Positions 1 through 64,000 of a DNA stretch of 64,000 nucleotides are shown here, one piece after another. How positions within the stretch are numbered: position 1 is the stretch's first letter; the number at the start of each line of letters is the position of its first letter. Under the pieces are notes generated by a model. It saw only the letters and a list, made by a program, of their open reading frames with translations, was not told the DNA's origin and ran no database searches. The position numbers and the translations under genes are program-made. The stretch is from an uncultured Mollicutes bacterium (GTDB lineage: Bacteria > Bacillota_I > Bacilli_A > RFN20 > CAG-826), in NCBI GenBank assembly GCA_945936135.1, contig CAMESG010000002.1, positions 1 through 64,000 of the forward strand, in the 5' to 3' direction.

Positions 1-95
1 TGGCGGCTAGAAAACAACGGACCAAGCCATCCCTTACGTGCAATTAAGAGTTTATAAAAATTTAACTTTTCTATTGTTTCGTTTGAAAATTTCAT
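1..95 (-). CDS. Hypothetical protein, N-terminal 31 codons (runs off window)
   Basis: An ATG at 95 opens a frame that stays open to the window edge; the peptide begins MKFSNETIEKLNFYKLLIAR and continues with a basic, aromatic stretch. It lies 28 nt downstream of the repeat-protein gene on the same strand, so the two are probably co-transcribed. A short AGGA stretch stands roughly 14 nt upstream, farther than ideal. Too little is visible to assign a family. Confidence 0.4.
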   Translation of the reverse strand, partial: MKFSNETIEKLNFYKLLIARKGWLGPLFSSR

Positions 96-123
96 TGTTC
101 GTAATAAAAGTTCCTGAATGGCT

Positions 124-354
124 TTATTTGATTCTTACAGGTCCGATGTAGGATATTTCTCCAAAACTTCTTTGAACTCTATTCCCACCGACTCTTGATA
201 TTTCGCCGAAGCTGTATTCCACTCTATCAGTTCCGATCCTTGAAATCTTACCAAACGAATATTCAACTCTGCGATCACCAATTTTAGATAATTTTCCAAA
301 AGAGTATTGTGGCCTTCCTCCATAATACTTAATTAAGGCTTCTTCATCTGTCAT
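124..354 (-). CDS. Small protein of four tandem 15-residue repeats
   Basis: A 76-residue protein made almost entirely of four head-to-tail repeats of about 15 residues, with the core pattern R-V-E-Y-S-F-G-K-I-S-x-I-G. Alternating aromatic/aliphatic residues and Gly at fixed points suggest a short beta-repeat fold, such as a closed small beta-propeller or 'beta-flower' type domain; that is inference. There is no signal peptide, membrane segment or cysteine. The start is well supported: AGGAGG at 364-369 lies 9 nt before the ATG, and a TATACT-like -10 lies near 386-391. I do not recognise a named family and assign no function. Confidence 0.7.
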   Translation of the reverse strand: MTDEEALIKYYGGRPQYSFGKLSKIGDRRVEYSFGKISRIGTDRVEYSFGEISRVGGNRVQRSFGEISYIGPVRIK

Positions 355-427
355 TTCGTTGTTCCTCCTATTTCTATGTTTTTAGTATATCCCCCCCGAA
401 AATTTCAAGCCTTGCGAAAAATCCATC

Positions 428-468
428 AAAAAAAGGTTTGAAACCATCATTATATTGGTATCAAACCT
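428..468 (-). terminator. Rho-independent terminator candidate, minus strand
   Basis: Arms AGGTTTGA and TCAAACCT pair around a 19-nt interior that itself holds a small TACC/GGT match, and the minus strand then runs into seven T (428-434). It lies upstream of the repeat-protein promoter and about 480 nt past the oleate hydratase stop, so it could end transcripts arriving from ohyA. Confidence 0.55.
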
Positions 469-469
469 A

Positions 470-919
470 TGCTTTCAATATGTGGTTGTGCATCAATATT
501 GATACATTTAGCCCCTTTTGCAAGGGGTTGGGCTACAACATTGATGCCTTCAGAGGGGATGTTTTTAACACAAAGCCCGAACCACTCTAAAGCCAGTTAT
601 CCACATTTTGAAACCAGTCCCCAAAAAAAGCGAAACGGGTCCAAGAAGGCAATGAAACCAGCAAATATCGTTGATCGTTTCTTTAGGCGACAGGCCGAAT
701 ATTTATTGAGCTATTGTTGAAGGAAACTAAATGTGCTTCAACTCAAATTGCCGCAAAAAGCTTTTCATCAATTGGGTCTTCGAGCCGAAAAAGCCAATCT
801 CCCACTTCGTCAACTTTCCTTTTTCGGCCTTCCATCTCAAAGTCTCCAAAGTCACGCAAAGATCCGCATGCCCCTCTCAAGCGCCCGGGTAGGTAAAACT
901 CGGGCGCCCCTAGGCAGAG
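470..919. other. Gene-poor stretch with several inverted repeats
   Basis: No frame here has a credible start, RBS or protein-like composition. Visible structures are a perfect 12-bp palindrome ATCAATATTGAT near 492-503, a short CCCCTTTTGCAAGGGG hairpin near 512-527, a 10-bp inverted repeat (GCCGAAAAAG near 784-795 against CTTTTTCGGC near 827-837) and GCGCCCG/CGGGCGC at 881-907. The density of unrelated hairpins suggests decayed mobile or gene sequence, but no transposase remnant can be recognised. Confidence 0.4.
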
Positions 920-948
920 CCTCCTTCGCGGAAAGGAAGCGAGGGAGG
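920..948 (-). terminator. Hairpin directly after the oleate hydratase stop
   Basis: CCTCC[T]TCGC at 920-929 pairs with GCGAGGGAGG at 939-948 (one G-T), abutting the ohyA stop codon at 949-951. There is no U-tract, so it may stabilise the mRNA 3' end or act with the GCGCCCG hairpin at 881-907 rather than terminate by itself. Confidence 0.4.
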
Positions 949-2739
949 TCAGATAAGCTTCGATTCGCGGAGGAGGGTCTCCACGTCGGTGTCTTTGATC
1001 TTTTTGAAGACTTTCTTAAGCAGGAATCGCTCTTTGGCCGAAAGAGGCATGTCCTTGAGTTGTTTCCGGTCGATCGCGTAGTAGGCGGCGCGGAGCAATT
1101 CCCTCACGTCGTAGCGGGATCCCCAGACCTCAGGGACGGCGCGATCGACGTTCAGGAGGGTGTAGACGGCCTCCATCCCGGAACGCATGGAATACTCGGT
1201 CGTGAAGATCGTGTCGGCGGGGATTTCGGCGAACTGGCCGATGAAGGCGAGGTTCTTGCTGCCCTGTGGGACGACGAGCGGGCGATCAGAGCCGGAACGG
1301 GGCTGGAAGAAGGCGTCGATGTAGGGCATGAAGGCGCTGGTGGTATTGGCGTGGTTCTTCGCATAGTCTTCGATCTTATCGGTCGGGACGCCGATGTGAT
1401 ACATCCACTCCATCGCGATCTCGACGCCGGTGCAATCCCTCATCGGCTTCTTGACGTAGTTGCCGGGGCGGTTGGTGTAGAGCGAATAGAACCACACCAA
1501 GACGCGGTCTTTGGGCTGATCGGCGAATTGCCCTTGGCGGTTGATGGTCCAGGAGCACCTCCAATAGTCCCAGGAGTCCTTCACCGTGACGATGCCTCCG
1601 GTGCAGACTTTGCCGTTTCTTGGATCGCGGCGGGTGATGGCGGTGATATAGGGGATCAGCGTCTCATCGACGTCGATCGTGGCGCTCATCCAGTTGGTCT
1701 GCTCGACATCGGAGCAGAAGGGGGCGGGATTCCCGAAGCTGCCGTCATTCACCTGGGCGGCCATCTTGCGCCAGAGCTCAAACGAAGCCGGGCGGGTTTC
1801 GCTCAGTTTACTTAGATCCGGCGCCTGATTCTGGCTGCCGTAGATCGAGGCGTCGACGCAGGAGCCGTTGGTGACGAAGACGAGGTCGTCATCCCCAAGG
1901 TCGAGGGTGACTTTCTTGCCGGATTGAAGCAGTTCGATGGACTTGGCCCTCTTCTCTCCTTTGGCGTCGACTTCGATTTTGATGTCGGTGACCTCGCTAT
2001 GGGGGACGAAGGTGACGCCCCTCGCTTCTAGATAATGAAGCAGAGGCAAAATCATCGACTCATATTGGTTATAGCGGGTGAAGCGGAGGGCGGTGAAATC
2101 GGGGAGCCCATCGATATGGTGGACGTACCTCTGCAGGTAACGCTTCATCTCCAGGGCGCTGCTCCATTCCTGGAAGGCGAACATGGTCTGCCAGTAGAGC
2201 CAGAAGTTGGATTTGTAGAAATGCTCGTCGAAGCAATCGCTGATCTTCTTGTATTCGAGTTCCTTCTCCGGGGTCAGGAAGAGTTTGAGAAGCTGTTCCT
2301 GGGCTTGCTTGTCCAGGGTGAAGTCATGTCCGGTGGGGAGCTTATGGCCGCGGTTGTCCGTCGCCCGGCAGAGGGAGTAGTTCGGATCCTCTTTGTTAAG
2401 CCAATAGTATTCGTCCAAGACGGAGACTTTGGGGTCTGAGGCGCTTGGGACATCGCGGTAGACGTCCCACATGACCTCGAAATGGTTGTCCATCTCGCGG
2501 CCACCCCTCATGTAATAGCCGTATTTGGGGTCGTGGGCGCCGTCGCAAGCGCCTCCGCTCACGGGGTCGCGGTCGAAGATCTTGACGTTTTCCCCTTTAA
2601 CTCCGGCGTCGCGGACGAGGTAGAAGGCCGCGGTGAGCCCGGCCAGCCCGCTGCCGACGATGTAGGCTTTCTTCTTCTCTGCGCCCTCCACTTTCTTCGG
2701 ATGGGCGAAGGCTTCGTAATTTCCTGCGGAATAATACAT
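949..2739 (-). CDS. ohyA: Oleate hydratase (MCRA family flavoprotein)
   Basis: FAD-dependent hydratase adding water to the cis-9 double bond of oleic/linoleic acid to give 10-hydroxy fatty acids, a detoxification reaction of gut Bacilli. The N-terminus MYYSAGNYEAFAHPKK is the family hallmark, followed by the dinucleotide-binding GSGLAGL and by RGGREMDNHFEVMWD, which holds the catalytic Glu. I start at 2739 (596 aa) rather than 2775 because AAAGGAGA lies 9-10 nt upstream of this ATG and the family begins at MYYS. The gene looks visibly richer in G+C than its neighbours, compatible with horizontal acquisition together with the adjacent TetR gene, which probably controls it. Confidence 0.95.
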   Translation of the reverse strand: MYYSAGNYEAFAHPKKVEGAEKKKAYIVGSGLAGLTAAFYLVRDAGVKGENVKIFDRDPVSGGACDGAHDPKYGYYMRGGREMDNHFEVMWDVYRDVPSASDPKVSVLDEYYWLNKEDPNYSLCRATDNRGHKLPTGHDFTLDKQAQEQLLKLFLTPEKELEYKKISDCFDEHFYKSNFWLYWQTMFAFQEWSSALEMKRYLQRYVHHIDGLPDFTALRFTRYNQYESMILPLLHYLEARGVTFVPHSEVTDIKIEVDAKGEKRAKSIELLQSGKKVTLDLGDDDLVFVTNGSCVDASIYGSQNQAPDLSKLSETRPASFELWRKMAAQVNDGSFGNPAPFCSDVEQTNWMSATIDVDETLIPYITAITRRDPRNGKVCTGGIVTVKDSWDYWRCSWTINRQGQFADQPKDRVLVWFYSLYTNRPGNYVKKPMRDCTGVEIAMEWMYHIGVPTDKIEDYAKNHANTTSAFMPYIDAFFQPRSGSDRPLVVPQGSKNLAFIGQFAEIPADTIFTTEYSMRSGMEAVYTLLNVDRAVPEVWGSRYDVRELLRAAYYAIDRKQLKDMPLSAKERFLLKKVFKKIKDTDVETLLRESKLI

Positions 2740-2775
2740 GGTGAATTTTCTCCTTTGGCTTTTGGCCACGACCAA

Positions 2776-2803
2776 AAGATAGGAGATAAAAAAGCCCTGT
2801 AAA
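2776..2803 (-). promoter_or_regulatory. Probable ohyA promoter
   Basis: TTTACA (2798-2803), 16-nt spacer, TATCTT (2776-2781) on the minus strand, about 36 nt before the chosen ohyA ATG. It lies after the tetR terminator hairpin and next to the palindromic operator, so ohyA can be transcribed separately from tetR. Confidence 0.5.
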
Positions 2804-2834
2804 AAGGATAAAAGCGGATACTTGTCCGCTTTTT
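2804..2834 (-). terminator. Terminator of the tetR gene
   Basis: Arms AAGCGGA (2812-2818) and TCCGCTT (2825-2831) with a 6-nt loop, flanked by T-rich sequence on both strands, so it could act in either direction. It separates tetR from the ohyA promoter. Confidence 0.5.
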
Positions 2835-2856
2835 TGACATATGTCAGTTTCTGACA
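2835..2856. promoter_or_regulatory. Overlapping palindromic operator between tetR and ohyA
   Basis: Two palindromes share five bases: TGACATATGTCA at 2835-2846 and TGTCAGTTTCTGACA at 2842-2856 (6-nt arms, 3-nt spacer). The core GACATATGTC recurs exactly at the tetR start codon (3428-3437), the only other copy noticed. The arrangement is what is expected for binding sites of the encoded TetR-type protein. Confidence 0.65.
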
Positions 2857-2859
2857 AAT

Positions 2860-3432
2860 TTATTGGTTACGCCCCGAATAGGCGTTCAAGGCGTTGGGGA
2901 TGGTGCCTTTGACCAAGGGGGACAAATGCTCGATGATGGCCTTAGGATCCTCCTCCATGTCGCGGGCCACCCATTCGAGCATCACGTCGACGAAGGCGCT
3001 CGAATAGAACCGCTCGATGAAGCATTTGTCCGACTCGGTGATGTCTTGGATGCGCAGCGACCGGGCGATTTCTTCCACCACGCCTTGTAGTAGCGGCATC
3101 GTCAGGCGGAAAAGATACGACCGCAGCGTGTCTCCGGAGACGCTATGATAGATGTTCATGATAAAGGGCTTCTCTTTTTTGGCCGCGAGAAAGATATTGT
3201 AAAAGCCCTCTTCCCAGCCGTCGTATCCTTTGTTTTTCTTCAGGGCTTCTTCCCCTTCCGTCCAGCAGATCCACTCCACCAGTTCGGGCAGATCGGCGAA
3301 ATGATAATAGAAGCTCTGCCGGCGGATTCCGCAGTTGGAGCAGATATCCGAAACCGTCACTTTGGAGATGGCTTTGGTCTTGAGGATTTCCTTCAAGGAG
3401 GAGGCAAGTGCTTTTTTGGTTAAATCTGACAT
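2860..3432 (-). CDS. TetR/AcrR family transcriptional regulator
   Basis: A 190-residue TetR-type repressor. An N-terminal helix-turn-helix covers about residues 5-50 (TKKALASSLKEIL, then SKVTVSDICSNCGIRRQSFYYHF, with the typical 'xFYYHF' recognition helix). The C-terminal helical ligand domain resembles the DhaS-like subgroup. It lies just upstream of ohyA on the same strand and shares operator palindromes with it, so it likely senses unsaturated fatty acids or a related stress; the ligand is inference. The mRNA seems leaderless: a TAAAAT -10 ends 7 nt before the ATG, and the operator overlaps the start codon, implying autoregulation. Confidence 0.85.
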   Translation of the reverse strand: MSDLTKKALASSLKEILKTKAISKVTVSDICSNCGIRRQSFYYHFADLPELVEWICWTEGEEALKKNKGYDGWEEGFYNIFLAAKKEKPFIMNIYHSVSGDTLRSYLFRLTMPLLQGVVEEIARSLRIQDITESDKCFIERFYSSAFVDVMLEWVARDMEEDPKAIIEHLSPLVKGTIPNALNAYSGRNQ

Positions 3433-3468
3433 ATGTCCTATTTTAGGCCAGATGTACTATTTTGGAAA
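3428..3468 (-). promoter_or_regulatory. tetR promoter with operator at the start codon
   Basis: TTTCCA (3463-3468), 17-nt spacer, TAAAAT (3440-3445), then 7 nt to the ATG at 3432. The palindrome GACATATGTC (3428-3437) covers the expected +1 and the start codon, so bound repressor would block its own initiation. Confidence 0.6.
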
Positions 3469-3471
3469 CCC

Positions 3472-3915
3472 TTAGGCGAAAACGGCCATGCACACGGTCC
3501 CGGCGACCAAAAGGCCAAGCCCGAGCCAAGACTTCCACCTGAGCTTTTCCTTCAAGACCAAGACGGAGAAAAGAACGGTCAAAAGGACGCTGAGTTTATC
3601 GATCGGGACGACGACGCTCACCTGTCCTTGGGCGATCGCATCGTAATAGCAAAGCCAAGAACCCGCCGTGGCAAAGCCGGATAAAACCAAGAACAAAAGG
3701 TCTTTCTTCGGGACCTGCTTGACGAAGGGGGCTTTCCTTTTTCCCAAGACGATCGTCCATGCCATAAAAAGCACTACGACCGTGCGAATGCTCGTGGCTA
3801 AGTTGGAAGGTACGTTCTCGGTCCCGATTTTGGCTAGGATCAAGGACGCCTCGACGAACGATATCGTCGCCGAAATCGAGGACCACGTCCACTTCCGCCG
3901 TATCAATGTCGCCAT
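3472..3915 (-). CDS. Short EamA/DMT family transporter
   Basis: A 147-residue membrane protein with five hydrophobic segments, corresponding to a single EamA repeat. Short EamA proteins of about 140 aa form a recognised class, thought to function as dimers of the drug/metabolite transporter superfamily. The stretch AKIGTENVPSNLATSIRTVVV and the C-terminal LGLGLLVAGTVCMAVF fit that class. The substrate cannot be told. The RBS is weak (GGTAGG shortly upstream). The N-terminal 20 residues are atypically basic and Trp/Ser-rich, so the start is not certain. Confidence 0.75.
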   Translation of the reverse strand: MATLIRRKWTWSSISATISFVEASLILAKIGTENVPSNLATSIRTVVVLFMAWTIVLGKRKAPFVKQVPKKDLLFLVLSGFATAGSWLCYYDAIAQGQVSVVVPIDKLSVLLTVLFSVLVLKEKLRWKSWLGLGLLVAGTVCMAVFA

Positions 3916-3984
3916 TTGCCTACCGTGGTTTATTCGAAACTGGACTTAATGGCTACAAATGATTAAAGAAGTGTCTACTTTTCG

Positions 3985-4242
3985 TTGACTACTGCACCTC
4001 TGGATAACGGGCAGACCTTGTCCAGCAGGTTCTACGAAGAAGTCTCTTTTCCTCCTTTTTCTTGGCACCCCAAGACCTGTATCGTGCGGGGAGAGAAAGA
4101 CGAAGTCGTGAGCCTTGCCTCGATCGAGCGTTTCGTCAAGTCGACTTCTTCTTTGTTCCTATCTCCGGACGCAGGACATTATTTCCATCGCGAAAAAGAG
4201 TTTGTCTTCCTTAAAACCATCGCGGAAAACTTCTTTCATTAG
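3985..4242 (+). pseudogene. Alpha/beta hydrolase C-terminal remnant
   Basis: The translated peptide carries the end of an alpha/beta hydrolase: IVRGEKDEVVSLASIERFV holds the acid-residue loop (GxxDxxV) and PDAGHYFHREKEF the catalytic His region, ending ETIAENFF-like. The nucleophile elbow and the whole first half are missing; a TAA lies in frame at 3964, and the only possible start is a TTG with no RBS. The simplest reading is a 5'-deleted gene fragment. Confidence 0.65.
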
Positions 4243-4384
4243 GAAAAGCGAGGTCTTTGAGGCGTAGGAGCGCCTTCCATCCCTTCGCTTGCAATGTCGA
4301 AGGGGACCTCAGGCAATGGAAATCGGCGTTAAGTTGCCATGGATCGCCGCTCGTGATTACGGGCCATGTTTTCAAAGCCATCGA

Positions 4385-4417
4385 TTTTCTGGTTGTTTTC
4401 TGGCTGTTTTCTGGCTG
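4385..4417 (+). repeat. Tandem TTTTCTGG(C/T)TG repeat, left arm of an 18-nt inverted repeat
   Basis: Three near-copies of an 11-nt unit TTTTCTGGCTG stand just upstream of the AlbA-domain gene promoter. The first 18 nt (4385-4402) are the exact reverse complement of 5572-5589, inside that gene. A GATAAT -10-like element at 4430-4435 places the repeats where a -35 or operator would be. Confidence 0.8.
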
Positions 4418-4456
4418 CTTATGTGATACGATAATTCTAGCAAGGAGGGCGTTATT

Positions 4457-5770
4457 ATGCATTTTGACGAAGACAACAAAATTGAGCTAAAAGAGATCGT
4501 GAATAATACATTGCCCAAAGAGATTGTTGCATTCCTGAACACGGAGGGAGGCGCTATCTTTATTGGTGTCAATAAAGACGGAAACATCGTTGGAGTCAAA
4601 GACATAGATGATTCCATGAGAAGGATATCCGACGTCATCACGGATCAAATATCCCCGCGATGCGTTTCTTATATTTCCCAAAAAAGGGTCATGATCGATG
4701 GAAGGGCCGTGATAAGAATCGATGTAAAAAAAGGCAATCAACTATTTTACGTAAAGAAATATGGATTATCCGAGAACGGATGTTTTATTCGAGTTGGTTC
4801 ATCTTGCAGGAGTTTGCTACCGGAAGAAATCCAAGACCGCTTCATAAAAAGTCTATCGATGAGAGAAACAAACATTATCGACATTCCTTCGAATCGAAAG
4901 AATCTGACTTTCAAAATCTTAAAAAATTACCTCCTGTCCAATAACAGACATATCGTTGATGAAACGTTTTTGGAAAACTTTCACTTGCTAACAAAAGATG
5001 GCGAATATAACTATTTGGCTGAGATATTAGCCGACACGAATGATATCGTCATCAATGTTGCAACGTTTTCTTCTCCTGATAAGACGAGTTACCTCAAACG
5101 AGAGGAATTTGGCGGGAAATGTCTTTTGTTAGCAATGGAGCAAGCAAAGAACTACATCAATTCGCTTAATCAGACTTTCGTGAGTCTCGAAACGACTCCT
5201 AGGAAAGAAATCAAAATGTTTGACACGGAGGCATTTGAACAAGCTTGGATCAACGCGTGCGTGCACAATAAATGGAGCGAGAGCAACCACCCAGGAATTT
5301 ATGTCTATAGCAATCGATTGGAAATTGAATCGTTTGGGGGCATTCCGAAAGTTCTTACGAAAGAACAATTCTTGAAAGGGAAGAGCGAACCAGTAAACAA
5401 ACAATTATTCGACATCTTTCGATCGTGTAATTTCGCAGAGGAAAGCGGCCATGGCGTCCCGTCCGTGGTTTCCAAATACGGGGAAGACGCCTATGTTTTC
5501 TCAGAACATTTTATTGACGTAATCATTCCGTTCAACAAGAATGGCTTCGATATCCCAACCAGAAAAAGTGACAGAAAACAACCAGAAAAAATCAGAGACG
5601 GTATCGTCGCTTTATTAAGGAGCAACAACAGGCTTTCGAGAAAGGACTTATCGTTGCTGCTTGGCGTTACGGAAGCAAGCATCCGGCATCATTTAGGCAA
5701 ATTGCAAGAAGAGAACCATATTCAGCGTATTGGTCCTGACAAAGGAGGCTATTGGAAGCTTTTGAAATAG
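4457..5770 (+). CDS. AlbA/Schlafen-domain ATP-binding regulator with C-terminal HTH
   Basis: A 437-residue protein of the COG2865 type (RecG-related putative transcriptional regulators). Residues about 10-130 form the AlbA_2/Schlafen-like domain (EIVAFLNTEGGAIFIGVNKDG, NGCFIRVGSSCRSL). A GHKL-like ATPase-C region follows (ACVHNKWSESNHPGIYVYSNRLEIESFGG; EESGHGVPSVVSKYG). Residues about 375-437 are a winged HTH (NRLSRKDLSLLLGVTEASIRHHLGKL). AAGGAGG 9 nt upstream fixes the start. The linker before the HTH is Lys/Gln/Glu-rich and its DNA is complementary to the promoter-proximal repeats. Members are often near mobile or defence loci; the exact role is unknown. Confidence 0.8.
   Translation: MHFDEDNKIELKEIVNNTLPKEIVAFLNTEGGAIFIGVNKDGNIVGVKDIDDSMRRISDVITDQISPRCVSYISQKRVMIDGRAVIRIDVKKGNQLFYVKKYGLSENGCFIRVGSSCRSLLPEEIQDRFIKSLSMRETNIIDIPSNRKNLTFKILKNYLLSNNRHIVDETFLENFHLLTKDGEYNYLAEILADTNDIVINVATFSSPDKTSYLKREEFGGKCLLLAMEQAKNYINSLNQTFVSLETTPRKEIKMFDTEAFEQAWINACVHNKWSESNHPGIYVYSNRLEIESFGGIPKVLTKEQFLKGKSEPVNKQLFDIFRSCNFAEESGHGVPSVVSKYGEDAYVFSEHFIDVIIPFNKNGFDIPTRKSDRKQPEKIRDGIVALLRSNNRLSRKDLSLLLGVTEASIRHHLGKLQEENHIQRIGPDKGGYWKLLK
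5572..5589 (+). repeat. Right arm of the 18-nt inverted repeat, in the gene's linker
   Basis: CAGAAAACAACCAGAAAA matches the reverse complement of 4385-4402 exactly. A second partial copy (AACCAGAAAAA) precedes it near 5557-5567. It encodes the variable DRKQPEK linker between the ATPase-like part and the HTH domain. Confidence 0.8.
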
Positions 5771-5840
5771 ATGAATCCCTGCTTGCCAATTTTTATTTGG
5801 CGCGAAACGCAATAGAGAAAAAGGCAGCCAGCCTGAAATG

Positions 5841-5878
5841 TACCCCAAATCCTGGATGTCAGGAGGAGGGGTATTTTT
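5841..5878 (+). terminator. Rho-independent terminator of the AlbA-domain gene
   Basis: A two-part stem: TACCCC (5841-5846) with GGGGTA (5868-5873), and inside it TCCTG with CAGGA around GATGT, followed by five T. It stands 70 nt after the stop codon. Confidence 0.75.
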
Positions 5879-5993
5879 CATGAAATTCCCGTTCAAATGT
5901 AAACTTGAGTGCGTCGAAAGATTCAAAAAAAAGACAGCCCTTAAAATGAAAAAAAGACCGGATATTTCTGGAATCCGTTCTCTTGTTTCGATA

Positions 5994-6078
5994 TGGTGCA
6001 CTGGATGGGAGTCGAACCCACACCGGTTGCCCGACTAGCTCCTGAGACTAGCGCGTATACCAATTCCGCCACCAGTGC
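5994..6078 (-). tRNA. tRNA-Leu (anticodon CAG)
   Basis: An 85-nt class II tRNA with encoded CCA (5994-5996). The acceptor stem is GCACTGG/CCAGTGC, the anticodon loop CTCAGGA reads CAG, there is a short variable arm, and the T-arm has GGTTCGACTCC. It lies 18 nt downstream of the hydrolase gene on the same strand. Confidence 0.95.
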
Positions 6079-6096
6079 ACGCGGTTAACTATACCC

Positions 6097-7029
6097 TTAC
6101 TCTTCGAAAAAATCGAGAATCGCCTGCATCAAGATGGGATCATCGACGTTCAGGCGATCATAATCGATGTTCAATAAGGTAGTAAGAGGCGTTTTCTTCT
6201 CGCCGAAATTCCCGAAGAGTTCTTCAAAATACGCCTGCGCTTCATCCGTCCAAAAGACTTGATGGGCGCGATGCTCAAAACAAAGAAGACGGATGTTCGG
6301 ATATTCTTCTTTATGCTTCTTTAGATATTCATAATGCCCTTCATAGGTGACGATCTTGTCATGCTTCCCTTGGAGGTATAAAACGGGGATCCCACTTTCC
6401 TTGACGTAGTCCAAGGCACTCCTAGACGCCGCTCTCCCATATTTATGTTTAACGTAGCGTTTAATGCTCTTCTCTAGGAACGATAACTTTGGGATGCTAG
6501 AAGAGACAAGGCGGCCTAATTCAAAGAAGCCTGCGCCAGAGACCACTTTCTGAACGTGGTATTCAGGACGACTCGCCATCAAGGCCAGGTAGCCTCCCCA
6601 GCTATGACCCATCGCAAAACGAGGCAAATCGCGAATATCTTCTTGAGTTTCTAGATAATGGAAGAACGCTTCTTGATCCAAAACCGCTTGGGGAAGGCCG
6701 TTCATCCCCTTGCCTTCGCTTTGCATGCAGCCCGTGTTGTCGTAGGCCAAGACAAGGTAACCTGCCTTGGCTAACGCGGAAATCTCCAAGGTATAGGAGC
6801 TTCTTCCCGCCCCAACGCCATGGAAGAAGATAACTAATCCTTTATATGGCTCAGGACCAGCAAAGTACCGTTCACCCTGAAGTCTCCACTTCCCAGACAT
6901 AAAGGAAAAAGGAACAGAAGAGATCCCACAATCTTCGGCGCTTAGATACTGCATGATTGGACTGCCGTCCCCTCTTCCGTTGAAGAAACGGTTGAAGGCA
7001 GCGTTCAGCGCAGGATAAAGAAGACACAT
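6097..7029 (-). CDS. Alpha/beta hydrolase
   Basis: A 310-residue serine hydrolase with a complete catalytic set: nucleophile elbow GHSWGG, acid Asp in GKHDKIV and a His in the ERAHQ-like segment (EHRAHQVFW). The oxyanion region is FFHGVGAGRSS. No signal peptide, so it should be cytoplasmic. It begins 3 nt after the GH3 gene, with GAGGAAG as RBS, and is probably translated from the rmuC-GH3 transcript. The substrate is unknown; the family includes esterases and peptidases acting on small acylated compounds. Confidence 0.85.
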   Translation of the reverse strand: MCLLYPALNAAFNRFFNGRGDGSPIMQYLSAEDCGISSVPFSFMSGKWRLQGERYFAGPEPYKGLVIFFHGVGAGRSSYTLEISALAKAGYLVLAYDNTGCMQSEGKGMNGLPQAVLDQEAFFHYLETQEDIRDLPRFAMGHSWGGYLALMASRPEYHVQKVVSGAGFFELGRLVSSSIPKLSFLEKSIKRYVKHKYGRAASRSALDYVKESGIPVLYLQGKHDKIVTYEGHYEYLKKHKEEYPNIRLLCFEHRAHQVFWTDEAQAYFEELFGNFGEKKTPLTTLLNIDYDRLNVDDPILMQAILDFFEE

Positions 7030-7032
7030 AGG

Positions 7033-9408
7033 TTACTTCCTCTTCCGCTTCCCGAAAATCGCGTGGAATATACCAAGGAGATAATGACCATTCGCGAAGT
7101 CGAGGATCGCTTGAACTTGTTTGACGTTCAAGCCCGCGACCGAAAGGCTACGGATCGGGTTCTCTTCAAAACAGGCTAAGAGGAAGGATTTCTCCGCCTC
7201 GCTCATGCCTTCTCGGTAAGCGCCCATCATATAGAGCTTCCGCATCAGTTTTCCAATCTTGGTCCAAGAGATCTCGTTCATCGTACTATCCATATTGAAA
7301 GGACGTTCGTGACGCGTCTTATCCAAGGGGACGACCCTTCCTAGCAAGGCTTCGAATTCATCGTCGATTCCAACGAACCCTTCTTTCGGAACCGCATAAT
7401 AGACGGGGCAAGAATCACGAAGAGAAGGAAAGACGTTGTCGTTTGAAACGACCAATTTCCCTTCCGCGACGATGGACTCGCTGCTTTCGCCAACTTGGAT
7501 CTTATACGTCCCGGGTTCGGTCATGAAACGATGTTGTTCTAGATCATAATGGGCGAAGTTCTCTTCCGCGAGAGGGAAGTCGACCGAGACGGATTCGTCA
7601 GGATTGACCCTCACCTTCGAAAAGGCGATCAAGGTTCGTTTGGCCTTGAAGACGTTCTTCTTCTCGGGTTCTGCATAGAGTTCAACGACGACTTCGGAAG
7701 CCCTCTTGGAACGGTTCGTGACTTGAACCGTCCCCAAACAGATTTCCTTGGAAGAAATGCTCTTTTTGCTTAACGATAACGCATAGGAGAATTTCGCATA
7801 GGATAACCCGTGTCCAAAAGGATAGAGGACGGGCTTATTCGCGCTTAGATAATAACGATACCCTACGTAGATGCTTTCTTTGTATAAGGCCTGTCCTTCA
7901 AAGCCTGGGTAATAACCAAAGGAAGGAACGTCCGCTAAATGGAGGGGCCAAGTTTCTGCGAGCTTGCCGCTAGGAGAGACCTTGCCTAGCAATAGATCGC
8001 AAAGCGCTTCCGCGCCCGCTTCTCCTGCAAGGTAGTCCACCAATACGGCCTTGGTTTCTTCAATGAAGGGCAAAGCCACAGGGGCGCCGACCGACAAGCA
8101 GACGATAATATTTGGGTTGCTTGAATAGATCGCGTCAAAGAGGCTCAATTGGTTATCGGGCAGATTAAAGCTCTTACGGTCCACTCCTTCTGTTTCTAAA
8201 GAATCAGGCAACCCAAGGAAGAGCAAAACCTTCTTTGAGGTGCTTGCTAGATCGACCGCTTCTCTAACCAAGGCAGGGTTTGAATCAAAATGGTCAAGGT
8301 CATAGCCTTTCGCATACGGCAATTGATGATTCGTCGCTTCAAGGAAGGAAGTGGCCTTCAAGGTGCGAACGAAGCTCGATCCGTTGCCTTGATAACGGGG
8401 TTGCTCGGCAAAGGCGCCGATCACGCAGGCGTCGCGAAAAGAGGTTAAAGGAAGAGTTCTGCCTTCGTTTCGCAACAAAACGATGGATTTCTGCGCGGCA
8501 ATCTTCGCAAGTTCATGGGAAGCATTCGGATCGTAATAACCTTCATCTTGTTTCGAAGCTTTCTTCAACATCTCGACGATGCGTTCCGCGGATTCCGTCG
8601 CGTTGGCAACCTTCAATCGACCTGCGCGGCAGGCGGAAAGCAAGGATCTGGATCTGTTCTTTACCGGGCAAGGCATCTCTAGATCCAAGCCGTGGTTATG
8701 GGAATCGATGGGGTCATAGGTTCCACCCCAATCGGACATCGTGACCCCGCGATAACGCCAGGAAGTACGAAGGATATCTTTCAATAGATAATCCGAATCA
8801 GAGGCATGTACCCCATTCACCAAGTTATAGGAGCACATCACCGCCCAAGGGTTGCTCTCCTTGACAGCGATCTCAAAAGGCTTGAGATAGATTTCATTCA
8901 AGGCGCGCTCATCAACCATCGAATCGCTGATGTTGCGATAGCTTTCCTGCGAGTTGCAGGCGAAGTGTTTGACGCAAGCCCCGACGTTCGCGCTTTGAAC
9001 GCCACGGATAAAGCCCGCGGCCATCTTGCCCGAAAGAAGCGGGTCTTCCGATAGGTATTCGAAGTTCCTGCCACACAAGGGATTGCGTTTGATATTAACG
9101 CCAGGAGTCAAAAGAAGGGCAACGTCTTTCGACGCGGCTTCTTTGCCCATCACTTCCCCGATCACATGTTCAAGGGCAGGATCCCAAGAACAGGCCAAAA
9201 GGGCAGGCGAGGGGAAGCACGTTGAGATTTCCGCGTCGTAAGGATCCGGATTTCCCCCTTGAACCTTACGCACCCCAAAAGGGCCATCGTGCACTTCGAT
9301 CGCAGGTAGTCCAAGGCGTTTCACGCCATGGATCTCCCAATAGCCCTTGCCATGGAGAAGGTGGCACTTCTCCCGTAGGGTCAATTCTTCTTTGCCTCTT
9401 CTAGCCAT
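7033..9408 (-). CDS. Glycoside hydrolase family 3 beta-glucosidase-type enzyme
   Basis: A 791-residue GH3 enzyme. The N-terminal TIM-barrel domain has the substrate-binding KHFACNSQE (147-155) and the nucleophile Asp226 in GVTMSDWGG; the alpha/beta sandwich contains DYLAGEAGAEALCDLLLGKVSPSGKLAETWP; a C-terminal fibronectin-III-like domain follows (about residues 560-650), then an extra helical tail of roughly 110 residues. No signal peptide, so it acts on imported oligosaccharides or glycosides. It releases non-reducing beta-linked sugars; glucose or xylose specificity cannot be read from sequence alone. The gap to rmuC is 12 nt. Confidence 0.92.
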   Translation of the reverse strand: MARRGKEELTLREKCHLLHGKGYWEIHGVKRLGLPAIEVHDGPFGVRKVQGGNPDPYDAEISTCFPSPALLACSWDPALEHVIGEVMGKEAASKDVALLLTPGVNIKRNPLCGRNFEYLSEDPLLSGKMAAGFIRGVQSANVGACVKHFACNSQESYRNISDSMVDERALNEIYLKPFEIAVKESNPWAVMCSYNLVNGVHASDSDYLLKDILRTSWRYRGVTMSDWGGTYDPIDSHNHGLDLEMPCPVKNRSRSLLSACRAGRLKVANATESAERIVEMLKKASKQDEGYYDPNASHELAKIAAQKSIVLLRNEGRTLPLTSFRDACVIGAFAEQPRYQGNGSSFVRTLKATSFLEATNHQLPYAKGYDLDHFDSNPALVREAVDLASTSKKVLLFLGLPDSLETEGVDRKSFNLPDNQLSLFDAIYSSNPNIIVCLSVGAPVALPFIEETKAVLVDYLAGEAGAEALCDLLLGKVSPSGKLAETWPLHLADVPSFGYYPGFEGQALYKESIYVGYRYYLSANKPVLYPFGHGLSYAKFSYALSLSKKSISSKEICLGTVQVTNRSKRASEVVVELYAEPEKKNVFKAKRTLIAFSKVRVNPDESVSVDFPLAEENFAHYDLEQHRFMTEPGTYKIQVGESSESIVAEGKLVVSNDNVFPSLRDSCPVYYAVPKEGFVGIDDEFEALLGRVVPLDKTRHERPFNMDSTMNEISWTKIGKLMRKLYMMGAYREGMSEAEKSFLLACFEENPIRSLSVAGLNVKQVQAILDFANGHYLLGIFHAIFGKRKRK

Positions 9409-9420
9409 ATGTTACTTTCT

Positions 9421-10722
9421 TTAGAACTCTTCTTCGGCGTTGTCGTTCGTCAATGCCGCCGGTTCTTGTTCTTCCACTTCGATGCTCTTGATTTCCGAAG
9501 AAGAAATGGAAGCGAACTTCCGGTTCATCTTGCTGACCGTGGTCGAGAAGTCGCCGGTGTTCTTCGACAAGGAGTCGATCGACTTCTCGATCTTCTCCCA
9601 ACGGAGGCTGAAGCGTTTGAACTCGTTGCCCAAATCATTAAGGGTCTTGTTGATCTTCTCCAAGTTCTTGGTGCGTTTCGCATCAAGCTGCACGACCTTA
9701 AAGGAAGCGATGATAGGTTGAAGGATCGTAGGAGAAGCGAGAATCACCGATTTACGACGGGCATCGTCCACGAGATCCGGGAACTCGTTTTCCACGTAGG
9801 CGAAGACCCCATCGTTCGGGATAAAGTGGATCGCCGGGCGGATAATTTCGCCGGATTCCACGTACTTCGCGACTTCTTTGATCGAATTCGTCAAAGCGTT
9901 CTTGAAAAGTTTCTTCTTTTCGATCGCTTCTTCTTCACTGAGTTTGCTATCGCCGAAGAGATCTTCGTATCCGACCAAGGAGAACTTCGAGTCGATGACC
10001 ATGACTTGCTTCTTCTCGGCGCCGTCAAGGAAGATAACCGCGTCAGGGCGCAAGCCGTCCTTCCCGGACTTCAAGCAATATTGGAAATCATAGAGTTCAC
10101 CTTTGTAGGCTTCGCCGAACATGCTTTGGATGATCATCTCCAATTGCATCTCGCCATAGCGTCCGCGTTGTTGGGAGTTCGTCAAAACGGTCTTAAGAGA
10201 GGTGACTTCATTGCCGATGTTCTCCATGCTCTTTTGGACGGCGTTGATCTCGCCAAGGGCCTTTTGGATCTTCTCCATCGAGTCGGAGGTGCCTTTGAAT
10301 CCGCTCGCAAGGGATTCATCGACCTTCTTATGAATCGCGACCAAGTTGTCGTCGACTTTTTTATTGATCGAATCCATTTGGTTCTTGAGGTTGTTCGCAA
10401 GATTCTGTTCAAAAGCCAAAAGGCGCTTCATGTCGTCTTCCGAGCCTTGTTTCAAGACATTTTGGATCTTTTCTTGGAATTCGGCGTTTCGCTTCGTCTC
10501 CTCGAGGTTCTTTTCATTGATCAGGTTGCGATTCTCCAAGACGTTCTTTTCCAACATCCCGGGAAGGCTTGCCTTCAACCCGGCGATGTCGTTGCCCAAA
10601 CGATTGATGGCTTCATCGTCACGGCGATCCACGGTCGTTGGTTTTTTCTTCAATTGAAGGATCAAAAGAACCACCAAGGCAATGAAGGTGATCGAGAGTA
10701 AAATAATGATTGCGATTTCCAT
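9421..10722 (-). CDS. rmuC: DNA recombination protein RmuC
   Basis: Membrane-anchored nuclease-fold protein limiting DNA inversion and rearrangement. An N-terminal hydrophobic helix (IAIIILLSITFIALVVLLIL) is followed by a long coiled coil (about residues 40-165) and the RmuC core (QQRGRYGEMQLEMIIQ, YCLKSGKDGLRPDAVIFL, VIDSKFSL). I start at ATG 10722, two codons inside the longest frame, because a TAAAAT -10-like box ends only 6 nt before it and no RBS exists, suggesting a leaderless mRNA. It follows tRNA-Ala and its terminator. Confidence 0.9.
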   Translation of the reverse strand: MEIAIIILLSITFIALVVLLILQLKKKPTTVDRRDDEAINRLGNDIAGLKASLPGMLEKNVLENRNLINEKNLEETKRNAEFQEKIQNVLKQGSEDDMKRLLAFEQNLANNLKNQMDSINKKVDDNLVAIHKKVDESLASGFKGTSDSMEKIQKALGEINAVQKSMENIGNEVTSLKTVLTNSQQRGRYGEMQLEMIIQSMFGEAYKGELYDFQYCLKSGKDGLRPDAVIFLDGAEKKQVMVIDSKFSLVGYEDLFGDSKLSEEEAIEKKKLFKNALTNSIKEVAKYVESGEIIRPAIHFIPNDGVFAYVENEFPDLVDDARRKSVILASPTILQPIIASFKVVQLDAKRTKNLEKINKTLNDLGNEFKRFSLRWEKIEKSIDSLSKNTGDFSTTVSKMNRKFASISSSEIKSIEVEEQEPAALTNDNAEEEF

Positions 10723-10728
10723 AGGCAC

Positions 10729-10734
10729 ATTTTA
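10729..10734 (-). promoter_or_regulatory. -10 box of leaderless rmuC transcript
   Basis: TAAAAT on the minus strand, 6 nt before the rmuC ATG at 10722. No purine-rich RBS lies between. The -35 region (CTTTCG-like) is poor. Confidence 0.45.
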
Positions 10735-10757
10735 CCGCATCAAGCAAAGAACGAAAG

Positions 10758-10781
10758 ACAAGAAAAGGCGAAACGCCTTTA
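10758..10781 (-). terminator. Terminator after tRNA-Ala
   Basis: AAAGGCG and CGCCTTT pair around TTT, followed on the minus strand by a T-rich run (TCTTGTCTTTC). It stands about 30 nt past the tRNA 3' end. Confidence 0.65.
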
Positions 10782-10810
10782 TATAACGCTCCGCCTCAAG
10801 AAATAAAAAA

Positions 10811-10886
10811 TGGTGGACCTTGTCGGGATCGAACCGATGACCTCCTCCATGCCATGGAGGCGCTCTCCCAGCTGAGCTAAAGGCCC
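10811..10886 (-). tRNA. tRNA-Ala (anticodon GGC)
   Basis: A 76-nt tRNA with encoded CCA (10811-10813). Acceptor GGGCCTT/AAGGTCC has one G-U pair, anticodon stem CCTCC/GGAGG encloses ATGGCAT (GGC anticodon), and the T-arm has GGTTCGATCCC. Confidence 0.95.
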
Positions 10887-10923
10887 ACGCAGCAATTTGC
10901 GCTCTTTTTCAAGCGCGTTAACA

Positions 10924-10952
10924 AATATAGAGGGATGGCTTGGTCTTGTCAA
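10924..10952 (-). promoter_or_regulatory. Promoter of tRNA-Ala
   Basis: TTGACA (10947-10952), exactly 17 nt, TATATT (10924-10929) on the minus strand, 38 nt before the tRNA 5' end. This is the cleanest consensus sigma-A type promoter in the window. Confidence 0.8.
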
Positions 10953-11190
10953 ATCTTTTTTGCGAATTCGGAAACGCCTTTTGAACACGACTAGGAAAGC
11001 GGACTAAAGTTTTGTCCGATTCGCCATTTCTTTGGCTCTACCATATCAGCGAGAGTCTTTGCGCGATACAAACACGACATCTACCGCCCACGTTGAAAAA
11101 AACATTATAATTGCCTTAGATAATTTCCCTAATTGTTCTTCTGACTCTTGCTGCCTCCGCGGGGTTTGGCTTTCTCCGGAGGATGCTTCA

Positions 11191-11870
11191 TTGAATACAT
11201 TTGGTAAAAAGGCCATAGGGCTGGCCTTTCTTTTGCCAACCCTCTTTTCCTCTTGCTTTCTATGGAATAAAACGGGGCTTCGATATTTATATTTTACTTA
11301 TGGCGAGATGACCTTTCGCTTGTTTGCCGATCCAAATGGAAAAGACTATCTCGGCGACCTCCTCATCGATTACAAAAACGGCAGCTTATCGTTTCTGTAC
11401 ACGGTGAATCGCGATTTTGAAATCGATTTCAATCTAAGGGGGGATATCACTGTCGACTTCTTCATCTCCGATGGCGAAAATTCCACGCTAGTTGATTGCG
11501 TTTTTTATTACGAAAAATACATGTATGACCATTGCTGTCCCGATGGGATTTGCTCCGGTTGCGACGTCCCTTTTCCAGGGGTTATTTTCAACAATCGCAA
11601 ATTCAATGAACCGGATCCTCTTCTTTCTTTGAAAGAGGGTTTCAGTGAGGTTCTCATCCCGTTAAGGGGAGAAAACATAGACCGATTGAAGCTCCGCGGC
11701 TCAAGATGGAGGCAGGGGACGAAAACGGCGGTTTTCTCTTTTCAAGCGACCAAACCTACGTCGATCCCCAATGGGCAGAAAGTGTCGACTTAAATTCCAG
11801 TATCCCCTTTTACTTTGATGAAACCAGACCGGATTCGGCAAGCGGAAAGAGCGTTGATCCCGCGGAATAA
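11191..11870 (+). pseudogene. Lipoprotein of unknown function, probably frameshifted
   Basis: A TTG start at 11191 with GGAGG 8 nt upstream gives MNTFGKKAIGLAFLLPTLFS followed by Ser-Cys, a lipoprotein signal with lipobox LFSSC. The mature part is beta-rich and has a cysteine cluster (DHCCPDGICSGC). In this frame the protein ends at 11793 with an un-protein-like, basic last 25 residues. In the -1 frame, from about 11703 to a TAA at 11868-11870, an acidic, plausible C-terminus continues (GDENGGFLFSSDQTYVDPQW and on). A one-base insertion or two-base loss near 11685-11710 would explain both, so this is a recent pseudogene or a sequencing error. No family recognised. Confidence 0.6.
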
Positions 11871-11900
11871 CGACGCAACGAGCTATCGCGAGGGAAAATT

Positions 11901-12650
11901 TTAGTTATTCCCGAACAAAACTTGATTGACCACAGACTCCAAGTACTCTTGCTTTCCGCTTTCTGGATCCTCGGGTTTGCCAAGGCGTTCCGCATAGTTC
12001 GAGAGTTCCTTCAAGCTCGTCTCGCCTTTGACGATCTTGGCGCCGATCCCGGAAGCGAAGGAAGAATACTTCTCCTCCTTGAAGGCATCGAGCCTTCCAT
12101 CTTCGATCAACGCCGCGGCCTTCAATAGGCCTAAGGCAAAGGTGTCCATGCCCAAGATATAGGCTTCGAACATGTCTTCGTAGGTGTTGGAAGGTCTGCG
12201 GTTCTTCGCGTCGAAGTTGAACCCTCCGGTGAGTCCCCCTGCCTTCAGGACCTCGTACATGCACATCGTCGAAGAATAGACATCGAAGGGGAATTCGTCC
12301 GTATCCCAACCAAGGAGATAATCGCCTTGGTTCGCGTCGATGCTGCCAAGCATTCCGTTGATCGCAGAAATACGGAGCTCGCGCTCAAAAGTATGCCCCG
12401 CGAGCGTCGCGTGGTTCGCTTCGATGTTCATCTTGAAGTCCTTGTCCAAGCCATACTTCCGCAAGAACCCGATCGCCGTTGCAGCGTCGAAATCGTATTG
12501 ATGCTTCATCGGTTCTTTCGGCTTCGGCTCGATGTAGAAATCGCCTTTAAAACCAATGCTTCTGCCATAATCGACCGCCATATGCATAAGGCGGGCGATG
12601 TTCTCTTCTTCGTATTTGATGACAGGGATGTTCACGAAAATTTCGTTCAT
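11901..12650 (-). pseudogene. xylA: Xylose isomerase with internal deletion
   Basis: The 249-residue product compares with about 440 for XylA. Its first 14 residues ([14 protein letters not shown]) fit the genuine XylA N-terminus, but the next residues ([14 protein letters not shown]) belong about 200 residues further on, so some 190 codons are missing in frame. The metal-site part is intact: [47 protein letters not shown]. The catalytic His/Asp pair of the first half is gone, so isomerase activity is not expected. The RBS (AAAGGAA) is kept. No xylulokinase is nearby. Confidence 0.85.
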
Positions 12651-12986
12651 TCTTTGTTCCTTTTTGTTGTTTCTCTTTTTTCAAAGAACCATAGGTTTCG
12701 CTTGAATTTATCCTGTAAAACAACCTCATGCAATGTCGTTATGTTGCTTTTTACGCATACAAATCCGCTTGAACGTAAAATCAATCAACGAAAGCATCCT
12801 TAAGCGCTCTCTTTCTTTTCTTCGTTGTATTCCTTTTTCTTACTTTGATCCTTGGTTTCGTTAAGAACCCTAGAATCCATCGAAAAGAGAGCCCCTTGCT
12901 ACTTCTTCAGGGTTTCACCACCTACGAAACAAGGTTACAAAATCAAGACTATAAACCAAGATTTTTCTTCCTATAGTGAACTCGTT
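12651..12986. other. Intergenic region between the xylA remnant and the Y-family polymerase
   Basis: No coding frame with a credible start is seen. The left edge holds the xylA RBS on the minus strand. The right edge holds the polymerase -10 box. The middle is T-rich on the plus strand (12800-12850) without a clear hairpin. Confidence 0.5.
12972..12977 (+). promoter_or_regulatory. -10 box of leaderless uvrX-type transcript
   Basis: TATAGT, 9 nt before the ATG at 12987, with no RBS between. The -35 region is not recognisable. Confidence 0.5.
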
Positions 12987-14237
12987 ATGGAATGCGTCTA
13001 CGCGGTGATCGACATCAAATCCTTCTACGCTAGCTGCGAGTGCGCAGCGCGTGGACTCGATCTTTTTTCCACCCCCTTGATCGTTGCGGATCCCGAGCGC
13101 ACTTCTTCCACGATCGTCATGAGCGCAACCCCCTATCTAAAAGCAAAGTATGGTTGTCCCAACGTCTGTCGCGTCCGCGATCTCCCCGATATCCCTGACC
13201 TTATCATGGCAAAGCCAAGGATGCGTTATTACCTAGAAATGAGCGCCCGCGTCGTTTCGATCTTCCTCGATTACGTCGATGAAAGCGATCTTCACGTCTA
13301 TTCGATCGACGAATCCTTCCTCCGTCTCGATCCCTATCTATCCCTATATCGTTGTTCTCCCGAAGAACTCGTTTCAAAGATTCAAAGAAGGATCAAAGAA
13401 GAGTTGGGCCTTGTTGCGACCGCGGGCATCGGGCCCAATATGTTCCTCGCGAAAGTCTGTTTGGATAACGAAGGCAAAAAGAGGCCGCCCTACCAAGCAA
13501 GATGGACGGAAGAGAACGCCAAAGAAAAACTTTGGGCGATTCGTCCAATCACCAAGATTTGGGGAATCGCCGGAGGGATCGCCTCCCACTTATCTCGCTT
13601 AGGGATCGAGAACCTGGAAGCCTTGTCGAAGACCGATCCTCACCTTATGAAAAAGGAATTCGGCGTCATCGGCGAGGAGCTCCTTCGTCTAGCCAACGGG
13701 ATCGATCACGCGAACATCGAAGAGAAATACGTCCCAAAGGCACGCGCCCTCTCCTATGGGCAAACCTTGATGAAGGATTACGACCTTCCTGGCGCGAGGT
13801 TGCTGTTGCGCGAAATGTGCGACGAACTTTGCTTCCGTTTGCGGCGAAATGCGTGCAAAACCCGTTGCGTTTCATTGATGGTTGCCTATTCAAAAGAAGC
13901 GCATTCCCCTTCTTTTTCGCGTCAAAAAGCCTTGGATATCGCGACCGACGATAACGATAGCCTCTACGCGACCTTGTTGGTTCTTTTTGACGAATTCGCC
14001 GTAAACGCTCCGATCCGCGCACTAAGCATTTCTTTTGCTTCCCTTTCTCCTTATGTAGGGCAGCAATATTCCCTATTCGAATGCCCGGAAGCGCAAGAAG
14101 AACGTCATCGCCTTTTGGAAACATGGGATGAGATCCGCCTCCGTTATGGGAGCGACGCTCTTCTTCGCGGCACGTCCTTCAAGAAGGATTCGACGATTCG
14201 TTTGCGTCACACGCAGATTGGAGGGCACCACGCATGA
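12987..14237 (+). CDS. uvrX: Y-family DNA polymerase, UvrX/UmuC type
   Basis: Translesion polymerase of 416 aa. DIKSFYASCEC (near residue 8) and SIDESFLRLD carry the catalytic acidic residues, GIGPNMFLAK lies in the palm, and WGIAGGIASHLSRLGIENLEAL is the helix-hairpin-helix. The thumb and little-finger domains follow. The C-terminus contains a QQYSLFE motif, which looks like a beta-clamp-binding peptide. I start at 12987 because the homologous N-terminus (MECVYAVIDIKSFYASC) begins there; the longer frame is not conserved in character. It overlaps yolD by four bases, the arrangement seen for Bacillus YqjW/YqjX. Confidence 0.92.
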   Translation: MECVYAVIDIKSFYASCECAARGLDLFSTPLIVADPERTSSTIVMSATPYLKAKYGCPNVCRVRDLPDIPDLIMAKPRMRYYLEMSARVVSIFLDYVDESDLHVYSIDESFLRLDPYLSLYRCSPEELVSKIQRRIKEELGLVATAGIGPNMFLAKVCLDNEGKKRPPYQARWTEENAKEKLWAIRPITKIWGIAGGIASHLSRLGIENLEALSKTDPHLMKKEFGVIGEELLRLANGIDHANIEEKYVPKARALSYGQTLMKDYDLPGARLLLREMCDELCFRLRRNACKTRCVSLMVAYSKEAHSPSFSRQKALDIATDDNDSLYATLLVLFDEFAVNAPIRALSISFASLSPYVGQQYSLFECPEAQEERHRLLETWDEIRLRYGSDALLRGTSFKKDSTIRLRHTQIGGHHA

Positions 14238-14581
14238 ACGAATCCCGCGGGATGATCAAATATCAGCCCTATCAATCCTTGACGGAGCAAGCCTCGGTCC
14301 TTTCGAGGATGCGTTACGAAAAGAACAAAAGGCCGAAACCTTTGATCTCTTCCGACATGGCCGAGGAGATCGACGAGATCCTCGTCCATTACGAAAAGGA
14401 AAAGGTGCGCGCGCGTTATTACGAAGATGGCTACGTCTATGAACTTCCGGGCGTCATCTCCTTTATCGATTCGACCTTCAAGGCACTTGTGATTCAAGGA
14501 AAGAGAATTCCTTTTTCTCGCTTGGTTGGGTTAGAGCGGTTGGAAACGAAAAGACGCTCCGATGAGCTCGAAGCGCCTTGA
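14234..14581 (+). CDS. yolD: YolD-like family protein
   Basis: A 115-residue protein with the YolD-like pattern: MIKYQPYQSLTEQASVLSRM, then DEILVHYEKEKVRARYYEDG and a beta-rich end (YELPGVISFIDSTFKALVIQG, IPFSRLVGLE). YolD-like proteins accompany UvrX-type polymerases in Firmicutes, plasmids and prophages and are thought to modulate them in UmuD fashion; the mechanism is not established. The ATGA overlap with uvrX implies coupled translation. A second ATG at 14252 is a possible start. The end converges on the M29 peptidase gene with 8 nt between them. Confidence 0.88.
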   Translation: MNESRGMIKYQPYQSLTEQASVLSRMRYEKNKRPKPLISSDMAEEIDEILVHYEKEKVRARYYEDGYVYELPGVISFIDSTFKALVIQGKRIPFSRLVGLERLETKRRSDELEAP

Positions 14582-14589
14582 GGTGTTTA

Positions 14590-15816
14590 TCAGATCGCCC
14601 AGTTCCCGTCTTTGAAGATCTGGACTTCTTTCCCATCTTCCGTGCTTCCGACGATGTTCAAATCCTTGGAACCGATCATAAAGTCGACGTGGCTTAAGGA
14701 CTTATTGATCCCAAAGCCATGGATTTCATCGTCCGTGTACTTCTCGAAATCCGGATAGAGGTTCGTGAAGCCGCGCCCTAACGCCAAGTGACAGCAGGCG
14801 TTTTCATCGTAGAGAGTGTTATAGAAGAGAAGACCCGTGTTGTTGATGGGGGAATCGTAAGGAACAAGGGCGCATTCTCCTAAGTAGGCACTGCCTTCAT
14901 CCAAAGAAAGGATCGAACGAAGCGCCTCTTCTCCTTCTTCCGCGTGAACGTCGACGGCTTTCCCGTTTTCGAACCTCACCCAGAAGTCACGGATCATATG
15001 GCCTTGATAGACCAAGGGCTTCGCGGAATAGACGATGCCTTCCGCCTCACCCTTCATGGGGGAGGTGAAGCATTCTTCCGAAGGGATGTTCGGTTGGAAG
15101 AAGGTCCCTTGAAGGGTCGTTTCTCCCCCACCTTCGAAGATGACGCCAGGGATCAAACCGACGGTGAGGTCGGTACCATTGCTCGACGTGTAATGGAGCT
15201 TCTTCAAACGGAGGGCATTGAGCTTGTCGCATTTGGATTTCAAAACGCGATCGTGCTCCTCCCAGTTCGCGATGCCGTTGCCGTCTCCTGCGCGAGAGAC
15301 TTCGAGGATCGTTTCCCAAAGTTTTTCAACCGCGCGGGACGAGGTTTCGTTCGGGAACACCTTCTTCGCCCAGGCTTTGCTCGGGGCACCCGCGATGCAC
15401 CACTGGTATTTGTTGGCGCGCGCTTCGATGTATTTCGCGTTCTCGCGATAATGCGCGACGCGGATTTCCGCCATCTTCTTGGCATCCAAGCCCTTGGAGG
15501 CGTCTGGATCATCCGAATCGATCCAGATCAAGCAGGGAAGATCTTCGGTAAGCCACTTCTGCTCGCCTTCTTCCATCGGCAAGACTTCGCTTAAAGCCTT
15601 GAGTTTGCCTTTGCGCGAACTCACGCGGTGGCAAGCCTCGCTCAACCAATGGACGTGGACGTGTTTCGCGCCAGCTTTGTAGCATTCCTGCATCACGAGG
15701 GCGACGAACTTCTCTTGATCGACATTGGCCTTGATCATAACCGATTGGCCTTTCTTCAAGGCGATGCCAGAACGCACAATGAGCTCGGCGTATTTTTTTA
15801 ATAGCATTTGCTTCAT
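14590..15816 (-). CDS. M29 family aminopeptidase
   Basis: A 408-residue cytoplasmic metallo-aminopeptidase related to AmpS/PepS/AmpT. Likely metal ligands are Glu in NIPSEECFTSP, Glu in GSAYLGECALVPYDSP, His in NACCHLALGRGF, and His/Asp in LSHVDFMIGS. It trims N-terminal residues from peptides and so is a natural partner of the Opp importer at the end of the window. AAGGAG upstream supports the ATG at 15816; an alternative ATG lies two codons later. Divergent from the membrane protein gene at 15891, with TATA-type boxes around 15842-15850. Confidence 0.92.
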   Translation of the reverse strand: MKQMLLKKYAELIVRSGIALKKGQSVMIKANVDQEKFVALVMQECYKAGAKHVHVHWLSEACHRVSSRKGKLKALSEVLPMEEGEQKWLTEDLPCLIWIDSDDPDASKGLDAKKMAEIRVAHYRENAKYIEARANKYQWCIAGAPSKAWAKKVFPNETSSRAVEKLWETILEVSRAGDGNGIANWEEHDRVLKSKCDKLNALRLKKLHYTSSNGTDLTVGLIPGVIFEGGGETTLQGTFFQPNIPSEECFTSPMKGEAEGIVYSAKPLVYQGHMIRDFWVRFENGKAVDVHAEEGEEALRSILSLDEGSAYLGECALVPYDSPINNTGLLFYNTLYDENACCHLALGRGFTNLYPDFEKYTDDEIHGFGINKSLSHVDFMIGSKDLNIVGSTEDGKEVQIFKDGNWAI

Positions 15817-15890
15817 TTTGCTAATCTCCTTTTCGAAAAGTATTTATACTAGACGAGAGAAAACTCGCAAGAGGGAAAAGAGGCTTCACC

Positions 15891-16682
15891 ATGGCAAAAA
15901 AGAAAGAAAACAAGAAGGCGAAAGCGCCGAATCAAGCGAAGGTCAAAGAACCCTTCAGTTTTGAGAAATTTTGGTGCGTCTGGAACATCGTCGAGGCGAC
16001 GCTGATCCTCGCCGCCGGCATCTGCGCCCTCATCTTCTTGGCCATCAGTCATGAAGACGTGAGCCAATCCGGCATCGTCTTGAACAATATCTTGCCCTAT
16101 GTCGTGGGGGCCTTCGTCATGATGGACGCGACCTTGCGTGTGATCTTGGCCCTCAACGCCCGTGGCAAAGAGACCGACGAAAGCATCTTGCTTGTCGCCG
16201 GCTTTGAATTCACCGCCGGCGCTCTTATCATGATCTTCCACGATCAATTCACCCGTCTGATCATCAACGCCATCGCCATCCTCATGATCGCGATTGGCAT
16301 CTTGATGGCCCTCTTCTCCGCGATGGTCATCGTCAAAAAGAGCAAGAAACTCTTCGTCCCGATCATGGAGATCATCTTCGCGGCGATCCTTGTCGGCGTT
16401 GGCATCGCCATCTTGGTGCTCTATTACATGCCTTCGAGCACCGATCTCCTCGTCTTGATCGTCGCCGGCATCATCTTCACGATGGTCGGCCTAGGCCAAT
16501 TGATCGTTTCCTGCATCAAACTATCCAAGCTTCGCAAAGGTGAAAAACTCGTCCTGAATGGAGAAGAACATCTCCATGAAACGAAGAAGGCCAAGACCGA
16601 GGCCATCGATGTCGAAGAAGCCGATACCGTCGTGATCGATGTCGAAGAAGAACCGAAGGCCATCGAGCACAAGAAAAAGTAA
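15891..16682 (+). CDS. DUF308/HdeD-like membrane protein
   Basis: A 263-residue protein with a Lys-rich cytoplasmic N-terminus (residues 1-20), six hydrophobic segments between about 28 and 205, and an acidic/basic charged C-terminal tail carrying twice the segment (V)VIDVEE / AIDVEE. The paired-helix pattern resembles HdeD/DUF308 proteins. Function is unknown. A TATACT box at 15845-15850 and an AGAGG RBS precede it; it is followed by a strong terminator, so it is probably monocistronic. Confidence 0.7.
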   Translation: MAKKKENKKAKAPNQAKVKEPFSFEKFWCVWNIVEATLILAAGICALIFLAISHEDVSQSGIVLNNILPYVVGAFVMMDATLRVILALNARGKETDESILLVAGFEFTAGALIMIFHDQFTRLIINAIAILMIAIGILMALFSAMVIVKKSKKLFVPIMEIIFAAILVGVGIAILVLYYMPSSTDLLVLIVAGIIFTMVGLGQLIVSCIKLSKLRKGEKLVLNGEEHLHETKKAKTEAIDVEEADTVVIDVEEEPKAIEHKKK

Positions 16683-16690
16683 AGCCAAGC

Positions 16691-16720
16691 AAAAAGGATG
16701 CCTCGCAGCATCCTTTTTTT
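16691..16720. terminator. Bidirectional terminator
   Basis: AAAAAGGATGC (16691-16701) and GCATCCTTTTT (16708-16718) form an 11-bp stem with a 6-nt loop and T-runs on both strands. It serves the DUF308 gene (plus) and the folD-phoH operon (minus). Confidence 0.85.
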
Positions 16721-16756
16721 CGTGTCCGTTTGAATTCAAATGGTCGCAGAACCAAC

Positions 16757-17509
16757 CTATTTTGAATGATTCTTTTTATATTCGACAAAGCGAAGATCGA
16801 AGTCGACAACGAAGGAAGTCCGCATCGGATCGCTCAATTCGACATAGCCCACGAGCTCCGTAGGCTTCAAGATTTCATAAGAAATTTCAAAGTCGTTTCG
16901 ATCCGGAGTTTGCCCAGGAACATCGATTTGATTTGGGGATCCGACCAAGATCATCTTGCTGTGGTTGCCGATGCGCGTGACCATCGTTTGGATTTCATCG
17001 AGGGTCATATTCTGCGCTTCGTCAACAATCAACAAAGCATCGTCAAAGGAACGACCACGCATGAATTCCGGGGCAAGGGGAACGATATCGCTGGGAAGGT
17101 AGTCATACCCAGTTTCCATAAGGACGTCTTTCCGTTTCGGCTCCCGCATCGGATGGCCATTATCAAGCGCGATGTTATCCATCAAGTGACGGTAATTATC
17201 CAAAAGCGGCCCGAGATACGGGCCATATTTATCTTCTTCCGTTCCTTTCAAATAACCGAGGCGATGACCGATTTCCACCGGCTCGCGAACATAAAAGATC
17301 GTCTTGTATTTTCGGCAGTTCTTCGGACCGCGGACCAAATTAAGGCAGGCCGCCAAGGTCGCGAAGGTCTTGCCCGTTCCTGCGCTGCCGATGCAATAGA
17401 CGACCGGCATGAGGACGGGATCGATGTTGATCAGGCGAATCAATTCCCTTTGACCTTCGTTTGTTCCAAAATCGAAGCCAAAGAGGTGGTAAGGGGAGGC
17501 ATTGCTCAC
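16757..17509 (-). CDS. PhoH-like ATPase
   Basis: A 250-residue P-loop ATPase of the PhoH family. Walker A is GSAGTGKT (41-48), Walker B LLIVDEAQN, and SPNQIDVPG is the sensor region. PhoH proteins are SF1-helicase-like and implicated in RNA metabolism; this one lacks the KH or PIN fusions seen in others. It overlaps the ThyX-like gene by four bases and is last in the folD operon. Short PhoH genes are also common in phages, but nothing else here is phage-like. Confidence 0.85.
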   Translation of the reverse strand: MSNASPYHLFGFDFGTNEGQRELIRLINIDPVLMPVVYCIGSAGTGKTFATLAACLNLVRGPKNCRKYKTIFYVREPVEIGHRLGYLKGTEEDKYGPYLGPLLDNYRHLMDNIALDNGHPMREPKRKDVLMETGYDYLPSDIVPLAPEFMRGRSFDDALLIVDEAQNMTLDEIQTMVTRIGNHSKMILVGSPNQIDVPGQTPDRNDFEISYEILKPTELVGYVELSDPMRTSFVVDFDLRFVEYKKNHSK

Positions 17510-18123
17510 AGAGTTTCATCCTTTCCTTGGGTCAATTCCATAAAGTGAGGGAGCGATTCGCACCAATCGCAGAAGACGTGCCACTCCTTCAACTTATGGT
17601 TACGGCGTTGACGATACATCGTCTTCAATTGTTGATAATTCGTGGTCATCGTCGCGGCAAGGCAAAAACCAGAAGGCAAAGAAGCAACAAGGACGCGCCA
17701 CTTCTCTTTCTTGGCCTTGGCAAGTTCAAGATCCGTTGGATCGTCGGGCAAAGCAAGATATTCCTTAACCAAGGTCTGCATGCGTTCCAAGATCACAGGG
17801 TCCGTCTCATCCACGCATTGGGTCGAGACATCGAACTTCAAAAGGCAATGCATCGTAGATTGGCTCGAAATGAAATCAAACCAGTGGTAGCGTTGCGCTT
17901 CTTTCCACCAATAAATGGGCGCGCAGACATCGAGTTGGACCAAGATGCCCTTCAAGAAATTATCGTGTCCTTCGCCCCCGCGGGTTCCACCAAGCTTTTC
18001 CGCACGGCGAAAATCCTTGTCCGTGGGATCGCTTGTGTCGATCTTCGTGCGCATGGGGTTGCCACTCGCCTTAACCGCACGTTCAAGTCCATAGACCGAT
18101 TCGTTTCCAATCCAGTAATTCAT
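17506..18123 (-). CDS. ThyX-like protein with variant motif
   Basis: A 205-residue protein resembling a family linked to flavin-dependent thymidylate synthase folds: APIYWWKEAQRYHWFDFISS followed by QSTMH, then TMTTNYQQLKTMYRQRRNH, HVFCDWCESLPHF. Canonical ThyX has RHRxxSxNExSxR; here the equivalent stretch (78-92) is R-Y-H with S-x-Q-S-T-M, so FAD/dUMP binding must differ or be lost. It overlaps folD (four bases) upstream and phoH downstream. FolD makes methylene-tetrahydrofolate, the ThyX carbon donor, which supports a folate-linked role. The assignment is by recall of family motifs, not a search. Confidence 0.6.
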   Translation of the reverse strand: MNYWIGNESVYGLERAVKASGNPMRTKIDTSDPTDKDFRRAEKLGGTRGGEGHDNFLKGILVQLDVCAPIYWWKEAQRYHWFDFISSQSTMHCLLKFDVSTQCVDETDPVILERMQTLVKEYLALPDDPTDLELAKAKKEKWRVLVASLPSGFCLAATMTTNYQQLKTMYRQRRNHKLKEWHVFCDWCESLPHFMELTQGKDETL

Positions 18124-18914
18124 TGCTTGCTAGCCTCCAAAACATTTTCCATCAGCGCCAAGCGCGTCAATAAGCCCACGCCTCCAGGAACGGGGGTCTG
18201 CACCGCGACCTTGCGGTCTGGGACGATATCCCCGTGCATTTTTCCATCTTCCCCACGATTGATCCCGACATCAACCAAGACGGCATCCGGTTTAAGATCA
18301 AACCGATCGTCGAGATAATGCATCTTGCCAATCGTCAGGACGATAAGATCCGCGTGCGAGGCATAGAATCTTTGATCTTCTAGGCTCGTCTTGCTATGGA
18401 CGACCGTGACGTTACAGGATTTCGATAACAAAAGCTTCGCCATTGGCTTTCCAACAATGTTGCTTCGTCCGAAGATCAACGCGTTCTTCCCCGCGAAGGA
18501 GAAACCGATGGATTCAAGATATTCAACAATCCCTTTGGGGGTGCAGGGCACAAAGGTTGAGCAAGGATGGAACCCATCGACGTCTTTTTTCGGATCGATC
18601 GCGAGTTTCACCGCTTCTTCCGAGATATGTTTCGGAAGAGGCAATTGCACGATCATCCCGCCAATCGAGGGATCATTATTGAGTTGTTTGATCTCTTCTA
18701 GAAGTTCGTCTTGGGAGATCGTCAAAGGATAAGAAAGAGGAAGCGCGTCAATCCCAAGTTCTTTCGAATCGCGAAGCTTTCCATTTACATAGGCGTTGCT
18801 CGCAGGATCATCGTTGACCTGCAAAATAGCAAAACGGGGAGGTTTCGGCAACAAGGAAATCTCCGTAGCAAGCTCGGCTTTCCGCTTGGCCACATATTCT
18901 TTAACGGTTTTCAT
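18120..18914 (-). CDS. folD: Bifunctional methylenetetrahydrofolate dehydrogenase/cyclohydrolase
   Basis: FolD interconverts methylene-, methenyl- and formyl-tetrahydrofolate. Seen: catalytic Tyr/Lys region NAYVNGKLRDSKELGI, GMIVQLPLPKHI, DVDGFHP, CTPKGIVEYL, NADP-binding FGRSNIVGKPMAKLL, and VQTPVPGGVGLLTRLALMEN. I start at ATG 18914 (264 aa), not 18959: a TAAGAT box ends 7 nt before this ATG and there is no RBS, so the mRNA looks leaderless. First gene of the folD/ThyX-like/phoH operon. Confidence 0.95.
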   Translation of the reverse strand: MKTVKEYVAKRKAELATEISLLPKPPRFAILQVNDDPASNAYVNGKLRDSKELGIDALPLSYPLTISQDELLEEIKQLNNDPSIGGMIVQLPLPKHISEEAVKLAIDPKKDVDGFHPCSTFVPCTPKGIVEYLESIGFSFAGKNALIFGRSNIVGKPMAKLLLSKSCNVTVVHSKTSLEDQRFYASHADLIVLTIGKMHYLDDRFDLKPDAVLVDVGINRGEDGKMHGDIVPDRKVAVQTPVPGGVGLLTRLALMENVLEASKQ

Positions 18915-18921
18915 CCATTGT

Positions 18922-18927
18922 ATCTTA
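18922..18927 (-). promoter_or_regulatory. -10 box of leaderless folD transcript
   Basis: TAAGAT on the minus strand, 7 nt before the chosen folD ATG, with no RBS. The same hexamer stands 6 nt before the 5'-nucleotidase start at 46004. Confidence 0.5.
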
Positions 18928-18965
18928 GCACGCGGAAAGAATAGATAAAGACTTGACATATTTTA

Positions 18966-18993
18966 GATAAAGAAAAACGGCCCGAAGGCCGTT
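18966..18993 (-). terminator. Terminator of the secA-to-secG gene run
   Basis: AACGGCC and GGCCGTT with a TTCG tetraloop (minus-strand reading), then TTTCTTTA. It starts 6 nt after the secG stop. Confidence 0.85.
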
Positions 18994-18998
18994 AGCGA

Positions 18999-19289
18999 TT
19001 AGATGTGAAACAAGAGCATCGCGACCGCGGCGGACGTTTCTTCCTCCGTTCCGCCTTCCGCGCCATTCACAAGCATGATGACCATGGCAAGGAAGAGGAA
19101 GAGGACCGCGAAGCCGAAGGTCAAATAGGTAACAACCTTTTCCGACCCACGTTCCTTGGTTTTCGCGAAGACGTTAAGTCCACCGCCGGTGATGGCGCCG
19201 GAAGCACCTTCCGACTTACCACCCTGGAGAAGCGAAAGGACAACGATGATCAAACTAACGACGATGAAGATGATATCGTACCATTTCAT
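18999..19289 (-). CDS. secG: Preprotein translocase subunit SecG
   Basis: A 96-residue membrane protein with two transmembrane helices (about 4-24 and 58-80) around the conserved QGGKSEGASGAITGGGLNVF loop. It assists SecYEG protein export. AAAGGAG 7 nt before ATG 19289 decides the start; the longer frame to 19376 overlaps the HAD gene end. The last residues (AMLLFHI) are unusually hydrophobic after an acidic Glu/Gly stretch. Confidence 0.92.
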   Translation of the reverse strand: MKWYDIIFIVVSLIIVVLSLLQGGKSEGASGAITGGGLNVFAKTKERGSEKVVTYLTFGFAVLFLFLAMVIMLVNGAEGGTEEETSAAVAMLLFHI

Positions 19290-19356
19290 AGAAAAGCTCC
19301 TTTCGCATTTCGTGCCCGATAAAGATATACCAAAACCAAACAAATCGCAACAAGCT

Positions 19357-19995
19357 TTAGCTTGCGCTTGTAACATTCAAAAGTTCTAACAAAGAGGTGA
19401 TTTTCTCGCCTTTGAAATCGGGATGTTCGTTTTCGCGATCGATCAAAATCCCATCGACCTTGGCAGCGGTTGCCGCCACAACATCCTGCAAGGAATCGCC
19501 AACATAAACGATGCGACCGCTGGGTTCAAGGTTCATGCGGTCTAATGCGAAGAGAATCGGCTCTGGCGAAGGCTTGCCGTTTTTATAGAGGTCATTGCCC
19601 ATCAAGACTTCCGGCTCTTCTTCTAAACCCCAATACTTCAAGACCTTGCCAATATGGATGGTTGAATTACCAGAAACGATGCCAATTCGCTTTCCTTTCG
19701 CCTTTAAAGCGTGCAAAAGTTGCTTCGTTTCTTCAAAAGGCACATTGCTCTTGATGATTTCTAGACGGTCGATCGAAGCGACGATCGCTTTCACAAACTT
19801 CGGATAATCCTCTTCTTTGACCTTTCGCATCTTAAGCGTTTGAAGGAGGTTCAAATGCATGTAGTAATCACATTCTTCGTCTTTGACATCTTGTCCAACC
19901 GCGAGGAAGGCATCGCGCCAAACGGAGCGTAAGGCGATCTTCGTATCGAAAAGGGTGCCGTCAAAGTCAAAAAGATAAACATCGTAGTCTTTCAT
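19357..19995 (-). CDS. HAD family hydrolase (phosphoglycolate phosphatase-like)
   Basis: A 212-residue subclass I HAD phosphatase. Motif I is DFDGTLFDT with nucleophile Asp9, a helical cap covers residues about 20-85, motif II is GIVSGNST, motif III has KPSPEP, and motif IV is VYVGDSLQDVVAA. Such enzymes dephosphorylate phosphoglycolate, pyrophosphate or sugar phosphates; the substrate is not readable. It overlaps uvrB by four bases and is likely co-translated. Confidence 0.88.
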   Translation of the reverse strand: MKDYDVYLFDFDGTLFDTKIALRSVWRDAFLAVGQDVKDEECDYYMHLNLLQTLKMRKVKEEDYPKFVKAIVASIDRLEIIKSNVPFEETKQLLHALKAKGKRIGIVSGNSTIHIGKVLKYWGLEEEPEVLMGNDLYKNGKPSPEPILFALDRMNLEPSGRIVYVGDSLQDVVAATAAKVDGILIDRENEHPDFKGEKITSLLELLNVTSAS

Positions 19996-21977
19996 TTCTT
20001 CTCTCCCAGCATCACTTTGGTCTCAAACATGATGTCACGAAGTTCCGCCGCACGTTCAAAGTCATAGGATTTCGCCGCTTCCTTCATGGCTTTCTCTAGT
20101 TCAGCGACGCGGCGTTCCAATTCCTTCTTGGATAGATCCTTGGCCGTGCGGAGCGTGGTTTCGGCTTCCGTTTCGGAGTTATGGATCGGCGCGCGAATCT
20201 CTTTCTTGATCGTCGTTGGAACAATGCCCCATTCATCGTTATAGGCTTGTTGGATGCTACGTCGACGCATGGTTTCGGCGATCGCCGCCTTCATCGCATC
20301 CGATTCCTTATCCGCGTACATAATCACGCGCCCGTTCGCGTTACGCGCCGCGCGCCCGATGATCTGAATTAAGGAACGGGTACTGCGCAAGAACCCTTCC
20401 TTATCCGCGTCAAAGATCGAAATCAAGGAGACTTCGGGGATATCCAAACCCTCGCGGAGCAAGTTGATGCCAACCAAAACATCGTATTTCCCTTTGCGGA
20501 GTTGATAGATGATCTCCGAACGTTCCAAAGTTTTCGTTTCGTTGTGAAGATAGGTGACTTTGATGCCTTGATCACGAAGGTAACTTGTTAAGTCTTCGGC
20601 CATCTTGATCGTCAGGGTGACGACCATCGTCCTTTCGTTGCGCTCAATGCGTTGACGGATTTCCGAGATCAAATCGCGGACTTGTCCTTCTGTTGGACGA
20701 ACTTCAATGACCGGATCCAACAAGCCCGTTGGGCGGATGATCTGTTCGACCACTTCTCCTTGGGTTTGTTCTAATTCATAGTCCCCTGGAGTCGCCGAAG
20801 TGCAGACAACGGCATCTGGTAATAAGGCCAACCATTCATCAAAGTTCAGAGGGCGGTTATCCAAGGCGCTAGGAAGACGGAACCCATATTCCACGAGGGT
20901 TTCTTTACGGCTTCGATCGCCTCGATACATTCCGCGAATCTGGGGCAAGGTAACGTGGCTTTCGTCCACGAGCATCAAATAGTCCTTGGGCAAATAATCC
21001 AAAAGACACCAAGGACGTTCCCCGGGTTTGCGTTTATCGATATGCCTTGAATAATTCTCGATGCCAGGGCAACGACCAAATTCCAACATGGAATCCATGT
21101 CTTGGCGCGTACGCATTTCCAGACGTTCGGCTTCCAAGAGTTTGCCTTGATCCTTTAATTCCTTAAGGCGTTCTTCGAGTTCTTCTTTGATGGTCACGCA
21201 GGCTTCCGCGATGCGCTTCTTCGTGGAAGCGTGGTCGTAAGCCGGGAAAATCGGATAGGTTTCATAGGTGCACATCAATTCACCCGTGGTGCTATCGATT
21301 TGCTTGATGGAATCGACCTCATCACCGAATAGATCAAGACGAATGAAGTAATCATGGGTTGCAGGAGCAATGTCGATAACATCGCCATGCGCACGGAACG
21401 TCCCGGGCTTCAATTCCATGTTGTTTCGCGTATATTGCGCTTCCAACAATTGGGCAAAAAGCCCTTTTCGGTCCAAGGTCTCACCTTGGCGAATCTCGAA
21501 GATCAAGCCCTTGTATTCATTCGGATCGCTTAAGCCGTAGATCGCCGCGACCGAGCAAACGACGATCGTATCGCGGCGCGTCAAAATCGAATTCATCGCC
21601 GCGGTGCGCATCATGTCGATCTCTTCATTCATGACCGCGCTCTTATCAATATAAGTATCGGTTGAAGGAACATACGCCTCTGGCTGATAGAAATCGAAAT
21701 TGGAGATAAAATATTCCACACGGTTATGAGGGAATAGTTCTTTTAACTCGGCATAAAGTTGCGCGGCCAAGGTTTTGTTATGGACCATGACGATGGTCGG
21801 ACGATTTAAGGCCGACAAAATGTTCGCGTCCGTGAAGGTTTTCCCCGTGCCGGTTGCCCCTTGGATGACCGTCCACTTCTTGCCGTTGCTGATGCGCTCT
21901 AAAACTTTGGCGATCGCCGTCGGCTGATCGCCCGTCGGTTTAAAAGGAGATACGAGTTCAAAGGGCTTATTTTCCAT
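19992..21977 (-). CDS. uvrB: Excinuclease ABC subunit B
   Basis: UvrB (661 aa), the damage-verifying helicase-like subunit of nucleotide excision repair. Walker A GATGTGKTFTDA, beta-hairpin region YFISNFDFYQPEAYVPSTDTYIDK, DESHVTLPQIRGMYRGD, helicase motifs VGINLLREGLDIPEVSLISIFDADKEG and RSLIQIIGRAARN, and the C-terminal UVR domain (AMKEAAKSYDFERAAELRDIM) are all present. No uvrA or uvrC in the window. RBS AAGGA lies before ATG 21977, inside the end of the preceding yitT gene. Confidence 0.98.
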   Translation of the reverse strand: MENKPFELVSPFKPTGDQPTAIAKVLERISNGKKWTVIQGATGTGKTFTDANILSALNRPTIVMVHNKTLAAQLYAELKELFPHNRVEYFISNFDFYQPEAYVPSTDTYIDKSAVMNEEIDMMRTAAMNSILTRRDTIVVCSVAAIYGLSDPNEYKGLIFEIRQGETLDRKGLFAQLLEAQYTRNNMELKPGTFRAHGDVIDIAPATHDYFIRLDLFGDEVDSIKQIDSTTGELMCTYETYPIFPAYDHASTKKRIAEACVTIKEELEERLKELKDQGKLLEAERLEMRTRQDMDSMLEFGRCPGIENYSRHIDKRKPGERPWCLLDYLPKDYLMLVDESHVTLPQIRGMYRGDRSRKETLVEYGFRLPSALDNRPLNFDEWLALLPDAVVCTSATPGDYELEQTQGEVVEQIIRPTGLLDPVIEVRPTEGQVRDLISEIRQRIERNERTMVVTLTIKMAEDLTSYLRDQGIKVTYLHNETKTLERSEIIYQLRKGKYDVLVGINLLREGLDIPEVSLISIFDADKEGFLRSTRSLIQIIGRAARNANGRVIMYADKESDAMKAAIAETMRRRSIQQAYNDEWGIVPTTIKKEIRAPIHNSETEAETTLRTAKDLSKKELERRVAELEKAMKEAAKSYDFERAAELRDIMFETKVMLGEKK

Positions 21978-22971
21978 CGCCCGCTTCCTTTTCTTGGCTT
22001 CCCTTTTTCTTTTTCCGGCGCGCCTTCAAAGGATCGAAGCCTTCGCCGTTGATCATACTCGCATCCGTGAAGGTGATGAAGGCTTTCGGGTCGGCTTGCG
22101 CGATAAAATCGCGGAAATCCAAAAGTTGTCGTTTGGAGAAACAAACGCGCAAAACCTTCTTATTCTCTTTCGAATATGCACCAATACCATCGATGATCGT
22201 CGTGGAGCGATCCATCTTTTCGATTACGTAATTGACGATCTTCTCGTATTCGTCCGAGATGATCTCGGCGATAACGTAAGAAGAATGCTTATCGTAAACA
22301 AATTGGATCGCGACCGCACAAACCAAGGCAGCGAGAATGCCCAAAAGGCCAAAGGCCAATTGCTTGGTACAGATGATGCCAATCAAAACAAGGGAAGCAT
22401 CGATCGAGAAACTCGCGGTCGATTCTTTGGTCAAACCATGCTTCGCAGAAAGAACACAGAGAACGTCAAAACCACCCGTCGAACCATCCGCGGAGAAGGT
22501 AAAACCAACGCCGGCACCAATGAAGGCACCACCAAAGAGGGCAGAAAGGATCAAAATCGAGATGTTTTGATAATCGCCATTCACCGGTTCAACGATCAAA
22601 CTCGCAAGGTATTGACCAATCGGCAATCCTTTCGCGATGGGCACGCGATATAAAAGCGTGAAGAATAAAGGATAGATCAGGGTCGCGAACAAGGTGTGCA
22701 ACGTGAACTTCTTTCCTAAGAATAGGAAAGAGACCACGAGCAACACAAGCTGCAATCCCCAGGTCACGATATCGATAACCTGGAAGGTCGACCCGCTTAA
22801 GGTCACGAAATGCTGAATGATGACGCCAACGGAAATAACCCCGCCTGGGATCAAACCAAACGGAGAGATAAAGACCGCATCGCCGAAGGCCAGCAAGAAA
22901 CAACCTAATGCAATCAATAGGTAGTTATGAACGTTGCGCCGCGAGAAGATCTCACGAATCTTTTTTGGCAT
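21967..22971 (-). CDS. YitT family membrane protein (DUF161/DUF2179)
   Basis: A 334-residue integral membrane protein: five to six hydrophobic segments up to about residue 220, with GGVISVGVIIQHFVTLSG and GAGVGFTFSADGSTGGFDVL, then a soluble C-terminal DUF2179 domain (YVIAEIISDEYEKIVNYVIEKMDRSTTIIDGIGAYSKENKKVLR). Function is unestablished for the family. Start 22971 is chosen for its GGAG element and family-like length; the frame extends to 23025 inside prfB. It overlaps prfB by 20 bp and uvrB by 11 bp. The tail ends in a Lys-rich run. Confidence 0.88.
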   Translation of the reverse strand: MPKKIREIFSRRNVHNYLLIALGCFLLAFGDAVFISPFGLIPGGVISVGVIIQHFVTLSGSTFQVIDIVTWGLQLVLLVVSFLFLGKKFTLHTLFATLIYPLFFTLLYRVPIAKGLPIGQYLASLIVEPVNGDYQNISILILSALFGGAFIGAGVGFTFSADGSTGGFDVLCVLSAKHGLTKESTASFSIDASLVLIGIICTKQLAFGLLGILAALVCAVAIQFVYDKHSSYVIAEIISDEYEKIVNYVIEKMDRSTTIIDGIGAYSKENKKVLRVCFSKRQLLDFRDFIAQADPKAFITFTDASMINGEGFDPLKARRKKKKGSQEKEAGDGK

Positions 22972-24073
22972 CTTTACGAGACTCCATTTCCAAATAGGCA
23001 TACATAAACGGCGTAACGTTTCCATCCATCACCCCGTTGATATCGCCCATTTCAAAGTCGGTGCGATTGTCTTTGACGAGGGTGTAAGGTTGGAAAACGT
23101 AAGAACGGATTTGGGAACCCCATTCGATGTTCTTCTGCTCACCTTGAATCGACTTCAATTGGCGATCTCTTTCCTCCAACTTGCGTTGCATCAAAAGATC
23201 GCTAAGCATTGACATACAGGTCGCCTTGTTCATCAACTGGCTGCGTTCGATTTGGCATTGGACCACGATGCCGGTCGGAAGGTGGGTGATACGAACAGCA
23301 GAAGAAACTTTATTGACGTTCTGTCCACCGGCTCCACCCGAACGATAAGTATCCACGCGAAGATCTTTCGGATCGATCACGATATCCGAGACTTCGCCGA
23401 ATTCCGGAATGACGTTCACGGAGGCAAAAGAGGTATGACGGCGAGCGGCCGCGTCAAAAGGCGAAATGCGGACCAGACGGTGCACGCCCTTTTCGCTCTT
23501 CAAGAAGCCGTAGGCATCTTCGCCGATGACCTTGATGGTCGCGCTCTTAATGCCGGCTTCGTCGCCTTCTTCAATGTCGATGACTTGGATCTTAAAATTG
23601 TTGCGCTCGGCGAAACGGTTGTACATGCGAAGGAGCATCGAAGCCCAATCCTGCGCTTCAGTTCCGCCAGCGCCAGGATGGATTTCTACGGTGCAGTTTA
23701 GAGCGTCGTACTTATCCGAAAAAAGCAATTTATGCTGCAATTCCTGACAATTCTTTGCCAAATCGTTTTCCATGGAATCGAGCAATTCGATCATATCCGC
23801 GTCTTTTTCGGCGACTTCAGGCAACATCGACTTGATATCTTCATAAGTCGAAGCGCACTTAAAATAAGCATCGCGACGATTGGTCAAAGAAGCGAGACGG
23901 CTTGTGATCGTACGGGCTTTGTTGGGGTCATCCCAAAAACCATCCGCATTTTGAAGTTCGTTCAATTGCGCGATTTCATCTTCGATCTTTGGAAGGTCCA
24001 AGGAGTCTCCAAGACTAGAGACAAGCTTCCCAAGCTCGTAGGCTCCTTGCTTCAATTCAACAAGGTTCCTCAT
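22952..24073 (-). CDS. prfB: Peptide chain release factor 2
   Basis: RF2 (373 aa) ends translation at UGA and UAA. It has the SPF recognition motif (VRISPFDAAARRHTSFASV) and the catalytic GGQ (RSGGAGGQNVNKVSSAVR). Unlike many bacteria, the frame is continuous from the ATG; there is no CUUUGA frameshift site near codon 25, so the usual autoregulation by programmed frameshifting is absent. It starts 2 nt after secA, an ordering widely conserved in Firmicutes. Confidence 0.97.
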   Translation of the reverse strand: MRNLVELKQGAYELGKLVSSLGDSLDLPKIEDEIAQLNELQNADGFWDDPNKARTITSRLASLTNRRDAYFKCASTYEDIKSMLPEVAEKDADMIELLDSMENDLAKNCQELQHKLLFSDKYDALNCTVEIHPGAGGTEAQDWASMLLRMYNRFAERNNFKIQVIDIEEGDEAGIKSATIKVIGEDAYGFLKSEKGVHRLVRISPFDAAARRHTSFASVNVIPEFGEVSDIVIDPKDLRVDTYRSGGAGGQNVNKVSSAVRITHLPTGIVVQCQIERSQLMNKATCMSMLSDLLMQRKLEERDRQLKSIQGEQKNIEWGSQIRSYVFQPYTLVKDNRTDFEMGDINGVMDGNVTPFMYAYLEMESRKDAKKDS

Positions 24074-24075
24074 GG

Positions 24076-26847
<2,772 letters not shown>

Positions 26848-26875
26848 AGTAATCTCCTACTCGAAAATCCGAAGA

Positions 26876-26904
26876 ATCATACCATTTAATTAAATGGTAA
26901 GCAA
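26876..26904 (-). promoter_or_regulatory. secA promoter with palindromic spacer
   Basis: TTGCTT (26899-26904), 17 nt, TATGAT (26876-26881) on the minus strand. The palindrome TACCATTTAATTAAATGGTA (26880-26899) fills the spacer completely, a position suited to a repressor or MerR-type activator site. Confidence 0.6.
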
Positions 26905-26960
26905 TGAACGCCCTATCTTTCCCTTCGTCGAAGAAGAATCAGGGGGCCAGAGGATGGTAT

Positions 26961-27608
26961 TCAACGTTTCTCTCCCTTCCCCTTTGGAGGCACCTTTGCA
27001 AGGACCAAGGCAACGACCTTTTTCGCCCCAGCTTTCTTTAAAAGTTCTACACAAGCCTTCGTCGTCGAACCCGTCGTATAGACGTCATCGATGAACAAAA
27101 CCCGCTTGTCGCGGACCTTTTTAGGATCCGTTAAGGCCAAGACCTTTTTCACCTTTTTTCTCTCTTCCGCGGATAGATCACTTTGTTTGTGCTCCTTTGT
27201 TTTCTTCAAGACCAACGCCTTGGGCAAGGAGAGAGAGGAGCAGATCTCTTCCACGTGGTTGAAGCCCCTAGCGAAATCATGAGATTCGCTTGAGGGAGCC
27301 GGGACAAGGACGTAACCATGGAAACGAAGGTTCAATAAAGGCCGAATCCTCGTTAAGAAGATGGTTGAAAGCTCAATGTCCCCGCATCCTTTGAATTGGT
27401 AGAGGGCGTTTCGAAAGCCATCTTCATAGCGAAAAAGCGTAATGAGTTTGGTGCCGTCTTTTAACCGAGAAACCTCAATGTGAGGTGAGAGGGAAAAATA
27501 GCAGGATCGGCATAAAGAACACTCTCCAAACAAGAAGGAGGAAAGACTATTCTCCTCGACCTCTTTGAAGCAGAGTTTACAAGTAGGTGTTGCAGTGTTT
27601 AATTTCAC
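26961..27608 (-). CDS. comFC: ComFC-type amidophosphoribosyltransferase
   Basis: A 215-residue ComF family protein. An N-terminal zinc-ribbon (CKLCF...CSLCRSC) precedes a phosphoribosyltransferase fold with the PRPP loop VLFIDDVYTTGSTTKACVELL and VPAPSSESHDFARGFNHVEEI. It works with ComFA in DNA uptake or processing of single-stranded DNA during transformation. It starts at GTG 27608 with AAAGGAG upstream, overlapping comFA by 32 bp. Confidence 0.9.
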   Translation of the reverse strand: MKLNTATPTCKLCFKEVEENSLSSFLFGECSLCRSCYFSLSPHIEVSRLKDGTKLITLFRYEDGFRNALYQFKGCGDIELSTIFLTRIRPLLNLRFHGYVLVPAPSSESHDFARGFNHVEEICSSLSLPKALVLKKTKEHKQSDLSAEERKKVKKVLALTDPKKVRDKRVLFIDDVYTTGSTTKACVELLKKAGAKKVVALVLAKVPPKGKGEKR

Positions 27609-28722
27609 GTATGGCTCCTTTGATTCCGTCTGTTTCTTTCTCGCAAAGAAAGGTCACTTCCCCATCCGGGGCATCAGCTTTTCTCCCCGCTCTTCCCGCG
27701 ATTTGAATTAAGGATGCAGCGTCATAAATCGAAGAATCCGCTTGGGCGACGATCACTTGCAAATTCTTGACCGTGATCCCTCGTTCAAGCACCGCGGTCG
27801 TCACCAAATAGAGGTACTTCCCTTCCTTGAATCGTTGGATGATCGTCTCCCTCCCAACGCGTTTTGAAGAAACATAATTTCCGCCTTTGACAAAAAGATT
27901 GAGCTTCTCAAAAAGGTCCTTTGATTGCTCAACACTCGGGACGAAAATAAAGCACGGAAGGCGTTTCTGCTGATATTGTTTTAAGCGCTTCGCTATCCAA
28001 AAAGGTTGCAAAAAGCCAAAAACTTGTTCGGTTTTCGGAACAGGGATAGGATGCTTATGGAACCTTGTATGAAGGCAAAGCATCTCTTTTCCAGGTTGTT
28101 TAAATTCCTTCACGATTTCCTTTGAAGGTGTTGCAGACATCATGAGGCAATGGCCTTTTAACGAACGCCGAAATAAAGCAATTAAGGTTTCGTCTCCTTT
28201 GAAAGGGAAGGCATCGATTTCATCCATGACCAAAAGATCGAAATATTGAGGATAACGATATAGTTGATGGGTGGTCAAAACCAAACAATCTCCTTCAAGA
28301 TTTTCGTTATGGCCCCCATACACCGCGACAATGCTTTGATGAGGAAAGGCATGCTTCAAGCGAACGTAAAGTTCAATGACGACATCCCTTCTAGGCAGGG
28401 CAAAACCCACGCGCAATCCTTTGCTCATCGCATAGCCGATGACCCCGTAAGAGATTTCGGTTTTACCAGATCCGCAGACGGCATAAATCAAAGTGTCTTT
28501 GCCTTCGATGAAATTTGCTAACGCCTTGTCGGATAACGCTTTTTGTTCTCTCGATAGCGAATAGGAAAGGTCCAATTCAACATTTTTCTCTTTGCATGGT
28601 TTTCTTTGGGCCTCTTGTCCTTGGAAAGCAATGCAGCGTCGACAATAAGGAAGACCATTCTTATGTCCTACAAAACGGGGGTCTTTGTTTCCACAACGAG
28701 GACAAACATAGTCTTTCTCCAT
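27577..28722 (-). CDS. comFA: ComFA-type DNA helicase/translocase
   Basis: A 381-residue DEAD-like ATPase that powers DNA import in competence. An N-terminal four-Cys zinc finger (CPRCGNKDPRF...YCRRC) is followed by Walker A AVCGSGKTE, DEID box (VMDEIDAFPF), SAT motif MMSATPS and motif VI QIAGRAGRKADAP. No RBS is visible before ATG 28722. The rest of the competence machinery is outside the window, so natural transformability is plausible but unproven. Confidence 0.93.
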   Translation of the reverse strand: MEKDYVCPRCGNKDPRFVGHKNGLPYCRRCIAFQGQEAQRKPCKEKNVELDLSYSLSREQKALSDKALANFIEGKDTLIYAVCGSGKTEISYGVIGYAMSKGLRVGFALPRRDVVIELYVRLKHAFPHQSIVAVYGGHNENLEGDCLVLTTHQLYRYPQYFDLLVMDEIDAFPFKGDETLIALFRRSLKGHCLMMSATPSKEIVKEFKQPGKEMLCLHTRFHKHPIPVPKTEQVFGFLQPFWIAKRLKQYQQKRLPCFIFVPSVEQSKDLFEKLNLFVKGGNYVSSKRVGRETIIQRFKEGKYLYLVTTAVLERGITVKNLQVIVAQADSSIYDAASLIQIAGRAGRKADAPDGEVTFLCEKETDGIKGAIREIKHCNTYL

Positions 28723-28755
28723 ACTTGGTTGTTTGCGAAAAAGCAGCCAACGAGC

Positions 28756-28793
28756 GAAAAAAAGAAAAGCGTCAGGGCCAAAAACCCTGACGC
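28756..28793 (-). terminator. Terminator of the prfA-prmC-tsaC/rpiB operon
   Basis: GCGTCAGGG (28769-28777) and CCCTGACGC (28785-28793) form a perfect 9-bp stem, followed on the minus strand by TTTTCTTTTTTT. It stands 16 nt after the fusion gene stop. Confidence 0.9.
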
Positions 28794-28808
28794 CATCGAT
28801 GGAATTTA

Positions 28809-29861
28809 TTATTTCTCTAAGGCAACAATTTGCGCAACGCGACGATGGTGCTTCTCTAGGATAGAGAAGGTTTCTGCCAAGAAGATGTCCACGCGACGAA
28901 GCACGTCTTCTTCTTTCATATAGGCAGCACCAAAGGCAACGACATTCGCGTCATTGTGTTCCCTCATTTTGCCAACGACGACATCGTCATAACCGACGCC
29001 GCAGCGAACGCCTTTGATCTTGTTCGCCGCCATCGAGATGCCTTCGCCAGACGTGCAGCAGACGATGCCGAGTTCGGCTTCTTTGCGGGCGACATCTCTT
29101 CCCACCGCCGCAGCATAGATCGGGTAATCGCAGCTCGCCTTTGAATGGGTGCCTTCATCCAAGACGGAGAAGCCGCGACTCAATAGATGCTCTTTGATCT
29201 TTTCTTTTAGGTCGTAGGCGCCGTGATCACAGCCAATGGCGACCGAGAAGGAAGCTTCGCGATACACTTTTTCGATTTCAAGAAAGGAAATAGGCCCTTC
29301 GCGGACGAGGCGAACGCCAGATTCATCAACCGCGACAATCGTCGAAGGCGTCTTTCCGACGCATTCGCCTTCAACGACCGCGGCGATTTGATCGTGGAAA
29401 ATATCCATGGCCTGTTTGCCGTTCAAAGCAGGGGCATCACCTGAAAGATTCGCCGAAGGAACAAGCAACGGAGCGCCGCAAGCTTCAATCATTTCACGCG
29501 CTTCCACTAAGGCGGGGACGCGAACCCCGATAAAGGGGCTATCAAGCGTCACCCAATGTGGGATGTTCTTCCTAGGACGCAAAAGAAGGGTAATTTCGCC
29601 TGGCATGAAGGCATGCATCAAAGCAAGGACATGAACATCCATCTCGGCATATTGCATCACTTGGGTCAAGTTCGCGCACATCAAAGTAAAGGGCTTTTCC
29701 GGCGGGCGCTTCTTCACCCCGACCAAACGTTGAAACGCTTGTTCATCGGTTGAGATGACGCCTAGGCCATAAACGGTCTCAGTCGGGAAGGCGATAACTT
29801 CCCCTTTCTTTAATAAAGAGACAATTTCGTCTTTGTCGTTCCAGGTCATTGCTTTTGTCAT
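28809..29861 (-). CDS. Fusion of threonylcarbamoyl-AMP synthase and ribose-5-phosphate isomerase B
   Basis: A single 350-residue frame holds two enzymes. Residues 1-200 are TsaC/Sua5/YrdC (KGEVIAFPTETVYGLG, KKRPPEKPFTLM, GVRVPA, PSANLSG), which makes threonylcarbamoyl-AMP for tRNA t6A37. Residues about 205-350 are RpiB (AIGCDHGAYDLKEKI, CCTSGEGISMAANKIKGVRCG, REHNDANVVAFG), linking ribose-5-P and ribulose-5-P. In Bacillus the two genes are near one another but separate. I start at ATG 29861 (AAAGGAGAGG 6 nt upstream), not TTG 29867. It follows prmC with 15 nt between. Confidence 0.95.
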   Translation of the reverse strand: MTKAMTWNDKDEIVSLLKKGEVIAFPTETVYGLGVISTDEQAFQRLVGVKKRPPEKPFTLMCANLTQVMQYAEMDVHVLALMHAFMPGEITLLLRPRKNIPHWVTLDSPFIGVRVPALVEAREMIEACGAPLLVPSANLSGDAPALNGKQAMDIFHDQIAAVVEGECVGKTPSTIVAVDESGVRLVREGPISFLEIEKVYREASFSVAIGCDHGAYDLKEKIKEHLLSRGFSVLDEGTHSKASCDYPIYAAAVGRDVARKEAELGIVCCTSGEGISMAANKIKGVRCGVGYDDVVVGKMREHNDANVVAFGAAYMKEEDVLRRVDIFLAETFSILEKHHRRVAQIVALEK

Positions 29862-29876
29862 AAACAACCTCTCCTT

Positions 29877-30722
29877 TCACTTGCAGAAAACAAACAAGAA
29901 ACGAGACAAGCCATTCAAATCATCAATAAACTCGTACTCGTAATCTTCAAGATACTTTTCCATGAGCCCGACCAAATAGTCTTTCAAATCGTAACCGATT
30001 TCAAAACACATAAGGAGCGAGCCTTTCTTCACTTTCTTGTAGTCACGGAAGATATCTTCATAAACCGAATTTTCTTTTTCCAAATACAAAGCGGAAGCAG
30101 GTTCGAAATTCTTCACCGAAGGCTGAACGTCGTCCTTATTTAGAATATACGGCGGGTTACTTACAATAAGATCAATCGCCATATTTTCGTCAATATAAGG
30201 TTGTAGCGAGTTTCCATATAACAACCGGATAGACGGAGCAAGGGACTCTACGTTCTTTTTGGCGACTTCAAGCGCCTCTTTCGAGGCATCGCTTGCGGAT
30301 ACCAACCAGTTCTTAAAATAGCGTTTCAAGGCAATCGCCAAGCAACCACTTCCGGTCCCGATGTCCGCAACAACAAGGTAGTTCCTTGGATCGAAATACT
30401 CATCGATTCTTTCGGTGAGGTTCGCGACCAATTCCTGCGTTTCCATCCTCGGGATTAAAACGCGAGGATCAACATACAATTTAAAATCCAAAAACTTGCA
30501 TTCGTTAAGGATGTATTCGACCGGTTCATCGCGCAAAAGACGTTCAAATTGATTCCAAAACAAAGGTTCTGCGGTGAAATCGTCGTCTTTGTGAAATAAG
30601 GTATCGATGGGTTCAGGATAGCCCATATCTGCGGCGATTAACAAGCGAAGATCTTGCGAAAGAATATTATGATCTTTGCCTTTGTTAAGCGCCTCCATAT
30701 AGACATCAAAGATCTTACGCAT
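29877..30722 (-). CDS. prmC: Release factor glutamine methyltransferase
   Basis: PrmC/HemK (281 aa) methylates the GGQ glutamine of RF1 and RF2 with S-adenosylmethionine. Seen: an N-terminal helical domain, EPVEYILNECKFLDFKLYVDPRVLIPRMETQELV, the SAM-binding VADIGTGSGCLAIAL and the catalytic SNPPYIL. It overlaps prfA by 8 bp, matching the substrate relation. Confidence 0.95.
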   Translation of the reverse strand: MRKIFDVYMEALNKGKDHNILSQDLRLLIAADMGYPEPIDTLFHKDDDFTAEPLFWNQFERLLRDEPVEYILNECKFLDFKLYVDPRVLIPRMETQELVANLTERIDEYFDPRNYLVVADIGTGSGCLAIALKRYFKNWLVSASDASKEALEVAKKNVESLAPSIRLLYGNSLQPYIDENMAIDLIVSNPPYILNKDDVQPSVKNFEPASALYLEKENSVYEDIFRDYKKVKKGSLLMCFEIGYDLKDYLVGLMEKYLEDYEYEFIDDLNGLSRFLFVFCK

Positions 30723-31806
30723 TGTCCTTTTTCTCCTGTTCCAACATTTTTTGTTCTTGGTCGAAATGGATCAAAGCTTCCACGATGGAATCAAGCTCGC
30801 CCTGCAACACGCGGTCCAATTGGTTGATGGTAAATCCAATGCGATGGTCCGTAACGCGATTTTGCGGGTAATTATAGGTACGAATCTTCTCAGAACGCTC
30901 GCCAGTTCCAACCTTGAGCTTCCGTTCCGTTGCACGCTTGGCGTCTTCTTGTTCTTGATAATAGGAATAGACTTTCGCACGAATCATCTGCAAGGCGATC
31001 GCCTTGTTTTGAAGCTGGGCTTTTTCCGTTTGGCAGGCAACAACCAAACCGGTTGGAAGGTGGGTGATGCGAACCGCGGATTCCGTCTTATTGACGTTCT
31101 GTCCGCCAGCACCTTGGCTATGATAAGTATCAATCTTCAAGTCGCTAGGATTGATTTGGACGTCCACTTCAGCGGCTTCCGGCATCACCAAAACCGTCGC
31201 GGTTGAGGTGTGAATTCGGCCGCTTGCTTCCGTCTTCGGAACACGTTGGACGCGGTGCGCCCCGCTTTCAAATTTCAACTTCGAGTAAACGCTTTCTCCT
31301 TTAACCATAAAAGAGACATAGGAATATCCGCCAGAAGGCCCCGGGGAAGCATCCAACATTTGAATTTTCCAACCCTGTTTTTCCGCATAGCGGCCATACA
31401 TATCCAAGAGATCACCGGCAAAAAGGTCGGCTTCATCGCCGCCAACCGCACCGCGGATCTCAACGATGATGTTCTTGTCATCGTTTGGATCCTTCGGCAA
31501 GAGGATGGTCTTGAAGTCCGCTTCCATCTGTTCCATCTTCGCAAGGTTCTCTTTGCGAGTTTCTTTCGCGAGTTCAATGAGTTCGGGATCGCCGGAGTTC
31601 TCCATTTCGTAGCTGTCCTTCACATCGCTTTCCAAAGCAAGGTACTTTACGAACAACTCATAAGCATCCGAAAGATCGGACTTTTCCTTCGATAGTTTGG
31701 TGATGAAAGCGATATCACTCCCGATATCGTCCGAAGATAGCTCTTTTTCAATTTCCTCGTAGCGATTTTTCGTGGCAACGAGGCGTTTGCGCATTGATTC
31801 TTCCAT
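30715..31806 (-). CDS. prfA: Peptide chain release factor 1
   Basis: RF1 (363 aa) recognises UAG and UAA. The tripeptide position reads PKT (RVPKTEASGRIHTSTATV), the RF1 counterpart of P-x-T, and the GGQ motif is SQGAGGQNVNKTESAVR. The start is ambiguous between ATG 31806 and ATG 31794; the latter has GGAAG just upstream. A TATAAT with extended TG (31831-31836) precedes it. First gene of the prfA-prmC-tsaC/rpiB operon. Confidence 0.96.
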   Translation of the reverse strand: MEESMRKRLVATKNRYEEIEKELSSDDIGSDIAFITKLSKEKSDLSDAYELFVKYLALESDVKDSYEMENSGDPELIELAKETRKENLAKMEQMEADFKTILLPKDPNDDKNIIVEIRGAVGGDEADLFAGDLLDMYGRYAEKQGWKIQMLDASPGPSGGYSYVSFMVKGESVYSKLKFESGAHRVQRVPKTEASGRIHTSTATVLVMPEAAEVDVQINPSDLKIDTYHSQGAGGQNVNKTESAVRITHLPTGLVVACQTEKAQLQNKAIALQMIRAKVYSYYQEQEDAKRATERKLKVGTGERSEKIRTYNYPQNRVTDHRIGFTINQLDRVLQGELDSIVEALIHFDQEQKMLEQEKKDNA

Positions 31807-31830
31807 AGCGTTTCCCGTATTCCGGGCATG

Positions 31831-31871
31831 ATTATAGCATTAACCAATCCCCTCTCCTAATCTAAGATTAG
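31831..31871. promoter_or_regulatory. prfA promoter and interrupted palindrome in the prfA/dnaX divergent gap
   Basis: Minus strand TGCTATAAT (extended -10, hexamer 31831-31836) serves prfA. CTAATCT-A-AGATTAG at 31857-31871, seven-base arms with one central base, covers the prfA -35 position and lies 28 nt before the dnaX -10, so one factor could affect both genes. Confidence 0.45.
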
Positions 31872-31898
31872 ATACTAGGAAATAGGGCCATTGAAAGG

Positions 31899-31904
31899 TA
31901 TAAT
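31899..31904 (+). promoter_or_regulatory. -10 box of dnaX transcript
   Basis: Perfect TATAAT, 11 nt before the dnaX ATG; with a usual +1 the leader would be about 4 nt and no RBS is present. Confidence 0.6.
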
Positions 31905-31915
31905 TTCCAATAGTC

Positions 31916-33799
31916 ATGGCCTACAAAGCACTTTACAACAAATACCGTCCTCAAACCTTCGAACAAGTTGCGGGACAGCAAGCGATCGTCCGCACGTTGC
32001 GCAACGCGATCGTCAACGACAAAATCGCCCACGCCTATCTCTTCTGTGGTCCGCGTGGAACCGGCAAGACCTCGATGGCTCGCCTTTTCGCCAAAGCCTT
32101 AAACTGCGAAGAAGGCGTCGGGCATCAATGCTGCCATTGCGATAACTGTATCGAACTCGCCAACGGCTCACACCCTGACGTCATCGAAATCGACGCGGCG
32201 AGCAACAACGGTGTCGACCAAGTTCGCGACTTGATTGAGCAGGTCCGCTACTCGCCGATCGAAGGCCGTTATAAGGTCTACATCATCGACGAAGTCCACA
32301 TGATGAGTTCGGGCGCCTTCAACGCCTTATTGAAAACGTTGGAAGAGCCACCCGCGCACGTCATTTTCATCCTTGCGACCACCGAGCCGCATAAAGTCAT
32401 CCCCACGATTCTTTCCCGTTGCCAACGTTACGACTTCGGAAAAATCGATGATCGTGACATGGTTGCAAAACTTTCCTGGGTTTTGAATGAGGAGGGCGTA
32501 TCTTACGAAGAACTCGCCCTTCGCGAAATCGTCTCCCTCGCCGATGGGGGTATGCGCGATGCCTTATCCATCTTGGATCAAGTTCTCGCTTACTCTGGCG
32601 GCGAAATCAAAGAACAGGATGTCTTAAGCGTCTTTGGCTTGACCTCGACTTCCGAAAAGGTCCAATTGCTAAAGATCATATCTCTTGGCGACATCCTCTC
32701 CGTTCTCGACAAACTCAACCTCTTCTTCCAAGGAGGCATCGATATTCGTCGCCTTTCCTCGGATCTATTGGACATTCTCAAAGATCTATTGATTTATGAA
32801 AGAACCAAGCAAAGCGATCTTCTCCAATTCTTAAAAGAAAAGGATGCCGAGACGTTGATGAAGACGATCTCCATCCGCAAAGCCAACGAGATGATTGATG
32901 TCTTGCTAAAGACCCAGCGCGACTTCAAGTCCGTCTCCAACGTCCGTTCTCTCTTCGAATTGGCGCTTCTCCAATTGACTTCTCTTTTCGGAAAAGAAGA
33001 GTCTCAGCCTGAACCCGAAGCCAAAGTTGAGGCGAGACCTGTTCCCACGCTAAAGCCAGAGATCAAGCCTCACCCCGCGCCCGTTGTCCAACCCGCGATC
33101 GAAAAGAAGCCGGTTATCGAGGAACAGCCTCTTAAGAAAGAAACTTCTGTTGTTAATGGAGTCTATACCGGCACAACGGTTCCATCATTCCTCGATGAGC
33201 CTGACGAAACCGTTCCTTCCGTCGAAAAACCCATGCAAAACGTTGAGATTCGTGTCGAATCCAAGCCAAAACCTGAAATCAAACCGGAACCAAAGATCAT
33301 CAAAGAAGAGGCGCCAAAGCCAGAGCCGAAACCCCTTCCCACCGTTACGGATTATTCTTCCGTCAAAGATGGCAAGGTCTACTCCGAAGGTAGCCCTCTG
33401 CATCTTGCCGATGAAGAAATCGTCAAAATCATGGTTCTTGGGCGCAAGTTCAAAAACGACCGTCAAGAACTCAAGAAGAGATGGGCGGAACTCGATGAAG
33501 CGGCCTTGGATCCCCGCATCGGCGATATCGCGCAGCTTCTTCGCGACGGCGCGCCCTTCTGTCTTTGCAACGAGGCGGTTCTCGTAAACTACAACACGCC
33601 CTTGCCCGCAGAGAAAGCAAACCTCAGGGAAAACCATGAATCCCTCAGCGCCTTGGCTTCCCTGATCGTCGGACGCCCAATCTACGTCTACGCGCTTAAT
33701 CGCGAAGACAACGTGCGTTGCACGAACCTCTACTTCAACCAATTGCAAATTGGCACGCTCCCGCTAGCGGACGAAATCGAATTGCACCTCGCTAAATAG
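31916..33799 (+). CDS. dnaX: DNA polymerase III subunits gamma/tau
   Basis: Clamp-loader ATPase, 627 aa. Walker A is GPRGTGKT (45-52), a zinc-binding Cys cluster lies at C64-C78, Walker B IIDEVHMMS, the SRC motif LSRCQRYDF. Domain III ends near residue 360; a Pro/Lys/Glu-rich linker (about 365-480, with PEIKPEPKIIKEEAPKPEPK-like repeats) leads to a C-terminal tau-type domain that should contact the polymerase. Heads the dnaX-ebfC-recR-tmk-holB-ricT-rsmI operon. Confidence 0.97.
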   Translation: MAYKALYNKYRPQTFEQVAGQQAIVRTLRNAIVNDKIAHAYLFCGPRGTGKTSMARLFAKALNCEEGVGHQCCHCDNCIELANGSHPDVIEIDAASNNGVDQVRDLIEQVRYSPIEGRYKVYIIDEVHMMSSGAFNALLKTLEEPPAHVIFILATTEPHKVIPTILSRCQRYDFGKIDDRDMVAKLSWVLNEEGVSYEELALREIVSLADGGMRDALSILDQVLAYSGGEIKEQDVLSVFGLTSTSEKVQLLKIISLGDILSVLDKLNLFFQGGIDIRRLSSDLLDILKDLLIYERTKQSDLLQFLKEKDAETLMKTISIRKANEMIDVLLKTQRDFKSVSNVRSLFELALLQLTSLFGKEESQPEPEAKVEARPVPTLKPEIKPHPAPVVQPAIEKKPVIEEQPLKKETSVVNGVYTGTTVPSFLDEPDETVPSVEKPMQNVEIRVESKPKPEIKPEPKIIKEEAPKPEPKPLPTVTDYSSVKDGKVYSEGSPLHLADEEIVKIMVLGRKFKNDRQELKKRWAELDEAALDPRIGDIAQLLRDGAPFCLCNEAVLVNYNTPLPAEKANLRENHESLSALASLIVGRPIYVYALNREDNVRCTNLYFNQLQIGTLPLADEIELHLAK

Positions 33800-33821
33800 C
33801 ATTCGGAAAGGAGGATAAACC

Positions 33822-34124
33822 ATGAACCAAATGCAACAAATGCTCATGCAAGCTCAACGCATGCAGCGCGAACTCAAGAAGGCCCAAGACGCCCTCGACG
33901 TCAAAGAATTCACCGTCTCCAAAGGCGGCATGGTCGAGGTCAAAGTCCTTGGCTCCCGTAAAATCGAGAACATCAATATCGATGCCGATGCCTTGGATCC
34001 CGAAAACAAAGACATGTTGGAAGAAACCATCCTCATGGCTTTGAACGAAGTTTTTGAAACGATCCAAGAAGAAAGTGACGCGATCCAAGAAAAAGTGACC
34101 GGACAATCGGGATTCCCCTTTTAA
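33822..34124 (+). CDS. ebfC: YbaB/EbfC family nucleoid-associated protein
   Basis: A 100-residue DNA-binding dimer of the YbaB/EbfC family: NQMQQMLMQAQRMQRELKKAQ helix, then the beta-strands VEVKVLGSRKIENINID and a C-terminal helix. The dnaX-ybaB-recR order is conserved through bacteria. GGAAAGGAGG is a strong RBS. The stop overlaps recR as TAATG. Confidence 0.95.
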   Translation: MNQMQQMLMQAQRMQRELKKAQDALDVKEFTVSKGGMVEVKVLGSRKIENINIDADALDPENKDMLEETILMALNEVFETIQEESDAIQEKVTGQSGFPF

Positions 34125-34717
34125 TGAAAGAACTCGCGACCTATCAAACCCTGGTCGACAGTTTTTGCAAGTTGCCCGGAGTAGGAACAAAAAGCGCTCA
34201 GCGCATGGCTTTTTCCGTACTCGAAATGAAAGAAGCCGATGCTTTGGAATTCTCTTCGGCGATCCAAAAGGCCAAAACGAGCATTCATAAGTGCCCGCGT
34301 TGCGGCATGTATTGCGAAGGCGAAACCTGCGATATCTGCGCTTCCTCCGATCGGGATCATTCTATCTGCATTGTCGTCGCCCAGGCGAAAGATACCTTCC
34401 CTTTTGAGAACCTTGAATATCATGGGATCTATCATGTCCTTGGGGGCCTACTTTCCCCGAGCAAAGGCATTGGGGCGAGAGAACTCTCCGTGGATCTTCT
34501 CCTTCAACGAATCGAAGAAGAAGGAATAAAAGAAGTGATTCTTGCAATGAATCCGAACCTCGAAGGGGAGACAACCGCTCTCTTCCTTGCAAGATTATTG
34601 GAAGGAAAGAACGTCAAAGTCACACGCTTAGGCTATGGCCTACCGATGGGAGCGAGCTTGGAATACGCAGATCCCTTGACCCTGCAAAAAGCGATGGAAG
34701 GAAGAAAGTCTTTATGA
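34124..34717 (+). CDS. recR: Recombination mediator RecR
   Basis: RecR (197 aa) helps RecO load RecA at gaps. An HhH motif (KLPGVGTKSAQRMAFSVL), a four-Cys zinc finger (CPRCGMYCEGETCDIC) and a Toprim domain (ICIVVAQAKDTFPFE) are in order. It begins inside the ebfC stop and ends overlapping tmk by four bases. Confidence 0.97.
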   Translation: MKELATYQTLVDSFCKLPGVGTKSAQRMAFSVLEMKEADALEFSSAIQKAKTSIHKCPRCGMYCEGETCDICASSDRDHSICIVVAQAKDTFPFENLEYHGIYHVLGGLLSPSKGIGARELSVDLLLQRIEEEGIKEVILAMNPNLEGETTALFLARLLEGKNVKVTRLGYGLPMGASLEYADPLTLQKAMEGRKSL

Positions 34718-35334
34718 GTCGTTTCGTAACATTTGAAGGTGGAGAAGGTTCGGGCAAAAGCACCGCGATGAAGCTCATCGCCAAGCGTTTTGAAGATGAA
34801 GGCCAACCCGTGGTCTTAACCCGCGAACCGGGTGGAACCCCGATCGCCGAAGAGATTCGAAACGTCATCCTCGACAAAGCCAACACCGCGATGGATGCGC
34901 GCACCGAGGCCTTGCTTTATGCCGCCAGCCGCCGCCAGCATCTCGTGGAAAAGATTTGGCCCTCCTTGAAAGAAGGAAAACTTGTTTTCTCGGATCGTTA
35001 CTTGGATTCTTCCTTGGCATATCAAGGCGGCGCAAGAGGTTTGGGCGTTGATGAAGTCCTTCGCATCAATATGTTCGCTACCGAAGGCACCTTCCCCGAT
35101 TTGACGCTTCTTTTCGACATCGAGCCGGAACTTGGCTTAGCACGCATCGCCGCGAACGAATCAAGAGAAGTGAATCGTTTGGACTTAGAAAAAATCGGCT
35201 TCCACCATCAAGTCCGCCATTACTTTTTGGATCTAGCCAAGCGCTACCCCGAACGTTTCGTCATCATCGACGCTTCCAAGAGTCTCGATGAAGTCGTCGA
35301 CACCGCTTATAAAGCAATCAAAGAAAGGTTATAA
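34714..35334 (+). CDS. tmk: Thymidylate kinase
   Basis: dTMP kinase (206 aa). P-loop GGEGSGKST, DR motif TREPGGTPIAEEIR, substrate-binding SDRYLDSSLAYQGGARGL and RLDLEK lid. It makes dTDP for DNA synthesis. Coupled by an ATGA overlap to recR and 2 nt before holB. Confidence 0.97.
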   Translation: MSRFVTFEGGEGSGKSTAMKLIAKRFEDEGQPVVLTREPGGTPIAEEIRNVILDKANTAMDARTEALLYAASRRQHLVEKIWPSLKEGKLVFSDRYLDSSLAYQGGARGLGVDEVLRINMFATEGTFPDLTLLFDIEPELGLARIAANESREVNRLDLEKIGFHHQVRHYFLDLAKRYPERFVIIDASKSLDEVVDTAYKAIKERL

Positions 35335-35336
35335 CA

Positions 35337-36314
35337 ATGAGCATTGATCGGTACGTAAAAGAACAGCAACCCCTGGTTTATCGTACCTTTTTGAATGCCT
35401 TTGAAAACCATCGACTTGCCCACGCCTACCTTCTTTGCGGGGAAGCGGGTTTTCCCATGAAGGAAATCGCGCTTTATCTTGCGAAGTCGATGCTTTGTGA
35501 TCACGGAACTCCTTTTGCCGACCTTACTTGCAACACCTGCAAACGAATCGACGATGAACAATACCCTGACTTCCTATTGATTGATGGTTCTATGGATACG
35601 ATCAAAAAACAGGAAATCAGCGATTTGGTCGACCTCTTCCAAAAGACCGCTTTCGAGAAAAAAGGCATCATGGTCTATGTGATCAACGAAGTCGAGAATA
35701 TGACCATTGAAGCCATCAATAGCCTCTTAAAATTCTTGGAAGAGCCTAGCCCAAACACCTATGCGATTCTTACGACGAGAAACGTTTCCAAGGTCCTTCC
35801 GACCATCGTTTCCCGTTGTGAAACCGTCCGCCTCCTTCTTTCTCCGCGAGAAGAAATCGTCAGGGAAGCAACGCTTGCCGGGGTCGCTGCCGACGATGCG
35901 GAAATCCTTTCTTTCTTCTACAACAACGCTGAACTCGTGAAGCAAGAAAGCGAAGATAAAACCTATCAAGACATTAAAGAAGCGTTCTATTCCTTTCTGG
36001 AATTCGCGAAAAAAGGATCCAAGTTTGCAAGGTATTCTATGGAAAAGGACGTGATTCCCATTGCGAATTCAAAGATTGCGGCCCGTCGCTTTTTCGACCT
36101 TATGACGTTGGCGTTAAAAGACATCTACTCCTTATCTAGAGGAGGAGAGGCCGCCTTGCCATCCATCAAAGAAAGAACGGAACCGCTTGTATCCACTTTC
36201 CCGAAAATCGATGAAGCCCTCATGAATACCATGACCCTTCGCGGGGAAATCGAAATGAACCTCAACGTTGGACTGATTCTCAACCATCTCGTCCACCTCT
36301 ATTTCAAGGAGTAA
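35337..36314 (+). CDS. holB: DNA polymerase III subunit delta'
   Basis: A 325-residue clamp-loader subunit with the AAA+ fold but no functional P-loop (LLCGEAGFPMKEIA lacks the GKT), as expected for delta'. Cys residues at the zinc site are partly kept (SMLC, TCNTC). VYVINEVENMTIEAINSLLKFLEEP and SRCETVRL match the family. Confidence 0.92.
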   Translation: MSIDRYVKEQQPLVYRTFLNAFENHRLAHAYLLCGEAGFPMKEIALYLAKSMLCDHGTPFADLTCNTCKRIDDEQYPDFLLIDGSMDTIKKQEISDLVDLFQKTAFEKKGIMVYVINEVENMTIEAINSLLKFLEEPSPNTYAILTTRNVSKVLPTIVSRCETVRLLLSPREEIVREATLAGVAADDAEILSFFYNNAELVKQESEDKTYQDIKEAFYSFLEFAKKGSKFARYSMEKDVIPIANSKIAARRFFDLMTLALKDIYSLSRGGEAALPSIKERTEPLVSTFPKIDEALMNTMTLRGEIEMNLNVGLILNHLVHLYFKE

Positions 36315-36317
36315 CCT

Positions 36318-37511
36318 ATGAACGAAGAAAATACACTTACCGCTCCGACTTATTTCGTGAGCGTCCGTTTCCGCAAAGGCGACAAAGCCTATTCTTTCTC
36401 CACGAACGACGCCACCTTGGTTGAAGGCGATGTCGTTATCATCGAAACCGTTGAAGGTTACGAAGCCGCGATCATCACAAGCGCTCCAAAAGCCATGACC
36501 TATTACCATGCCCCGCACGCTTTGAAGCCCATCCTTTCTCGCGCTGGGAAATCCGATCTTCAACGTATCCGTTTGAACGAAGCTTACGAAAAAAGAGCTT
36601 TGGAATTCTGCAATACGTTCATTCAAAAACTTGAACTTCCGATGGACCTCATCGACGCCTGCTACACCCTAAACGGGGAAAAGGTCACGATCACCTATAC
36701 ATCCACCGAAAAACGCGTGGATTTCCGCGAACTCCTTCACCTTCTTGTCCCGACGCTTAATTGCCGCGTCGAGCTTCGCCAGCTTGCAAGCCGCGACCGC
36801 GCCCGCATGGTTGGTGGCCTTGGCATCTGCGGACGTCCTTTGTGCTGCTCGACCTTCCTTACGAATTTCGAAGGCATCTCGATCTCTAGGGCGAAAAACC
36901 AAATGTTGACGCTCAACATCCCAAAGCTCTCCGGCCCTTGCGGCAAACTCATCTGCTGCCTCACGTATGAAGATGATGCCTACACAGAAGCCAAAAAGGA
37001 ATTCCCGCCGCATGGAACCCATGTTCGCACCCCGGAAGGAGACTATACCGTGGATTCCTTCAACGTGATTTCCCGTACCGTCCGCTTGATGAACGCAACC
37101 CGCGATGATAGCAAGGTCTATACCTTAGAAGATGTCCAGGCCATGCAAAAGGGCACCTACAAGAAGAAGGAAGAAAAAAAGGAAAGCGTCGACTTCTTGC
37201 CCAATTACAACCTCCAAAATCGTAATGATATCGGCGTAGAAGACAAGAGCGACAAAGGCGCGCAACAACGCCAAAACGGGAAGAAACCAAACGGTCAACA
37301 AAACTCGCAAAAGAACAACGGAAACCACCAAGAACATTCCCACAGCCATCATCACCAAAATCGCGGAAACCAAAACCGCCCCCAAGGACAACAAAAGAAC
37401 GCGAACCAGCAAGGGCAAAAGGGACCAAACCAGGATCGGCAGAATAACAGCCATCGTCCCTCCCATCATCGTCCCAATCGACCCTTCAACAAGAAAGAGA
37501 ATAAGCAATGA
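36318..37511 (+). CDS. ricT: RicT/YaaT-type PSP1-domain protein with long N/Q/H-rich tail
   Basis: Residues 1-280 match RicT (YaaT), part of the RicAFT complex that carries iron-sulphur clusters and aids RNase Y-dependent mRNA maturation in Bacillus. The diagnostic Cys groups are CGRPLCC (171-177) and CGKLICC (208-214). Residues about 296-397 are an added disordered tail rich in Asn, Gln, His, Lys and Arg, with about 100 residues lacking hydrophobic ones. RBS GGAG. Overlaps rsmI with ATGA. Confidence 0.92.
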   Translation: MNEENTLTAPTYFVSVRFRKGDKAYSFSTNDATLVEGDVVIIETVEGYEAAIITSAPKAMTYYHAPHALKPILSRAGKSDLQRIRLNEAYEKRALEFCNTFIQKLELPMDLIDACYTLNGEKVTITYTSTEKRVDFRELLHLLVPTLNCRVELRQLASRDRARMVGGLGICGRPLCCSTFLTNFEGISISRAKNQMLTLNIPKLSGPCGKLICCLTYEDDAYTEAKKEFPPHGTHVRTPEGDYTVDSFNVISRTVRLMNATRDDSKVYTLEDVQAMQKGTYKKKEEKKESVDFLPNYNLQNRNDIGVEDKSDKGAQQRQNGKKPNGQQNSQKNNGNHQEHSHSHHHQNRGNQNRPQGQQKNANQQGQKGPNQDRQNNSHRPSHHRPNRPFNKKENKQ

Positions 37512-38365
37512 AGCGAGAACTCAATTTCGAAGGGCCTTCCCCCTTGCTTTATCTCATCGCCACGCCGATTGGGAACCGTCAGGAGCTTTCCCCTCGCGCC
37601 CTAGAAGTGTTGAAGGAAACGGATTTCATCGCCGCGGAAGATACGAGAAACTCCGGCTCCCTCATGGCGTATTTCGGAATCGACAAGCCCTTCATCTCTT
37701 GCCACGAGCATAACGAAGAAGCCGCGGGAGAACGGATCGTTTCCTTGCTAAAAGAAGGAAAGAAAGTCTGCTACATGTCGGATGCGGGCTACCCGACCTT
37801 GAGCGATCCTGGCGAACGTTTGGTCGCCAAATGCTTGGATAATGGCATCAAGGTGAGCGTCACCTCTGGCCCAAGCGCCGCAATCAACGCGCTTGCCTGT
37901 TCTGGCTTGCCGGGCGACCACTTCTATTTTGAAGGTTTCTTGCCCGCGAAAGAAAGCGAGCGAAACGAAGAGCTCAAGGAACTTGCAAGACACAAGGAAA
38001 CCTTGATCTTCTATGAATCGCCTCACCGCATTTTAAAGACCTTGATCGCCATGGCGGCGATCCTTGGCGATCGCAAGGCCGTCTTGGCAAGAGAACTCAC
38101 GAAAGCCCATGAAGAATTCATCCGCGGAACGTTGAGCGAGATCGCCCTTGAACCCGAATCTTCTTTGCGCGGCGAGATGGTCATCATTGTTGAAGGCAAC
38201 AAGGAAAAGGAAGAAGCCAATGACAACACAATCCTCCTTGCCTTGAAGGAAGAGATCGATTGGGGACGCAAATCAAAGGAAGCGATCAAGAACGTTTCTG
38301 CGAACTTGAATGTTCCAAAAAACCGCGTTTATGAGCTATATTTGCGCTCCTTTAAAGAAGAATAG
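37508..38365 (+). CDS. rsmI: 16S rRNA 2'-O-ribose C1402 methyltransferase
   Basis: RsmI (285 aa), SAM-dependent tetrapyrrole-methylase fold: YLIATPIGNRQELSPRALEVLKE, DFIAAEDTRNSG, SDAGYPTLSDPG, SGPSAAINALACSGLP, EGFLPAKESER and ESPHRILKTL. The C-terminus ends in a helical HTH-like segment. Last gene of the dnaX operon; its terminator lies in the convergent yfhO gene. Confidence 0.96.
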   Translation: MKRELNFEGPSPLLYLIATPIGNRQELSPRALEVLKETDFIAAEDTRNSGSLMAYFGIDKPFISCHEHNEEAAGERIVSLLKEGKKVCYMSDAGYPTLSDPGERLVAKCLDNGIKVSVTSGPSAAINALACSGLPGDHFYFEGFLPAKESERNEELKELARHKETLIFYESPHRILKTLIAMAAILGDRKAVLARELTKAHEEFIRGTLSEIALEPESSLRGEMVIIVEGNKEKEEANDNTILLALKEEIDWGRKSKEAIKNVSANLNVPKNRVYELYLRSFKEE

Positions 38366-38371
38366 CATCGT

Positions 38372-41300
38372 TTATGCTTCCGGCTCGTCTTGGGATCCCA
38401 AGACGAGTTTTTTCTTTTCATCCTTCACACTTGTCACGAAGGTATAGATCAAATAACCGGAAAAAGCGGTGGTTCCAATGCCCCAAAGGATGGCGGCGAG
38501 ATTGCTGCCCGGCGTCATGTAACGGAGCTCATAATGGATGGAAAGAGGCTTGCCTTCTTCATCAAGGACATGCGGGGCGATAAAGCCAACGAGGCCTCCA
38601 TCGAGTTTGATCATACGACAATCTTGCTTCTCCCCGTTTGGAAGGAAAGCGGTTGCCTGCCAACCCTTATCGTAACCAAGTTGAGTCACGACAATGCGAT
38701 CTTCCGAATAGGAAGTATCAAAGGAGAAAACGTTCGTGTCATAGGTGACGTTTTGGAGTTTGTCCGCCTGGCGGGCGTTGTTCTGCTTTTCCCATTGCTC
38801 ATAGGTCGTCATGTGGAAATAAGCATCGACGTTCATCCCCATGGTGCCGCTTCCCGGCCAGCAGAAGACGATATTCGTGACCCTCCCTTTCGCGTATAAC
38901 CCAAAGGTAGAGTAACGGCTGTTGTAATAGGAATGGGATCCTTCGACGCGACGGGCGTTATCGAAGCAATTGTATTCAAAACTCAAAAGCTGATTGGTCT
39001 TGCCATCTTCCGTATCACCTAAAAGATAGATGCGTGGAACCAATTGATAACGTCCATCGCTTGTTTTGTTCGCATAATAATCGTTCGCATACTTGATCTC
39101 AACGTAGAGCCCTTTGGAAGGATTTCCTTCTTCTCCTGGGTTGAAATATTGCCCGCTCACGGGAGAGAAAGCGAGCATGCCCGTGTCGCGTTCCATCGGA
39201 TTCAACGTCTCGTTGAAACTCGAAACGATGTTTTCTTTCTTCGTTTTGAAGTGTTTCAAGAAGAAACCCAAGCCTTCGTTGTAATACGAATGCTTTTGAG
39301 AAGGAATCATCAAGTCTCCTTCTCCAACGGTGTAATAGGTGGCCTTGATGTTGCGGCTCGTAAGAGAAAGGATCTCCGAAGAGGGGATATCCGGGACATC
39401 TTTCCTGACGTTGAACCCTTCAGGGAGCGTTTCATCGTGTGCGACGATCGCGCCCTTTTGCTGGGCTTTTTCCGCGCGCAATAATTGGACAAAACCATCT
39501 CTTCTCCACGCCGGGGTGTAGAAATTCGTCCGATAGAAGTCGTCCTTCACGGGCGTTAAAGCGTAGAGGTAATTCGAATCGACCGCCCAGCCAAGGCTTG
39601 GACGGTATTCTTCTGGAACGCCATAGACCCTGGATAGATCGCGGTTCTTGCTTGCTTCGACGATCTCTTCCGCGCCGAAGGGAACGTTCGCGGTTGGGAA
39701 GAAAGCCGAACCGTCTTCGTTTTTCCATTGGGAATAGGAATTCGAAATCTGGTAATAACGATAGCCAAGCATCAAGTCCGTGCCTTCGCGTTTGTTCCCG
39801 TAATACCCACTCCAAGAAGGATTGTAGATGTCTTCGGTTTGATACGAATTGATCACGGATCCCGGGTATTTCATATGGTTGTTTAGCGCGAATTGCTCAA
39901 CGTCGAAGTTCATCAATGAATGGAAATCCGCGGAACCATTGAGTCCCGCCACTTTTGAAGCGTACTTCGTGCCTGCGTAGGCATCCGCATAGGTTCGATA
40001 GAAAGAAGAATCTTTTTCCGAGAGAACTCTTTCAACGTAAGCCGCCGTATCGCGGTTTCTTTCTCCGCCGGCAAAGGAGTTTTTATAGTTCCAAAGGCCA
40101 TCGTATAGATAGGCAAGGTTGCCCATAACGATTGCTTCAACGGCAACCGAGATCACAAGCGCTTTCGGGAGCCACTTCTTGCGTTGGCCCCAAATCATTA
40201 AGAAAGAATCGATCGCGACGAGTGCCAATTGGTAATAGAGGTACCAGGCGTTATGGATTTGCCCGTTGTAGATTTCGCTCGCACCAACGTAGGTCACTGG
40301 CCAATAGGTTTGATGGTTCGGGTTCCATCCCGCGCCAGAGAAGGTCACGCCCTTAAGGAGCTTATCCGTTAGGAAGAAAGTGAAAAGGGTGCCCATGATC
40401 GCAAAGAATCCAGAAAGAATCGGGATATATTCCGGCGCTTCTTTCCGTTGATCAAAGCCCCAGGCACAGTAATAAACGATGATTGGGATTAAAACGAGAT
40501 ACCAACGTCCATAGCCATTCCCCGAGAAGGCGTAGAAGAAATAATAGCTGAAGTTCGTGAAGACAAAATAGGTGATGAGCATGACGGCGACAAGGTGCAA
40601 GCCCTTCTTCTGGCGAATCGATTCCAGCAAGGCCGTGAAGAACAAGATCACGCAGGGGGTATAGGTAAACAAACTCGCCGTCCAAGCATCATACGAGCTG
40701 CGCGTCAACGGCAAGGCCACGTGACCCGCGGTCGGGAAGAAGAAAGACACCAAGCCCATGAGTTCGCGCCCTGGGTGATCGCCGACAGGTTCAAACACCA
40801 AAGCGAAAAAAGTGCGCAAATCATGGCTAGTTAATGAGGTTTTTACCGCTTCTAGATACGCGGTGCCGATCGAAACGCTTCGCCCCGATAACGAAGATTC
40901 CCGCAAGGATGGGAGAAGGGTGAAACTACAAAGCATCAAGCCTACCGCGAAGCAGGAGATACCCATGCCAATGACGATCCAATTTTGTTTCGCACTCCTT
41001 TGCTTCAAGGTCGTGAAGTAACGCCATAAGGCATACAAAACGCCAAAGATGCAAACACAAACAAGAAGGAAGAAAGAGGTGATCCCTTCTAAGAACAAGG
41101 CCCAGATCAAAATCCCTGGCTTCCGCTCTCGTATCACCTTTTCAATGCCCCAAAGAACCATCGGGACGTAGATCACGGCGCTGACGAAGCTCGGAAAGCC
41201 AACAAAGAAGGAAACATATCCCGAGAAGCCCGCGGCAATCGCGGCAAAACGGGCCGTCCATTCCTTGATCCCCATGTACTTCAAATAGCTGCGCGTCAAT

Positions 41301-41728
41301 AAGGTCGCAACCATCACCTTGACCGCGGTGAAGATCGCCATCATCTGGGGAATCCATCCCTTGGGGAAGAAAACTAACGCAACAATGAAGGGATCAAAAA
41401 GGCCATAATAGGAGTTCGATCCAATGCTGTCTGTGCCGATGTAGGTCGCAAAATCATAAAGAGGGAAGCGTCCCGTGGAAAGGAAGGTCCGCCACGCATC
41501 GTGATAGGTATAGGCAAAGGGAATGTATTGCCACGTCGTATCCCAGTTCAGCATCTGGGTAAACGAGTTCTCAAAAAGAGAAAACCCAATCCAGGCAAAA
41601 CCTAGGAGCAACACGAATAACGCGTAATAAAAAAGGGAATCCCAGCGGTAAAGAAAAGGGAAAAGCTCTCGAAAGCTTCTCTTTTTTCTCTCCTTTGTTC
41701 GATAACTAGCTAGCGACGACGAACTCAT
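38372..41728 (-). CDS. YfhO family membrane glycosyltransferase-like protein
   Basis: A 1118-residue protein with about 12-13 membrane helices in the first 580 residues, a large extracytoplasmic domain (about 580-1075) and a final helix (AAILWGIGTTAFSGYLIYTFVT). This is the GT-C-like YfhO layout; Bacillus YfhO/CsbB-type proteins place sugars on lipoteichoic acid or other envelope polymers. The WDTTWQYIPFAY stretch in the first loop fits the acidic catalytic loop of GT-C enzymes. Last gene of the patatin-PII operon, with ATGA overlap. Confidence 0.88.
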   Translation of the reverse strand: MSSSSLASYRTKERKKRSFRELFPFLYRWDSLFYYALFVLLLGFAWIGFSLFENSFTQMLNWDTTWQYIPFAYTYHDAWRTFLSTGRFPLYDFATYIGTDSIGSNSYYGLFDPFIVALVFFPKGWIPQMMAIFTAVKVMVATLLTRSYLKYMGIKEWTARFAAIAAGFSGYVSFFVGFPSFVSAVIYVPMVLWGIEKVIRERKPGILIWALFLEGITSFFLLVCVCIFGVLYALWRYFTTLKQRSAKQNWIVIGMGISCFAVGLMLCSFTLLPSLRESSLSGRSVSIGTAYLEAVKTSLTSHDLRTFFALVFEPVGDHPGRELMGLVSFFFPTAGHVALPLTRSSYDAWTASLFTYTPCVILFFTALLESIRQKKGLHLVAVMLITYFVFTNFSYYFFYAFSGNGYGRWYLVLIPIIVYYCAWGFDQRKEAPEYIPILSGFFAIMGTLFTFFLTDKLLKGVTFSGAGWNPNHQTYWPVTYVGASEIYNGQIHNAWYLYYQLALVAIDSFLMIWGQRKKWLPKALVISVAVEAIVMGNLAYLYDGLWNYKNSFAGGERNRDTAAYVERVLSEKDSSFYRTYADAYAGTKYASKVAGLNGSADFHSLMNFDVEQFALNNHMKYPGSVINSYQTEDIYNPSWSGYYGNKREGTDLMLGYRYYQISNSYSQWKNEDGSAFFPTANVPFGAEEIVEASKNRDLSRVYGVPEEYRPSLGWAVDSNYLYALTPVKDDFYRTNFYTPAWRRDGFVQLLRAEKAQQKGAIVAHDETLPEGFNVRKDVPDIPSSEILSLTSRNIKATYYTVGEGDLMIPSQKHSYYNEGLGFFLKHFKTKKENIVSSFNETLNPMERDTGMLAFSPVSGQYFNPGEEGNPSKGLYVEIKYANDYYANKTSDGRYQLVPRIYLLGDTEDGKTNQLLSFEYNCFDNARRVEGSHSYYNSRYSTFGLYAKGRVTNIVFCWPGSGTMGMNVDAYFHMTTYEQWEKQNNARQADKLQNVTYDTNVFSFDTSYSEDRIVVTQLGYDKGWQATAFLPNGEKQDCRMIKLDGGLVGFIAPHVLDEEGKPLSIHYELRYMTPGSNLAAILWGIGTTAFSGYLIYTFVTSVKDEKKKLVLGSQDEPEA
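38384..38413 (+). terminator. Terminator of the dnaX operon, embedded in the yfhO coding end
   Basis: A 24-bp perfect palindrome (38384-38407; 12-nt arms, each ending CTCGTC/GACGAG outside and centred on GATC) followed by six T. It encodes residues near the C-terminus (LGSQDEPEA) of the oppositely oriented YfhO protein. Confidence 0.8.
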
Positions 41729-42063
41729 AAGGACTCCTTGGTCTCCTCAACGGTTTCTCCAATGCCCACAAGATCGTCCACGGGCAAAGCAAAGGCGATG
41801 CCCATGCCCTTGGTCTTCATGCCAGCGCCTTCGTTGATCGCCATCAAAACGGCATCCGAAAGGGCCTTTTCAACCAAGATCAAAACGATTTCTTTTTCCG
41901 GGGTGACGGTCACGCCAAAGAAAGCCTCGGCTTCTTTGTTCCCAGACCCGCGTCCCGTCAAAACGGTGCCCCCACGAGCGCCCGCTTGCTTCGCGGCTTC
42001 CATCACGAGATCGGTGAATCCGCGATTCACGATCGATACGATGGCAACATAAGGTTTATTCAT
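41725..42063 (-). CDS. PII-like signalling protein, copy 2
   Basis: A 112-residue small protein with the PII ferredoxin-like fold: KPYVAIVSIVNRGFTDLVMEAAKQAGARGGTVLTGRGSGN, EKEIVLILVEKALSDAVLMAINEG and GMGIAFALPVDDLVGI. GARGGTVLxGRG followed by EKEIV is the core of the PII T-loop/nucleotide site region. The start at 42063 has GGAGGAAG upstream and overlaps copy 1 by 8 bp. Probably binds adenine nucleotide and controls the DUF1538 membrane partner; inference from operon. Confidence 0.85.
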   Translation of the reverse strand: MNKPYVAIVSIVNRGFTDLVMEAAKQAGARGGTVLTGRGSGNKEAEAFFGVTVTPEKEIVLILVEKALSDAVLMAINEGAGMKTKGMGIAFALPVDDLVGIGETVEETKESL

Positions 42064-42460
42064 GGGTCTTCCTCCGTTTCTTCTGTTTCTTGCGCCCTTC
42101 TTCATCCATGGTGTTGCTTAGCATCTTATAGGTCGATACTCCCGCAACCGAATCAAGACGAGTAATGAAGGCTAAGCCCTTGGACAGGGGGCTGATAGCG
42201 AATCTTTCTTGCAAGGCGATCTTCAAATCGAACCAGGCGTTCTCCCGGATTACCGAGCACAAAACGTCTTTCTTCAACGTGCCTGTGCCCAAAATCGCGT
42301 ACATATCGTTTGGAGCGGTGCCTTGGCCCGAAACGAAATAGACCGAGTAGGCGCCTGCTTTCTTTATCATTTCTGCAATGGCGGCGCCTTGGCCTTTGCC
42401 GACGATGACCGTCAGGAAGAGCAAGGGGCAGACGCGATGGGTTTGATCATACGTAGCCAT
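42056..42460 (-). CDS. PII-like signalling protein, copy 1
   Basis: A 134-residue protein in the PII family but distinct from its neighbour: FLTVIVGKGQGAAIAEMIKKAGAYSVYFVSGQGTAPNDMYAILG, KKDVLCSVIRENAWFDLKIALQERF, SKGLAFITRLDSVAGV. Its GKGQG and the C-terminal basic tail (EEGRKKQKKRRKTHE) are not shared with copy 2. GGAGGG lies 10 nt before the ATG; it begins 3 nt after the DUF1538 gene. Confidence 0.78.
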   Translation of the reverse strand: MATYDQTHRVCPLLFLTVIVGKGQGAAIAEMIKKAGAYSVYFVSGQGTAPNDMYAILGTGTLKKDVLCSVIRENAWFDLKIALQERFAISPLSKGLAFITRLDSVAGVSTYKMLSNTMDEEGRKKQKKRRKTHE

Positions 42461-42463
42461 AAA

Positions 42464-44041
42464 TCAATTTCCCTCCGGCAAGAAATGCACCACTTGATTG
42501 TCGTCCTCGCCGACAAGGTGGCGGCGAGCTTTGTGCAACGCGATATTCGATTGGATGACGCTTACAAGACCCAACGATTGCAAGACGATCAAAGGCATCA
42601 TCGCGACCATCGAAACCAAGCCAAAGCCGTATAAATAGACGTCCCTTCCTTGCGCAAAGGCGAAACCAATGCAGAAAGGCAAGACGAACGTTGAGGTCAT
42701 CGGGCCAGAGGCAACTCCACCCGAATCAAAGGCCATCGCGGTATAAACCGGCGGCACAAGGAAGCTTAGAACAAAAGCCAAAATGTAGCCCGGGATCAAA
42801 TAATAAGCCAAGGAGAAATGGTAGTAACTGCGGATCAAATGAAGGACGACCGCGGCGCCAATCGATAACGCCAAGGTCGCTAAGACGGTCCCCGCTTTGA
42901 TCGAGCCATCGGACACATCTTCAATCTGCTTCACCAAAACGTGAACCGCGGGTTCAGCAAGCACGCCGAAAACGCCGAAGAGGCCGCCTAAAATCAGCGT
43001 CACCCAGAAGATACCGTCCTTCGAACCTAAGGCCTGCCCTAGTTTGGAAGCAATCGGCAGGAAGCCCGCTTCGACCGCAGAAAGGAAGAACACCAAGCCA
43101 AAATAGGTGACGATCATGCCTAGGCCAACACGTAAAAGAACGGTCCATTTAAGGCGCAGAAAGCAGAAATTGTAGATCAAAAAGAAGAGGAGGATCGGAC
43201 CAACGGACAAAGCGACGGAGCCTAGCGAGCTCGTGATCGCATGCGCGAAATTCGCTCCCATGTCGCCGGTCAGCTTTGAAAGCGGATCCGCGTACTCGCT
43301 CATCGGAGGAAGCTCTCGGCCACTCCATTTCATGATCATGGCAATGACGATGACCGCCAAGATGGGGCCGATCGAGCAAAGCGCCGTCAAACCAAAAGAG
43401 TCGCCGTTATTCTTGCCGCGGTGGCTGGCCGCGCAGCCTAGGCCAAAGCCAAGCAAGAAAGGCACGGTCACAGGCCCCGTCGTGACTCCGCCAGAATCAA
43501 AGCAGATCGGCAAGAAACGAGGATCGATCAAATAAATCAAAGTAAAGGCCAAGGCATAGAAGGCAAGGAACAAGATATTCAAGTTCTTATGGAAAAGGAT
43601 GCGAAGAACGCCGATCACAAGGAAGACACCAACGCCAACGCCAATCGTCCATACGATGACGTTCTCTTCCAACCCAATTTGACCGCTTAACACGGAAAGA
43701 TCGGGCTCGGCAATCGTCACCAAGACCCCCAAAATGAAGGTCATCGCGATAACAAAGAAGAAATTTTTCTTCTTCATCAAGGATCCGCCGATTTGGACGC
43801 CGATCTCGCTCATGGATTGCTCGGTCCCGACATTGAACATCGTCATGCCGGCGATGATCATGACCACGGCGATCAAGAACGAGAACATGTCGTTGTTTTC
43901 AAGAACGTAGGCCGGGGCAAAAAAGTCGGAGGGAAGCCCAAAACGGGCGACCAAAAAGAAAACGATAATGACAATCGTGATCGGAAGGGTCGATAAAACC
44001 GACTCCCGAAGTTTTGAAAGCCAATACTTACCGTTTCCCAT
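42464..44041 (-). CDS. Duplicated DUF1538 membrane protein
   Basis: A 525-residue integral membrane protein made of two related halves. AEPDLSVL (112-119) and FDSGGVTTGPVTV (181-193) in the first half recur as AEPAVHVL (362-369) and FDSGGVASGPMTS (438-450), giving an offset near 250-257 residues. Each half has about six hydrophobic helices. Buried acidic AEP and DSGG motifs in membrane regions are typical of ion or substrate coordination in transporters. The family has no assigned function. Two PII genes follow directly, suggesting regulated transport. Overlaps the RluA gene by 14 bp. Confidence 0.85.
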   Translation of the reverse strand: MGNGKYWLSKLRESVLSTLPITIVIIVFFLVARFGLPSDFFAPAYVLENNDMFSFLIAVVMIIAGMTMFNVGTEQSMSEIGVQIGGSLMKKKNFFFVIAMTFILGVLVTIAEPDLSVLSGQIGLEENVIVWTIGVGVGVFLVIGVLRILFHKNLNILFLAFYALAFTLIYLIDPRFLPICFDSGGVTTGPVTVPFLLGFGLGCAASHRGKNNGDSFGLTALCSIGPILAVIVIAMIMKWSGRELPPMSEYADPLSKLTGDMGANFAHAITSSLGSVALSVGPILLFFLIYNFCFLRLKWTVLLRVGLGMIVTYFGLVFFLSAVEAGFLPIASKLGQALGSKDGIFWVTLILGGLFGVFGVLAEPAVHVLVKQIEDVSDGSIKAGTVLATLALSIGAAVVLHLIRSYYHFSLAYYLIPGYILAFVLSFLVPPVYTAMAFDSGGVASGPMTSTFVLPFCIGFAFAQGRDVYLYGFGLVSMVAMMPLIVLQSLGLVSVIQSNIALHKARRHLVGEDDNQVVHFLPEGN

Positions 44042-45113
44042 GGTTCATCTTCTTGTTTCCTTGCCCAAAACGAGCGCTCCTCGCCGCGGACTTCTTCTGC
44101 CCAACCGCGATTTTGGTTTGGCTGCGAGTGAGACGGGCCGATTTCTCTTCGATCTTCTGCCGTTCCTTGCGCCCCTTCAAAGCCCCTTTGCCTTCTTCCA
44201 TCAACTTTTTAAACGACGACGGCATCGGTGCCTTGATATCGTAAGATTTTCCCGTCAATGGATTCGTGAAAGCAAGTTCATAAGCGTGAAGACCTAAGCG
44301 TTTCAACGGATCGCTCGGCTCACCATATTTATCATCGCCGACAACGTAATGGCCAATGTTGCCAAGTTGAACGCGGATTTGGTTCTTTCTTCCTGAATCC
44401 AATGCAACATCCAGCAAGGCATAGCCATCCCGCTCTTTAATGGTTTTATACTTCGTGATCGCGAGTTTTCCTTTGGAAGGATTTTTCGTAACGAACACCA
44501 AATTGAATTGATCTTGCGCAAGATAGTCACGCAAAACGCCTTCTTTTTGTTCCATTTCCCCTTCAACAATCGCATAGTAATAACGTTTCGTCACCACTTG
44601 TTGCCATTCTTTTTGGAGCGCTTCCCTCGTTTCCGCGTTCTTCGCGAAAATCAAAACGCCGGAAGTGTCTTCGTCCAAACGGTGGACGACATAGATACGC
44701 GCCTTGCGGTTCTTGGCGACCAAATAATCGTTCACTTGGCGATAGGCCGTTTTTCCTTTTTCGCGCTCGGTCGCGACGCTAAGCAAACCCGAGGCTTTAT
44801 CGATTGCGATAAGGTCGTTGTCTTCGAAAAGAATCGGGAGCTTATGAAGTTCGTGTCTTGCGATTGGGCGTTTGGACACCGTGACCACGTCTTCGGGGAC
44901 AAGTTTGTAGTCAAATTGAGAAACGGGGACACCTCCAACCGCTACTTGATGATGCGAAAGCAAAGATTTGACCGTCTTCCGCTTGGATTCCCCCATTTTG
45001 AAAAGGAGAAACTCCATCAAGGTGGTTTCACGATAGACGTTCCATTCGGTGATCATCTTCGGATTCACCAAGCCCTTCTGTGGGCGGTTGGCTTTTTTAT
45101 CGTTCTTATTCAT
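44028..45113 (-). CDS. RluA family pseudouridine synthase
   Basis: A 361-residue enzyme isomerising uridine in rRNA or tRNA. It has an N-terminal S4-like RNA-binding region (about 30-80), then the catalytic domain with HRLDEDTSGVLIF (catalytic Asp) and GRKNQIRVQLGNIGHYVVGDDKYG. The C-terminal 55 residues are very basic, an added RNA-binding tail. Site specificity (RluB-F or RluA/C/D) cannot be told. Coupled to patatin (8-bp overlap) and DUF1538 (14-bp overlap). Confidence 0.92.
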   Translation of the reverse strand: MNKNDKKANRPQKGLVNPKMITEWNVYRETTLMEFLLFKMGESKRKTVKSLLSHHQVAVGGVPVSQFDYKLVPEDVVTVSKRPIARHELHKLPILFEDNDLIAIDKASGLLSVATEREKGKTAYRQVNDYLVAKNRKARIYVVHRLDEDTSGVLIFAKNAETREALQKEWQQVVTKRYYYAIVEGEMEQKEGVLRDYLAQDQFNLVFVTKNPSKGKLAITKYKTIKERDGYALLDVALDSGRKNQIRVQLGNIGHYVVGDDKYGEPSDPLKRLGLHAYELAFTNPLTGKSYDIKAPMPSSFKKLMEEGKGALKGRKERQKIEEKSARLTRSQTKIAVGQKKSAARSARFGQGNKKMNHGKR

Positions 45114-45978
45114 GCTTCAAAAACTCTTTCAAGGCGGGAAGCAGTTCTCCTGCCCTTGCAACGCCTGCTTCATAGACCGGGATTAACTTGCGGGCGTGTC
45201 GTTCGGTCTTCGACACCTCCAAGGATTCTTTTGGCGCGATGATGAAGGCTTTCCCTTCTTGTTCTAACGCCAAGAGATCTTCCATGTCCTGATTATAAAC
45301 CCTTGCCCAATCTAAATAGGCTTTCGCAAAGTCTGGATATTTGCGGAAAACCATTTTCGGCAAAGCCGCTTTCGGATCAATGGTCTTTTCTTTCTTTCGA
45401 TAATCAATGGGTTTTGTGAGGATCACCACAAGTTTGGAATAGCCTTCTTCCAAAGGCTTGCGCCAAGGGATCGCGGCGGTCATCCCCCCATCAAGATAAA
45501 GCCCTCCGTCCACATCCACCGGTTTCGCAAGGAAGGGGAGAGATGCGCTTGCGGCGATCGCCGCCCAGAAATCCCTTACTTTTCCCTTTTCAAAATAGGT
45601 GACTTGGCCGGTTTCTAACGAAGTCGCAACCGCAACATAACGCGCAGGAGACCGATCCATCGTTTCATAATCTAAAGGAGCGTTCTTTGAAAGTTCATGG
45701 AAGAGATAGGAGAAATCGAAGAGACCATCCTTGCTGATGTAGTTATAAAGACTGAGGAATTTTCGATCTCCGACAAGTTCCGTGGTAACGAACCGCCCAC
45801 ATTCGGCGTCTTCTGATAAATAAACAAGGTTATTCAAAGCGCCGGCGCTCGTACCAATGAGATAGGAAAAACGGAAGCCTTCTTTCAAAAGGACCTCTTG
45901 AACCCCGGCCGTGAAGGCCCCGCGGGTTCCGCCGCCTTGGCTGACGAGGGCATATGGTAAGAATTCCCTAGGTTCCAT
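45106..45978 (-). CDS. Patatin-like phospholipase
   Basis: A 290-residue YjjU/RssA-type acyl hydrolase. The oxyanion loop is QGGGTRG (14-20), the nucleophile elbow GTSAG (Ser44) and the catalytic Asp sits in DGG (163-165). Expected to cleave acyl chains from lipids in the cytoplasm. The start is ATG 45978: the longer frame to 46164 reads antisense through the 5'-nucleotidase signal region. Only 25 bp separate this start from that of the divergent gene. First gene of the operon leading to DUF1538 and the PII genes. Confidence 0.9.
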   Translation of the reverse strand: MEPREFLPYALVSQGGGTRGAFTAGVQEVLLKEGFRFSYLIGTSAGALNNLVYLSEDAECGRFVTTELVGDRKFLSLYNYISKDGLFDFSYLFHELSKNAPLDYETMDRSPARYVAVATSLETGQVTYFEKGKVRDFWAAIAASASLPFLAKPVDVDGGLYLDGGMTAAIPWRKPLEEGYSKLVVILTKPIDYRKKEKTIDPKAALPKMVFRKYPDFAKAYLDWARVYNQDMEDLLALEQEGKAFIIAPKESLEVSKTERHARKLIPVYEAGVARAGELLPALKEFLKHE

Positions 45979-46003
45979 TACTTTGTAATGGTAAGATATC
46001 TCC
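45976..46003. promoter_or_regulatory. 25-bp divergent start region with palindrome
   Basis: CATTAC-TTT-GTAATG (45976-45990) includes the patatin start codon. TAAGAT (45992-45997) lies 6 nt before the plus-strand ATG at 46004. No RBS fits on either side, so both transcripts must be leaderless or start within the opposite gene. Confidence 0.55.
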
Positions 46004-47593
46004 ATGAAAACCTCAAAGAAAATCGGCAAGTTATCTCTTCTTTCTCTCCTTGGCGCCCTCTTCGCTCTCGCTTCTTGCGGGCCGACGAACGCCTCATCGA
46101 GTTCTTCTCCCGAGGAAGAATCTTCTTCCGCTTCCTCGGAAACCAAGTCGGAGTCCTCGAGCATTACTTCTTCTTCGAGCGAAGAAAGCTCGTCGGAAAG
46201 TTCTCTATATCAAGGCGATCCCAAGACCTTCCGTTTCTATTGCATCAACGACTTCCATGGAAGCATCGTCAACCGCGGGAATGAAGTCGGGCTTCAAAAG
46301 TTATTTTCTTTCTTAAAAAGCGAGGTCGATAAAGATCCGGAGCACACCTTCGTTTTCTCCGCGGGCGACATGTTTCAAGGTTCTTGGGAATCCAATTCCA
46401 ATTATGGCAAATTCATCACCGAAGCGATGAACGCGGTTCCCTTTACCGCGGGTGCTCTTGGAAATCATGATTTCGATTACGGATTAGAAGCTTTAAAGGA
46501 TCTTCGCGATCTTGCCGCCTTCCCGATGTTAGGCAGCAACATCTATTACTACGGAACAGAGACCAAATGGGAAGAGGCAGGATCCTCTCTCCTCGTTGAA
46601 AAAGATGGCGTGAAAATCGGCATCATCGGAACGATCGGCCAAGGCCAAACGACGTCAATCCAATCAAATATCGTTAAAGATTTCGATTTCATTGATCCTG
46701 TGCCAATCATCAAAGAAGAATCGAAGAAATTGCGGGAAAAAGGCGCGCAAATCATCGTTAACATTGCCCATAATAAATCAACGTCGTTGAACTCCTTCAC
46801 CTTCACCGGAGGCGCGAAGCCCTATTTCGACGGCTGCTTCCTTGGGCACAGCCACCAAGCAGAACGCGTCATTCGTCAAGGCGTTCCCTACATCCAAGGC
46901 GGCTGTAACGGAAGGCAGTATTCCTACTTCGAACTTAAGATCGACGAACTCGGTGTGACCTATGATAACGCCAATTATTTCGACGCCCCTTCCTTCATGG
47001 AAATCGACCCCGTATTCATTGAGTTGGAAAACAAATACCTTGACGAGGCCTTCTACACGAAAACCAATGAAGTGCTTGCCAATCTCACAGGGACCCGTTT
47101 GGATTCGCATGGCGTCGCTCGACTTGGCGTCAAAGCGATGTACGAAGAATACAAAAGTCTCCACCCAGATCTCGTCTGCACCATGGAGAACTCACAACGC
47201 GCCACCTTGTATACCGGTCCCTTCACCTATGGCGAGCTCTATCAAGCTACGCCGTTTATGAACCACTTCGTCGTCGCCAAGGTCTTGGGAGGCGAAATCA
47301 AACGGCAGGCTTCCTATAACTCGACCTACACGGGCGACTATGAAACCTATGCGACGTTAAATGACGATACCTATTACACCTGCGGAATCATCGATTACGT
47401 TTATTACCATCGCGACACCAACAAAGACTTCGATTATTTCCCTTCCGCCACCAATCCCGAAAACATCATTCATGAATACGTGGACTACCCCGTCGATATC
47501 ACCGCACGATATTTGAAAAACACCCTACACGGAGAGATCAACGGCTTGGATTTCGAACAAGATTCTCCTGGTTTCTGTCTCTATGGGCGTTAA
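46004..47593 (+). CDS. 5'-nucleotidase/metallophosphatase lipoprotein
   Basis: A 529-residue surface lipoprotein: signal peptide with lipobox LASC (Cys25), then a Ser/Glu linker to about residue 68. The metallophosphatase domain has CINDFHGS, GDMFQGS, GALGNHDFDYG and CFLGHSHQ; the C-terminal nucleotidase domain starts near residue 345 (TCTMENSQRATLYTGPFTYGELYQATPF-like segment). It probably frees nucleosides and phosphate from extracellular nucleotides. Confidence 0.93.
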   Translation: MKTSKKIGKLSLLSLLGALFALASCGPTNASSSSSPEEESSSASSETKSESSSITSSSSEESSSESSLYQGDPKTFRFYCINDFHGSIVNRGNEVGLQKLFSFLKSEVDKDPEHTFVFSAGDMFQGSWESNSNYGKFITEAMNAVPFTAGALGNHDFDYGLEALKDLRDLAAFPMLGSNIYYYGTETKWEEAGSSLLVEKDGVKIGIIGTIGQGQTTSIQSNIVKDFDFIDPVPIIKEESKKLREKGAQIIVNIAHNKSTSLNSFTFTGGAKPYFDGCFLGHSHQAERVIRQGVPYIQGGCNGRQYSYFELKIDELGVTYDNANYFDAPSFMEIDPVFIELENKYLDEAFYTKTNEVLANLTGTRLDSHGVARLGVKAMYEEYKSLHPDLVCTMENSQRATLYTGPFTYGELYQATPFMNHFVVAKVLGGEIKRQASYNSTYTGDYETYATLNDDTYYTCGIIDYVYYHRDTNKDFDYFPSATNPENIIHEYVDYPVDITARYLKNTLHGEINGLDFEQDSPGFCLYGR

Positions 47594-47617
47594 AAAAGAA
47601 AGCGTTGGCCTTCTCTT

Positions 47618-48391
47618 TTAATATCCGAAGTGGGCGAGTCCTTTCGCGATGCCATCATCATCGATGTCCGCGGTGATGAAGTTCGCTTCTTTTTTCACTT
47701 CTTCTCTTGCGTTGCCCATGGCAACAAAGGTTCCAACCCCATCTTTCATGGTGATGTCGGCGTAATCATCGCCGAAGCCAATGGCTTCATCCTTTGAAAT
47801 TCCAAGGGCATCGAGAATGGCTTTTGCGCCTCTGCCTTTGCTTTTGGGCTGATCCGTTACTTCGATACCGTATTCATGGAAACGGAAGAAACTCAGTTGA
47901 GGGAAGGCTTGCTTGAATTCTTCATCGTAGCTTTCAGGGGCGAAAAGGAGCATCGTGCTCACGCGCTTCCCGTGATACGGATGCACCGGCGCATCGGGTT
48001 CCTCGAAGGTTTCCGCGAATTTTTGGTAATACTCGTTCTTTTCCGCGGTATAATACCTACTTTTTGGGGTGACCAATTGCATCATCAAACCCTCCTTTTG
48101 CGCGAGTTTCACGAAGGAACGAACGGTTTTTTCATCTAACGGTTCTTCGTAGATGATCTTGTTTTTGATGCAGGAAACACCGCCTGCGCAGGCGACCCAA
48201 CCATCCCAATGGATGCCTAGATCCATGACGCCGAAGTGATACATGGAATGATAAGGGCGAGAGGTGCAAAGGAACACTTTCAAGCCTTTTTTCTGGGCGG
48301 CTTTGATCGCTTTGACGCCCGACTCCACATAACGGCGATTCGCCCAGCTATACAAGGTGCAATCGATATCGAAAAACGCTGCTTTAATCAT
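47618..48391 (-). CDS. Cof-type HAD-IIB phosphatase
   Basis: A 257-residue HAD enzyme with a C2B cap. Motif I is DIDCTLYSW (Cys in place of the usual Gly), motif II VFLCTSRPY, a Lys in PKSKGRGAKAIL and motif IV IGFGDDYADITM. Substrates are sugar phosphates or phosphorylated cofactors. It overlaps the GH2 gene by 8 bp, so a sugar-phosphate role would fit. Confidence 0.88.
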   Translation of the reverse strand: MIKAAFFDIDCTLYSWANRRYVESGVKAIKAAQKKGLKVFLCTSRPYHSMYHFGVMDLGIHWDGWVACAGGVSCIKNKIIYEEPLDEKTVRSFVKLAQKEGLMMQLVTPKSRYYTAEKNEYYQKFAETFEEPDAPVHPYHGKRVSTMLLFAPESYDEEFKQAFPQLSFFRFHEYGIEVTDQPKSKGRGAKAILDALGISKDEAIGFGDDYADITMKDGVGTFVAMGNAREEVKKEANFITADIDDDGIAKGLAHFGY

Positions 48392-50123
48392 GAAACTTCA
48401 ACTCCTCATTCAGCGCCCTAAATAACTCTGGGTCCGCCTTTTTCACTTTGCGGTCGTAGGTTACAAGCCCATTTGTCTCTTCCTCAACGTCGCTTAATTG
48501 AGTATAGACCAAGGCCGCTAAACCCGCCTTATCGCGAAGGGGGATCAATTGCTCTTCGTAAAGTTTTTTAAACGCTTTGTTCAACTTATCTTTGTTCTTA
48601 AAACGCTTATAGCCAAAGACTTTTTTACTCCAAGAATGCTCTTTTAAGTGGAGGGAATAGCCTCCGAACTCGCTTAAGAAGAGGATGCGGGACTTGCTCG
48701 GCTTCAGATGAACCTTTCGGAAATAGATGTGATGGGAATCAAAGTCTCCACCTCCTTGATCGCACCAGCCAGACACTGCGTCAACAAGGCGCGTTGGATC
48801 CAGGGCGCGAAGCTTTTGTTCTAGGCGTTTGCTTTCAAATTGTCCCCAGGCTTCATTGAACAAAACATAGGAAGCGATCGAAGGAACGTTATAAAGGTGA
48901 CGGACAAAGGGATCCATCGTTTGCTCGAAGAAGGCGCGGGACACGGGGCTTTCTCTTCCAACGCTTTGAATGAAAGAAGGCTTATCGTCTCTCCGTTTCG
49001 GTTGGAAGAAGGTTCCCGTTGCGAAGAGGAAGGTGTTGTATTTTCCGCCTCCGTTAACGAAGTCTTGGAAGACGATGAGACCAAGGCGATCCGCGACCGA
49101 ATACCAAAGCATGGGTTCCAATTTGATATGCTTACGGACCATGTTGAAGCCATATTCCTTTAACAATTTCAAATCAAATTCCATCGCTTCGACGCTTGGG
49201 TAGGTCAAGCCGCTTTCCGGAACATAGCCTTGGTCCAAGACGCCACTCAAGAAATAGGGTTTCCCATTCAACGCGAAGACCTTATGACCTTGATAATCGA
49301 TGGTTCCGTATTCGCGCATTGCGAAATACGAGGTGATGTAATCTTCTTTGGCGTAGATCTCCAAATCGTAAAGGTTCGGATCTTCAGGACTCCATAGATC
49401 CAAAGGCTTCGGTAGAACGAGGTCAATCTCGTTCCCTTGAAGCAAAAGGGCGTGCGCGACCACGTGCCCCTTTCTCCGCGCGACGATCTGCATCGGATAA
49501 GGATCCCCAAAGGTCGAAAACGAAAGATGAAGTTTTCCCTCATTCACATTTGGGGTCATGCGAAAGGAAGAGATGTAATCTTCGGGAACGATTTCAAGCC
49601 ACACGCTTTGATAAACGCCGCTCGTGGAGGTATACCAAATGCCACCAGGATGTTTGCTTTGTTTTCCGCGAGGCAAAACGTCGTTCTGAACGTCATCGGT
49701 CACCTCAAGGTAAATCTCGTTTTCCTCTTGGTAAATTTCTGTGACGTCATAGGCGAAAGGCAGGTATCCGCCGATATGGCGACCAATCTTCCGCCCGTTA
49801 AAGAAGACATCGCAGATTTGATCGACGCCATCGAAATGAAGGATGGCGCGTTCCGTTGGAGATTTCTCCTTTTTAAAGGTTTTCCGATAATGGAGGATAT
49901 CATCCGCCGTTACTTCTTTATGGACGCCGCTTAAGGAAGTTTCCACGGCAAACGGCACCAAGATCTCACGGGAAAAGAACGTCGGAAGCCCTCGTTTCTT
50001 GGTGATCTCAAATTCCCAAGGCCCATTGAGCATCATGTAGTTCTTTCGCCGACATTGTGGGCGGGGATGTTGTAACAAAGGAAGTGTACCGATGACCTTT
50101 GGTCCAAATTCTGTCTTGATCAT
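48384..50123 (-). CDS. Glycoside hydrolase family 2 enzyme
   Basis: A 579-residue GH2 protein: N-terminal sugar-binding jelly roll (about 30-200; FDGVDQICDVFFNGRKIGRHIGGYLPFAYDVT), an Ig-like domain, and a TIM barrel with the acid/base in FNEAWGQF and nucleophile in LSEFGGYS. It removes beta-galactosyl, beta-glucuronyl or related residues. No signal peptide. Start 50123 is used because the promoter TATACT lies at 50160-50165, so the longer frame to 50177 would begin upstream of it. Confidence 0.88.
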   Translation of the reverse strand: MIKTEFGPKVIGTLPLLQHPRPQCRRKNYMMLNGPWEFEITKKRGLPTFFSREILVPFAVETSLSGVHKEVTADDILHYRKTFKKEKSPTERAILHFDGVDQICDVFFNGRKIGRHIGGYLPFAYDVTEIYQEENEIYLEVTDDVQNDVLPRGKQSKHPGGIWYTSTSGVYQSVWLEIVPEDYISSFRMTPNVNEGKLHLSFSTFGDPYPMQIVARRKGHVVAHALLLQGNEIDLVLPKPLDLWSPEDPNLYDLEIYAKEDYITSYFAMREYGTIDYQGHKVFALNGKPYFLSGVLDQGYVPESGLTYPSVEAMEFDLKLLKEYGFNMVRKHIKLEPMLWYSVADRLGLIVFQDFVNGGGKYNTFLFATGTFFQPKRRDDKPSFIQSVGRESPVSRAFFEQTMDPFVRHLYNVPSIASYVLFNEAWGQFESKRLEQKLRALDPTRLVDAVSGWCDQGGGDFDSHHIYFRKVHLKPSKSRILFLSEFGGYSLHLKEHSWSKKVFGYKRFKNKDKLNKAFKKLYEEQLIPLRDKAGLAALVYTQLSDVEEETNGLVTYDRKVKKADPELFRALNEELKFHD

Positions 50124-50159
50124 GTTCGCGCGGAGCCTTCGTGGAAATTCGCTGATAGA

Positions 50160-50169
50160 AGTATATACT
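50160..50169. promoter_or_regulatory. Shared palindromic -10 for GH2 and M24 genes
   Basis: AGTATATACT reads as TATACT on both strands. On plus (50164-50169) it lies 6 nt before the M24 ATG, so that mRNA would be leaderless; on minus (50160-50165) it gives the GH2 gene a leader of about 30 nt. Confidence 0.55.
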
Positions 50170-50175
50170 AAATCC

Positions 50176-51360
50176 ATGCGTATCGAAGATATCCAACCAC
50201 AAATTGTCCGTTTGAACGCCGATGCATGGCTGCTCGCGGATTATGAAAACCACAATCAAACCGTCAAAGCCCTGCTTGGAGAAAAATTCCTCACTCGAAA
50301 GATTTTTTTGTTGATCCCAAAGGAAGGAAAACCCTCGATCATTGCCCACGTGATCGACCTAGCTTTTCTCTCGGGCAAAGACATTACCTCCGTCTTTACC
50401 TTATTGCCTTATAAGACCTGGCAAGAGATGCTTTCCGCCTTAGAAAAGGCACTTGTTCCTTATTCTCGCATCCTTATGGATATCTCCGAGAACGGGTTGT
50501 TGCCGCGCGTTTCTTTCGCGGATTATGGAACCGTCGATTTCGTGAAGAAACTAGGAAAAAAAGTCACCCCTTCCGCGGACATTCTCCAACGCTTCTCCGC
50601 CGTGATGACGCCTTGGCAACTTGAATCCCAGAAAGATGCCTGCCTTAAAGCCTTGCGCATCAAAGATGAAGCCTTCGCAAAAATTGGAAAAGACGTCAAA
50701 GAGAAGGGCCAAAGCGACGAGTACGAGATCCAACAGTTCATCGCCAAAAGATTCCGCGAAGAAGGAATGGTCTTTGATGAAGACCCGATCGTCGCGATCG
50801 GCACCAATGCGAACAACCCGCATTACGGACCAACAAAGGACGTCTCTAGCCCCATCAAAGAAGGCGATCTCGTCCTGATCGACATGTGGGCCAAAAATAA
50901 AGAAAAGGGGAGCGTCTACGCCGACATCACCTGGATGGGCTATGTCGGAAGTCGAGTGCCGGATTTATACAAGGAACGTTTCGATATCGTGAAAAAAGCG
51001 CGCAACAGCGCCATCAACTTTCTAAAAGAAGAATTGCCAAACCGTGTAGTTCATGGCTATGAAGTTGACGATGTCGCACGCAAAGTGATCACGGATGCGG
51101 GGTATGGCGATTCCTTCATCCATCGCCTAGGGCATAGCATTACCGATGATGTTTCTTGCCACGGCGCTGGCGCGAACCTCGATAATTTTGAGTCTCATGA
51201 TTTCCGCGAATTGATGGACGGCACTTCTTTCTCCGATGAGCCGGGGATCTACGCAGAAGATTTCGGGATGCGCAGCGAGACCGATCTCCATATCGAAAAC
51301 CGCCACGTTCTCGTTCTCGGCGGTCTTCAAGAAGAAATCATCCCGATTTTGAAGGATTAA
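50176..51360 (+). CDS. M24 family metallopeptidase (aminopeptidase P-like)
   Basis: A 394-residue pita-bread-fold enzyme. An N-terminal creatinase-like domain (1-160) precedes a catalytic domain with metal ligands Asp in VLIDMWAK, Asp in YADITWMG, His in IHRLGHSI, Glu in FSDEPGIY and Glu in RSETDLHI. It likely cleaves X-Pro peptides. The start at 50176 follows a TATACT box by 6 nt with no RBS. Its TAA shares bases with the convergent csoR stop. Confidence 0.9.
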   Translation: MRIEDIQPQIVRLNADAWLLADYENHNQTVKALLGEKFLTRKIFLLIPKEGKPSIIAHVIDLAFLSGKDITSVFTLLPYKTWQEMLSALEKALVPYSRILMDISENGLLPRVSFADYGTVDFVKKLGKKVTPSADILQRFSAVMTPWQLESQKDACLKALRIKDEAFAKIGKDVKEKGQSDEYEIQQFIAKRFREEGMVFDEDPIVAIGTNANNPHYGPTKDVSSPIKEGDLVLIDMWAKNKEKGSVYADITWMGYVGSRVPDLYKERFDIVKKARNSAINFLKEELPNRVVHGYEVDDVARKVITDAGYGDSFIHRLGHSITDDVSCHGAGANLDNFESHDFRELMDGTSFSDEPGIYAEDFGMRSETDLHIENRHVLVLGGLQEEIIPILKD

Positions 51361-51629
51361 TTCCCCATCCGCTTCAACACGGTTTCGACCTCGGCGATCT
51401 TCGCGTCGAGGTCTTTTTCATCCTGGCTTTTCGCCGCGCCCTTGACACAGCCTTCCAAGTGGGCCTGAAGGACCAAAAGATTCAATCGTTTGAGCAAGGC
51501 AATCGTCGCAAGCAATTGGTTGGAAACGTCCATGCAATAGGCGTCTTGATCCACCATTTTGGTTAAACCTTCCAATTGCCCTTTCGCAATCGCGAGTTGG
51601 CGCTTCACCGCTTTCGAATCGGCCTTCAT
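51357..51629 (-). CDS. csoR: Copper-sensing repressor CsoR
   Basis: A 90-residue all-helical CsoR/RcnR repressor. The Cu(I) ligands Cys32, His57 and Cys61 (YCMDV; QAHLEGC) are the CsoR set. It should release the TACCC..GGGTA operator before copA when copper is bound. Last gene of copA-copZ-csoR, overlapping copZ by four bases; its stop codon shares bases with the M24 stop. Confidence 0.93.
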   Translation of the reverse strand: MKADSKAVKRQLAIAKGQLEGLTKMVDQDAYCMDVSNQLLATIALLKRLNLLVLQAHLEGCVKGAAKSQDEKDLDAKIAEVETVLKRMGN

Positions 51630-51856
51630 TTCACGATTCCTTTAAAGGCGTAGCCCAAACCCTCGATCACAGTTTTGACTTCGTTTTCTTCCAAGGCACG
51701 CACGGATACCACAAGCACATTGCCCGTTTGGAAATCCGCGGTCACTTTCTTCACGCCTTGGACACCCAAAAGCGCGTTTTCAACGCGGCTCGCGCATTTG
51801 CCGCACATCATGCCTTCCACCGAATAGGTGGCGGTGATTCTCTTTCCAAAGATCAT
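51626..51856 (-). CDS. copZ: Copper chaperone CopZ-like HMA protein
   Basis: A 76-residue heavy-metal-associated domain with GMMCGKC (Cys18, Cys21) and GVKKVTADFQTGNVLV. It passes Cu(I) to CopA. It begins 6 nt after copA. Confidence 0.92.
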   Translation of the reverse strand: MIFGKRITATYSVEGMMCGKCASRVENALLGVQGVKKVTADFQTGNVLVVSVRALEENEVKTVIEGLGYAFKGIVK

Positions 51857-51862
51857 AGATAT

Positions 51863-54169
51863 TTATCCTTTCCGCTTATAACGCCTAAGACGCAAAGCGT
51901 TCAAAACAACGGTGATGGAGCTTAACGACATCGCAAGAGAAGAAATCATCGGGGTTAAAACAAGGCGATCCACCTCTCCCGTAAACCAATTGGGTGGAAC
52001 CTTCACTCCATAAAAGGCTCCGGCAGCCAAAGGAATCAACAACAAGTTATAGAAGAACGCCCAAAGGAGATTCTCCTTGATGTTACGCACAACGCGACGA
52101 GAAAGGCGCAAAGATTCAACGACATCGAGAGGATCGCTTTTGACCAAAACGACATCTGCGGAATCGATCGCGACATCCGTTCCCGCGCCGATTGCCAAGC
52201 CAACATCCGCCCTTGTTAAAGCAGGCGCATCGTTGATCCCGTCGCCCACGAAAGCAACCTTTTTCCCCTCCTTTTGGAAATGGCTAACAATGCCTTCTTT
52301 CCCTTGGGGAAGAACGCCATCAAAAACTTCGTCGACGTCTAATTCTTTCGCGATTTCTTGTGCGACAAGATGGTGGTCTCCGGTAACCATGACGACTTTT
52401 TTGCCGAGGTTTTGCAAGGCTTTGACGGATTTCTGCGCATTCTCTTTCAACGTATCCGCGAAAGCAAACGCCGCGAAAACTTCATGCTTATCTCCAAAGA
52501 ACACGACCGTGCGCCCTAAAGAAGCTTGATGATTAAAATATTCCTTCGCCGCGAAAAGATTGCTGCCCGTTTCTTGGAACAAAGTCTCATTTCCAACGAG
52601 CCACCCTTCCCAGTAGAGTCCTTTCCCGGTGATCGTTTCCACCCCTTCAATCATCGAAAGGGGGACGTTGTTTTCTTTTGCATAGGCAAGGAATGCTTTG
52701 GAGATCGGATGTTCGCTTCTCCCTTCCATGTTCGCCGCGATTCGGAAGGAGCTATCCACGTTCCCTTTGAAGGCAACGGAATCGACAAGTTTCATCTTTC
52801 CTTCGGTCAATGTTCCCGTTTTATCAAATAGGACGACATCCACCTGGGAAAGACGTTCAAAGGCTTCCGCGGATTTGATCAAGATGCCTTGTTCCGCGCC
52901 CTTTCCTCCGCCGACAAGAACCGCCAAAGGAGTTGCTAGACCCAAGGCGCAAGGGCAACTAACGACCAAGACAGAGATGGCCAATTGGAAGGCCAAATTC
53001 GTATCCGGAGTCGAGGTTCCCGCGATACCTAGTCCCGTCAATACTTCCCATAGAATGAAGACAAGCAAGGACAAAATCATAACTGCAGGGCAGAAGATGC
53101 CCGCGGCCTTATCCGCGATTCTCGCTAACGGGGCTTTGCTCGCCGAAGCTTCTTCGACTAAGGTGATAATTTTCCCCATCGTCGTATCTTTCCCCGTTTC
53201 ACTCACGCGATACAAGAAGGCGCTCCCGACATTGATCGTGCCGATCACCACTTTGTCGTCTTTCTTTTTATCAACCGTCTTCGATTCGCCACTTAAAGCG
53301 CTTTCGTTAAGCGAAGCGACATCGGAAATCAGGAAACCATCCGTGGGAACGGAGGATCCAGGACGAACCAAAACGATATCATCCCGCGACAAAGAATCCG
53401 TGGATACTTCCGTTACTTCTTCCCCTCCGACTTTCAAAGCCGTTTCAGGGACAAGCTCCATCAAGGAAGCGACCGAAGAAACCATCTTTTGGTTCGCTCT
53501 TGATTCAAGGTATTTTCCAAGCGAAACAAAGCAAAGGATCATACCCGCGCTTTCCACATAGATGTTCATCGTATAGGGCATGGCCTTCATGCTTTCGCCC
53601 ATAACAAAGTAGACAACGGTCATGACAAACGAATAAAGCCCGTAAGCCAAGGAGGCGATCATCCCGCAAGAAACCAACGATTGCATGTTCGGCTTGCCGT
53701 GGAACAAGGCTTTAATCCCAGAAGATACCAAATCAAAATCCAAAACAATGACGGGGATAACAAAAAGCAACTGAAAGGCAATGTCCCCGATCATTAACGG
53801 AATATAATCCGGACGTTGCATGAACGAATCGCCCAAGAACATCGGGGTCATCGAAAAGACCATCAATAAGGCAAGCGAGACCCACGACCAAATCAGTTTG
53901 TTTTTCTTCTTTTTTAGTTCCGCTTCTTTCTTCCGCTGCATCGAGACGATCGATTCATTCACGAAGATCGAACAGGCATAGCCCCCGTGGGCAACGATAT
54001 TCTCGATTTCTTCTTCATTGACCATCTCGGGGTCATAGTCCACGATCATGGATTTTGAAAGCAAGGATACGTTGACACTATCAACGCCAGGCAAAGCGCG
54101 AACCATTTTTTCCACGTTGCTTTGGCAAGCCGCGCACATCATTCCTTCAACAGAGAACTTCTTTCGCAT
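51863..54169 (-). CDS. copA: Copper-exporting P-type ATPase CopA
   Basis: A 768-residue P1B-ATPase: one N-terminal HMA (GMMCAAC, Cys12 and Cys15), eight membrane helices, the membrane CPC motif (SCPCALGLATPLAV), phosphorylated Asp in DKTGTLTEG, SEHPISKA (His of the N-domain) and GDGINDAPAL. Exports Cu(I). Start 54169 lies right after the CsoR operator, with GGGGG as weak RBS. Confidence 0.97.
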   Translation of the reverse strand: MRKKFSVEGMMCAACQSNVEKMVRALPGVDSVNVSLLSKSMIVDYDPEMVNEEEIENIVAHGGYACSIFVNESIVSMQRKKEAELKKKKNKLIWSWVSLALLMVFSMTPMFLGDSFMQRPDYIPLMIGDIAFQLLFVIPVIVLDFDLVSSGIKALFHGKPNMQSLVSCGMIASLAYGLYSFVMTVVYFVMGESMKAMPYTMNIYVESAGMILCFVSLGKYLESRANQKMVSSVASLMELVPETALKVGGEEVTEVSTDSLSRDDIVLVRPGSSVPTDGFLISDVASLNESALSGESKTVDKKKDDKVVIGTINVGSAFLYRVSETGKDTTMGKIITLVEEASASKAPLARIADKAAGIFCPAVMILSLLVFILWEVLTGLGIAGTSTPDTNLAFQLAISVLVVSCPCALGLATPLAVLVGGGKGAEQGILIKSAEAFERLSQVDVVLFDKTGTLTEGKMKLVDSVAFKGNVDSSFRIAANMEGRSEHPISKAFLAYAKENNVPLSMIEGVETITGKGLYWEGWLVGNETLFQETGSNLFAAKEYFNHQASLGRTVVFFGDKHEVFAAFAFADTLKENAQKSVKALQNLGKKVVMVTGDHHLVAQEIAKELDVDEVFDGVLPQGKEGIVSHFQKEGKKVAFVGDGINDAPALTRADVGLAIGAGTDVAIDSADVVLVKSDPLDVVESLRLSRRVVRNIKENLLWAFFYNLLLIPLAAGAFYGVKVPPNWFTGEVDRLVLTPMISSLAMSLSSITVVLNALRLRRYKRKG

Positions 54170-54170
54170 A

Positions 54171-54218
54171 ATACCCCCTATGGGTATTCATTTTAACGAG
54201 GAGAAATCCGAGGTTCAA
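54171..54218 (-). promoter_or_regulatory. copA promoter and CsoR operator
   Basis: TTGAAC (54213-54218), 17 nt, TAAAAT (54190-54195), then the inverted repeat ATACCCATAGGGGGTAT (54171-54187) covering the +1 and RBS. The TACCC..GGGTA pattern is that of known CsoR sites. Confidence 0.88.
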
Positions 54219-54220
54219 GC

Positions 54221-54256
54221 AAAAGGAAAAGGCTTCCCGAGGGACGGCGGGAAGCC
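54221..54256 (-). terminator. Terminator of hsp20
   Basis: GGCTTCCCG and CGGGAAGCC, 9-bp stem with an 8-nt loop, followed on the minus strand by TTTTCCTTTT. It lies between hsp20 and the copA promoter. Confidence 0.85.
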
Positions 54257-54275
54257 TCTGTTTTGCTTTTAGAGT

Positions 54276-54710
54276 TTATTGGATGCTGATCTTCTTCTCG
54301 GTCTTGACCTCCTCTTCTTCATTGGGGATGAAGACCTTCAAGACCCCGTCTTTGTACTCGGCCTTGATGTTGTCTTCATTGATATCGCCAACGTAATAAG
54401 AACGGCTGGCCCTGCCCGCGAAGCGTTCGCGGTGAAGGAAGGGTAACGTTTTGCCTTCCTCGTCCTTCTCCAACGATTCCGTCGTCACGGAAACCGTCAA
54501 ATGTTCGTCCTTGTACGTGAGTTCGATGTTTTCTTTCTTCACGCCGGGCATGTCAATGAACATGGCGTAACCATTCTTTTCTTGTCGGATGTCCGTCTTC
54601 ATGGCCAAGGCGCCAAAATGTTTGGATTCCAAGGTATCTCTCGTTCCGAAGAAATCATCAAAGAACGGATCGACGAGATGGCCGTTATGGTAAGTGGGAA
54701 ATAGATTCAT
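54276..54710 (-). CDS. hsp20: Small heat shock protein Hsp20/IbpA-type
   Basis: A 144-residue alpha-crystallin chaperone. The ACD runs from about residue 38 (MKTDIRQEKNGYAMFIDMPGVKKENIELTYKDEHLTVSV) to YKDGVLKVFIPN, with a C-terminal tail ending KISIQ, an I-x-I dimer-anchoring motif. Start 54710 has GGAGG 9 nt upstream; the frame to 54749 begins in the CIRCE element and is not used. Confidence 0.95.
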   Translation of the reverse strand: MNLFPTYHNGHLVDPFFDDFFGTRDTLESKHFGALAMKTDIRQEKNGYAMFIDMPGVKKENIELTYKDEHLTVSVTTESLEKDEEGKTLPFLHRERFAGRASRSYYVGDINEDNIKAEYKDGVLKVFIPNEEEEVKTEKKISIQ

Positions 54711-54729
54711 AAGTTGTAACCTCCTGTGT

Positions 54730-54802
54730 TTAGCACTCGCTATCTTCAAGTGCTAACCATAGTGTACCCATATTTTTAGCAGTGTCAATACTTGAGTGCT
54801 AA
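54730..54802 (-). promoter_or_regulatory. hsp20 promoter with two CIRCE elements
   Basis: CIRCE 1 at 54730-54756 reads TTAGCACTC-N9-AAGTGCTAA (one mismatch); CIRCE 2 at 54776-54802 reads TTAGCAGTG-N9-GAGTGCTAA (two or three mismatches in one arm). Between and within them the promoter TTGACA (54783-54788), 16 nt, TACACT (54761-54766). HrcA repression is expected. Confidence 0.92.
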
Positions 54803-54841
54803 ATTATTTTTTTCGGCTACTCGTTTCTTCTTTTTATATAT

Positions 54842-54870
54842 AGAAAAGGAGCGGTTGCGAGCCGCTCCTT
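54842..54870 (-). terminator. Terminator of the opp operon
   Basis: AAGGAGCGG and CCGCTCCTT form a 9-bp stem with a 7-nt loop; TTTTC follows on the minus strand. It lies 16 nt after the oppF stop. Confidence 0.8.
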
Positions 54871-54886
54871 GGTGAACATAACATTC

Positions 54887-56542
54887 TTATTTTTTGGAAA
54901 TTTGTTGCCCTTCGCGGAAGATGATTTCCCCGGAATCGATCTTTTTGATCTCTTCGCGGTATTTGGCCTCTTCCGCATCATTGCAAAGAACGAAGTGTCC
55001 CGGAAGGATCTCCCGCAGCGTCGGCTTTTGGGCAGCGTAGTCATGAACCAAATCCGGACGATACGTGATACGTTCTCTTCTCTTTTCCGAGAAGGGGTTC
55101 GGCTGAGGGATCGCTGAAAGCAACGACTTCGTATAGGGATGCAACGGATGACGGAAGAGTTCATCGGAGGTCGTAAGTTCAACGAGGTTTCCAAAATACA
55201 TAACTGCGATACGGTTGCAGAAGTATTTCACCGTCGACAAATCGTGGGCGATGAAGATCATCGTCAAGCCCATTTCTTCCTTCAAATCATTCAAAAGGTT
55301 GATGATTTGCGCGCGAATCGAAACGTCCAACGCAGAAATCGGCTCATCGCAGATCAAGAGTTTTGGATTCATGATGAGGGCGCGGGCGATGCCAATGCGT
55401 TGACGTTGCCCACCCGAGAATTCGTGAGGATAACGGTTCGCGTGTTCGGGAACGAGACCGACCTTTTTCAAGATTTCGACCGTCTTTTGGTGGTTGGCGG
55501 CACGATTGTGGTTCCCTTGGATGCGAAGACCTTCTTGAATGATATCTTCGACCGTCATACGAGGATCCAACGAATCCACCGGATCTTGGAAGATCATTTG
55601 GATCTCGTTCAACAAGCGACGAGGCGCGTGCTTGTTGTCGTAGTGAATGGCTTTGATCTTTTGCTTTTGACGGGAAACGATCACCTCGCAACGTTCGTTC
55701 AACGCCTTGATCTTGGCTTCGCTCTCGGAATGAAGTTTTTCCTCTTCTTCTGGGGTTAGTCCAGGCAAAGCCTTGGCTTCTGCCTGACGGATCGCCTCGA
55801 TCTTTTTCTTCGTATGGATGCGAGCGTATTTGATTTCCTTGCGGTTCCAACGATCACCGGCGCCAATGCGGTAGCCTTTGTAATAAATGGATCCGCTCGT
55901 GATGTCGTAAAGATGCATGATGCAACGGCCAGTCGTGGACTTACCACAGCCCGATTCACCAACGATACCAAACGTTTCTCCCTCTTTGATATCGAAAGAA
56001 ACATCATGGACAGCTTTCAACTTGATGTAGTTCGGCCAGGCGCCAAGTTTGAAGAACATGCGAAGATGGCGAACCGCCAACAAGGTCTTGCTCTCCACAA
56101 GGTTCTGCTTATAGGTAAGATGAGACAAAGAAACCGCAAGTTTGGCGTTCTCCACATCTTCCTTGGCTTTTTCAATTTCCGTTAAAAGGGCTTTGGCGCC
56201 TTCTTCTTGGGCAGGATCTTGCGAAAGCGCAGTGTAGCGATCTTGAAGGTCTTTCAAAGCCGCTTCCGCGTCCGTCAAAAGCTTTTTGGCAACGGAATGG
56301 CGTTCGCGACGAACTCGTTTTTCTTGCTCATAACGTTGTTTCGTTTCTTCTAGGCTTGGAACGTGAGCATCTTCGCGGTGCTCCCCGACTTCGTAGGCTT
56401 CAACGCTTTTGCGATCGGCGAGGTTATCGCCTTCCTTCGCTTCAATGGTGAGTTGTAGTTCAACGTCTCTTGCCGTATCGTCAGTAACCGCCTTCGAAAT
56501 GTCGTTGGAAGAGATATCCTGTGGTGATTTAGAGTTTTTCAT
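54887..56542 (-). CDS. oppF: Oligopeptide ABC transporter ATPase OppF with N-terminal extension
   Basis: A 551-residue ABC ATPase; usual OppF is about 310-330. Residues 1-155 are an added, highly charged helical/coiled-coil segment. Walker A is GESGCGKS (195-202), a charged insert covers about 228-308, the Q-loop is [10 protein letters not shown], signature FSGGQRQR, Walker [13 protein letters not shown], switch His IAHDLS, and the oligopeptide C-terminal domain ([16 protein letters not shown]) is present. Overlaps oppD by 14 bp. Confidence 0.93.
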
Positions 56543-58370
56543 TTTGGATCTTTTCCTCCTCTTCTTTCAAAGCGTGGCGGATGCGCTGAGAAACAATTTT
56601 CGGCATCTCAACTTCCGGAGCGTCTTCGTATTCCAGCCAGCTTGCGACATAGTGCGTTGGCGAAACTTCGAAGAACGGCGGTTCGTATTTGAAGTCAATG
56701 CCCAAGGCGAAGCGGTTGCGGAGCGCAAAGGCATCGCCGGCGGGCGGATAGATCATATCTGGGGGGGTGCCCGGGATCGCTTCAAGTTTTTCTTTGCTAT
56801 CGATGTCAGGGATCGAAGCGAGCAAGGCCCAGGTATAGGGGTGTCTCGGATCGAAGAAGATTTCTTTGTCCGTTCCGTACTCGCAAATCTTTCCAGCATA
56901 CATAACCGCGACACGGTCCGCCATATTGGCGACGACGCCAAGGTCGTGCGTAATAAAGATAACGGACATGTCATGTGTCTTCTTCAAACGGTTGATCAAT
57001 TCCAAAATCTGGGCTTGAATCGTGACGTCCAAAGCCGTAGTCGGCTCATCGCAGATCAAAATCTTCGGTTCGGAAATGAGAGCAATCGCAATGACGATAC
57101 GCTGTCTCATACCACCCGAGAATTGGAAGGGATATTGGCGGTAGCGGCGTTCCGCTTGAGGAATGCCGACTTCTTCCATGACCTTCAAGGCCTTGGCTTT
57201 GGCCATTTTCTTGGTGATTCGGACCTTCGATTGGTACTCGTTTCGAGCAAGCGCTTCTTCTTCATCCAACGCGCGGAATTCTTTCAAGATTTCATGAATG
57301 GATTCTTCGATGGGCTTCACTGCCTCTTGATAGGCAAGGGAAGCTTGGGCATGAAGTTTTGGGAAGACGTAGACGAGAGCAATCCTTGCACCATAGCGAA
57401 GTTTCGTAAGGAGCAAGTCCTTCTTCAACGAAGCAACTTTGGCTTTGTTTTCATCGCTCAAAGAAAGTTTTGCGCGCTTTTCTTGGATTTCTGCAAGCTT
57501 TGCTTTCAGCGTGTCCTTGAGGCTTTCATGATATTGCTTCGTTTCGACTTTCGCTTCAGCCTTTTTCTTTTTTAAAGCAGCCCGTAAGGTTGGTGCCACT
57601 TCTTTATAATGGGCTTTAGCCTCAGCGATCTTAGTCTTCGCTTCCGCTTTTCCTTGTTCTGAATAAGCTTTGTTTTCCGCGAGGAAGGCTTTCTTTTCTT
57701 CTTTTATGGCATCCACTTTCGCTTGCCATTCTTCTAACGTGCCAGCCTTCTTCGCTTCAAAACGCGAAGCGCGAAGGTCCGCGAAGCGGGAAGAAAAATC
57801 CGAAAGGCGGTCTTCGTATCCGTTCATCGGAAGCGAGGCACGGGCGTTGGCTTCACCGATCGCGGCTTGAAGTTCCGATTTGGCGTTCATATAAGCCGTA
57901 AGTTCCGGGGCGATAAGGTCATCGTAATAACGCTTCAACATGTCGGCGTTGATGAGCATCGTCTCGGTGATCTGCTTACCAATACGAACAATCGGGTTCA
58001 AGGAAGAAAGCGGATCTTGGAAGATCATGCCGATCTTCTTGCCGCGCAACCGCTGGAATTCGGTCTCGCTCGCTTTGGTGAGATCGATCCCGTTATACAT
58101 GATCGATCCGCCCTCGATGATGGCGTTCGGGCTGAGAATGCCCATGATCGCCTTCGAAGTGACCGATTTGCCAGAGCCGGATTCACCGACGATGCAAAGG
58201 GTTTCCCCGCGATACAAATCGAAGGAAACGCCACGGACGGCTTGAACCTTGCCATTATCGGTGCGGAAAGAGATAACAAGATTATTGACGGAAAGGACTT
58301 TGTCTTTTCCTTCGATCGATGGTGCCCCTTCAATCAAGGAGCGGTCCTTATCGGATAATTTCATCGCCAT
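56529..58370 (-). CDS. oppD: Oligopeptide ABC transporter ATPase OppD with coiled-coil insertion
   Basis: A 613-residue ABC ATPase; usual OppD is about 330-350. Walker A GESGSGKS (62-69), Q-loop FQDPLSSLNP (117-126), then an insert of about 240 residues (about 143-385) rich in Ala, Lys and Glu, predicted coiled coil, before the signature FSGGMRQR (417-424), Walker B ILICDEPTTALD and ITHDLGVV. The insert sits in the helical subdomain that faces the membrane subunits. The C-terminal peptide-specific region (PGTPPDMIYPPAGDAFALR) is present though lacking the usual Cys cluster. Confidence 0.93.
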   Translation of the reverse strand: MAMKLSDKDRSLIEGAPSIEGKDKVLSVNNLVISFRTDNGKVQAVRGVSFDLYRGETLCIVGESGSGKSVTSKAIMGILSPNAIIEGGSIMYNGIDLTKASETEFQRLRGKKIGMIFQDPLSSLNPIVRIGKQITETMLINADMLKRYYDDLIAPELTAYMNAKSELQAAIGEANARASLPMNGYEDRLSDFSSRFADLRASRFEAKKAGTLEEWQAKVDAIKEEKKAFLAENKAYSEQGKAEAKTKIAEAKAHYKEVAPTLRAALKKKKAEAKVETKQYHESLKDTLKAKLAEIQEKRAKLSLSDENKAKVASLKKDLLLTKLRYGARIALVYVFPKLHAQASLAYQEAVKPIEESIHEILKEFRALDEEEALARNEYQSKVRITKKMAKAKALKVMEEVGIPQAERRYRQYPFQFSGGMRQRIVIAIALISEPKILICDEPTTALDVTIQAQILELINRLKKTHDMSVIFITHDLGVVANMADRVAVMYAGKICEYGTDKEIFFDPRHPYTWALLASIPDIDSKEKLEAIPGTPPDMIYPPAGDAFALRNRFALGIDFKYEPPFFEVSPTHYVASWLEYEDAPEVEMPKIVSQRIRHALKEEEEKIQNEKL

Positions 58371-58371
58371 A

Positions 58372-60480
58372 TTACTCTCCTCCTTTCAAGCTCGGGTTAA
58401 ACGCGTCGCGCAAACCGTTCCCGAAGAGATTGAACGAGATCATGACCAAGGCCATGACCACGCTCGGGAACAGGATCAAATAGGGATAGGTCGTCATGAA
58501 GGCTTGATTTTCCGACAAGGTGGAACCAAAGCCCTGCATGCCGTTAACGAGTTTCAAATAGGAAAGGCTCGCTTCCGAGAAGATGACCGAGGGGATCATC
58601 AAGACCGAAGAGGTGATCAAGGTGCCGATCGCGTTCGGGAGAATGTGACGGAAGATCAAACGTCCATCTTTTGCGCCCAAGGTTCGCGCCGCCAAGATGT
58701 ATTCTCGATCCTTAAATCGATAGAACTGCGTTCGCGTTAATCCAGCAGTACCCAACCATCCCGTCGTACACAGGGCGATACCCACCATGATGATCGTTGG
58801 GAAGTTATCGGGCTTATTGATCAAAATCAAGGTCATGACGACAACCCAGGGGATACCACCAAGGATTTCGCAGACGCGTTCCATGACGATATCAACCCAA
58901 CCACCGAAATAGCCAGAAACCGCGCCCCAGATCAAGCCGATCAAAATGTTGATCGCGGTGGTGCAGATACCCAAGAGGATTGAGAAACGCAACCCGTTGA
59001 AGACGAGTTTAAACATATCGCGACCCATGTTGTCCGTGCCAAAGAGGAAGGTCGGCATTTCGGAATAACCATATTCGCGGTATCTCGAAACGACCCCGCC
59101 AAAGCTCGCGGCACGCAACGATCCCGCGCCAACGACGCGAACGATAAGCGGGTTCTCTTCATCGATACGCAACGGGCAGTGAATGATGCCTTCTTCGGTT
59201 AATTTCGCGCCAGCGGAGAACCTTGCTTGATCATCCGTGGTCATCTTGCTGGCGGCAAAATCATTGATCGGATAGTCAAACGTCATCCAACCATTGCTCT
59301 CATAGGTACGCAAGTTATCGATTGTCATACCGACTTTGTTGTAATCGCCAAAGGCCGCCATATAGGTATCGTAACGGAAGGATCCCGTGACGTAATCCGC
59401 TTGGAAAACCGTGAGGTTTGCATTGGAAACGTAGGCGTACTTTTCGTTGCCATTCGTTTGTTTTGCGCGGAATAACGTAAGATTTGCATCGTTAGCCGAC
59501 GTCAATTCCATGCGTTCTTTTTCGCGATCCGTAACGTTAAGTGCGCCATCCTTTGCTTCGAAGGTAACGTTCTTGATCAATAAAGAAATCGCTTTGCTTG
59601 GATCCGCTTCAAGGTGAACGGCGAAGTAGCCATTGATCGTCCCATTGTCCGCAACGCCAAGTCCTTCTTTAAGGACGGGGTAATCGCTTAAGGTGTAGGA
59701 ATAGGAATCTGCGCCAGAAAGGTGCTCATCCAAGATTAGGGTTTTGAATTCATCGCTAGAAGTGTTCGGACGATAATGCAAGGCCAACATGTAGTTAGCG
59801 TCCGCGCCATAAGGATAGTCTTCAAATTGACTGCTATCAGCGATTTCGCAAGAAACGGTGTAATCGTAATAATCCAAATAGAATTCCGTGCGCGGGGAGC
59901 GAACATAGGAATCCTCTTTCACGTTCGCGGGGTTTGAAAGTGACATGTAGCCGCCGCGAGCGTAGCCTTGAACGTTGTTGCTGAGCTTCTTCTCACCGAC
60001 CTTGCTGAAGGAAATGTCGCCGACGATCGCTTCTAACGAAAGCGTCGAGTTATCGGTTTGGGCGGGTTTTCCTTGATAGGTGCCATCATTTTGATAGGCT
60101 TCCCAATCGAAATCGATCGCGATGTCTTTGAAGGTGGTCGTGCCATCCCAGAAGCCCGTGCCCGTATCGAAGAGTTTCGGCGCAAGTTTTGTCTGCTGCG
60201 CCAAGTAGGGATTGGTAAGATCAAGCGAGTGATCATTGAAAATTGGGACGAAGATCGAAAACAGGACGATGGTCCCGAGGATGATACCTCCCGCGACGGA
60301 GGATTTGTTTTTCGCGAAGCGGCGGAACGCATCTTTGAAGAACGTCGTCGGTTTGGATTTAAACTTCGTGTCGTGAAGCTTCGTGTCCAACTGATTCAAC
60401 GTGAAGTCGTCTTTTTGAAGCGAAATCGTATGTTCGACGTTTTTCGAATCGCGATAGGTGAAGGTTTTGTTGTTTTCCAT
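58372..60480 (-). CDS. oppC: Oligopeptide ABC transporter permease OppC with large external domain
   Basis: A 702-residue permease, over twice the usual 300. One helix (about 60-82) anchors a beta-rich extracytoplasmic domain of about 400 residues before the conserved LFGTDNMGRDMF (near 480-490). Five more helices follow, with the EAA loop AARTLGAKDGRLIFRHILPN. I start at ATG 60480, overlapping nothing but 2 nt after the oppB stop. The external domain is not found in ordinary OppC and may contact OppA or the envelope. Confidence 0.93.
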   Translation of the reverse strand: MENNKTFTYRDSKNVEHTISLQKDDFTLNQLDTKLHDTKFKSKPTTFFKDAFRRFAKNKSSVAGGIILGTIVLFSIFVPIFNDHSLDLTNPYLAQQTKLAPKLFDTGTGFWDGTTTFKDIAIDFDWEAYQNDGTYQGKPAQTDNSTLSLEAIVGDISFSKVGEKKLSNNVQGYARGGYMSLSNPANVKEDSYVRSPRTEFYLDYYDYTVSCEIADSSQFEDYPYGADANYMLALHYRPNTSSDEFKTLILDEHLSGADSYSYTLSDYPVLKEGLGVADNGTINGYFAVHLEADPSKAISLLIKNVTFEAKDGALNVTDREKERMELTSANDANLTLFRAKQTNGNEKYAYVSNANLTVFQADYVTGSFRYDTYMAAFGDYNKVGMTIDNLRTYESNGWMTFDYPINDFAASKMTTDDQARFSAGAKLTEEGIIHCPLRIDEENPLIVRVVGAGSLRAASFGGVVSRYREYGYSEMPTFLFGTDNMGRDMFKLVFNGLRFSILLGICTTAINILIGLIWGAVSGYFGGWVDIVMERVCEILGGIPWVVVMTLILINKPDNFPTIIMVGIALCTTGWLGTAGLTRTQFYRFKDREYILAARTLGAKDGRLIFRHILPNAIGTLITSSVLMIPSVIFSEASLSYLKLVNGMQGFGSTLSENQAFMTTYPYLILFPSVVMALVMISFNLFGNGLRDAFNPSLKGGE

Positions 60481-60482
60481 AA

Positions 60483-61532
60483 TCACTTTTTCGCCCCCAT
60501 ACGAATACGCGGATCAATAAATCCATACGACAAATCGAGGAATACGCCCGAAACCAAGCCAATCAAGGTATAAAGCGACATATCCGCCATCAAGACGTTG
60601 TAGTCGCGGGCGTTGATCGAATCGATGTACAAAGAACCGACACCCGGAATGCCATAAAGCGCTTCGAGAATCATGGAACCGCTGAGCAAACCGATGATCT
60701 CCGAAAGGATCGAAGGAAGAATCGGAACCATCGCGTTTTTCAAGGCGTGGCGGGTGATCGACTGGCTCTTTGTCAAGCCTTTCGTGCGCGCAAGAAGCAA
60801 GAAGTCGCTGGACATGACTTCCGTAAGTTCAGCACGCGTGAAACGGCAATAACCGCAGATGGAGCCAAACGATAACGCCATCGTCGGAATGATATAACCT
60901 AAGAATTTTGTTAATGCAGGGCTTGTCATGCTCGGCCATTTGGAAGGCAAGACACCCCAGGTATAAGAAAATAAATACAAAAGGAAGTTAATGACGACGA
61001 AGGAAGGGACGGAAATGAAGATCATAACAAGGGTCGAGATGATGTGATCCGTCATCTTGTTCTTCTTCAAAGCGGCCCAGATGCCAAGGCCAATACCCGC
61101 GGGAACGGAAATCAAAACCGGCCAGATGTTGATCTTGATCGTCGTCCATAGACGAGAATCCTTCCAAGAATTCCCAACGATGATGACCATGGCGTCCACG
61201 TTCGGGGAGATCTTATTGGAAAGACCCCAGTTTCCTTGGAAGATGCCAGAGACCCAGGCGCCATATTGTTTAATCAAGGACTCTTGATAGAAGTAATAGG
61301 TGCCGGTACGATTGGTCCCGTAGAAGAGAAGCTCGCCCCATTCCGGATGCGGAATGGAATCATAACGGACATATCCTAATGCGGCTTGGTGAAGGTAATA
61401 GGCGATCTGTGAATCCGTGTTGCCGGTTATCCTTGGAAAAGGCTGAATCTTCACAAGGAAGAACGTCATCGTCAAGATGATGCAGGTCGTTAGGATCGCG
61501 AGGAAAATTCGCTGAATCGAATAACGAAACAT
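60483..61532 (-). CDS. oppB: Oligopeptide ABC transporter permease OppB
   Basis: A 349-residue permease with six helices. Its first loop is longer than usual (about 30-125). The EAA motif is LLLARTKGLTKSQSITRHALKNAMVPILP, followed by GLLSGSMILEALYGIPGVGSL. AGGAGG 4 nt before the ATG is strong. It follows the oppA-oppB hairpin. Confidence 0.95.
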   Translation of the reverse strand: MFRYSIQRIFLAILTTCIILTMTFFLVKIQPFPRITGNTDSQIAYYLHQAALGYVRYDSIPHPEWGELLFYGTNRTGTYYFYQESLIKQYGAWVSGIFQGNWGLSNKISPNVDAMVIIVGNSWKDSRLWTTIKINIWPVLISVPAGIGLGIWAALKKNKMTDHIISTLVMIFISVPSFVVINFLLYLFSYTWGVLPSKWPSMTSPALTKFLGYIIPTMALSFGSICGYCRFTRAELTEVMSSDFLLLARTKGLTKSQSITRHALKNAMVPILPSILSEIIGLLSGSMILEALYGIPGVGSLYIDSINARDYNVLMADMSLYTLIGLVSGVFLDLSYGFIDPRIRMGAKK

Positions 61533-61626
61533 AGAGCCTCCTTTCTTTTGTATTTCTGATAATTTTCGCGCAACGCGCTACTATTCTAATCTAAATTGAA
61601 GGCAATCAACAATGTTGCCAAGGACG

Positions 61627-61658
61627 AGAGAAGCAGCATCCAACGATGCTGCTTCTCT
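61627..61658. terminator. Hairpin between oppA and oppB
   Basis: A perfect 14-bp stem (AGAGAAGCAGCATC with GATGCTGCTTCTCT) with a 4-nt loop and no U-tract on either strand. It stands 25 nt after the oppA stop. Such hairpins commonly stabilise the abundant oppA message or partly terminate, lowering oppB-F expression. Confidence 0.75.
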
Positions 61659-61682
61659 TGATTGTGTTGTTTGTTGATGCGA

Positions 61683-64000
61683 TTAAGCGATCGGGCAACG
61701 GGTGTAAGCTGATTTCAAACCGCAGTAGACACCTTTGATCGTTTGATCATAGTCGACGCCGAAGAGCGGGAATCCGCCCATTTCAATCGCGTTCGCTGCA
61801 AGTTCATCGGTCATAACGATGTCGAAGGTGCCATCGTCATTCCACGAGCAGCTTTCGATTCCTGCGACGCTCAAGCTGGCTTTACCAACGCCGGGGTAGA
61901 CTTCAAAGTAGTCGGTGTAGTCGCCATTGGTGGTGCCGAAGATCGCGACGGGTTCGATATCCAAACCATCGAAGCTCATCGCGTCGACTTTGCCGGCAAT
62001 ATGGACTTTGGTGCTGTCGACCACTTCCGCGGTCGTGACTTCGATCGAAGCGCCTTCCAGGCTTTGGCCATCTTCACCGAGGATCGCGCCGCCATCGGCA
62101 GCATCCCAGAGACCATCGAAGGTCCATCTTTCGTCTTCGAAGACCAAGGAGGAATCTCCTTCGCCCAAAACGGAGGTGTCATTGCCCCAGTTGAGGGTGA
62201 AGCCGGAGGTGTTGGAGGATTTCAAGACTTCCATGAAGTTCAAGGGATCCAAGGGGTTGCCCGAGATCGAGCCGAAGCCGAGGTCGAACTGTCCAACCAT
62301 CAAGTGCTCGTAGTAGACGTCCATCGATTCTTCCGGAGCGTAGTTGTTGACCACAAGGCGAACCGGCAAGCCGAGGGAAGTCGCAGCAGCGTTGAACGCG
62401 CTGGAGATGTAACCGCCAAGTTGAGCGCCATCGACGGTGACTTGCGATTCCGCCATCCACCAGATATCGATGCTGATCTCTTTGGTGCTGGAGTTGATCG
62501 CTCCTTCATCCAAGAGATCGTTGATCGCGGCCTTGAAGGCTTCTTGGGAGAGGGCGGTGCTATAACCATAGGTATCCACCGTGTCGCCCCAGAAGTCCGT
62601 CAACGCGTCTTTGTGGGCTTGGGTGTCGGAGTAGGAGACGCCGTTTTCAGGATCGGAGAGATAGGCGCTGGAGAAGTAATCGATCGAAGGTTGCGCACCT
62701 CTTGCTTTCGCGTAGGTGCCACGATCAATGGAATAGAAGAGACCGCGGATGAAGTTGTTGTTGGACATCCAGGGTTTGACGTTCCAGTAATCGGACATCT
62801 TCGTTTGGGCGATGGTGCCATTGACGCCGAAGAGCTGTTCCCAGAGCTCTTCGGTGCAGGAGTTGATGTTCAATTTCCAAACCGAGTCGCCCGGGACTTT
62901 GACCGTGCGAGGATCGGTGGCGTATTGGTTCAAGAAGTCACGCGGGACGCTGCAAGCATCGAGGTGGCCGAGGAGGAATTCGTTGAAGGCCGCGTTTTCA
63001 TCGCTCTTAACGGCGGCGAGGACCTTCGTGTGAATGCCACCCATGCGGTAGAGGTTCGGGTTATCGAGACGTTCGAACCAAGCATCGTTGCGCTTATAGG
63101 TGATGAGGACGTCGGTTTCCCAAGATTCGATGAAGTAAGGTCCGACCGAGAGGGTGTTGTCGACCGGGGACGTACTCTTGGTCGAATCGTAGCCATTGAT
63201 GTTCGCGACGCCAACCGTTTCGATGAAGGCCTTCGGAAGGGGCTGATAGAGATTGGAGTTGATGCTGTACATCGCGAAGAAGCGGTTGATCGGGGTCGTG
63301 AAGGTGAATTCAAGGTAGTCGCCCGCTTCGTCGGTTCCGCTCTTGATGCCAACCTTCTCGAAGGCGGCTTCCGCAGCAGCGGATTCATTGACGCCCGTAA
63401 CGCCCAAGGAAGCGGTGGTTTGGTAGTAGTTCGCCATGCCCGCCAAGGTTCCCTTGCCGGTCTTGCTCGCCATTTCCGTACCACGATAGAGGCGATTTGC
63501 GCCGTTTAAGAGCATCTTGAAGGTCGTGATGTAATCCTCCAAGGTGACATAAGTACCATCAAACGCTTTGCGGTTTTCAATGTTCGAGGCGGTGCGATAG
63601 GTAACGCGTCCTTCTTCACCGGTGCGAACGTGCATACGCCAGGTGTTGTGGAGTTCGCCAGAGTTCGCGACTGGGACGACCTTGCCGTTTTCGACGGCGA
63701 GCATATGGTCATCCTTCGAGAGGATGCCATACCACTCATAGCCGTCCTTTTCGGCGTTGAGTTTCGTTCCGAAGTAACTCGTGGACGAATCGGCGGCGAA
63801 GTCACCAATCAAGGAGCCATCCGTGTTCCAAGCATTCAAGCTCGCGGGGTCTTCCGAGGTGTAGTTGTGATAGTAGTTTTGGTAGCGATCATCGGTTTCG
63901 CCCGTGATGCCCATTCCTTCGCGGATGTAGCCATCGCGCAACGTGGAGAAACCATAATTCTTAACGTAGTTCTCCGTTCCTTTGACGATACGGCGGTTGT
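61683..64000 (-). CDS. oppA: Oligopeptide-binding protein OppA (5' end beyond window)
   Basis: The frame is open to the window edge, giving at least 772 residues; the first part with the signal peptide is missing. It is an SBP_bac_5-type binding protein: TLEDYITTFKMLLNGANRLYRGTEMASK, FEFTFTTPINRFFAMYS-like segment, SVGPYFIESWETDVLITYKRNDAWF (the hallmark 'GPYxLxxW..' strand) and RGLFYSIDRGTYAKARGAQPSIDYF. The C-terminal 190 residues (after LDPLNFMEVL) form an additional beta-rich region beyond normal OppA. First gene of the opp operon. Confidence 0.93.
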   Translation of the reverse strand, partial: NRRIVKGTENYVKNYGFSTLRDGYIREGMGITGETDDRYQNYYHNYTSEDPASLNAWNTDGSLIGDFAADSSTSYFGTKLNAEKDGYEWYGILSKDDHMLAVENGKVVPVANSGELHNTWRMHVRTGEEGRVTYRTASNIENRKAFDGTYVTLEDYITTFKMLLNGANRLYRGTEMASKTGKGTLAGMANYYQTTASLGVTGVNESAAAEAAFEKVGIKSGTDEAGDYLEFTFTTPINRFFAMYSINSNLYQPLPKAFIETVGVANINGYDSTKSTSPVDNTLSVGPYFIESWETDVLITYKRNDAWFERLDNPNLYRMGGIHTKVLAAVKSDENAAFNEFLLGHLDACSVPRDFLNQYATDPRTVKVPGDSVWKLNINSCTEELWEQLFGVNGTIAQTKMSDYWNVKPWMSNNNFIRGLFYSIDRGTYAKARGAQPSIDYFSSAYLSDPENGVSYSDTQAHKDALTDFWGDTVDTYGYSTALSQEAFKAAINDLLDEGAINSSTKEISIDIWWMAESQVTVDGAQLGGYISSAFNAAATSLGLPVRLVVNNYAPEESMDVYYEHLMVGQFDLGFGSISGNPLDPLNFMEVLKSSNTSGFTLNWGNDTSVLGEGDSSLVFEDERWTFDGLWDAADGGAILGEDGQSLEGASIEVTTAEVVDSTKVHIAGKVDAMSFDGLDIEPVAIFGTTNGDYTDYFEVYPGVGKASLSVAGIESCSWNDDGTFDIVMTDELAANAIEMGGFPLFGVDYDQTIKGVYCGLKSAYTRCPIA

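Follow-up and report, generated by a model that had tools for sequence, protein, structure and literature searches.

The window analysed here, a stretch of 64,000 nucleotides of DNA, comes from a 1.23 Mb genome in 13 contigs. On its minus strand lie, in the order of transcription, a patatin-like gene (45106-46164), an RluA-type pseudouridine synthase gene (44028-45113), the gene for a UmpAB-type membrane protein of 525 aa with two DUF1538 repeats (42464..44041), the genes for PII-A, a diverged PII-like protein of 134 aa (42056..42460), and for PII-B, of 112 aa (41725..42063), and a YfhO-like gene (38372-41728). A 3-nt gap separates the DUF1538 gene from PII-A. The open frame of PII-B reaches 42105, and conservation points to 42063 as the likely start, which gives the length of 112 aa and an overlap with PII-A of 8 nt. 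As neighbouring genes overlap or lie 3 nt apart, they apparently share a single operon, and positions 38372-46164 of the minus strand look like one such unit. A search for defence-system matches found none. The arrangement of the original prediction, a two-repeat DUF1538 protein followed by two differing PII-like proteins, is thus present in the window; it recurs in about 120 loci, and is therefore far beyond chance.

The DUF1538 protein matched PF07556 with two copies (365.6 bits against a cut-off of 22.6, E 7.8e-110), an N-terminal repeat at 43334..43903 (187.7 bits) and a C-terminal repeat at 42563..43195 (193.6 bits), both on the minus strand, as are the motifs that follow. In repeat 1, an AEP motif occupies residues 111-113 (43703..43711) and an FDSGGVTTGP motif residues 181-190 (43472..43501); in repeat 2, the AEP motif is found at residues 362-364 (42950..42958) and an FDSGGVASGP motif at residues 438-447 (42701..42730). 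The AEP motifs are 251 residues apart and the FDSGGV motifs 257, so that the predicted repeat spacing of about 255 residues was right. One acidic residue in each motif (E112, D182, E363 and D439) was invariant in an alignment of 14 members of the family. A structure model of the protein (mean pLDDT 79, pTM 0.78) placed these four residues at helix breaks of both repeats, where they would fit a cation-binding centre. When the model was compared with known folds, the best Foldseek E-value was 6.5e-3 (threshold E <= 0.001), and a second structural comparison gave Z values that were all <6, with EAAT and DASS transporters among the weak matches. SbtA, CPA/NhaA and elevator-type folds were considered, and no significant match was obtained. 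A sequence search for a solved DUF1538 structure found none.

PII-B scored above the curated cut-off of the Pfam P-II family (PF00543, 31.8 bits, cut-off 25) and could be aligned to solved PII proteins. PII-A had no Pfam match of its own to PF00543, but was recovered by profiles built from its relatives and was also placed in the PII family by a tree; judged by these comparisons, it is a diverged PII relative rather than a Pfam member. Alignment confirmed the earlier observation that PII-A and PII-B differ in their loop residues and tails. No other P-II protein was found in the window genome. In a tree of 100 PII domains, based on 116 columns and with many forks open, most first-position (A) domains formed one group and all second-position (B) domains lay opposite. 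On the B side there were also ten first-position domains, of which nine came from fused genes, together with the single alphaproteobacterial PIIs. The simplest reading of this tree would be that a B-type ancestor was duplicated and that A then diverged. A structure model of a tandem PII, made from three alignment rows, was poor (pLDDT 52); the structures that best matched its second domain were those of PII and SbtB (Z ~10). Among solved chains, the best profile match was 9p1x_H (E 9.9e-7), which we take to be NifI1-like.

To see how consistently DUF1538 has PII neighbours, as the original prediction had proposed to check, DUF1538 loci were gathered in relatives, in the phylum at large, among plasmid records and in one named genome. 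PII-like domains lay directly downstream on the same strand in 124 of 124 readable DUF1538 loci, a count in which at least one locus appears twice (L029/L127) and from which L060, cut off inside DUF1538, was left out. The PII domains took the form of two genes in 85 loci, one fused tandem in 35, three genes in 2, and, in the remaining 2, one PII next to DUF1538 halves that are encoded separately. The adjacency spans Bacillota and Alphaproteobacteria, and a PII stood beside every intact DUF1538 in these roughly 120 loci. A scan of named genomes gave two DUF1538 loci, scans of viral contigs gave two fragments, both at contig ends, and two other scans found none.

Presence and absence across genomes followed the same pattern. 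Among 392 genomes of the phylum, DUF1538 occurred in 94 and matches to PII profile A3 in 104; 93 of the 94 DUF1538 genomes had both, a strong PII pair was present in 4 of the 298 without DUF1538, and seven others without DUF1538 had weak single PII matches only (Fisher p ~4e-84 for co-occurrence, with the relatedness of genomes ignored). The one exception, G226, has a 105-aa remnant of the start of DUF1538 and no PII. Within the window's family (123 genomes), 93 had both, 24 neither, 5 PII only and 1 the remnant. The linkage strongly supports the proposal that DUF1538 is a transporter of pseudo-two-fold symmetry to which its PII partners are closely linked.

What does such a transporter carry? 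The original prediction stated that no substrate was established for DUF1538, which is wrong. UmpA and UmpB, two DUF1538 proteins of Halomonas zhaodongensis, form a hetero-dimer which, in everted vesicles of E. coli KNabc, showed Na+(Li+,K+)/H+ antiport that depended on pH, and this activity was seen without a cognate PII being supplied (PMC5484666). UmpAB and the window protein share a Pfam family and an organisation in two homologous halves; the halves of UmpAB are separate proteins, whereas those of the window protein are one chain. The halves are also separate genes on alphaproteobacterial plasmids, and both window halves align to a single alphaproteobacterial half-protein. The window protein scored far below the equivalog cut-offs of the NCBIfam models for UmpA (NF041627, 137.3 against 490) and UmpB (NF041628, 101.9 against 500), which were built for half-length proteins, and its substrate may therefore differ. 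These similarities place it in UmpAB's family but do not prove the same function. The window genome encodes two CPA-type exchangers (PF00999), so DUF1538 is not its sole candidate antiporter; no PF03553 antiporter was found there.

The PII proteins had been proposed to read ATP/ADP or another adenine nucleotide. In GlnK, the ATP/ADP ligands include T29, K90, R101, R103 and F92 (PMC8395244), and we mapped these positions onto PII-B through HMMER alignments to solved PIIs. Among 121 sequences, PII-B keeps T29 (T33, 100%) and F92 (F91, 93%), the residues of the adenine pocket. The canonical GlnB/GlnK phosphate ligands are not kept: the K90 position holds I, L or V, the R101 position G, and the residue at R103 varies and in most sequences is not basic. 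Behind the loop, both proteins almost always keep a lysine (K57 in PII-B, 95%; K64 in PII-A, 86%, with R in a further 13%). Because the K90 and R101 phosphate ligands are absent, reading of ATP/ADP by the known chemistry is unlikely, and that part of the prediction is not supported; sensing by the canonical mechanism was rejected on the residues at these two positions. An adenine-type pocket with altered phosphate handling is plausible from the residues that remain. In pairwise alignments, the stretch with the T-loop lacked 4-6 residues relative to solved PIIs, which argues against a deep insertion of the kind seen in GlnK-AmtB and SbtB-SbtA (PMC8395244, PMC8352866).

A different point of contact is suggested by the C-terminus of DUF1538, which usually ends in a variable linker and then a conserved motif of a few residues, D-x-Q-[IV]-I-x-F. 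In the window this tail reads DNQVVHF (42482..42502, minus strand) and is a candidate PII-docking peptide. Of 125 tails, 87 carried the peptide with a score exceeding the 1% threshold set by shuffled tails, a somewhat optimistic count as the matrix was derived from the same tails. The tail shows synonymous variation in its codons, which locates the constraint in the protein and not in the ribosome-binding site of the next gene. When PII-A types were split by a GGT signature (an earlier split by profile score was uninformative), 87 of the 105 loci whose first PII is diverged had the tail and 18 lacked it, and it was present in 0 of 16 with a B-like first PII. There are only about four changes of PII type on the tree, and a test of this co-variation by independent pairs has no power. 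The counts are striking, and the co-variation of the tail with diverged PII-A stays a lead.

In five genomes the PII pair occurs without DUF1538: G078, G247, G250 and G439, which belong to one genus, and G235, from another. In G078, G235, G247 and G250, DUF1538 was not found even at E <= 10. PII-A and PII-B are intact at four of these loci (L131-L134). In three loci the pair lies directly beside the RluA gene, in the place of DUF1538, and in G235 one gene lies between them. For the three genomes G078, G247 and G250 of the first genus, dN for the PII pair was 0.004-0.155 against dS of at least 0.6; dN is far below dS, and the pair is therefore under purifying selection. As it persists in this way after the loss of DUF1538, it cannot regulate DUF1538 only. 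From these comparisons we infer that, at least in the genomes without DUF1538, the pair must serve another function, and the idea that the PIIs serve the transporter alone is weakened.

PII proteins are textbook sensors of nitrogen and carbon, and several known systems resemble the one described here. NifI1-NifI2 likewise consists of two adjacent, diverged PII genes; its target is nitrogenase, a soluble enzyme, which differs from the membrane partner DUF1538. SbtA-SbtB (PMC8352866) also combines a transporter and a PII-type gene in one operon, with non-classical nucleotide use by the PII. SbtA belongs by sequence to a different transporter family from DUF1538 and has one PII where the window has two, and SbtB inserts a structured T-loop ~20 Å long (PMC8352866), whereas the loops of the window PIIs are shorter. 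AmtB-GlnK (PMC8395244) is again a membrane protein with an adjacent PII gene, but AmtB is an ammonium channel, and of the residues K90, R101 and R103 with which GlnK binds ATP, ADP and 2-oxoglutarate, K90 and R101 are replaced in the window PII. The conserved genetic linkage that characterises such PII-gated transporters (GlnK-AmtB, SbtB-SbtA) is shared by DUF1538 and its PIIs. The PII-NG group is linked to CzcABC, a metal/proton antiporter, as cited in PMC7726332; compared by that description only, PII-NG likewise has a cation/proton antiporter as its linked partner, although CzcABC is an RND metal-efflux pump with a single PII and the window has DUF1538 with two.

On balance, we lean towards a UmpAB-type one-chain Na+/Li+/K+/proton antiporter whose activity is set by the two diverged PIIs, joined in a mixed assembly at its cytosolic face; a PII heteromer and gating of DUF1538 are plausible. 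Such a protein would exchange Na+, Li+ or K+ for H+, with the mixed PII-A/PII-B assembly, or a tandem PII, sitting on its cytosolic face. The PIIs may bind the transporter by taking hold of its D-x-Q-[IV]-I-x-F tail, and not by inserting a long T-loop. Since UmpAB is active without a cognate PII, transport does not require PII, whose binding would probably restrain or tune the antiporter rather than enable it. The switch would be a small ligand in the cleft between PII subunits, probably an adenine compound held without the K90/R101 contacts. The window genome has no Amt and no other P-II, and this was counted in favour of the antiporter reading; the lack of the tail in 18 of 105 loci with a diverged PII-A was counted against it. 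The full chain of events, in which a mixed ring or tandem with non-classical ligand contacts grips the antiporter tail, couples the cytosolic nucleotide state to Na+/K+ and pH balance and, in lineages that have lost the antiporter, acts on a second target, is tentative and, taken as a whole, rather doubtful.

Other explanations fit parts of the data. This branch of DUF1538 might move another cation, or an anion together with Na+, the PIIs gating it as SbtB gates SbtA, and the antiport of UmpAB being confined to the halophile branch or a side activity. The low scores with the equivalog models of UmpA and UmpB, the two CPA-type exchangers already in the genome and the gating of nutrient uptake by PII systems elsewhere all point this way; however, the sole functional data for the family concern monovalent cation/proton antiport (PMC5484666) and the conserved acidic residues fit cation binding, and we regard another substrate as possible but unlikely. 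Purifying selection on the pairs of G078, G247 and G250, and the presence of such pairs in G439 and G235 as well, would also be expected if the pair were a general sensor whose main target lies elsewhere, placed in the operon of DUF1538 chiefly to be expressed with it and having at most an indirect effect on it. We consider this improbable, as the genes were gained or lost together in 117 of the 123 family genomes and are adjacent in all other loci seen, other phyla included. That both PIIs regulate nitrogen in the ordinary manner of GlnB/GlnK and lie here by chance is scarcely credible: PII-B exceeds the Pfam P-II threshold and public annotation reads 'P-II family nitrogen regulator', but other residues stand at K90 and R101, pairwise alignments show a loop 4-6 residues shorter, Amt is missing from the genome, and the counts of a near-obligate linkage already largely refute it. 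An ammonium channel as partner of the PIIs was likewise set aside, there being no Amt in the genome.

Control of transporters by PII proteins is known already for AmtB and SbtA, and PII-NG lies beside CzcABC. The pairing of DUF1538 with PII is visible in public annotation. Subscription papers and preprints aside, we found no published account of it, and it may be noted elsewhere; a search of the literature on UmpA/UmpB with PII gave nothing further. In the literature searched, DUF1538 is named in five papers; the one functional study among them, on UmpAB (PMC5484666), mentions no P-II protein, whereas the window DUF1538 has two adjoining. If the antiporter reading is true, its near-obligate pairing would bring the balance of ions and pH under PII control as well, here in an organism that has neither an ammonium channel nor a further PII. 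DUF1538, of which the one member studied is active in E. coli in the absence of PII, would then gain a testable regulator.

Decay of the gene for DUF1538, the two-repeat membrane protein, was seen in genome G226, where only a remnant encoding the first ~95 residues survives (locus L140, 1435-1752) and the PII genes are missing. DUF1538 and the PIIs have therefore been lost jointly in this genome. The PII-A/PII-B pair is retained, with DUF1538 absent, close to the pseudouridine synthase gene RluA in L131, L132, L133 and L134 (genomes G078, G235, G247 and G250), and G439 likewise retains a pair and lacks DUF1538. Purifying selection was measured in three of these pairs.

Two loci, L086 (G066) and L105 (G363), have DUF1538 followed by three consecutive PII genes; these were ordered B-type, A-type, B-type in L086, and DUF1538 was split into two pieces in L105. 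Plasmids of Methylocystis rosea (L066) and Chelativorans (L067), whose assigned types were mobilizable and conjugative, carried DUF1538 in split form together with one B-type PII. A fused tandem PII lay at the extreme terminus (L130, 1-690) of a contig with a viral classification, a stretch that is probably host DNA adjoining a prophage.

In the window, PII-B overlaps a YfhO-like gene (38372-41728) by 4 nt (41725-41728). YfhO-like sequence was present in 19 further loci from relatives, and the gene may therefore be part of the operon there.
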